A stretch of DNA of 29,279 bases from a virus, in the IMG/VR virus record IMGVR_UViG_3300025652_000362, positions 1-29,279 of that record; one strand, given 5' to 3'. A program made the position numbers and the translations under genes. The first letter of the stretch is position 1. The number at the start of each line of letters is the position of its first letter. This document shows, piece after piece, positions 1-29,279 of this stretch. Below the pieces are notes generated by a model. The model saw only the letters and a list, made by a program, of their open reading frames with translations, ran no database searches and had not been told where the DNA came from.

Positions 1-2
1 AT

Positions 3-506
3 GTTGCCAAGCACCCACACATCATTCTAGACAATGAACGAGCTACACGCTTACTGCGCGGCAGAATCGGCATGCTTGGCATGTACCCAGTCGCCAACAC
101 AACTTTTGCTAAGTCACTTGCCCAAGTGTTAAAGCTCTCCACTGAGGATTCACCGATCCAATCTTTTGACAGCAAGGATTTGGAAACATGTTTGGGCAAT
201 GACGGTCGTGCCTTCTTAGGCTCAACTATGATTAAGGACCCAAATACTGCTAAGCTTGGATCGGTGATTCTCCATAACTGCATGAATAGGTCAGCGTGCC
301 CCCCGCCGAAAGGTAAGGCTGCTGCAGGCTCGTTAGTGCTAGTTGTTTCGGAAGAGATGGTCGCTGACCCCAAAGTCAGTAAAAATATTGAGTCGGCAAT
401 CGCTTATGTCGGCGGCCGATGCGAGACATTGTTCTCTGGCGTTTACGTCCGAAAGAATGTGCCTGGATTGATTGCGATACTAAGTATGAATGGATTAGCA
501 ACTTAA
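3..506 (+). CDS. Hypothetical phage protein, 5' end cut by window edge
   Basis: The reading frame is open from the first complete codon (position 3) to TAA at 504-506. An internal ATG lies at 72, but the 23 codons before it are open and protein-like (VAKHPHIILDNERATRLL), so the true start is probably upstream of the window. The visible part is about 167 residues, soluble in appearance, with no signal peptide or membrane segment. A Cys/Pro/Lys-rich stretch (HNCMNRSACPPPKGK) lies in the middle. I do not recognise the family. The last codons (SMNGLAT) and the following leader are repeated imperfectly after the next gene (see the repeat entries). Same strand as everything downstream, 13 nt before the next gene, so probably co-transcribed. 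Confidence 0.6.
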   Translation, partial: VAKHPHIILDNERATRLLRGRIGMLGMYPVANTTFAKSLAQVLKLSTEDSPIQSFDSKDLETCLGNDGRAFLGSTMIKDPNTAKLGSVILHNCMNRSACPPPKGKAAAGSLVLVVSEEMVADPKVSKNIESAIAYVGGRCETLFSGVYVRKNVPGLIAILSMNGLAT

Positions 507-522
507 AAGGAATAATGAAATG
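476..522 (+). repeat. 47-bp imperfect direct repeat, copy A
   Basis: This stretch covers the last codons of the first gene, its stop, the AAAGGAATAAT leader and the ATG of the next gene. It matches 812-858 at about 39 of 47 positions without gaps. Shared blocks include ATACTAAG, ATGAATGGA and AAAGGAATAAT. Confidence 0.75.
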
Positions 523-819
523 AAAATCAACAAATCACAGCTTAAACAGATTATTAAAGAAGAAATTGAAGATACCTTTCTTCAGAAAAGCCCAGAGCGC
601 GCCGACGATCAACAATCATATGAAATGGCCATGGGTCAATCCCGCCAGACGGTCATAGATGTGTTTGGAGAAGATGTTGGTAGCATGGCTTGGAATCTTA
701 TTGAGACTGCGCTTCATGCGAAGCCCGGTAGTTTTGAAACTGTGATGCCACTACATCAAGAGATTGCAGATTTGGCACGGATCGATAGCGATGTCAGAAG
801 TGATATGAAAGAATACTAA
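520..819 (+). CDS. Small phage protein with N-terminal helical tag
   Basis: A 99-residue protein; AAAGG at 506-510 is a plausible ribosome site. It starts MKINKSQLKQIIKEEIEDTF, an amphipathic Lys/Ile/Leu/Glu helix closely similar to the starts of the genes at 3096 and 3979 and looser in 11128. The tag contains I12-K13-E14, matching the (L/I)-x-E rule of T4-type prohead proteases, which suggests (inference) delivery to the prohead core. The remainder (residues 25-99) is acidic and soluble-looking, with no recognised domain. The gene is bracketed by a 47-bp imperfect direct repeat (476-522 and 812-858), as if it had been inserted or duplicated next to the first gene. Function unknown. Confidence 0.65.
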   Translation: MKINKSQLKQIIKEEIEDTFLQKSPERADDQQSYEMAMGQSRQTVIDVFGEDVGSMAWNLIETALHAKPGSFETVMPLHQEIADLARIDSDVRSDMKEY

Positions 820-858
820 GCATGAATGGACTAACAACATGAAAGGAATAATATAATG
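812..858 (+). repeat. 47-bp imperfect direct repeat, copy B
   Basis: Second copy of 476-522. Here the repeat begins inside the last two codons and stop of the 520-819 gene. It then carries, as non-coding DNA, a relic of the C-terminal codons of the first gene (it would read SMNGLTT then TGA), followed by the same AAAGGAATAAT leader and the ATG of the 856 gene. Confidence 0.75.
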
Positions 859-1434
859 GCTATAAGAAAAAACACAAGAAGATTTGACCCTCGTTACTTT
901 ATGGATGAGAAGACAGATATTCTTAAAGAATCTGCAAGAAGCGAACACGACGCTGAGGCTAGCGGAATGGCCGGCGCATATAGAGAGGGACTTGCCGCAG
1001 GCAAGGCTGGGGACCCCCCACGTTTGAGAGGCGCCGAATATATGCGAGGATACAATAAGGGTAAAAAAGAAAGTAAAGAAGAGATGGATGAGGCCCTCGG
1101 AGATCAAGCGTCTCAGAAGCTGTCCCAAGCAGGCATTGCAAAAGAGCCCGAACAAGTTCGTAAAGAACTTATGCGGATGATACTTGGTCTCGACACTGGT
1201 GACGAAGAAGACGCTGAGGCGCTATCTTTCATGGCCGCATATCTAAAAGACGCGTCTGCGGCTAATGTGCGCCAAGGTTTGGGTTTAGAAGAGGGGCTTG
1301 AAAACATCACGCCCGAAAACATTCAGATAGCAGTAGAGGCTTTTAAGCAAGTCGCAATGAATCTGGCGCCAGCAGTCGTACTGCCGGCATTAGTTATGTA
1401 TTATAAAGAACTCAAAATGAGTAAAAAGGATTAA
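856..1434 (+). CDS. Hypothetical phage protein, RRFDPRYF N-terminus
   Basis: A 192-residue protein starting 36 nt after the previous stop, behind AAAGGAATAAT. The N-terminus MAIRKNTRRFDPRYFMDEK is basic-aromatic and is followed by ILKESARSE, which contains an L-K-E site of the prohead-protease type. Residues about 40-75 hold two Gly/Lys segments of similar shape (AYREGLAAGKAG and EYMRGYNKGKKE). The middle is acidic. Near the C-terminus a hydrophobic stretch (LAPAVVLPALVMYY, about 167-180) could be a short membrane segment. I recall RRFDPRYF-type starts from other marine phage proteins but know no function. Ends 4 nt before the next gene. Confidence 0.6.
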   Translation: MAIRKNTRRFDPRYFMDEKTDILKESARSEHDAEASGMAGAYREGLAAGKAGDPPRLRGAEYMRGYNKGKKESKEEMDEALGDQASQKLSQAGIAKEPEQVRKELMRMILGLDTGDEEDAEALSFMAAYLKDASAANVRQGLGLEEGLENITPENIQIAVEAFKQVAMNLAPAVVLPALVMYYKELKMSKKD

Positions 1435-1438
1435 GCAA

Positions 1439-1723
1439 ATGAGTTTATGGAATTCATTTAAATCTTGGTTTTCTAAATCACTCGATACCGACTGCTGCGC
1501 ACCAACGCCAGTCGAAGTCGAGAAAGAACCCTGCGGAGATTTGTTTGCCGAGATATGTCGTGATGTGGGAGTCAAGCAACACTGGCTTGAGAGTACTAAC
1601 GCAATAGTTCTTTTTGAGGAATGGTACACCGGTCCTAAAAACCAAGAAGAGATTAAAGCATCTATAAATGATTTTGTAGAAGCTAACCCTTTTCTTCGTG
1701 CAAAGTTGCAAGGAAAGTTTTAG
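1439..1723 (+). CDS. Hypothetical small phage protein
   Basis: A 94-residue protein beginning MSLWNSFKSWFSKS, an aromatic amphipathic N-terminal helix that could associate with membrane. It has three Cys in the first 32 residues (DCCAPT and PCGD) and an acidic, aromatic C-terminal half. Start is 4 nt after the previous stop, so translation is probably coupled; no strong SD is seen. No recognised domain. It sits directly before the membrane cassette at 1745-2733, so a lysis or membrane role is possible, but that rests on position only. Confidence 0.55.
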   Translation: MSLWNSFKSWFSKSLDTDCCAPTPVEVEKEPCGDLFAEICRDVGVKQHWLESTNAIVLFEEWYTGPKNQEEIKASINDFVEANPFLRAKLQGKF

Positions 1724-1744
1724 AATGATGTCGGCGAGGACCCG

Positions 1745-1945
1745 ATGATGGCAAAAGCACAAGCCTTCATAGATGGCTGGTTGGCCAAACTAACTTCAAG
1801 AAAGCTAATGGTTTGGGTAACCGCAACAGCCCTCACATTCACGGGACATGTAACCAGTGATGATTGGGTAATCATATCGGCCATCTATATTGGTGGTCAA
1901 ACAATTATTGATGGTATTGCAAGGCTGAAGGGGTATAATGATTAA
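1745..1945 (+). CDS. Holin-like small membrane protein
   Basis: A 66-residue protein with two hydrophobic segments (about residues 20-37 and 41-57) separated by a short polar turn (TSDD), and charged termini. The pattern TSRKLMVWV ... SDDWV ... YIGGQ resembles small phage holins and holin-like proteins. The GGCGAGGA sequence at 1733-1740 sits 4-5 nt before the tandem ATG ATG at 1745, supporting this start. Its 3' end overlaps the next gene by 8 nt, and the two genes that follow have spanin-like topology, which supports a lysis role. Function is inferred from size, topology and neighbourhood; no endolysin is seen nearby. Confidence 0.55.
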   Translation: MMAKAQAFIDGWLAKLTSRKLMVWVTATALTFTGHVTSDDWVIISAIYIGGQTIIDGIARLKGYND

Positions 1946-2321
1946 GAAGCAGATACTAGAATTTGCACTCAAGAATTGGAAGGCAATACTGATCGTATTG
2001 CTTTTTGCTGTTATAGCGATGAAAAACCAACGTGATTATGCGCTAATGCAAAAGGCATATGAGACGCAAGCAGACTCCCACAAGGCACAGATTGATGGGT
2101 TAAAAGAAATCCACAAGCAAGAGATTCGCGAAAAGCAAAAATTGATGGAAGAACACATGGAGTCTATTGCTGCCATTGAAGAGGAGTATGAAGATGCCCT
2201 TGAAATGATCGAGCAGTTAAGAGAAGACAAGAAGGGTCAATATAGAAACAAGTTTAACCAAGACAGAGAACAGTTGATTATAGATATAGAAAAGAGGTTT
2301 GGTATTCAATATGCTCCTTAA
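1938..2321 (+). CDS. Inner-membrane spanin-like (Rz-like) coiled-coil protein
   Basis: A 127-residue protein with one N-terminal membrane segment (about residues 15-28, ending IAMKNQR) followed by a long, highly charged heptad-like region (about 30-110) rich in Glu, Lys, Gln and Ala. This N-in, C-out layout with a periplasmic coiled coil is that of inner-membrane spanins, which help disrupt the outer membrane at the end of infection in Gram-negative hosts. The start overlaps the end of the holin-like gene by 8 nt, and the last codons overlap the next gene by 11 nt, as is common for spanin pairs. Sequence similarity to a named Rz family is not claimed; topology and context are the evidence. 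Confidence 0.5.
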   Translation: MIKKQILEFALKNWKAILIVLLFAVIAMKNQRDYALMQKAYETQADSHKAQIDGLKEIHKQEIREKQKLMEEHMESIAAIEEEYEDALEMIEQLREDKKGQYRNKFNQDREQLIIDIEKRFGIQYAP

Positions 2322-2733
2322 TCTTCTATTAATACTTAGTCTAGCAGCTAACGCCACAGAAGCAGCTAAGTTTACTATCTTAGAATATAAAGCTCCAGCA
2401 CCATTCGCCGGAGTGCTTTTTGACGAGAAGGCCATGGCTAAAATATTAGCAGGTTACGACATATACAAGTATTCATGTGATATAAAGATGGATTATCAAC
2501 TAAAGATTCAAAAAGAAGAATACGACTTTAAGTTAGAAAACTTAAGAATCGAACACAAAGCCTTAACAAATGAGTACGATTTGTTTATAATGCAAAAGGA
2601 TAAAGAGATTAATCTTTTATCCGATGCGCTAAAAAAAACTTCACCCCGTCACAAATGGTTGTATTTTGCTGGTGGGATCCTCATTGGTACTGCGGCCTCA
2701 TATGGCGTATATAGAGCTATAGATGAAAGATAA
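2311..2733 (+). CDS. Secreted coiled-coil protein with C-terminal anchor, spanin-like partner
   Basis: The ATG at 2311 gives 140 residues with a good Sec signal peptide (MLLNLLLILSLAANATEA). An in-frame TTG at 2299 sits almost on the AGAGG and would put polar residues before the signal, so 2311 is preferred. After the signal comes YKAPAPFAGVLFDEKAMAKIL (21-residue region, positions 26-46), then a charged coiled-coil-like region (about 60-108) and a C-terminal membrane segment (about 116-134, glycine-rich). I recall an APF-x-GVL family beside holins in marine phages. There is no lipobox cysteine, so it is not a classical outer-membrane spanin. Signal, coiled coil and C-terminal anchor resemble unimolecular spanins. 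Overlaps the previous gene by 11 nt and the next by 11 nt. Confidence 0.55.
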   Translation: MLLNLLLILSLAANATEAAKFTILEYKAPAPFAGVLFDEKAMAKILAGYDIYKYSCDIKMDYQLKIQKEEYDFKLENLRIEHKALTNEYDLFIMQKDKEINLLSDALKKTSPRHKWLYFAGGILIGTAASYGVYRAIDER

Positions 2734-3121
2734 AGACCCCAATCAAATTGCCGCAATTGAAAAAGCCATTGGCGAAAAGTATGGCACCGACGCAATCCAA
2801 AACCCAAATGCCAATTGGAACGAAGACAGGGAAAAAGTATACCTGCAGCAAATGAAAGAGTTCTATGACAAGGTAAAGAGAAACGAAGAGCAGCAAGAGA
2901 AAATCGATATAAATGGTATAAAGGTTACAAAAAAACTACTTAATAGAGAATCTCTAAAGTGCTGTCCTGTCTGCGGAACTTTTCCAAAGAAATCTAGGGA
3001 CGACGTCTGCCTCATTAAATTTAAATGCTGTAGCCTTTGCTATGATACTTATGTTTTTGGGAGAGAAGAGAGGTGGATAGAAGGATGGAGACCAGATGAA
3101 GTTAAACAAAGAAATACTTAA
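2723..3121 (+). CDS. Zinc-ribbon-like conserved phage protein
   Basis: A 132-residue protein. The N-terminal half (to about residue 65) is charged and helical (MKDKDPNQIAAIEKAIGEKY). The C-terminal half has paired cysteines, CPVC at 81-84 and CSLC at 103-106, plus flanking C80, C96 and C102. This spacing fits a zinc ribbon or treble-clef-like metal site. It ends with a conserved-looking GREERWIEGWRPD (113-125). I recall similar proteins in marine T4-like phages but no assigned function. It overlaps the previous gene by 11 nt and the following gene by 26 nt. DNA, RNA or protein binding are all possible; nothing in the sequence decides between them. Confidence 0.65.
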   Translation: MKDKDPNQIAAIEKAIGEKYGTDAIQNPNANWNEDREKVYLQQMKEFYDKVKRNEEQQEKIDINGIKVTKKLLNRESLKCCPVCGTFPKKSRDDVCLIKFKCCSLCYDTYVFGREERWIEGWRPDEVKQRNT

Positions 3122-3419
3122 AGACATCATAAGAGAGTCTATCCAAGAAGCAGAAGACGACGACACCGGCCTTAAGACAGGCACAATGTCCACTGCCCAA
3201 AGACAAGCTGGTGCCCGCGCCCGAATTAAAAGCACCAAGCAAGACAAAGAATATACTTCACAAGAAAGAAATATTGTGGATCAGTTCGAAACTTTTATAT
3301 CGGATTTGGCTGCAGCCGAAGGCGTCGATCTAATGACGCATCGTGCGCTTCTCAACCGAGTAATTGCAATATTACACAAATCAATTAAACAAAAACCAGC
3401 ACAAGGAGCACCACAATAA
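3096..3419 (+). CDS. Small tagged phage protein
   Basis: A 107-residue protein starting inside the previous gene, with GGAG at 3087-3090 five nt before the ATG. The N-terminus MKLNKEILKDIIRESIQEAE is a close variant of the tag in the 520 gene and carries I12-R13-E14 and I16-Q17-E18, both (L/I)-x-E sites, the first at the same position as in the 520 gene. The middle is basic (RQAGARARIKSTKQDK), and the C-terminal part is helical (FETFISDLAAAEGVDL, then ALLNRVIAILHKSI). A basic, small protein with a protease-cleavable leader would suit an internal head protein or a DNA-binding factor; this is inference. The stop codon shares its final A with the next ATG (TAATG). Confidence 0.65.
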   Translation: MKLNKEILKDIIRESIQEAEDDDTGLKTGTMSTAQRQAGARARIKSTKQDKEYTSQERNIVDQFETFISDLAAAEGVDLMTHRALLNRVIAILHKSIKQKPAQGAPQ

Positions 3420-3982
3420 TGGCAACAGTTTACGAAATAGTACAAGGTCTGTCGCAGGCCGCAGCAAACGCATACGACGGAGCGCTTGACGAAAGTGGGG
3501 ATCCAATCACTGCCGGCCTCGCTCGCGAAGACGGTGATCCGATCCTTGACAAGAGAGTCTTGGATGGATTTAACGTTAAATTTTATGGCAACATGATGTG
3601 TCTTTCTTACATGTCGGAAGTTAGGCTAAAAGAAGTACACGCAAATGGATTCGAAAGCGAGATCGAACAAAAGTTATCTGATATTACATCTTTTCTTAAG
3701 AAAGAGTACAAAAAAATTACTGGAGATTCAGTGACCCTAACGGTCGAAGGCGAAACCGATATGCGAGTAGAGAGCACATCCAGAATCCGTTCTTGGGTTG
3801 TCGCTAAAAAGCACTTCAAGGTCGGAGGTTTGTCTGAAGAGATGAATGACGACAACAGTGGTAACAAGCCACCAACCGAATACTGGCAAGACTTCGTGTC
3901 CCAAGGTGGATGGAACGGCGATGGTGGAAAACGCCCAGACAATGACGACAGAAAGAAAGACAAGGAAGCACCTAAAAAATGA
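3419..3982 (+). CDS. Conserved phage protein of unknown function, terminase-proximal
   Basis: A 187-residue protein whose ATG overlaps the previous stop by one base, preceded by AAGGAG at about 3400-3405. The N-terminal part (VYEIVQGLSQAAANAYDGAL, then a mixed alpha/beta region to about residue 135) resembles a conserved family I recall from marine T4-like phages. It includes FNVKFYGNMMCLSYMSEV and EIEQKLSDITSFLKKEYKK, suggesting a small folded domain. The C-terminal 45 residues are disordered in appearance, rich in Asn, Asp, Gly, Lys and Pro. Position upstream of the large terminase makes a packaging role possible (T4 gp16 precedes gp17), but no small-terminase helix-turn-helix is evident. 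Overlaps the next gene by 4 nt. Confidence 0.65.
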   Translation: MATVYEIVQGLSQAAANAYDGALDESGDPITAGLAREDGDPILDKRVLDGFNVKFYGNMMCLSYMSEVRLKEVHANGFESEIEQKLSDITSFLKKEYKKITGDSVTLTVEGETDMRVESTSRIRSWVVAKKHFKVGGLSEEMNDDNSGNKPPTEYWQDFVSQGGWNGDGGKRPDNDDRKKDKEAPKK

Positions 3983-4695
3983 ATATCTCCAAAGATAATC
4001 TTCGGCGTATCGTACTTGAAGAATATATGAAAGAAGAGGGCCTGCAGCTTGAGGCATTGAGTCAAGAAAGATATGAAGAGTTTATGGCTTGGATACAAAA
4101 GAAGGGCCCAAGACCGGACTGGCTAGACGACTATGGAACAAGCGGTAAAAGTACGCCTGCTGCGCCCCAAGTACCTCCCGTTGATATTCACGGCGCTGAA
4201 ACAGAGAAATTCCCCACAGATAACATGCCTCAGTATGACGATGTGCCTGACGAAGAAGGTGCATATGATACGGAGGAAGAGGCTGAAGTGTCGAGCCTGG
4301 AAGATCAAATTGCAGCGCTGGTACAAGGTTTGCCGCCAGAAGAAGTATCTGACTTATTCCAAGCAGTGTTCGCTCAGATTCCGGGAATAGAGATGGGCCC
4401 TGCGGAAGAAGAGCCGGAGTCTATTTATTCACCCGGATCCGAAGGGCGCCCAACCGTTGGGTTTAGAGAAATTAAGCAACTTATTCGAAAAGTATTAGAA
4501 GAAGGTCATTACCATGATATGGGCGGAGAAGATGAAATGTACAATGTTTTGGATCCCCACGGCTTCGAAAAAATGCCAGACGTCGATTTAATTGCAATGG
4601 CAGAAAAAGATGGAATTGAAGACATTATAGTTCTAGATGCCGAAGACAGCCTTGCCAATCGTGAAGAGGTAATAGCAGCACTGAAAAATGTATGA
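3979..4695 (+). CDS. Acidic tagged protein with two tag-like helices, before terminase
   Basis: A 238-residue, strongly acidic protein. It begins MNISKDNLRRIVLEEYMKEE, a member of the tag family seen at 520 and 3096. A second tag-like helix, REIKQLIRKVLEEG, lies at residues 163-176. Between them is a Pro/Asp/Glu-rich linker and a helical piece (LEDQIAALVQGLPPEEVSDLF, 21-residue region at 107-127). The C-terminal part (HDMGGEDEMYNVLDPHGF through to DLIAMAEKDGIEDIIVLD) looks like a compact domain. Both neighbours overlap by 4 nt through ATGA, so translation is coupled to the terminase. Small terminase, head core component and regulator are all possible; none is shown. Confidence 0.6.
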   Translation: MNISKDNLRRIVLEEYMKEEGLQLEALSQERYEEFMAWIQKKGPRPDWLDDYGTSGKSTPAAPQVPPVDIHGAETEKFPTDNMPQYDDVPDEEGAYDTEEEAEVSSLEDQIAALVQGLPPEEVSDLFQAVFAQIPGIEMGPAEEEPESIYSPGSEGRPTVGFREIKQLIRKVLEEGHYHDMGGEDEMYNVLDPHGFEKMPDVDLIAMAEKDGIEDIIVLDAEDSLANREEVIAALKNV

Positions 4696-6275
4696 GTTTC
4701 AAGTTAGACAAGAAACAACAAGTTAAGGAAATGCTCCGGTGCGGTAAAGACCCGGTTTATTTCCTTAAAACCTACGCCCGTATATCTCACCCGATGCACG
4801 GGTTAATTCTTTTTGACACATACGATTTTCAAGATACACTTTTAAAAGACTTTAATGACTACCGCTTTAACGTTATTCTAAAAGCGCGCCAGCTAGGAAT
4901 CTCTACGATTACAGCCGGCTACATTGTTTGGCTGATGCTCTTTCACCGTGACAAGGCAATCCTTGTCATGGCAACTAAGTTTGCCACTGCTGGTAACTTG
5001 GTTAAGAAAGTCAAGAACATCATGCGGAATATCCCCGACTGGTTAAAGATTGCCACCATTACAGTAGATAACCGAACTTCTTTCGAGTTGTCGAATGGTT
5101 CGTCGATTAAAGCAGCTTCTACCTCTGGGGACGCCGGCCGCTCTGAAGCACTGTCTCTCTTGGTCCTTGATGAGGCAGCCCATATTGAGGGACTAGAAGA
5201 ACTGTGGACTGGTCTGTATCCCACACTATCAACCGGTGGTCGATGCATCGCGCTGTCTACTCCGAACGGTGTTGGTAATTGGTTTCATAAAACCTGTACT
5301 GACGCTGACGCTGACGCAAATAACTTCAACCTAACAACTTTGCCATGGGATGTGCACCCCGACAGAGATGCAGAGTGGTATAAGAAAGAAACTAGAAATA
5401 TGTCCAAGCGACAAATCGCTCAAGAGCTAGAATGTAACTTCAATACCTCTGGTGAGACTGTTATTGATCCAGAATGCATGGAATATTTACACGCCACAAT
5501 GAGAGAGCCCAAACACAGGACTGGCTTTGATAGAAACTTTTGGATATGGGAAGACTTTGATCCCACGTGCAACTATCTAATGGTCGCCGATGTCGCTCGC
5601 GGCGATGGGGCCGACTACTCAACCTTCCAAATTATCAAGCTAGAAACACTTGAGGTAGTTGGAGAATATCAAGGAAAGCCTTCTTTGGATATGTATGCTG
5701 GGATGCTAAACCAAATCGGCCGAGAGTTTGGCAGTGCTATGTTGGTAGTGGAAAACAATAATGTTGGATACTCTGTGTTAACTAAACTTATGGAATATGA
5801 ATATCCAAATGTATATCATTCAATTAAGTCGACACATGAATATATCGAGCAACATCAAGCCGAAGCAATTAACTCCGCGGTACCCGGATTTACCACGTCG
5901 ATGAAAACAAGACCACTTATCATTGCGAAATTAGAAGAGTTTATCAGAAATAAACTAATTACCATATATTCATCTCGCACAATTAATGAAATGAAAACAT
6001 TTATTTGGAGGAATGGTAGACCCCAAGCAATGAAAGGATACCATGATGATCTGATCATGGCATTAGCAATCGCTTGTTGGGTTAGAGATACGGCGATTCA
6101 ATCAAGCGCAAGAGATTTAAACTATCAAAAGGCATTTGTAAATGCCATAGTAACCAGCAAAACTACAATGAACACACAAATAAATGGACAACACGGCTAC
6201 AAAAAAGACAATATCTTTGATAAAATGAGTGAAGCAGATAAATTATATAAACAATACCAATGGATTATAAAGTGA
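4692..6275 (+). CDS. terL: Terminase large subunit (T4 gp17-like)
   Basis: The motor that cuts and pumps genome DNA into the prohead. The 527 residues hold both domains. In the ATPase domain, ARQLGIST (65-72) is the Walker A motif, LVLDEAA (157-163) the Walker B with its catalytic Glu, and STPNG (189-193) the coupling motif. In the RNase H-fold nuclease domain, acidic residues occur at MVADVARGDG (D300), VVENNN (E354) and HDDLIMALA (D452, D453). Length is somewhat shorter than T4 gp17 (610). The start is coupled to the previous gene by ATGA and has no obvious SD of its own. A short Asp-Ala run (TDADADADAN, about 203-210) comes from a GACGCT hexanucleotide repeat near 5300. The portal gene follows after 8 nt. 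Confidence 0.95.
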   Translation: MSFKLDKKQQVKEMLRCGKDPVYFLKTYARISHPMHGLILFDTYDFQDTLLKDFNDYRFNVILKARQLGISTITAGYIVWLMLFHRDKAILVMATKFATAGNLVKKVKNIMRNIPDWLKIATITVDNRTSFELSNGSSIKAASTSGDAGRSEALSLLVLDEAAHIEGLEELWTGLYPTLSTGGRCIALSTPNGVGNWFHKTCTDADADANNFNLTTLPWDVHPDRDAEWYKKETRNMSKRQIAQELECNFNTSGETVIDPECMEYLHATMREPKHRTGFDRNFWIWEDFDPTCNYLMVADVARGDGADYSTFQIIKLETLEVVGEYQGKPSLDMYAGMLNQIGREFGSAMLVVENNNVGYSVLTKLMEYEYPNVYHSIKSTHEYIEQHQAEAINSAVPGFTTSMKTRPLIIAKLEEFIRNKLITIYSSRTINEMKTFIWRNGRPQAMKGYHDDLIMALAIACWVRDTAIQSSARDLNYQKAFVNAIVTSKTTMNTQINGQHGYKKDNIFDKMSEADKLYKQYQWIIK

Positions 6276-6283
6276 GAAAATAA

Positions 6284-8299
6284 ATGGCCAGCAAACCTAC
6301 ACACAACCCCAAGAATCAACAATCGGACTTATTCAAATCTTTAACTAGATTGTTCTCGGGCCCTATAATTAATTATAGATCACAGTCCGGCCGCCGCATT
6401 AGGCGCCAGCACCTAGATAAGTTCTCTAGCAGATTTAAATCAGCCTCTGGTCAGCAGTTTAAGAAATCTCTATACAATCCGTTAGATCAAATTTCAACGA
6501 ATGCTATTCAGAATCAACAACGCGCTGAGCGTTATATTGACTTCGACCAGATGGAGTACATGCCAGAGATTGCATCGTCTCTTGATATTTATGCTGATGA
6601 GATGACCACTTATTCTGACCTGCGGCCAATGTTAAATATCAAATGCGCCAACGAAGAGATAAAAGCAGTGTTGGGAATTCTTTATGAGAACATTTTGAAC
6701 GTTCAATACAACCTTTTTGGTTGGTCGCGCACAATGTGCAAGTACGGAGACTTTTTCCTGTATCTAGACATCGACGACAAATACGGCGTTCAATCTGTTA
6801 TCGCGCTACCATCACCAGAAATTGAAAGACTTGAGGGCCAAGACACCACTAATCCTAACTATCTTCAATATCAATGGAACTCTGCAGGAGTCACTTTTGA
6901 AAACTGGCAGATTGCACACTTCCGCGTGCTTGGCAACGATAAGTATGCTCCATACGGAACATCTATTTTAGAGCCCGCCCGACGCATCTGGCGCCAGCTA
7001 ACGTTGATGGAGGATGCCATGATGGCTTATCGCGTCGTACGCTCCTCAGAGCGTCGTGTGTTCAAGATTGATGTTGGTGCTGTGCCTCCACAAGATGTAG
7101 AGCAATACATGCAGAAGATCGTTACTCAGTTAAAAAGAAATTCAGTAGTTGATGCCAGCACGGGTCGAGTTGATTTAAGGTATAACCCAATGTCAATCGA
7201 GGAAGATTACTTCATTCCCACGCGCGCCGGCTCGGCAACAGATATTCAAACACTGGCCGGCGCCACCAACATTACGGCAATCGACGACGTTAAATATCTT
7301 CGAGACAAGTTATTTTCTGCTCTGAAGGTACCTCAATCCTACCTTACAATGGGTGAGGGCGCCACCGAAGATAAAACCACATTAGCACAAAAGGATATCC
7401 GTTTCTCAAGAACCATCCAAAGGCTGCAAAGGGTTGTAATATCAGAACTAGAAAAGATTGGTATTATCCATCTTTATACTTTGGGCTTCCGCGGCGATGA
7501 TCTGCTGGCGTTTAAACTGTCGTTAAACAATCCCTCGAAGATAGCAGAGCTTCAAGAAATTGAGCACTGGAAATCCAAGTTCGATATCGCCGCTTCGGCT
7601 ACCGAGGGCTTTTTCTCTCGCCGTTGGGTTTCTGACAACATTTTCGGCCTGTCCCACGAAGAGTTTACTCGTAATCAACGAGAAATGTACTATGATAGGA
7701 AACATGACGCTGCGCTTCAACAAGTGGCAGAGGCCGCTGCAGCCGGTGAAGCCGGCAGTGCACTTGGTGGTGACATGGGAGGCGACCTTGGTGGAGAACT
7801 TGAGGCAGATCCTGGAGCAGAAGAGGTACCAGCAGCAGATGTTGGCGGCTTGGACGCCGATGCCCCTGACGATGCCCCCGCCGGCGACGACTCCCCACTT
7901 CTCGCAATACCCCCGGGAAGCCGCCCATCCAAAAGATTAACACCAGGAGAAAAAATGAAACCTAGAATAACCCCTGGCGCCAAAGGCAAAGTATATACTC
8001 CCACCAAGACAGATTCTCGGCCACAAGGCGCCCGTACTCGCAATTTAAAGAGCATGGGTAGCACCGAGATTACTCCCCGAACCACGCTACCAGGCCGCGA
8101 TGCCCTAAGTGCTTTGGGCAGGGGTGTTGTAGAAACATCCCAGGGAACAGGCTTTTATGAAGAACAGGAGCCTACTTATTCTTTGAAAGACCGGAATCAA
8201 GAAAAACAAATTCTTGAAGTAAATCAATCGGTTCGTCAACTTGTTGAAATCCTAGATAAAAAAGATAAATCATTAACGGAGCAAAAAAATGAAGATTAA
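6284..8299 (+). CDS. gp20: Portal protein (T4 gp20-like)
   Basis: The dodecameric ring at one capsid vertex through which DNA enters and to which the neck attaches. Of 671 residues, about 1-475 resemble the T4 gp20 family. Hallmarks are RRIWRQLTLMEDAMMAYRVV (233-252) followed by RSSERRVFKIDVG (253-265), and the segment EDYFIPTR (307-314) to DDVKYLRDKLFSALKVP (334-350). After that comes an unusual C-terminal extension: an Ala/Gly/Asp-rich low-complexity run (about 480-540), a basic Pro/Thr/Arg region (about 545-610), and a final charged helix (about 630-671). T4 gp20 is 524 residues, so the extension accounts for the extra length. The 3' end overlaps the next gene by 11 nt. Confidence 0.93.
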   Translation: MASKPTHNPKNQQSDLFKSLTRLFSGPIINYRSQSGRRIRRQHLDKFSSRFKSASGQQFKKSLYNPLDQISTNAIQNQQRAERYIDFDQMEYMPEIASSLDIYADEMTTYSDLRPMLNIKCANEEIKAVLGILYENILNVQYNLFGWSRTMCKYGDFFLYLDIDDKYGVQSVIALPSPEIERLEGQDTTNPNYLQYQWNSAGVTFENWQIAHFRVLGNDKYAPYGTSILEPARRIWRQLTLMEDAMMAYRVVRSSERRVFKIDVGAVPPQDVEQYMQKIVTQLKRNSVVDASTGRVDLRYNPMSIEEDYFIPTRAGSATDIQTLAGATNITAIDDVKYLRDKLFSALKVPQSYLTMGEGATEDKTTLAQKDIRFSRTIQRLQRVVISELEKIGIIHLYTLGFRGDDLLAFKLSLNNPSKIAELQEIEHWKSKFDIAASATEGFFSRRWVSDNIFGLSHEEFTRNQREMYYDRKHDAALQQVAEAAAAGEAGSALGGDMGGDLGGELEADPGAEEVPAADVGGLDADAPDDAPAGDDSPLLAIPPGSRPSKRLTPGEKMKPRITPGAKGKVYTPTKTDSRPQGARTRNLKSMGSTEITPRTTLPGRDALSALGRGVVETSQGTGFYEEQEPTYSLKDRNQEKQILEVNQSVRQLVEILDKKDKSLTEQKNED

Positions 8300-9119
8300 A
8301 CACAACAAAAAGAGAAACACAGCCTTTGTTTTCGAAACCTTAATGAGAGAAGCAACCGCTGCTATCTTAAAAGGAGACGAGCAGAGGAAGGATGCAGTAA
8401 TTAAAATCGTAAGAACACACTTCAAGTCGGGAACCGAATTGAATAAGCACCTAGAGTGCTATAAAGCTTTATACGAGAATCAAGATATTTCATTAAAGTT
8501 TAGTGAGCGCATTTTAAAAGAAGCCAAACAGGCCTCAAGATTAATAGACCCACATGGGCTTTTCAAACAGCAAACTGAACTTATTAATGACATCAATAAA
8601 GATTTAGAACCCACAGTGTTTAACAATTTTGTGCCAAATTACAAAACATTAGCCACGATTGACCAGATTTTCTCTACGAAGCTGCCCCCCAAGAGCAGGG
8701 TAATGCTGGAGAACTCAATTGTTGAAAACATGAGCAAGTCGACAGAGCCACAACAACCGCAAGCATTTATGGACAACCTAGTCCTCGATACCTTCACGGA
8801 GAAGTTTAACGAAAAATACTCGAAAGCCCTCTCTGAAGAACAAAAACAATTGCTTTCTCACTACATCACTTCGTTTGCAGATAACGCAGTAGAACTGAAG
8901 ACTTACTTGAATGAAGAGATCGCCCGATTGAGAGCCGTACTAGTCGAGGCCTCCAAGGGAGATGACTTCGGTACAGATGAAAGTATGAAGTCTAAGGCCG
9001 GCCTCATCGTTGAGAAACTTGACACATATGCTAAAACAGAGATTAATGATAACATCTTACTCACTGTTTTAAAGACACAAGAACTAGCAAAGGAATTGAG
9101 CCATGGCAATAATAATTAA
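8289..9119 (+). CDS. Conserved head-cluster protein, mostly helical
   Basis: A 276-residue protein with GGAG at 8278-8281 and an 11-nt overlap with the portal gene. It starts MKIKHNKKRNTAFVFETLMR and is mainly helical and charged, with segments such as HFKSGTELNKHLECYKALYE, FNNFVPNYKTLATIDQIF and a C-terminal coiled-coil-like region. I recall a family with these landmarks just after the portal gene in marine T4-like phages, where no function is assigned. In T4 the equivalent position holds small prohead core genes (67, 68), so a core or assembly role is plausible but not shown. Overlaps the next gene by 17 nt. Confidence 0.65.
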   Translation: MKIKHNKKRNTAFVFETLMREATAAILKGDEQRKDAVIKIVRTHFKSGTELNKHLECYKALYENQDISLKFSERILKEAKQASRLIDPHGLFKQQTELINDINKDLEPTVFNNFVPNYKTLATIDQIFSTKLPPKSRVMLENSIVENMSKSTEPQQPQAFMDNLVLDTFTEKFNEKYSKALSEEQKQLLSHYITSFADNAVELKTYLNEEIARLRAVLVEASKGDDFGTDESMKSKAGLIVEKLDTYAKTEINDNILLTVLKTQELAKELSHGNNN

Positions 9120-9642
9120 AATTGGCAAAGAAGCTAATGCAAAAAAAGTAAGATTAGAACTTGATCTTCGTAAGTCCATGAGCGGTGATCTTATGATCTT
9201 TGATCATGGCGATATTGATATTGTGTTATCCCCAGCAAAAAATAAAGTAGTAGTCTTTCCGAAGGATACCATGACTGATTTAGTGTACGGCGCCCAGAAT
9301 AGGTTGTTTGCACATCTCCGTAAAAAAGGCATCATTGTTGCTGAGAGTATCCAAGCTGGAGCTTTTTACGGCTCTATTGAAGGTACCCTAGAACAATCGA
9401 CATTAGAAGAAGCCAGTTCTGCTAAGATGGCTTTAATCAACATCTCAAACTTTATTGATGAAGAGCGTCCATACTTTGAACAGACGGAAGCAATCATCTC
9501 GATGGCCGACGATGAGTTGGTACACCCAGATAAGGCAGATTCAACTGAGCTTGGAGAAGTTCCGCAGGAAGTAGAGAAGGGCTCTATTCGCCCTGGTCAT
9601 GTAAGAAGTGCCTATTCGATTGGCTACATGTACACAGTTTAA
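9103..9642 (+). CDS. Conserved head-cluster protein of unknown function
   Basis: A 179-residue protein starting inside the previous gene. The N-terminal 90 residues look like a small beta-rich fold (IIIKIGKEANAKKVRLELDL, then LMIFDHGDIDIVLSPAKNKV and VVFPKD). A helical, acidic second half follows (NISNFIDEERPYFEQTE). The end is GSIRPGHVRSAYSIGYMYTV, which looks like a conserved tail peptide. No signal peptide or membrane segment. The family is one I recall only as a conserved unknown between portal and prohead protease. Its position suggests a part in prohead assembly. Nine nt separate it from the next gene. Confidence 0.6.
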   Translation: MAIIIKIGKEANAKKVRLELDLRKSMSGDLMIFDHGDIDIVLSPAKNKVVVFPKDTMTDLVYGAQNRLFAHLRKKGIIVAESIQAGAFYGSIEGTLEQSTLEEASSAKMALINISNFIDEERPYFEQTEAIISMADDELVHPDKADSTELGEVPQEVEKGSIRPGHVRSAYSIGYMYTV

Positions 9643-9651
9643 GGATCAAAG

Positions 9652-10188
9652 ATGCCTGACATGAAATTGATATTAGAAAGATGGGACAGCTATCTCATTT
9701 TCGAAGAGGATACTCTGGCACAACTTAAAGATGATCCTGCAGCGGTGGAAGAGTTGGCAGACGATGTCTCGCGCGTTAAGGATAGAAAAAGACTGCAAGC
9801 AATTTTAAATGCGCTAGCGGCCGATCCCGAAGTGCTGCAGGTGGTTGATGCACTCAAGGAACTTGCACAAGAGGCTGATGACGTTCCTACCGATGTGGAG
9901 GAGGGGCTATCCGACGACTTCCTCAAGCTCTCGGCTCAGGGGTACCTTGGCGCCCAGAATTTATTGAACACTGAAGCCGCCCGAAAAATAATGAAGGTGG
10001 CACCACCGCTGTTGGCTTTGGGTCTTATCGCCTTCAAACTAACGAGTGCCGGCGGCATGGATCCTGATGACGGTGGCATGCTGTCAACAATTTTAAAAGC
10101 TACCGGCAAGACTGACCTTGAGTCAGTCCTCGGTGTCATAGGCGCCGGAACCGAAGGAGCCGTAACGGAGAAGAAATGGAACTACTAA
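9652..10188 (+). CDS. Tagged head-cluster protein with hydrophobic segment
   Basis: A 178-residue protein with AAGGAT at 9641-9646 before the ATG. The N-terminus MPDMKLILERWDSYLIFEE is a different tag type, resembling in layout the capsid-targeting start of T4 internal proteins (MKTYQEFIAE). It contains I7-L8-E9 and I16-F17-E18, both (L/I)-x-E sites. The region to about residue 90 is acidic and helical (LKDDPAAVEELADDVSRV). A hydrophobic stretch at about 118-131 (APPLLALGLIAFKL) could be a membrane helix, or the core of a bundle. The C-terminus is Gly-rich. Overlaps the next gene by 13 nt. Likely a prohead core or internal protein by inference; function unknown. Confidence 0.6.
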   Translation: MPDMKLILERWDSYLIFEEDTLAQLKDDPAAVEELADDVSRVKDRKRLQAILNALAADPEVLQVVDALKELAQEADDVPTDVEEGLSDDFLKLSAQGYLGAQNLLNTEAARKIMKVAPPLLALGLIAFKLTSAGGMDPDDGGMLSTILKATGKTDLESVLGVIGAGTEGAVTEKKWNY

Positions 10189-10517
10189 CATTTATATTGT
10201 GCGCATATGGTTTAACACAAATCATTGTGTATGGTAAACTATTCAACAGAATAAGGCCGCAGAAAGGAAAAGCTGGAGAACTTTTTAAATGTCCAATGTG
10301 CATGGGGTTTCATGTAGGATGGTTTTTAATGCTACTTTCTCCATTTACAGAACTATTTAGTTTTGACGTTTCTATTGTTAACCTCCTTTTATTGGGAGGT
10401 GTTTCATCTGGAACATCTTATATATTAAACATGGTATTCGGAGACGAGGGGATAAAACATGAACACAAACATTTGGACAGCAAAGTGGATGCTACAACCA
10501 GTCAGACACTGTTGTAA
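10176..10517 (+). CDS. Small membrane protein with CPMC motif (DUF1360-like)
   Basis: A 113-residue protein with GGAG just upstream. Hydrophobic segments lie at about 1-20, 44-62 and 66-88. Between the first two is FKCPMCMGFHVGW (C39 and C42), a CxxC-x-GFxVG pattern like DUF1360-type phage and bacterial membrane proteins. The last 25 residues are polar and look poorly conserved (HEHKHLDSKVDATTSQTLL). That tail overlaps a candidate micro-ORF at 10459-10527. Membrane location is well supported; function is unknown. It interrupts the head gene cluster directly before the prohead protease. Confidence 0.65.
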   Translation: MELLTFILCAYGLTQIIVYGKLFNRIRPQKGKAGELFKCPMCMGFHVGWFLMLLSPFTELFSFDVSIVNLLLLGGVSSGTSYILNMVFGDEGIKHEHKHLDSKVDATTSQTLL

Positions 10518-10527
10518 GGGAAGTTAA
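10459..10527 (+). CDS. Candidate micro-ORF, 22 codons
   Basis: An ATG at 10459 follows GAGGGG at 10446-10451 with about 7 nt spacing, which is a better SD than many accepted genes here have. It encodes MNTNIWTAKWMLQPVRHCC plus three residues (KGS), then TAA at 10525-10527. It overlaps the poorly conserved tail of the 10176 gene in another frame and ends 2 nt before the protease ATG. The adjacent cysteines and aromatic residues are unusual for random sequence, but at this length chance cannot be excluded. Confidence 0.35.
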   Translation: MNTNIWTAKWMLQPVRHCCKGS

Positions 10528-10529
10528 CT

Positions 10530-11141
10530 ATGGGTAAGAAGCTATTAAGAGAGTATTACGCACTGTGCGAAGGCGGCGTTTGCCAGGACCTTTTGACCGA
10601 GGAAGAGAAGCGTTACGTCGCAGATGGCGGTATGATTTTATCTGGCATCATGCAAATGACTGAAACCCAGAATGGTAATGGTCGAGTGTATCCACACAAA
10701 ACAATGGTCAGAGAAGTTAAGAACTACCAAAAACTTGTACAAGAAAACCGCGCCCTTGGAGAACTCGATCATCCGGATGATTCAGTTATTAACCTTAAGA
10801 ACGCCTCCCACATGGTCACTGAGATCTGGATGGATGGCCAAAAGGTTATGGGAAAAATGAAAATCCTTGAGACCCCATCGGGCAAGATTCTCAAAGAACT
10901 GGTTAACGGAGGGGTTACGGTAGGCGTCTCCTCCAGGGGTATGGGCTCAGTAAGCGAGCAGTCCGGACAAACCATGGTTGAAGATGATTTCCAGTTAATA
11001 TGTTTTGACATGGTCTCGGAGCCTTCGACGCCCGGCGCGTTTATGATGAGAGAGGCAAAAGACTTAGATGTGTCGCAGGTTTTTACAAAGGCCGATCGCA
11101 TCAATCGTTTATTGAATGAGGTCTTAGATGAACAAGAGTGA
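10530..11141 (+). CDS. gp21: Prohead core protease (T4 gp21-like, family S80)
   Basis: The maturation protease that degrades the scaffold and trims capsid proteins after (L/I)-x-E. The 203 residues carry the expected serine-protease landmarks: QNGNGRVYP (48-56), GELDHPDDS with H81, and VGVSSRGMGS (131-140) with S134/S135, followed by CFDMVSEPSTPGA (158-170). H81 and one of the two serines are the likely catalytic pair. Length is close to T4 gp21 (212). The N-terminus contains LLRE (5-8), itself an L-x-E site, and the C-terminus LLNEVLDE has two more, consistent with self-processing. The stop overlaps the next gene by 14 nt. Confidence 0.9.
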   Translation: MGKKLLREYYALCEGGVCQDLLTEEEKRYVADGGMILSGIMQMTETQNGNGRVYPHKTMVREVKNYQKLVQENRALGELDHPDDSVINLKNASHMVTEIWMDGQKVMGKMKILETPSGKILKELVNGGVTVGVSSRGMGSVSEQSGQTMVEDDFQLICFDMVSEPSTPGAFMMREAKDLDVSQVFTKADRINRLLNEVLDEQE

Positions 11142-11529
11142 CCTAAAGAAGGTAATCAAACCGTTGGTTAAAGAGTGTATTCATGAGGTTCTTCTAGAAG
11201 AGGGCCTTTTGTCCAATATTGTATCCGAGGTTGTCAAGGGAGTTGGCCCACAGACAATTGTAGAAGCTGAAACTCCCCCCACTAGACGTCAAAAGAAAAC
11301 TAAAAAGAGCAATATTGCGATACAGGAACACCGACGTAAGATGATGGATGCGGTTAACCGCGATGCATACAACGGTGTCGATCTGTTCGAAGGAACAGAA
11401 CCACTTAGCTCGGCGGCCAGCGGCGAATCAAAGGCCGGCAGTGTTGATCTTGGGGACCCCAGGGATCCCGGAGTAGACATCAGTTCAATTCTTGGCGACT
11501 CGTCACAGATTTGGCAGGCAATAAAATAG
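11128..11529 (+). CDS. Tagged protein downstream of prohead protease
   Basis: A 133-residue protein overlapping the protease gene by 14 nt. The first 27 residues, MNKSDLKKVIKPLVKECIHE then VLLEEGL, are a longer, looser version of the amphipathic tag. They include I18-H19-E20, L22-L23-E24 and L23-E24-E25 as possible prohead-protease sites. A basic stretch follows (RRQKKTKKS, about 53-61), then an acidic, Gly/Ser-rich, probably disordered C-terminus (DPRDPGVDISSILGD). I recall the KPLVKEC start from marine T4-like phages next to the protease. Function unknown; a prohead core component is a reasonable guess. Confidence 0.6.
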   Translation: MNKSDLKKVIKPLVKECIHEVLLEEGLLSNIVSEVVKGVGPQTIVEAETPPTRRQKKTKKSNIAIQEHRRKMMDAVNRDAYNGVDLFEGTEPLSSAASGESKAGSVDLGDPRDPGVDISSILGDSSQIWQAIK

Positions 11530-11536
11530 GAACAAC

Positions 11537-11782
11537 ATGAAGAAGAAAGCAAATGTAATTATCAAGCCGAATCATTCAAGAGAATCGGCTGAAAGAATGA
11601 TCAGAAGGTTTATAAAGAAAACCAAAAAAGAAAGAATTGTAGAAGAAGTTAGAGAGCGCTCTCACTATAAAAAGCCTTCAATAAAGAAAAGAGAGAAGAG
11701 AGAGAGAGCGCAACGCGCTAAATATCGTGAAGAACAAAAACGTATTAGAGCACAACAAAGGCGCGCTAGAAAAAATAAGTGA
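11537..11782 (+). CDS. rpsU: Virus-encoded ribosomal protein bS21 homologue
   Basis: An 81-residue, very basic protein. bS21 sits on the 30S platform beside the 3' end of 16S rRNA and aids initiation on structured or SD-containing mRNAs. The landmarks fit: ESAERMIRRFIKKTKK (16-31) corresponds to the bS21 first helix with the RRF core, RIVEEVRERSHYKKPS (33-48) to the conserved turn ending Y-x-KPS, and KKREKRERAQRAKYREE (50-66) to the Arg/Lys-rich second helix. E. coli bS21 has 71 residues; the extra length is an N-terminal lead and the C-terminal tail. It lies between head genes and the fibre block, 7 nt after the previous stop. Phage bS21 genes are known in some marine phages such as pelagiphages. 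Confidence 0.85.
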   Translation: MKKKANVIIKPNHSRESAERMIRRFIKKTKKERIVEEVRERSHYKKPSIKKREKRERAQRAKYREEQKRIRAQQRRARKNK

Positions 11783-11790
11783 CTATTTAT
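11782..11790 (+). promoter_or_regulatory. ACTATTTAT element, candidate late promoter (site 1)
   Basis: ACTATTTAT immediately follows the bS21 stop codon and lies 32 nt before the first fibre-block ATG. The same element, with small changes, occurs before 16330, 21143, 24945 and 27695. It resembles an AT-rich late-promoter box in size, but the sequence is not T4's TATAAATA on this strand. Confidence 0.45.
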
Positions 11791-11822
11791 ATTGTAAATC
11801 AAATTTTTAAGGAGTTTTTGTA

Positions 11823-12263
11823 ATGGGAAGTTGGGAGACAGGACAAGGATTAAATTCAGTCGGCGCCTATCAAGTAAGCGGCCGGCCATTCGCCAGCGGC
11901 AGTATTGTCGCACTACATGGCAACCGACCTGGCGGATATGAGGTGGTTTTCCCCTACGTGACACGCTGGTTCAAGGTCATTAACAATGATATAGGGAACA
12001 AGTGCAAAGTTGCGTTTACTCTTTCTGGAATGACCGGTTCGAACAACTACTTTACAGTGCAGTCAGTTAGTGGTTCGGTCACTGAAGCGTTCGGTAGTAC
12101 GTCTAATGACGCTACTAGCGGTATTTTGGAGCTAAAGGTGTCATCTATTTGGATATCTGGTTCCACAAATGTTGATGTCGTTGCCGGATTAACCTCCATC
12201 GCAACAATCCGTACAGCCACCGCAACAGGTCCTAACTGGTCAGGTTCAGCAGGAGTAGGATAG
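11823..12263 (+). CDS. Small virion/fibre-associated beta protein
   Basis: A 146-residue protein with AAGGAG at 11809-11814 before the ATG. It starts MGSWETGQGLNSVGAYQVSG and is Gly/Ser/Thr/Val-rich throughout, with alternating hydrophobic residues typical of a beta sandwich. GRPFASGSIVAL followed by YEVVFPYVTRWFKVIN is a landmark I recall from marine phage structural proteins. No membrane segment. It opens the fibre block behind an ACTATTTAT element and shares with 12992 and 14083 a similar leader (GGAG, T-rich, TAATGG). Likely a virion protein, perhaps a fibre adaptor; the exact place in the particle is unknown. Confidence 0.6.
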   Translation: MGSWETGQGLNSVGAYQVSGRPFASGSIVALHGNRPGGYEVVFPYVTRWFKVINNDIGNKCKVAFTLSGMTGSNNYFTVQSVSGSVTEAFGSTSNDATSGILELKVSSIWISGSTNVDVVAGLTSIATIRTATATGPNWSGSAGVG

Positions 12264-12267
12264 GCCC

Positions 12268-12969
12268 ATGGCGAATTTTGGCTGGGCATATATTGATTGT
12301 GATGACGCTGGTTCAGACGGCGCAGCCGCAGGTCCGACTGGATCACTTCAATTTATTAGCGGCGGTGGTGGACACACCACCGGCTCCAGCCAATTGGTAT
12401 ACTATACCGCATCTTATGGTGAGCATGTAGGTTCTTCAACGCTAGTTTTATCTGGCAACATGGTTATAACTGGCACTCTTAGCGCCAGTGTTTTTAATTA
12501 TGAAGACATCTCCATCATTGACGCAACGGGTTCCACGTTCTTTGGTAACACCATCGACGATATCCACTCTAGGACCGGTAGCTTAGAGATCTGGTCCGGC
12601 ACAACGCCGGTCCTTTCAGCAAGCTCCTACAGTAAGCAAACTTTTGTTAAGGGTTTTGGCGGAGGTTACCTTCAGATTAGCGGAAGCCATCAAACTGCGT
12701 CAACCTCTGATTACATTCTAGGTGTTGCCACTCCATTCACGGGTGGCACAGACCCCGTAAGAATAACTGTGCCAAGTCCAGCGACTTTCGCTGCTGGCGC
12801 CATACTCGTAATTAAAGACGAACTCGCTGCTCGCGGCGGCTCCTCCATTATAATAACTCGCTCTGTAGATGATACATATACATTTGATAGTGCTGCGTTC
12901 TACACACTAACTGGCTCATCGCCAGCAATTAGTTTGTATTCAAACGGAACTAACTGGTTCGTCTTCTAA
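12268..12969 (+). CDS. Fibre-type virion protein with shared C-terminal domain
   Basis: A 233-residue Gly/Ser/Thr-rich protein, 4 nt after the previous gene with AGGAG in the preceding gene's last codons. The N-terminus is MANFGWAYIDCDDAGSDG. The middle has LVLSGNMVITGTLSASVF, the SG-T-SAS type of beta repeat found in phage fibres and also in the next genes. The C-terminal 90 residues form a domain shared with the three following fibre proteins: YILGVATP ... VRITVPSPATF ... GAILVIKDE ... IIITRSVDDTYTFD ... ISLYSNGTNWFVF. Probably a trimeric fibre or fibre-base protein. Host-receptor contact is possible but not shown. Confidence 0.65.
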   Translation: MANFGWAYIDCDDAGSDGAAAGPTGSLQFISGGGGHTTGSSQLVYYTASYGEHVGSSTLVLSGNMVITGTLSASVFNYEDISIIDATGSTFFGNTIDDIHSRTGSLEIWSGTTPVLSASSYSKQTFVKGFGGGYLQISGSHQTASTSDYILGVATPFTGGTDPVRITVPSPATFAAGAILVIKDELAARGGSSIIITRSVDDTYTFDSAAFYTLTGSSPAISLYSNGTNWFVF

Positions 12970-12991
12970 TTAAACTTAGAGGAGTTTTATA

Positions 12992-13969
12992 ATGGCATTC
13001 AATCAGATGTCTGGCACTGTGTTCTTGCCTGCAGAGCTTCGACCTAGACTAGATATGGTCCAATCGACCATCCTTTCTGGCAATTTAAGCACCTCTGATG
13101 CTGCTGATGTCATTAACATTCCTCGTGTTTCAAACGCTACGAATAATTCGCTTGTAACAAACGTAGGTGGTGACGCAAACACACTAACTTGCGAGAGTAA
13201 CTTAACGTTTGATGGTACGTCCCTGGACGTTACAGGCGATTTAACGGTCTCAGCGGGCACTACACTGTACGGGCCGATAAATCTCTCTAGTAGTACTGGT
13301 CTCACCATCACAGGCTCCATATACCCCTCTGGAAGCGCCGCATTCTCATTAGGCTCAGAGACCCAAAGATGGGCTGAGGTTTTTGTTGGGACTGGTTCGG
13401 TTCACCTGGGTCCTAACTGTTCGATTAGCTCTGCAGATCATAAAATAATGATGAACAAGACACTGGTTGTCACCGGCGCCTTGTCTGCATCAACATTTGT
13501 ATCGGCGTCAACTTTTTATGGAGACGGAAGCAACTTAACAAATGTGAAAGCAGATCATGTTGTCGCCGAGGGCCCGGTAAACTCAATTCAATTTCATGAT
13601 CCAACCGACTCCGACTTAACTGGATCCTCAAACCTAACATTTCAGAACGATGTTTTGTCGGTTGGCGGCGGGCTAACTCTCAATAGAAGATACACGGATT
13701 CTTCCATCACCGTTTCGGTAACTGATTACTATGTTGGAGTCGGAACAGTCAGCAATCCAGTAGTCCTAACATTGCCCGACGCAGCCCTCATGGGCAACGG
13801 TCAGACCTACGTTGTAAAAGACGAAGGTGGAGCCGCTCACTCAAACAATATAACAATTACCGCACATGGTTCGCAAACAATCGACAATCAAAATTCGATT
13901 GTTTTGGAGTCACCTTATGCATCGATTCAGCTTTATTGTAACGGCTCTGATAAATACTTTATTGGATAA
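12992..13969 (+). CDS. Tail-fibre-type protein, paralogue 2
   Basis: A 325-residue protein with GAGGAG at 12979-12984 before the ATG. It starts MAFNQMSGTVFLPAELRPRL. Fibre-type motifs follow: LTFDGTSLDVTGDLTVSAG, ASTFYGDGSNLTNV (about 169-182) and NSIQFHDPTDSDLTGSSNL, a pattern also seen in the 16330 and 17498 proteins. The last 90 residues are the shared C-terminal domain: DYYVGVGTVSNPVVLTLP ... QTYVVKDEGGAA ... ITITAHGSQTIDNQNSIVLE ... IQLYCNGSDKYFIG. Structural protein, probably part of a tail or baseplate fibre. A 113-nt gap with a long hairpin separates it from the next gene. Confidence 0.7.
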   Translation: MAFNQMSGTVFLPAELRPRLDMVQSTILSGNLSTSDAADVINIPRVSNATNNSLVTNVGGDANTLTCESNLTFDGTSLDVTGDLTVSAGTTLYGPINLSSSTGLTITGSIYPSGSAAFSLGSETQRWAEVFVGTGSVHLGPNCSISSADHKIMMNKTLVVTGALSASTFVSASTFYGDGSNLTNVKADHVVAEGPVNSIQFHDPTDSDLTGSSNLTFQNDVLSVGGGLTLNRRYTDSSITVSVTDYYVGVGTVSNPVVLTLPDAALMGNGQTYVVKDEGGAAHSNNITITAHGSQTIDNQNSIVLESPYASIQLYCNGSDKYFIG

Positions 13970-14001
13970 AAATTCTTCGACCCTAGGCCACTACTTATTA
14001 C

Positions 14002-14054
14002 CGAGGGTTTCGCTGTACGCATATACATTTGTGTATACCTACGGCTGATCCTCG
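14002..14054 (+). other. Long imperfect hairpin between fibre genes
   Basis: Pairings nest around a TTTG loop (14028-14031): TATACA with TGTATA (14022-14027 and 14032-14037), GTA with TAC, GC with GC, and an outer CGAGG with CCTCG (14002-14006 and 14050-14054), with small internal loops. No T-run follows, so it does not look like a terminator. It lies 28 nt before the ATG of the 710-residue fibre gene. RNA processing, message stabilisation or translational control are possible. Confidence 0.4.
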
Positions 14055-14059
14055 TAACA

Positions 14060-14068
14060 ACATTTATT
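14060..14068 (+). promoter_or_regulatory. ACATTTATT, variant of the recurring element
   Basis: ACATTTATT lies directly before the GGAGG ribosome site of the 14083 gene and after the hairpin at 14002-14054. An identical nonamer occurs at 24224-24232 before the 24263 gene. It may be a variant of the ACTATTTAT element or simply AT-rich leader sequence. Confidence 0.25.
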
Positions 14069-14082
14069 GGAGGATTTTATAA

Positions 14083-16215
14083 ATGGCTTACAAATTTCAA
14101 TTCGGCTCCGCGATCATGTCCGGCGCCCTTACACAGGAAGGGGATCTTAATATTCTCGATGATGAAGGTGCCGGCGGCGCCCTCAAAATCGGTGGTACTC
14201 AAGTTATCTCCGCTCTTCGAGCAGTTTCTGGTTCTACCTTAGACGGTCAGATCATCAACCCAGCAACAGCTATGGTCAATGTCGACACAGCGGATATCGC
14301 TGAGGGCACTCGACTTTATTACACTGACGCTCGCGCTCGCGCATCCGTCTCTGTAACAGACGCTGGTGGCGATGGCTCACTAGCATACAACAACAGCACC
14401 GGTGTTATCACTTACACCGGTCCATCGGCTGCAGAAGCCCGTGCCCACGTGTCCGTAACAGACGCCGGCGGTGACGGCTCCTTAGCCTACAACAACGGTA
14501 CCGGTGTATTCACCTACACTGGACCAAGTGCTGCAGAAGCTCGCCAACACTTAAGCGCTTCTTCAACAACCTCAATCAGTGCTTCGTACAGCAAAGCAAC
14601 TGGTATCATGACTGCTAAAGTTCAAAGCTTAACCGAATTCGATACTGGCGATCTTTCCGAAGGTTCTAACCTTTACTACACCGACGCACGTGCACGCGGT
14701 GCTATCTCCATGGAAGCTGATCGTTTTATCGCTTACAATGGTAGTTCAGGTGCATTCACAATGGATGAGACACTTTTCTCGGGTTCTGCTCGCGGTCTTA
14801 TCAGTGTAACCGATGCAGGCGGTGACGGCTCTATGGCTTACAACGCTAGCACTGGTGTTCTCACCTACACGGGTCCAAGCTCTGCTGAAGCCCGCGCACA
14901 CTTGTCTGTAACAGACGCTGGTGGTGACGGTTCTTTAGCCTACAACAACGGCACTGGTGTATTCACTTACACTGGTCCTAGCGCTACTGAGGTTCGTGCT
15001 CACTTTAGTGCATCGATGGGTCAAACCATTAGTTCTTCTTACGCTGCTGGCGTATTTGCTTCAAACTTGATGGCAACTGCTGCTGGTGATGGCCTTGGAT
15101 TCTCTTCGGGTATCCTTTCTGTCAACGTTGATGACTCTTCTATCGAAACCAATGGTGATGCAATTCGTGTCAAAGCAGCCGGTCTTACCGACGCTATGAT
15201 GAACGATGATGTTGCTACTGGTCTTGCTGGTAGCGGTCTTGTTGCTTCTAGCGGCGTAATGGCTGTTGGTGTCGACGATTCTGGTATCGAGATTAACTCT
15301 GATGCTCTTCGTCTTAAAGACAACGGTGTTACTCTTGCCAAGATGGCATCTCTGAATCGTGGTGCTATTATCTTCGGCGATTCTTCTGCTGACCCTGCAG
15401 CGCTTGCCGTTGGTTCTGCACACCAATTCTTGCAATCTGATGGTACAGACCTTGCATATGTTTCAATGAGTGGTGACGCTACATTGGCTGCAGGTGTTCT
15501 TTCAATCGGTGCTACTAAAGTTACTGATGCCATGTTGAACGATGATGCTGCTACTGGTCTTGCTGGTGTTGGTCTCTCGGCTGCTTCTGGTGTTATGGCC
15601 CTCGACCTCAACGAGCTTACTGCTGCAACAATTAACGTTGCTGCCGATAGCTTCCCTTTCGTGGATGCTGACGGTAACGTTACTCGCAAAGAAAGCATTG
15701 TTGACCTTGTGACTGGTATCGGTGGTGACGGACTTGCTGCTGTCTCTGGCGTTCTCGCCCTTGACGTCTTCGAGTTAAGTGCTGCTGCTGTTGATGTCGC
15801 TGCTGATAGCATTGCTATCGTCGACGCTAGCGATAGCAACTTCACGCGTAAAGAAAGCATTGCTGACCTTGTTACTGCTATGGCAGGCCCAGGTCTCTCG
15901 GCTTCTGGTGGCGTACTCACAGTTGAATCTGCTGCAACACCTGCAGCACGTGGAGATGCTAATGCAACTCTCACTGAAGGCTTCAACTTTGGTAGTGCTA
16001 CTCTAACTGCTGACCGCACATGGACTCTTCCAGCCTCTCCGAGTGCTGGTGATGTCGTTCGCGTTAAGGCTCCTCAGGATCTTGGTGGCAACCGCCTCAT
16101 TATCTCTAAGGCCGGTTCTCATGCAATCGATGGTGCTGACACTATCGATCTTGAATCACCGGGCGCCGCGATCAACATGATCTATGTTGGTAGCAACGCA
16201 TGGCTAATCTTCTAG
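14083..16215 (+). CDS. Large repeat-containing tail fibre protein
   Basis: A 710-residue protein with GGAGG at 14069-14073. After an N-terminal head (MAYKFQFGSAIMSGALTQEG) come two LYYTDARAR motifs (near residues 79 and 198). There are four 34-residue repeats of the type SVTDAGGDGSLAYN-TGV-TYTGPSA-EAR at 90-123, 124-157, 241-274 and 275-308. A second repeat family covers about 370-620 (TDAMMNDDVATGLAGSGL, TDAMLNDDAATGLAGVGL, then VAADS-x(5)-DA-x(5)-RKES twice). The C-terminus is the shared fibre domain (VRVKAPQDLGGNRLII ... HAIDGADTIDLESPGAAI ... AWLIF). Codon use is dominated by GCT, GGT, CTT and GTT in the 3' two thirds, unlike its neighbours but like the capsid gene. Probably an abundant, long trimeric fibre. 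A terminator follows. Confidence 0.8.
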   Translation: MAYKFQFGSAIMSGALTQEGDLNILDDEGAGGALKIGGTQVISALRAVSGSTLDGQIINPATAMVNVDTADIAEGTRLYYTDARARASVSVTDAGGDGSLAYNNSTGVITYTGPSAAEARAHVSVTDAGGDGSLAYNNGTGVFTYTGPSAAEARQHLSASSTTSISASYSKATGIMTAKVQSLTEFDTGDLSEGSNLYYTDARARGAISMEADRFIAYNGSSGAFTMDETLFSGSARGLISVTDAGGDGSMAYNASTGVLTYTGPSSAEARAHLSVTDAGGDGSLAYNNGTGVFTYTGPSATEVRAHFSASMGQTISSSYAAGVFASNLMATAAGDGLGFSSGILSVNVDDSSIETNGDAIRVKAAGLTDAMMNDDVATGLAGSGLVASSGVMAVGVDDSGIEINSDALRLKDNGVTLAKMASLNRGAIIFGDSSADPAALAVGSAHQFLQSDGTDLAYVSMSGDATLAAGVLSIGATKVTDAMLNDDAATGLAGVGLSAASGVMALDLNELTAATINVAADSFPFVDADGNVTRKESIVDLVTGIGGDGLAAVSGVLALDVFELSAAAVDVAADSIAIVDASDSNFTRKESIADLVTAMAGPGLSASGGVLTVESAATPAARGDANATLTEGFNFGSATLTADRTWTLPASPSAGDVVRVKAPQDLGGNRLIISKAGSHAIDGADTIDLESPGAAINMIYVGSNAWLIF
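14350..14553 (+). repeat. Tandem pair of 102-nt coding repeats (copies 1 and 2)
   Basis: Two adjacent 102-nt units (14350-14451 and 14452-14553), each coding for 34 residues that begin SVTDAGGDGSLAYNN and continue through TYTGPSAAEAR. They sit in frame in the 710-residue fibre gene. Confidence 0.9.
14803..15006 (+). repeat. Tandem pair of 102-nt coding repeats (copies 3 and 4)
   Basis: Second pair of the same 34-residue unit (14803-14904 and 14905-15006), 249 nt after the first pair. Between the pairs lie the second LYYTDARAR motif and about 50 other residues, so the larger unit (motif plus pair) is also partly duplicated. Confidence 0.9.
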
Positions 16216-16251
16216 GATTATATAATCTTAGAGGTTTTTCTATACCTTGGG

Positions 16252-16281
16252 TGCCCCCTTTATGGGGGCATCCTCTTTTTT
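16252..16281 (+). terminator. Rho-independent terminator after the 710-residue fibre gene
   Basis: Perfect 7-bp GC-rich stem TGCCCCC / GGGGGCA (16252-16258 and 16264-16270), loop TTTAT, then TCCTCTTTTTT. It lies 36 nt after the stop of the fibre gene and before the element at 16303. Confidence 0.85.
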
Positions 16282-16302
16282 ATGCTTAATAACTAAAAAT
16301 AA

Positions 16303-16311
16303 TCTATTTAT
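16303..16311 (+). promoter_or_regulatory. TCTATTTAT element, candidate late promoter (site 2)
   Basis: One-base variant of ACTATTTAT, located 22 nt after the terminator T-run and 18 nt before the ATG at 16330. Its position between a terminator and a gene supports a promoter function. Confidence 0.45.
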
Positions 16312-16329
16312 TGAAGATGGGGAAACAAA

Positions 16330-17457
16330 ATGGCCTACAATGTTTTAAAGGGTATCGTAGAAGGATCGGTTGATCAGCACGCGGACCAAGAAATCTCAGG
16401 GATTAAAGTGTTTAAAAACACCATTAGCGCCAGCGTTTTTTATGACACTGACGCAGAGAGTCCTTGCGCTACAATAAAAGATTTAGCAATAAAAGAAATT
16501 GTAGGAGGCAGTAAAAATTCAGTTCTGTCTCTTGCTGAAGAAGGTAAGGTTAACGCAAACTATAATCTTACGTTTGATGGAGAGACTCTGAAGACTAAAA
16601 ACATAACAGCCGACGCGTTTGTTGGTTCTGGGGCCGGCCTCACGGAAATACCGACCAATAAATTTAAAGAGAAAATATCGGCAGATTCCATAGAACACAG
16701 CCATGGCATACATTCAGTTCGCGGCACCCTGCAAGTAAAAGCCCACGCTGGTCTTTCAATCGAAGACAACGCCGTTGGAGTCTCGCTAGCGAAAAATGGG
16801 GCATTGTGTATAAAAGATAGTCACCTTGTTGTTGATCCAACCAAGACAGAGACAATAACCGCGGCTGGTCAAAATTTAAGTGACAATGACTTGTTGCTTG
16901 TTTCTGATACTTCAAGATCCTCTGTGGCTCACACCACGTTAAGTAATTTTTATGAAGGCTACATTAAGAATAAGGTTTCCCATGCCGCTGGTACTACAAA
17001 CGAAGTACAGTTGAAGGGAAAATCTGGCTTCAACTCGTCTTCTAAGTTTTCGTATAACACGGATAAAAACACCTTAAACATTGATGGCAAAATAGCTGCC
17101 GCAACCCTTCACGTAGAAGGAGACTTGCGTTGCGATGGCGCCGTAATAAACAGCATAAAAACAATTAGCACCCGAATGTATGAAGTACAAAGCGAAGATT
17201 ACACTTTGCTGTGTGACACCGTAGATAGTCCCGTGACTGTCATGTTACCACCAGCCTGCAACCACCCAGGTCGCATGCTTAATATTAAAAAAGCGTGCAC
17301 GAACAAATACAAACTTAACTCTTACCCAGTTGTCCTGAAAGTACAAGAAGGGACGATTGACTTGACCGAACAGATAGTACTCAAGACTAACTATGCTTTG
17401 CGTGCAGTCCAGTCTGACGGAAATAGTTGGTGGATTATTGGCGCCAAGGGCACTTGA
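16330..17457 (+). CDS. Tail-fibre-type protein, paralogue 4
   Basis: A 375-residue protein starting MAYNVLKGIVEGSVDQHADQ, followed by EISGIKVFKNTISASVFYDT, a start I recall from marine T4-like phage structural proteins. The middle has LTFDGETLKTKNITADAFVG and GSGAGLTEIP, the same DG-x-GLT fibre motif as its neighbours, and TNEVQLKGKSGFNSSSKFSY. The last 90 residues follow the shared C-terminal pattern with more divergence (VTVMLPPACNHPGRMLNIKK ... VVLKVQEGTIDLTEQIVLKT ... GNSWWIIGAKGT). Codon use is AT-richer and more Lys-rich than in the 14083 gene. It is the only gene between its upstream terminator and the 17498 gene. Probable fibre or baseplate-associated virion protein. Confidence 0.65.
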   Translation: MAYNVLKGIVEGSVDQHADQEISGIKVFKNTISASVFYDTDAESPCATIKDLAIKEIVGGSKNSVLSLAEEGKVNANYNLTFDGETLKTKNITADAFVGSGAGLTEIPTNKFKEKISADSIEHSHGIHSVRGTLQVKAHAGLSIEDNAVGVSLAKNGALCIKDSHLVVDPTKTETITAAGQNLSDNDLLLVSDTSRSSVAHTTLSNFYEGYIKNKVSHAAGTTNEVQLKGKSGFNSSSKFSYNTDKNTLNIDGKIAAATLHVEGDLRCDGAVINSIKTISTRMYEVQSEDYTLLCDTVDSPVTVMLPPACNHPGRMLNIKKACTNKYKLNSYPVVLKVQEGTIDLTEQIVLKTNYALRAVQSDGNSWWIIGAKGT

Positions 17458-17497
17458 CACAAGAATAATATACTTATTATAAAAAAGGAAATAATAA

Positions 17498-19933
17498 ATG
17501 GCATATAACTCACAAAAAGGTTCGCAACATACCGGCGACATTCAATACGAAGGAGATCCGAACGACGTTCAGATCGATTTCGAGAATGATCAGATTATAC
17601 TGAGGACCGGCGGCGCACCACGTGTATCGGTTGTCAATACAGAATTGTCAGCCTCTGGAATCTTTAGGAATGTTGGCTCTATTTCGGGGTCCGGCGATGC
17701 CGCTCTTTCGGGCGCCGTCCATGCCACCGCTTTTTATGGAGATGGTTCGGGTCTCACATCTGTGGGTGCAATATCCACATCTGGCTCGGCACGCGTATAT
17801 AGCGTGACCGGCCTGGAGACCTCTGGGTACCTTAAAGTAAGTGGTTCCAGCACTCTTGGTGCAGTAACTGCAACTACAATAGGCGCCACCACTTATTCTG
17901 GATCTTCTACCTTTCACAATGTTGGAGCGGCAACGTTCAGCGGCCCACTGTCCACAACTAGCTCAGTTACTTCTGCTGGAATTTTTACAACAGACCTCTC
18001 TGCCTCATCTGTTATACGTTCAGTGGGTTCTATCTCGGGATCGGGTGATGTTGCGGTTACCGGCGCAATTCACGCCACAACTTTCCATGGCTCCGGCGCC
18101 GGTATTACCGGCTTGTTCACCTCGTTCAGTTTGGCCGGCGATGGTGGCTCGTCTCAAACTATTGAAAACGGCAACACACTGACAATCGCCGGCGGTACTG
18201 GGCTTACATCTACGGCTGCTGTTACTGATACCGTTAGTATTGCTTTGGATAATACCTCGGTAAGTGCGGGTTCATACAATAGTGCGAATATTACTGTCGA
18301 CGCTCAAGGTCGCCTGACAGCGGCCTCCAACGGCGCGCTACCCACATCGCTTTCGGGAACGACTGCTCAGTTGACAACCGGCGTCGAGACCTCTGGCTAT
18401 CTTAAGGTAAGTGGCTCCAGTACTCTCGGCGCAGTAACTGCCACTACGATCTCTGCATCCAGTACGCTTCAAGCTGTGGGTGCTACCACCCTTGGGAGCA
18501 CATTGTCGGTTACCGGTGCTATAACAGCGCCATCATTAACCGGCTCGATGGGCTTATATAGTCTGACCAATGGAACGCTACAGGTAGGTCACGAAGAAGT
18601 CGGTACAGGAGTTGCAGTTAAGATCTCCACCACTACAGACACCAGTGTTCCCCTCTTGGTCAAAACCCCAAGCAATGAAATCCTATTGGCGGCAACCGGT
18701 TCCGGCAAGGTACTCGTAGGTGGGATGCACCTTGATGCAAAATTGAATATTAGTGGTTCAGACACAAGTAAGCTAATCTCGGCTGCCGGAACTTCTCGCG
18801 GCGTAGCGTTTTATGTAAGTGCAAGTGGGGAAACCTTCGTCTCTGGCAATATTATTATGCAACAAGCTGAGCCAAGGATATTTTTCAGCAACAGTGTTGG
18901 CACAGGCTTAGGGTTCTTAGGATACAACTCATCTAATAATATTATTGTGCAAAACAACACAAGTAATAAACATGTTGTGTTCAAAACCAATGACAACGGA
19001 ACAATCAAAGAAGGCTTCCGAATCGATGGCGCGGTACCAGAAGTGGTAGTAAACCAGGGCGCTGACTCACTAGTTGATTTCCGTGTCGAGTCTGATAACA
19101 ATACACACATGCTATTTGTAGACGGTAGCGAGAATAAAGTTGGAATTAATACGAATGCACCACCAGAAGCCTTTAGTGTTGTAGGGAATATCTCTGGTTC
19201 GGGTACACTGCAAAACGTAGGGGCTACTATTTTAGGAAATAACTTGAACGTCTCAGGCTCTACGATCATGGAATCATTGACCGCAAATAATATTACAAAT
19301 GTTGGGCTATATTCTGGATCTTCAACCTTCCACAATGTAGGCCACTCAAGCTTCGGCGGCAATATTAACGCTAGTGGTTCCGTTTCCTCTGCTGGTGTTC
19401 TTTCGACCGGCCTAATCTCCGGCTCGAATGGTCTCCACATCGATGCTTTTGCTACGATGGGTGCGACACTAAGCGTGTCTGGTGCCATAAGTGTTGGAAT
19501 CCCTAGCGCCAAAACCGCTCTTGATATACACCATAACCCCACGGCTTTGGCTAACGACACTGGTGGAGGAGAGGTGGTCAAATTTGGAACAGGAACCTTG
19601 ACAACGGGCAAGTTGTATTATCTACACAGTGGATCTTCATGGGAACAAGCGGCAGGCGTTGGTGAGGCCTCAGGCGGCCTAGGAATGTTGGGAATCGCTC
19701 TAGGTTCTAACCCAGCGGTGAACGGAATGCTTATACGTGGATTCTTTGATGCGCACTCATATCTTAGTGGAACCTTTGTTGCTGGTACAACTCTGTATGT
19801 ATCGGCCCCGGGCTACATTACAACCATGCGCCCATCGGGATCTACCGAAATAGTCCGCGTTTTGGGCACATGCACTACCACCGGAAATGTAATATACTTT
19901 AATCCTAGTCCGGACTATTTGGTGGTGACATAG
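17498..19933 (+). CDS. Large modular tail fibre/adhesin protein
   Basis: An 811-residue protein with AAAAAGGAAATAATAA before the ATG. It begins MAYNSQKGSQHTGDIQYEGD and is built of diverged Ser/Gly/Thr beta modules: NVGSISGSGDAALSGAVHAT with FYGDGSGLTSVG, recurring as SVGSISGSGDVAVTGAIHAT with FHGSGAGITGLF; SGYLKVSGSSTLGAVTATTI occurs twice; and FHNVG with SAG occurs twice. The segment at about 410-560 is less repetitive (VGINTNAPPEAFSVVGNISG is a fibre motif also common in chaperone-tailed fibres). The C-terminus (GKLYYLHSGSSWEQA ... LGIALGSNPAVNGMLIRGFF) is a small domain I recall from marine phage fibres and differs from the shared domain of the other paralogues. Stop overlaps the next start by 1 nt. 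Confidence 0.75.
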   Translation: MAYNSQKGSQHTGDIQYEGDPNDVQIDFENDQIILRTGGAPRVSVVNTELSASGIFRNVGSISGSGDAALSGAVHATAFYGDGSGLTSVGAISTSGSARVYSVTGLETSGYLKVSGSSTLGAVTATTIGATTYSGSSTFHNVGAATFSGPLSTTSSVTSAGIFTTDLSASSVIRSVGSISGSGDVAVTGAIHATTFHGSGAGITGLFTSFSLAGDGGSSQTIENGNTLTIAGGTGLTSTAAVTDTVSIALDNTSVSAGSYNSANITVDAQGRLTAASNGALPTSLSGTTAQLTTGVETSGYLKVSGSSTLGAVTATTISASSTLQAVGATTLGSTLSVTGAITAPSLTGSMGLYSLTNGTLQVGHEEVGTGVAVKISTTTDTSVPLLVKTPSNEILLAATGSGKVLVGGMHLDAKLNISGSDTSKLISAAGTSRGVAFYVSASGETFVSGNIIMQQAEPRIFFSNSVGTGLGFLGYNSSNNIIVQNNTSNKHVVFKTNDNGTIKEGFRIDGAVPEVVVNQGADSLVDFRVESDNNTHMLFVDGSENKVGINTNAPPEAFSVVGNISGSGTLQNVGATILGNNLNVSGSTIMESLTANNITNVGLYSGSSTFHNVGHSSFGGNINASGSVSSAGVLSTGLISGSNGLHIDAFATMGATLSVSGAISVGIPSAKTALDIHHNPTALANDTGGGEVVKFGTGTLTTGKLYYLHSGSSWEQAAGVGEASGGLGMLGIALGSNPAVNGMLIRGFFDAHSYLSGTFVAGTTLYVSAPGYITTMRPSGSTEIVRVLGTCTTTGNVIYFNPSPDYLVVT
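17816..17880 (+). repeat. 65-nt coding repeat in fibre gene, copy 1
   Basis: Codes for ETSGYLKVSGSSTLGAVTAT plus one residue. It recurs at 18386-18450, exactly 570 nt downstream, with mainly third-position differences. Confidence 0.8.
18386..18450 (+). repeat. 65-nt coding repeat in fibre gene, copy 2
   Basis: Second copy of 17816-17880. Differences are mostly silent, so the protein unit has been kept while the DNA diverged. Confidence 0.8.
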
Positions 19934-21036
19934 TGTCGTGGAGCAAGCTAAATGGTGTTGCTGCAGCAGGAGTTACTAGCGTTAATGGGATAGCTAAAGG
20001 CAGTATTAATAACATTAATGGTTCTGCGACACCTGCTAGCGGCGGTGGCGACAACCTTTGGATTGCCGCGGCCAAAGATGGCGGCTATGGTCACGTTGAA
20101 GTAACCGCCGGCGATGCCATTACAGGCTGGGCAGGGTACCGAGATCCGGATACCTCGACCGACTATACTTACATTGCATATGGCAAGGACGGCCCGGGCG
20201 GCAGCCCGCGATGGGTCTCCACCTCCACCAGTGGCAACAGGGAATTACGCTATTCTGACGATCCAGAAACTGATGGTTCGTGGACGGACATCAACATTAG
20301 CTCTGGAAAAATATACAGCTTGGCATGGTCTAACGACAAGTGGATCGGTGCCGGCCAAATGTCGGCACCACAAACTGTGTTGACTTCAAGTGACGGAGCA
20401 ACATGGGGAACCGTAGATGTAAGCTCGCTGACAGGAATTACAACTACCAATTCTTTCGGAATTGCTAGCGACGGTGGAAATAACTGGATCTTCGCACAAC
20501 AGGACAGATTGTATGCCAGCAGCAATCATGGTGATAGCTGGTATTTGTTAAAAGATTTTAATGATTCTCGCGTTTGTTACCAGCCGACTTACTCAAATGC
20601 CCGGTGGTTCGTATGGTGCACCAACGTTGGCTCTGGAGACGTAGTGACATTTGCCGATGCTGCAAGTTCTGGCAGTTGGACGGATACCGCAGACACTCTA
20701 GTAGGCGGCGCCGCAACTGGCCCACATATTGCAGCCTGCGTGTCCACGGCTTCATCCGGACTTTCTACTGTAATCGTGGTAAACTCTAATGACATTTGGC
20801 GTAGTGTTGATTCTTGTGCTAATGGCTCGTACATGGTAAATGTTTTACCATACGGCAGTGCCAACGGAATCGCCGGCGACGGGAACGGCAATTGGGTAGT
20901 TGTACACAATGGCGGCGACATCTCGTATAGCACCGACGATGGCACTACATGGAGTTCCGGTGTAGAAAATCTCGTCTTTGATTCTGGTACAGAAAACATA
21001 AATCATATAGCGGTTAACAAATATCTGCCGCTTTAA
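19933..21036 (+). CDS. Asp-box (BNR-like) beta-propeller virion protein
   Basis: A 367-residue protein starting with GTG that shares one base with the previous stop (TAGTG). Residues 1-38 are a small Gly/Asn head (MSWSKLNGVAAAGVTSVNG) that may attach to the preceding fibre. The rest has repeated Trp- and Gly-rich blades with Asp-box motifs S-x-D-G-x-T-W: SSDGATW (nt 20386-20406), SNHGDSW (20521-20541), STDDGTTW (20929-20952) and a looser SDDPETDGSW. Repeating NWIFAQQD, NWVVVHNGG and KWIGAG-type strands fit a propeller. Such repeats occur in sialidases and other sugar-binding proteins, but no sialidase catalytic residues can be assigned. Best guess: receptor-binding tip protein. It ends the fibre block. 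Confidence 0.65.
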   Translation: MSWSKLNGVAAAGVTSVNGIAKGSINNINGSATPASGGGDNLWIAAAKDGGYGHVEVTAGDAITGWAGYRDPDTSTDYTYIAYGKDGPGGSPRWVSTSTSGNRELRYSDDPETDGSWTDINISSGKIYSLAWSNDKWIGAGQMSAPQTVLTSSDGATWGTVDVSSLTGITTTNSFGIASDGGNNWIFAQQDRLYASSNHGDSWYLLKDFNDSRVCYQPTYSNARWFVWCTNVGSGDVVTFADAASSGSWTDTADTLVGGAATGPHIAACVSTASSGLSTVIVVNSNDIWRSVDSCANGSYMVNVLPYGSANGIAGDGNGNWVVVHNGGDISYSTDDGTTWSSGVENLVFDSGTENINHIAVNKYLPL

Positions 21037-21102
21037 AGATAAATTTATAAAAAGTTTTAGTATAGATTAATAGGATAAAAAGGGCCTTTGGTCTTGAATA
21101 AT

Positions 21103-21111
21103 ACTATTTAT
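21103..21111 (+). promoter_or_regulatory. ACTATTTAT element, candidate late promoter (site 3)
   Basis: Exact ACTATTTAT in the 106-nt gap between the fibre block and the scaffold gene, 31 nt before the ATG at 21143. The rest of the gap is AT-rich, with only a short AAGGGCCTT palindrome. Confidence 0.5.
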
Positions 21112-21142
21112 TTTGAATTATTGTCAATTAAGGAGAGAATTC

Positions 21143-22309
21143 ATGTCCAGTCTTTTAAACGAAGCAATTGTAGATGCCAAAGCGCTTAGGGATAGCGCTT
21201 TAAAGAATGCTGAAGGCGCGATAATAGATAAGTATTCTGACGAAGTAAAGAAAGTCTTGAGCCATTTGCTTGAACAAGAAGAAGGAGCACTGGAACTCGG
21301 CGGCGGACTTGACGCCGACGCACCTGAGTTAGAAATGCCTGAAATGCCCGCAGAACCTGTTGATGCTTTGGCCGAAGATGCCGAAGATGCCGAAGAGGTC
21401 ACAGAAGACGAAGTGCCACTTGCTGCTACTGACAATCTCTCTAACAATGACGGAACCAACCTTTCTTCTTTGCCAAATTCTGGCGAAGAAGTAGAAGTCA
21501 ATATTGATCTTGGCGCCCTTCAAGAGGCAGTCGCCCAACTTGCGAACTCTCTTGAAGAGGAAGACATCGAGATCAACGAAGAAGACATTATTAATATTTT
21601 AGATGAAGAAGAGGACGTCTCTGTTGACGTCGATCCTTCTGCTGATGAAGAAGAAGCCGACAACAAGGCCATGGCAGGTCTCGCCAATCTTGATGAAGAT
21701 GAATCAGACAAGATTGATGCTCTTGTTGACGCAGTCATGGAAAAACTAGAAGTCGATACCGGCGCTACCTTGTCCGGTTGGGCCGGCCGCCCTGCTTCAC
21801 AATTGAAGCACGAACAAGAGAGAGAACTTGCCGGCGCCGCTTCCACTAAGGAAGACGCCGATGCCACCCTTGAAGAAGAGGAGTCGGATCTTCCAGAATC
21901 AGAATTAAACGAATCAAATGTTGCACTTGAAAATGAAAATATTACATTGAAAGAGCAGCTAGATAAATATAAGCAAGCAGTAAGTGAGATTAAAGAAAAC
22001 CTTTATGAGGTTAATCTCTCCAATGCACGTTTATTATACACGAACCGTGTTTTAAGAAATACCTCCCTTAATGAGCGACAAAAAGAAAAGATTGTCGAAG
22101 CGATTTCCACCGCCGGTTCGGTCGCAGAAGCCAAAACCATTTTTGAGACGCTTCAGAGCACAGTGGAGGCGAAGCCACAACGACGCCCACAATCACTTAG
22201 CGAAGCAATCGGTCATAAGGCCTCTGTTATCCGCGCGACTCGTCAAGAGTCGTCAAAACCCAACGATGTATTCTCCGATAGGATGCGTCGTTTAGCTGGA
22301 ATAAAATAA
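21143..22309 (+). CDS. gp22: Prohead core scaffold protein (T4 gp22-like)
   Basis: The internal scaffold on which the capsid assembles; it is later degraded by the prohead protease. The ATG at 21143, preceded by AGGAGAG at 21131-21137, is preferred to an in-frame TTG at 21113 that lacks an SD. The 389 residues start MSSLLNEAIVDAKALRDSAL (LNE is an L-x-E site). A long acidic region full of Asp/Glu runs spans about 35-255. The C-terminal coiled coil and tail are the recognisable part: ENLYEVNLSNARLLYTNRVL, NTSLNERQKEKIVEAIS, AKTIFETLQST and a basic end DRMRRLAGIK. T4 gp22 is 269 residues, so the acidic middle is enlarged. The major capsid gene follows 33 nt downstream. Confidence 0.87.
   Translation: MSSLLNEAIVDAKALRDSALKNAEGAIIDKYSDEVKKVLSHLLEQEEGALELGGGLDADAPELEMPEMPAEPVDALAEDAEDAEEVTEDEVPLAATDNLSNNDGTNLSSLPNSGEEVEVNIDLGALQEAVAQLANSLEEEDIEINEEDIINILDEEEDVSVDVDPSADEEEADNKAMAGLANLDEDESDKIDALVDAVMEKLEVDTGATLSGWAGRPASQLKHEQERELAGAASTKEDADATLEEEESDLPESELNESNVALENENITLKEQLDKYKQAVSEIKENLYEVNLSNARLLYTNRVLRNTSLNERQKEKIVEAISTAGSVAEAKTIFETLQSTVEAKPQRRPQSLSEAIGHKASVIRATRQESSKPNDVFSDRMRRLAGIK
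21371..21396 (+). repeat. 9-nt tandem repeat in scaffold gene
   Basis: GCCGAAGAT is repeated almost three times, giving AEDAEDAEE in the acidic region of the scaffold protein. A likely slippage-prone tract of low functional consequence. Confidence 0.7.
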
Positions 22310-22326
22310 TCATAATTTATAAAAAA

Positions 22327-22337
22327 AAGGAGGTGAT
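22327..22337 (+). promoter_or_regulatory. Full-length Shine-Dalgarno of the capsid gene
   Basis: AAGGAGGTGAT is an 11-nt perfect complement of the usual bacterial 16S rRNA 3' tail. AGGAGG ends 9 nt before the ATG at 22343. The other SDs in this window match over 4-6 nt, so this is by far the strongest. Confidence 0.85.
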
Positions 22338-22342
22338 TTAAA

Positions 22343-24106
22343 ATGTCTAGTATTATCGAAAGATTGACCGAAGGAGTTGTCAATCGTGATATGCGCGCCG
22401 AGAGCCATGCTCTTCTTTCCAAGTGGGAGAAGACCGGTCTGCTTGAGGGTCTTACAAAAGATTCCAAGCGTCAAACAATGGCGCGCCTGCTTGAAAACCA
22501 AGCAAAAGAACTGCTTCGCGAGAGCAGCACAATGGCCGGTGGCGATGTTGAGGGCTTTGCAGCCGTCGCGTTCCCCATCGTACGTCGTGTATTCGCAGGC
22601 TTGATCGCAAACGATCTTGTCTCTGTTCAGCCCATGAGCTTACCCTCAGGTCTGATTTTCTTCCTTGACTTTACTTTTTCCAAACAGGGAGCAGGTCTTG
22701 CTCGTTTGGGATACACTACAGGTTCAGATGGCGCAGAGCCATCCATCTATGGTGGTGATAAGGTCGGTTCTCAGATCACTGGCGGTGTTGACATCTCCGG
22801 TGCTCAAGCAGAACGTGGACCCCGTAACCTCAACAACGGTTACTCTTCCCCAACAGCATCTGTTGACAGAACTATTACTTTCCTAACAGCAAGTACCTAT
22901 AGTTCTTCAGCAGGTAGCATCCCTCTCCTTACGGAGTTCGATGCTGAGCTTGAGTCTCAGTCTGGTACAGCAAATGTTGCTATTGGTACCATTGATACCT
23001 CGGGCCTCACTAACTGGAACTCGGAGGATCTTGTAGCAGTCACAGCGGTTTCTACAACTTCTGGTTCACACGGAAGGCTGTTCCACTCTGGTGCCCTCGG
23101 TCAAACCGGTGGCTCGGTTCAGTTGCGTCGTCTCACACGATACAGCGGTTCCTCTGATTCTGTCGCATACGTTGTTTTCGCTTCGTATGACGGTGCGATC
23201 ACCAACGCACACCTTCATGGCTTGATGACTGCTTCTGCAATCAGCTTCACTTATCCAATCAAGGACAATTTGGAGTCAAGTGACGCCCTCGGCTCTGTCG
23301 TCGGTGCTTCCCCATGGGGCTTGGAGAACAATCAGAACATCCCAGAGATCGACATTAAGGTCGATTCCGTGGCTGTGACGGCTGTAACCAAGAAGCTCAA
23401 GGCTAAGTGGACTCCGGAGTTAGGTCAAGACCTTAACGCCTACCACAACCTTGATGCAGAGGTTGAGTTGACTAGCATTCTCTCTGAGCAAATCGCTCTT
23501 GAGATTGACCGCGAGATCCTTGAGGATCTTGTACGTGGCGCTACCGCTGGTACTAAGTACTGGTCTCGTGCTCCAGGTCTCTTTGTCAACCGTGACACGG
23601 GTGCAGAACTCGTTTCAACCTCAGCGGCTCCAGACTTTACTGGTACCGTTTCTGAGTGGTATGAGACTCTCGTTGAGACAATCAACGATGTTTCTGCTAA
23701 CATTCACCGCAAGACTCTGCGTGGTGGTGCTAACTTCGTGGTCGTAGGCCCTGAAGTTGCCAACATCCTTGAGTTCACCGCTGGCTTCCGTGCTAACGTC
23801 ACTGCTGACGATGAGCGCGGCGATATCGGTGCTGTGAAGGTTGGTGCTCTCACCAAGAAGTTCGACGTATATGTCGATCCTTACTTCATGCGTAACCTGA
23901 TCCTTGTTGGTCGTCGTGGTTCCTCTTTCCTTGAAAGCGGATATGTGTATGCACCTTACGTGCCCCTGCAGACCACTCCAACCATCTTTGGACCAGAGGA
24001 CTTCGTACCTCGTAAGGGCGTGATGACTCGTTACGCCAAGAAGATGGTGCGTCCTGATATGTACGGTCTCGTTATCGTACGTGGCATGATCGGAGAGTCC
24101 GCTTAA
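22343..24106 (+). CDS. gp23: Major capsid protein (T4 gp23-like)
   Basis: The HK97-fold shell subunit, 587 residues against 521 in T4 gp23. Recognisable segments are FPIVRRVFAGLIANDLVSVQ (77-96), PMSLPSGLIFFLDFTFSK (97-114), the later KKLKAKWTPELGQDLNAYH and LEVDREI-type helix (LALEIDREILEDL region), and VVGPEVANILEF. The C-terminal part includes YVDPYFMRNLILVGRRGS and APYVPLQTTPT. The N-terminus is a predicted 60-residue propeptide ending ELLRE, where L58-R59-E60 is a good prohead-protease site. Codons are strongly biased to GCT, CGT, GGT, CTC/CTT and GTT, as in highly expressed genes. It has an 11-nt Shine-Dalgarno and a strong terminator directly after it. Confidence 0.95.
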   Translation: MSSIIERLTEGVVNRDMRAESHALLSKWEKTGLLEGLTKDSKRQTMARLLENQAKELLRESSTMAGGDVEGFAAVAFPIVRRVFAGLIANDLVSVQPMSLPSGLIFFLDFTFSKQGAGLARLGYTTGSDGAEPSIYGGDKVGSQITGGVDISGAQAERGPRNLNNGYSSPTASVDRTITFLTASTYSSSAGSIPLLTEFDAELESQSGTANVAIGTIDTSGLTNWNSEDLVAVTAVSTTSGSHGRLFHSGALGQTGGSVQLRRLTRYSGSSDSVAYVVFASYDGAITNAHLHGLMTASAISFTYPIKDNLESSDALGSVVGASPWGLENNQNIPEIDIKVDSVAVTAVTKKLKAKWTPELGQDLNAYHNLDAEVELTSILSEQIALEIDREILEDLVRGATAGTKYWSRAPGLFVNRDTGAELVSTSAAPDFTGTVSEWYETLVETINDVSANIHRKTLRGGANFVVVGPEVANILEFTAGFRANVTADDERGDIGAVKVGALTKKFDVYVDPYFMRNLILVGRRGSSFLESGYVYAPYVPLQTTPTIFGPEDFVPRKGVMTRYAKKMVRPDMYGLVIVRGMIGESA

Positions 24107-24139
24107 CGTTATAGCCTAGCGTAAAAGCAAAAAAAATGT

Positions 24140-24173
24140 AAAGCCTCCTTCTTCGGAAGGGGGCTTTCGTTTA
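24140..24173 (+). terminator. Strong terminator after major capsid gene
   Basis: A 12-bp stem AAAGCCTCCTTC / GAAGGGGGCTTT (24140-24151 and 24156-24167, one G-T pair) closed by a TTCG tetraloop, followed by CGTTTATT. It lies 33 nt after the capsid stop codon. Confidence 0.88.
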
Positions 24174-24223
24174 TTACAAACTACTTATATATGAATTGGA
24201 GAACTTCCAATCGATTATTTAAA

Positions 24224-24232
24224 ACATTTATT
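24224..24232 (+). promoter_or_regulatory. ACATTTATT, variant of the recurring element
   Basis: Identical to 14060-14068. It lies between the capsid terminator and the AGGAGG (24249-24254) of the 24263 gene. A second AT-rich stretch, ACTACTTATATA, is at 24180-24191. One of them may start transcription of the 24263 gene; neither is certain. Confidence 0.3.
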
Positions 24233-24262
24233 ATAACATTAAAGAAATAGGAGGTTATTAAA

Positions 24263-24748
24263 ATGGCTAGAGTTGGATTAGGAAGACTAGAAAAATTAAT
24301 GGAAGAGTTGGACCGCGAGATTGATCTCGAAGGTTCGGATGTTACGGTTAACTCCCTGACATCAGATACGACTGTTACAGCCACTGCTGGTAACATTGTC
24401 GGTACGACAGGTACACTGAAGCTAGACAACGGTGGTGCAGTCACGCAAGGTACGAGCAAATCAACTACTGTTGTTCTCGATAAGCCAGTTGGAAAGATTA
24501 CAATGCATAACGCAGCCCTTGCTTCGGATGCGATCGTGACCTTCCAGGTGACATGTGCAACCTTTGCCAGAGCGACTGACGTTTGTATTGTCAACCATCA
24601 CAGTGGTGGAACAATTGGAAAATATTCTGTAGATGCGACAGGCCACGCTGCCGGTAGCTTCAAGATCACAGTAACAAACATCTCGGCCGGCTCTCTGAGC
24701 GAGGCCATCGTCCTGCACTACGCTTTGGTTCAAACTGCTCACACATAG
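24263..24748 (+). CDS. Probable capsid decoration-type beta protein
   Basis: A 161-residue protein with AGGAGG at 24249-24254. It starts with a short amphipathic helix (MARVGLGRLEKLMEELDREI). A Thr/Val/Gly-rich beta region follows: TTVVLDKPVGKITMHNAALA, VTFQVTCATF, DVCIVNHHSG, AAGSFKITVTNISAGSLSEA and IVLHYALVQ. I recall the GSF-I-V-N-SAGSLSEAI-type ending from small phage proteins encoded beside capsid genes, where they are thought to be capsid-associated. It is a single-gene unit between the capsid terminator and a tandem terminator, with strong SD, suggesting high expression as expected for a decoration protein. The assignment is inferred from fold type and position. Confidence 0.55.
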   Translation: MARVGLGRLEKLMEELDREIDLEGSDVTVNSLTSDTTVTATAGNIVGTTGTLKLDNGGAVTQGTSKSTTVVLDKPVGKITMHNAALASDAIVTFQVTCATFARATDVCIVNHHSGGTIGKYSVDATGHAAGSFKITVTNISAGSLSEAIVLHYALVQTAHT

Positions 24749-24780
24749 GACGTGTGGTAGCGAACAGCATCAAGCTTTTA

Positions 24781-24813
24781 AATCCCCCTTTCCTTTTTGG
24801 ATGGGGGGTTTTT
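24781..24813 (+). terminator. Terminator 1 of tandem pair
   Basis: AATCCCCC pairs with GGGGGGTT (24781-24788 and 24803-24810, one G-T pair). The loop can pair further (TCC with GGA). A T-run follows (to 24813). It lies 32 nt after the stop of the decoration-type gene. Confidence 0.82.
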
Positions 24814-24817
24814 GTTG

Positions 24818-24843
24818 AAATTGCCGATCTCTGCAATTTTTTT
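24818..24843 (+). terminator. Terminator 2 of tandem pair
   Basis: AAATTGC pairs with GCAATTT (24818-24824 and 24833-24839) with an 8-nt loop, and the 3' arm runs on into TTTT (to 24843). The stem is AT-rich and weaker than the first. Confidence 0.6.
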
Positions 24844-24916
24844 CCCCTTAAAATTTTGAGATTTTGCGATCGATAATAATAAAGTGCTAGAAGCAGCGTA
24901 GTTTGTGCTTCATAAA

Positions 24917-24925
24917 ACTATTTAT
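24917..24925 (+). promoter_or_regulatory. ACTATTTAT element, candidate late promoter (site 4)
   Basis: Exact ACTATTTAT, 73 nt after the tandem terminators and 19 nt before the GTG at 24945, with AGGAGG (24931-24936) between. Terminator, element, SD and gene occur in the same order as at 16252-16330. Confidence 0.5.
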
Positions 24926-24944
24926 CGTATAGGAGGATAAATGT

Positions 24945-26219
24945 GTGCCTACAAACTTAAGTCCACTATCGACGACAAGCGCAATCGTCTTAACATCAAC
25001 AGGGTCGTTCGACGACGTCGCTAGCGCGGTACCCTTTGGAATATACACAGGATCGGCTAACTTTAAAAGTGGCGCTGTAGATCAGGTAGCATATACCTAT
25101 AAGAAACTTGGTGGCGATGTTGTTGACATCGAACTCACCACTTCCAATGTATATGCAGCGTATGAAGAAGCGGTATTAGAGTATTCATACATTATTAATC
25201 TACACCAAGGTAAAAATGTATTATCGACGGCCCTGGGTAACACCACGGGAACGTTCGATCATGATGGCACTATTTTAACCGGCCCCGTAAGCGGCAATTT
25301 GCGTTATCCACGATTTCAAGCATCTTACGCTAAAAAAGTTGGGGATTCGATGGCTGCAATGGGTGGTTATGGCGGCACTATACCACAATATTCAGCGTCG
25401 TTTACTCCTACGCCGAAAAAACAAGATTACGATTTACAAGAAATAATTGAAACTGCCTCTTCGACCGGCCTTGACGACCAAGGTAATGCTGTTCCTTTTT
25501 CTGGAAAGGTCGATGGCAAGAGAGTTATTATAACAAAGGTTTTCTATAGGTCTCCACGCGCAATGTGGCGGTTTTTTGGATACTATGGAGGAATCGGTGT
25601 TGTTGGCAACATGTCAACTTATGGACAATACTCAGACGACTCTACTTTTGAAATGATTCCAACCTGGCAAAACAAAATGCAGGCGGTTATGTACGAAGAC
25701 AGCCTCTACACAAGAACTTCGCACTATTCTTATGAGTTGATCGATAATAAGCTTCGAGTATACCCGGAGCCAGGCCACTTCGACTTCACTTCTATCGAAA
25801 GCATGTGGGTTCGCTTTTACGTGGAAGATTTAGACACGTTTACCTCAAATTCGGAATATAGAGACGGAGTAGAGGGCGTCAACAATATGAACACATTGCC
25901 TTTCGATAATATACCGTATGGCAACATCAATGCGATTGGTAAGCAGTGGATTAGAAAATACTGCTTAGCATTGTGTAAAGAAATGCTTGGGCAGATTCGA
26001 GGAAAGTTTACCACCATTCCGATTCCGGGAGAAAGCGTAACCCTCAATCACAGCGAATTGCTTTCACAAGCCAAAGATGAACAACAGCAACTTAAAGACA
26101 AACTAATGGAGATGCTCAAAGAGACTGAATACAAAGAGCTTGTCAAATACGATTCTGAAACTGCAGACGCAACACAAAATCTATTCAAAAACTCTCCTCT
26201 ACCGATTTTTGTGGGGTGA
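24945..26219 (+). CDS. Neck / head-completion protein (T4 gp13-like)
   Basis: A 424-residue protein starting at GTG, 8 nt after AGGAGG. An ATG at 24941 is too close to the SD and out of frame. It follows the capsid region and precedes two neck/tail-completion genes and the sheath, the expected place for a head-closure or neck protein. Recognisable segments are YAAYEEAVLEYSYIINLHQG (near residues 68-87), RSPRAMWRFFGYYGG in the middle, and WIRKYCLALCKEMLGQIRGK then FTTIPIPGESVTLNHSELLS towards the end. I associate that C-terminal helix plus PIPGE motif with gp13-type neck proteins of marine T4-like phages. T4 gp13 is about 310 residues. Neck role is likely; the exact T4 equivalence is less sure. 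Confidence 0.6.
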   Translation: MPTNLSPLSTTSAIVLTSTGSFDDVASAVPFGIYTGSANFKSGAVDQVAYTYKKLGGDVVDIELTTSNVYAAYEEAVLEYSYIINLHQGKNVLSTALGNTTGTFDHDGTILTGPVSGNLRYPRFQASYAKKVGDSMAAMGGYGGTIPQYSASFTPTPKKQDYDLQEIIETASSTGLDDQGNAVPFSGKVDGKRVIITKVFYRSPRAMWRFFGYYGGIGVVGNMSTYGQYSDDSTFEMIPTWQNKMQAVMYEDSLYTRTSHYSYELIDNKLRVYPEPGHFDFTSIESMWVRFYVEDLDTFTSNSEYRDGVEGVNNMNTLPFDNIPYGNINAIGKQWIRKYCLALCKEMLGQIRGKFTTIPIPGESVTLNHSELLSQAKDEQQQLKDKLMEMLKETEYKELVKYDSETADATQNLFKNSPLPIFVG

Positions 26220-26224
26220 TATAG

Positions 26225-26713
26225 ATGTCAGACGAATGGGAAAGACCAGCAGCACCGCCACCTCCCCTCTTTTTAGGCAAAAAAGAGCGAGACTTAGTAA
26301 AACAAGTCAATGATGAACTTATTGAGAAGGTCATTGGTCAACAAATACTCTACTATCCAGTTGATCTTGAGGCTACCAACTTTCATGGCTTGTACGGTGA
26401 GGCAATTGCAAAGACTTATCTGCCACCGGTACGTATATACGCTTTAATCGACTTTAACGAAGAAGCAACGTCATATTTGCCTAATGTTGGTGTTGACTCC
26501 GATTCTACAATAACGGTACTTTTCCATAAAAGAAGATTAACCGAAGATCAGGACCTTTATGTCCGCGAGGGCGATTTTATTCTTTACGGTAAAATCTATT
26601 ACGAGATAGTTAAGTTGTCTGAGCCGAGGAAACTTTTCGGCCAAGTAGACCACAGTTTTGAGATAGCCGGCACATGCCGACGAGCAAGAAGAGGATTATT
26701 CGATGCTACCTGA
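26225..26713 (+). CDS. Neck protein (T4 gp14-like candidate)
   Basis: A 162-residue protein 5 nt after the previous gene. It has a Pro-rich N-terminus (ERPAAPPPPLFLGKKERDLV), then ILYYPVDLEATNFHGLYGEA (43-62), a pattern I associate with small neck or connector proteins in which a Y-GE-segment follows a tyrosine-rich strand. Further on are beta strands (TITVLFHKRRL) and YVREGDFILYGKIYYEIVKL, a GD-x-Y-x-IVK strand pair typical of head-closure connectors. No membrane segments. Lying between the gp13-like and gp15-like genes, a gp14-type neck function fits; this is partly positional. It overlaps the next gene by 11 nt. Confidence 0.55.
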   Translation: MSDEWERPAAPPPPLFLGKKERDLVKQVNDELIEKVIGQQILYYPVDLEATNFHGLYGEAIAKTYLPPVRIYALIDFNEEATSYLPNVGVDSDSTITVLFHKRRLTEDQDLYVREGDFILYGKIYYEIVKLSEPRKLFGQVDHSFEIAGTCRRARRGLFDAT

Positions 26714-27578
26714 TGATTTTGATTTCGCACAGCTACCCCCCGGGGCAACCAGCACCACCTTAGAAGAGGTAGGAATGTTGTCTTCGACAATCGAGACAAT
26801 AGATTATGCGATTACTTCATGGATCAAGGAAGACCTTGATCTAAGCGCACGAACAAATCACGGATACACCGAAGTTCCGGTTTTTTGGCAGACTCCCGAA
26901 AGGGCATATCAGATAAAGAGCCGCAAAGAGCTTAGAGACGCAGATGGCTCTCTAATCCTGCCTATTGTCAGCATTGAACGAGTTAACATTGTCAAAGATC
27001 CATCTCGCAAAGGCAGCTTCCAGGCACACACCTTTTCAAAAAACCACAATGGCCGCGCCGGCCGCATGGTTATTGCAAGAAAGATAAAACAAGACAAAAC
27101 AAGAAATTTTGCAGTTGCAACAGGGACGAGGACAAATAATGGAGGAAAACTTCAAAACTATTTTCCGAGAATCAACAAACAGGTTGTAATTCAGACTCTT
27201 TCCATCCCAATACCCGTATATGTCAATGTAGAATACAAAATTGTCATCAAGACTGAATATCAGGAACAGATGAATAGCCTTATTCAGCCATTTATGACAC
27301 GCACTGGTCAGATTAACTCTTTCTTGTTAAGAAGAAACGGTCACATCTATGAAGCATTCCTTGACCAAGACTTTGCGCACAATAACAACATGTCGGACCT
27401 ATCGGAGGACTTGCGAATGTTCGAAACGTCAATTAATTTACGTGTTTTGGGTTATCTTATTGGAGAAGGCGAGAATGATGATCGGCCAATAGTGACTGTA
27501 GAAGAAAGTGTAGTAGAAGTTACTTTCCCTAGAGAATCCGCTGTAATTCCTGGGGAGCCCTCGTTTTTAGAGGACTAA
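26703..27578 (+). CDS. Tail completion / sheath stabiliser protein (T4 gp15-like)
   Basis: A 291-residue protein overlapping the previous gene by 11 nt. After an N-terminal linker, residues about 30-80 read WIKEDLDLSARTNHGYTEVP, then VFWQTPERAYQIKSRKEL. Next come LPIVSIERVNIVKDPSRKGS, the pair IPIPVYVNVEYKIVIKTEYQ with EQMNSLIQPFMTRTGQINSF, and FETSINLRVLGYLIGEG. This order (edge strand, ERVNIVKDP, then VEYKIVIKTEYQEQMN) matches tail-completion proteins of marine T4-like phages that cap the tail tube and sheath, like T4 gp15. T4 gp15 is 272 residues. The tail sheath gene follows after a 116-nt gap. Confidence 0.65.
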   Translation: MLPDDFDFAQLPPGATSTTLEEVGMLSSTIETIDYAITSWIKEDLDLSARTNHGYTEVPVFWQTPERAYQIKSRKELRDADGSLILPIVSIERVNIVKDPSRKGSFQAHTFSKNHNGRAGRMVIARKIKQDKTRNFAVATGTRTNNGGKLQNYFPRINKQVVIQTLSIPIPVYVNVEYKIVIKTEYQEQMNSLIQPFMTRTGQINSFLLRRNGHIYEAFLDQDFAHNNNMSDLSEDLRMFETSINLRVLGYLIGEGENDDRPIVTVEESVVEVTFPRESAVIPGEPSFLED

Positions 27579-27633
27579 TTCAGGAACTAACACTTATTTT
27601 CTACATTGTCTTCATCCTTTTGAAATCCAAAAT

Positions 27634-27642
27634 ACTATTTAG
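27634..27642 (+). promoter_or_regulatory. ACTATTTAG element, candidate late promoter (site 5)
   Basis: ACTATTTAG, one base off the consensus, lies in the 116-nt gap before the sheath gene, 52 nt before its ATG. The same AATA lead (AATACTATTT) precedes the element at 21103. No terminator hairpin is visible in this gap. Confidence 0.35.
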
Positions 27643-27694
27643 GTAATGATTGTGATGTCTTTTAGACAATTAATAAAACGAGGATTGCGAAATC

Positions 27695-29279
27695 ATGTCA
27701 GTAAAGAAATTTAAGTTTGTTTCCCCCGGAGTTTTTATCAACGAGATTGATAACTCCTTTATACCCAGAACCCCCGATACTATCGGACCGGTTATTATCG
27801 GCCGAGCGCCAAAAGGCTTGGCGATGCAGCCAGTTAAGGCTGAGGCCTATTCCGACTTTGTAGCTATGTTCGGTGAAACAGTCCCCGGTGGAGCCGGTGG
27901 AGATGTTTACCGTAACGGGCTCTCAACCCAGTCCCCCATCTATGGTCTCTATGGCGCCAAGGCGTTCTTAGCACCCGGCGTGGCCCCCGCCACATATATC
28001 CGTACACTTGGTCACCAGCATCCTAATGCTGACGACGTCAATGCTCCGCACTTCGGAGAGCAGGCCGGCTGGAGAACAGAGCTACTGTTAGACAACACTC
28101 ATGGTGGTGGAGCATTTGGTTTGTATGTTATACCTTCAGCGAGCTATAACGCTAGCGCATCAATGGACACAGTAACCGGCCCAACGGGCAGTTTAGCTGC
28201 AGTTTGGTATCTGGAAGCAGGACTAATGGCCCTTTCAGGAACTCTTATCGGTTCTGGCGCCTTGGCCGGCCGCCAAAACGCTGAAGGCGTCGGTGCAGTG
28301 ATTCTTTCTGATACTAACGGTGTCTTTAAGGCTGCTCACACCGCAGGCGATGGCACCAAGACACTCTTCGACTTCAGCCTCGATGACAACAGTAACAAGT
28401 TCATCCGCAAGGTGTTCAACACTAATCCTCAACTATTTGTTTCGGGTAACTTCTATCCAACATCTGCAGAGAAAGATTACTGGCTTGGTGAGTCCTATGA
28501 ACAAGAGACTCGCGACTTTCTGAGCGACAAGGGTACCGGCGTATCGTCTCCCCTTGCTGGCGTTATTGTGGGGCTTCACCTGTCTGGTTCCAAAACCACT
28601 TCTCCTGCAAATATGAGCGGTGTATCGGCCAATGAAGCGAAAGCCGGCTGGTTCGTCGCACAAGATACAGGCCTCTATGATGAGTTCAGCATCCAACGCG
28701 ATGCAACTAAGCTGTTCCGATTAATCGGCCGCGGCCATGGCGCATGGTTGAGCGATAACGTTAAAATTTCGATCTCCAACATTCGCCAGTCCAACACTAG
28801 CACAACCGACTACGGAACATTCTCGGTGTTAATCCGTCGTATCGATGATTCAGACAATGCTGTTCAGGTTCTTGAAAGATTCGACGAATGCAGCCTTGAT
28901 CCTACTTCTCCTAACTTCCTTTCACGGAAAGTTGGAGATCAATATCAAGAATGGGACGAAACGGAAAAACGCCTTAAATTATATGGTGAATACCCTAACC
29001 AATCCAAGTATGTATATGTCGACATGAATGGCGATATCGAAGCCGGCGCGTCCGGCATGGAAACATTGCTTCCATTCGGTTACTACGGCCCACCAAAATA
29101 CAAAGACGCTAACAAAATCATCATCAGCGCTACTGGGAGCACAACCCCCACGGCCACCGCCGACTCGGAGGAAAGACGCTTGGGTCCTGCCGATCATAAC
29201 ATCTTTGTGACCCTGGCGACGGGATCTTCTCTTGGTATCGAGGGTGAAACTCTTAACTGGGGAGGTACATACTGCCTCA
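27695..29279 (+). CDS. gp18: Tail sheath protein (T4 gp18-like), 3' end cut by window
   Basis: The contractile sheath subunit. The ATG at 27695 is preceded by CGAGGA (27679-27684). The frame stays open for 528 codons to the window end. The start MSVKKFKFVSPGVFINEIDN contains the SPGVFINEID motif diagnostic of phage and contractile-system sheath proteins, followed by the beta-rich TIGPVIIGRAPKGLAMQPV and YSDFVAMFGET, and LYGAKAFLAPGVAPATYIRT. The middle (about 130-380) is a Gly/Ala-rich variable domain, with YWLGESYEQETRDF and FRLIGRGHGAWLSDNVKISI as further landmarks, and YGTFSVLIRRIDDSDNAVQV resembling the sheath core. T4 gp18 is 659 residues, so roughly the last fifth or more is missing here. 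It shows that the phage is a myovirus. Confidence 0.92.
   Translation, partial: MSVKKFKFVSPGVFINEIDNSFIPRTPDTIGPVIIGRAPKGLAMQPVKAEAYSDFVAMFGETVPGGAGGDVYRNGLSTQSPIYGLYGAKAFLAPGVAPATYIRTLGHQHPNADDVNAPHFGEQAGWRTELLLDNTHGGGAFGLYVIPSASYNASASMDTVTGPTGSLAAVWYLEAGLMALSGTLIGSGALAGRQNAEGVGAVILSDTNGVFKAAHTAGDGTKTLFDFSLDDNSNKFIRKVFNTNPQLFVSGNFYPTSAEKDYWLGESYEQETRDFLSDKGTGVSSPLAGVIVGLHLSGSKTTSPANMSGVSANEAKAGWFVAQDTGLYDEFSIQRDATKLFRLIGRGHGAWLSDNVKISISNIRQSNTSTTDYGTFSVLIRRIDDSDNAVQVLERFDECSLDPTSPNFLSRKVGDQYQEWDETEKRLKLYGEYPNQSKYVYVDMNGDIEAGASGMETLLPFGYYGPPKYKDANKIIISATGSTTPTATADSEERRLGPADHNIFVTLATGSSLGIEGETLNWGGTYCL

Follow-up and report, generated by a model that had tools for sequence, protein, structure and literature searches.

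We propose that this viral fragment encodes a functional ribosomal protein bS21 that was acquired once, became a near-core gene in the head block of its phage group, is made late in infection, and exchanges with the host's bS21 on the 30S subunit, a reading to which we assign a probability of roughly 0.6. The window analyzed here is the entire 29,279-base IMG/VR fragment, and it contains a single bS21 gene (Table 1). The open reading frame is complete and starts with ATG, and three profile libraries confirm its predicted product as bS21. Against Pfam PF01165 (Ribosomal_S21) it scores 35.0 bits where the gathering threshold is 27 (E 1.1e-8), with residues 15-62 aligned to positions 7-54 of the 55 in the profile; it reaches 37.3 bits against the NCBIfam 'equivalog' TIGR00030 (S21p, cut-off 28.95); and it matches PHROG 21469, 'ribosomal protein S21'. 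bS21 chains from solved ribosomes also resemble it (best E 2.6e-6). A preliminary description of this DNA had claimed a complete bS21-like gene and had named a profile search as a possible refuter; that search places the gene in the bS21 family, above both the Pfam and the NCBIfam curated cut-offs. Host contamination as the source of the gene is excluded by near-identical genes in matching context on other viral contigs: on three of these (L002-L004) bS21 is 99-100% identical and sits among the same genes, and dozens of more distant contigs are arranged likewise.

Table 1. Features of the head-gene block around bS21, with the support for each assignment.
Feature	Position	Strand	Support or remark
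Terminase large subunit (TerL)	4692..6275	+	PF03237, phrog_2
Portal protein (gp20 type)	6284..8299	+	PF07230, 267 bits
Prohead protease (Peptidase S77, T4 gp21 type)	10530..11141	+	PF03420, 107 bits; phrog_207
Gene 11128, conserved hypothetical, 133 aa	11128..11529	+	No Pfam or PHROG family matched; synteny
bS21 gene (rpsU-like), 81 aa	11537..11782	+	Pfam, NCBIfam and PHROG matches; conserved core, residues 15-62
CTATTTAT(A) motif, putative promoter element for the unit that starts at gene 11823	11783..11791	+	Directly after the bS21 stop
Unknown gene 3' of bS21	11823..12263	+	SD AAGGAG; tail-fibre/adhesin-like block starts here
Major capsid protein (MCP, gp23 type)	22343..24106	+	PF07068, 244 bits

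The gene had also been described as lying inside a structural cluster, and this holds: the terminase, portal, prohead protease and major capsid genes around it all match T4-type families and all share its strand. The protease gene overlaps the start of gene 11128, and bS21 begins 7 bases after gene 11128. Homologues of gene 11128 occur at 129 viral loci, with conserved ends and a variable middle, and we consider this gene a possible candidate for a prohead core protein or a bS21 partner. Farther downstream, positions 12268-19933 of the window hold adhesin-like proteins in a row, with common segments (SGS/SASTF and VTDAGGDGSLAYNN repeats) and high variability among relatives.

A search with the bS21 protein returned 103 viral loci, 80 of which were kept. 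In the relatives that were read, the genes run from TerL and portal through the protease, gene 11128, bS21, gene 11823 and adhesin-like genes to the MCP, an order that holds as far as the contigs extend, with insertions in some relatives. Circularity was avoided by also recruiting contigs by protease and by terminase alignment, blind to bS21, and counting those that extend at least 350 bases beyond gene 11128; the protease-, TerL- and bS21-recruited sets partly overlap. bS21 follows gene 11128 in 62 of 62 protease-recruited contigs and in 20 of 22 TerL-recruited contigs, and all 12 larger records tested carry exactly one copy. Among distant contigs, L382 has no bS21 at the usual place and only a sub-threshold bS21-like match elsewhere in the record, and the 10.6 kb of L365 contain none. 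In L369, bS21 sits one gene away from its usual place. An apparent absence in L129 was rejected as a BLAST artefact, as the gene is present. bS21 is nearly fixed in the head block of this T4-like clade, though L365 and L382 show that it is not strictly so, and it is better regarded as a standing component of that block in a large, mostly unsampled group of phages than as an occasional auxiliary gene.

Judged by their sequences, the viral copies are strongly diverged from bacterial bS21. Those of the relatives score 31-42 bits against PF01165, versus 57-80 bits in twelve bacterial genomes, and the viral core reads ERMIRRFIKK where the usual bacterial form is (E/D)RALRRFKKK. Ten residues (I22, R23, F25, K27, K28, K30, K31, P47, K54 and R60) are invariant in 14 viral copies. 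Pairwise dN/dS is about 0.03-0.11 within the close group, a range drawn only from pairs with estimable dS, many pairs being synonymously saturated, and it points to strong purifying selection on bS21 in these phages. Both the identity of the gene and its retention under selection are supported. In the ribosome, bS21 folds into two main helices. An AF2 model of the window protein places helices at residues 18-42 and 47-80, the latter long, very basic and a further point of difference from bacterial copies, with a mean pLDDT of 81 and a pTM of only 0.40; a Foldseek search of this model against the PDB gave one insignificant match, to a chloroplast ribosome chain. In one relative (L043, gene start at 10001), bS21 reaches 119 aa because a 37-residue stretch is duplicated within it (AEEAKDRRYYKKPS... 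repeated). All 25 viral sequences in a 115-sequence bS21 tree cluster together with an SH-aLRT of 99, their common stem measures 0.94 changes per site, and the attachment of this clade to the bacteria is unsupported, with few columns and long branches meeting there. The tree fits one old acquisition but names no donor, and phylogeny, which had been put forward as a way to suggest the host, likewise gives a long-stemmed viral group and names none.

Two N-terminal leaders, MKLLLENWRKFLNE (9 in G001) or MKITKSQLKQIIKEE, are common to many otherwise unrelated proteins of these phages. They are borne by the window proteins at 520, 3979 and 9661 (and, by eye, 3096), and by proteins of the large relatives G001 (L211-L221) and G002 (L222-L229, L260-L261); shuffled controls yielded about none. 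The T4 capsid-targeting leader is MKTYQEFIAE. The leaders found here resemble it and end in an I/L-x-E type protease site, and they may mark proteins that are packaged in the head and injected.

The position of bS21 brings in a different explanation, in which the protein is a basic RNA- or DNA-binding derivative of bS21 that serves in the prohead core or is packaged and injected. Packaging of bS21 has been suggested by Chen et al. (PMC9723584), and its place beside the protease-11128 pair in nearly every relative, together with the strong basicity of the C-terminal helix, would suit such a role. Even so, we think it improbable, as the core motif is under strong purifying selection and still scores above curated bS21 cut-offs, and the window bS21 carries neither of the two leader types.

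Of 91 distinct bS21 3' flanks, 67 have the CTATTTAT motif after the stop codon. Counted in the window together with five relatives, 76 copies run in the sense of the genes and one runs antisense, and 41 of the 76 sense copies are intergenic, though intergenic DNA makes up only 4-7%. The form (A)CTATTTAT is present in the window at 11783, 16304, 21104 and 24918 (intergenic) and at 4421, and also in G001-G004 and G012. We interpret the motif as a putative promoter element, specific to this clade, from which the unit downstream of bS21 would start; bS21 would then be the last gene of a protease-11128-bS21 unit. The T4 late promoter TATAAATA was considered and rejected, with one antisense copy in the window, which is the chance expectation.

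Large relatives carry a wider translation and protein-quality toolkit, comprising a tmRNA, tRNAs and a chaperonin. The tmRNA (Rfam RF00023, 112-131 bits) lies at L212:9469-9890 and L226:5525-5864 in G001 and G002 and encodes the tags ANNNNNFESVRLAA and ANNNNYFEQRLAA; several tRNAs are also encoded, and the G001 chaperonin (PF00118, 200 bits) is at L220:3-1463.

Host bS21 is a loosely bound, exchangeable protein of the 30S subunit. Under our preferred reading, a single acquisition in the ancestry of this T4-like clade would have been kept in the head-morphogenesis block, and bS21 would be a late product, expressed along with the protease and core genes. It would then swap with host bS21 on 30S subunits, beside the 3' end of the 16S rRNA, and would probably keep or retune initiation for abundant late phage mRNAs. 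We infer the late timing, the entry into ribosomes and any bias toward phage mRNA; incorporation into ribosomes late in infection is the best-supported account. The bS21 of pelagiphage HTVC008M enters E. coli 70S ribosomes, as described by Mizuno et al. in 2019 (PMC6375957), which makes entry of the window protein into host ribosomes plausible. E. coli ribosomes with that protein kept only about 5% of their activity in vitro (PMC6375957), so its incorporation may depress translation instead of promoting it. This low activity, along with the departure of the viral core from the bacterial one (ERMIRRFIKK against RALRRFKKK), would fit a role in host shut-off, in which phage bS21 does not stand in for the host protein but acts as an inhibitor or discriminator that lowers initiation on host mRNAs. 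However, the gene sits in a late structural block, and at that stage the phage has a heavy ribosome demand of its own; most phage genes also carry Shine-Dalgarno (SD) sequences that use those same ribosomes. We therefore regard shut-off as rather unlikely.

In Bacteroidia, Tyr54 of bS21 stacks on A1534 and helps to hide the anti-SD, and in F. johnsoniae, losing the C-terminal part of the protein or Tyr54 raises translation from strong SDs (PMC9976891). The equivalent residue in the window, counted from the invariant proline (P47+13), is Arg60, and the position is R or K in 78 of 79 viral copies and Q in the remaining one. R or K is also usual there in bacteria outside Bacteroidia, so Arg60 indicates the kind of host and is no proven adaptation.

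SD usage was calibrated with two cultivated relatives, immuto and Mel-JY01. An SD at or below -6 kcal/mol precedes 37-58% of open reading frames in the window and in five relatives, compared with 4-13% of internal ATGs; by genes, the share is 55% of 29 in the window, 44% of 27 in Mel-JY01 (Microcystis) and 0 of 25 in immuto (Flavobacterium). Because usage in the window is high against the 0% of immuto, the host probably relies on SDs and belongs outside Bacteroidia, and Arg60 likewise argues against a Bacteroidia host. The nearest GTDB bS21s are Ignavibacteria/Marinimicrobia-like, as returned by a biased search pattern; a Marinimicrobia-like host was set aside given that bias and the little SD use in Marinimicrobia, whose loci show 15-21% against 10-16% in controls. 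A search, run without a positive control, found no close phage TerL in 245 Marinimicrobia or 395 Bacteroidota genomes. The tmRNAs of the relatives are about equally similar to those of Marinimicrobia and Bacteroidota, and their tags match none seen there. Phages with bS21 are mostly aquatic (PMC6375957), and by that analogy this clade is likely marine.

The MCP gene is preceded by the SD AAAAGGAGGTGATTT, which pairs with the 16S tail at -18.1 kcal/mol, and the sole exact AAGGAGGTGAT in the window (22327-22337) lies in an extended anti-SD-complementary leader before this gene. The preliminary description was right that the capsid gene has a strong SD, and its strength is exceptional; the suggested tie between that SD and bS21 is not supported. 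MCP SDs range from -8.2 to -18.5 kcal/mol in the 35 relatives with a readable MCP start, all of them bS21-bearing, and Mel-JY01, which also bears bS21, has an ordinary MCP SD of -6.4 kcal/mol. Strong MCP SDs are common in the clade, with an extended 16S-tail match in the window and several relatives, but since every clade contig compared has bS21, a dependence of the SD on bS21 cannot be claimed. The bS21 gene itself has a weak SD in the window (-4.2); in relatives it is moderate, with a median of -6.7.

These observations bear on the idea of a specialised ribosome, in which phage bS21 exposes the anti-SD and favours extended-SD mRNAs, above all that of the MCP, and so imposes the phage's own initiation rules. 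The extended match in the MCP leader, the R or K that nearly all viral copies have at the place of the anti-SD-blocking Tyr54 of Bacteroidia, and the F. johnsoniae results (PMC9976891) are in line with this idea. Yet R or K need not be an adaptation where it is the usual state outside Bacteroidia, the host seems to use SDs anyway, and the wide range of MCP SDs among bS21-bearing relatives, as well as the ordinary one in Mel-JY01, count against it. We consider a specialised ribosome of this kind very unlikely, and favor exchange with host bS21 late in infection.

Phage bS21, including its location beside head genes, has already been published. Chen et al. (2022) described Bacteroidetes phages, myoviruses, that carry bS21 in the head module near TerL, portal, protease and MCP, with conserved neighbour genes, and observed that late in infection it is transcribed together with structural genes (PMC9723584). 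In those phages bS21 lies on the strand opposite to the structural genes and is aromatic at the Tyr54 position in all of them (PMC9723584), whereas the window and the relatives read have bS21 on the same strand and the window has Arg60. The related Flavobacterium phage immuto is without SD-led genes, while the window clade is SD-rich. These residue and SD differences suggest that anti-SD blocking of the Bacteroidia type is not universal for phage bS21. The survey by Chen et al. covered 900 published bS21 phages, 310 of them with a prohead protease near bS21 (PMC9723584), and members of the window clade may already be among them.

Some other known copies sit elsewhere in their genomes. The Pelagibacter phage HTVC008M (AGE60443) is a marine T4-like phage with a bS21 whose incorporation into ribosomes has been shown in E. 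coli (PMC6375957); its gene is not part of the head block but lies upstream of the sliding clamp, with CobS on one side and small genes on the other, and the protein is 34% identical to that of the window over 64 aa. The cultivated Pseudomonas jumbo phages PA5oct and Paride also have an annotated bS21 (38% identity over 34 aa), but it is found among metabolic genes, Hsp20 and an ATP-dependent protease rather than structural genes. The cultivated Microcystis phage Mel-JY01 (PP395634.1) is T4-like, as is the window, with TerL 43% and MCP 37% identical. Our literature search found no paper on it, though its record annotates RpsU. This protein (WWT39311.1) is PF01165-positive, and its gene, as in the window, is on the same strand, second after the prohead protease and a few genes before the MCP. 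It differs in being 75 aa long and only about 40% identical to the window copy over 32 aa, and the gene beside it has no detectable homology to gene 11128. Being in culture and having bS21 at the equivalent position, Mel-JY01 is a possible laboratory system for the effect of phage bS21 on ribosomes.
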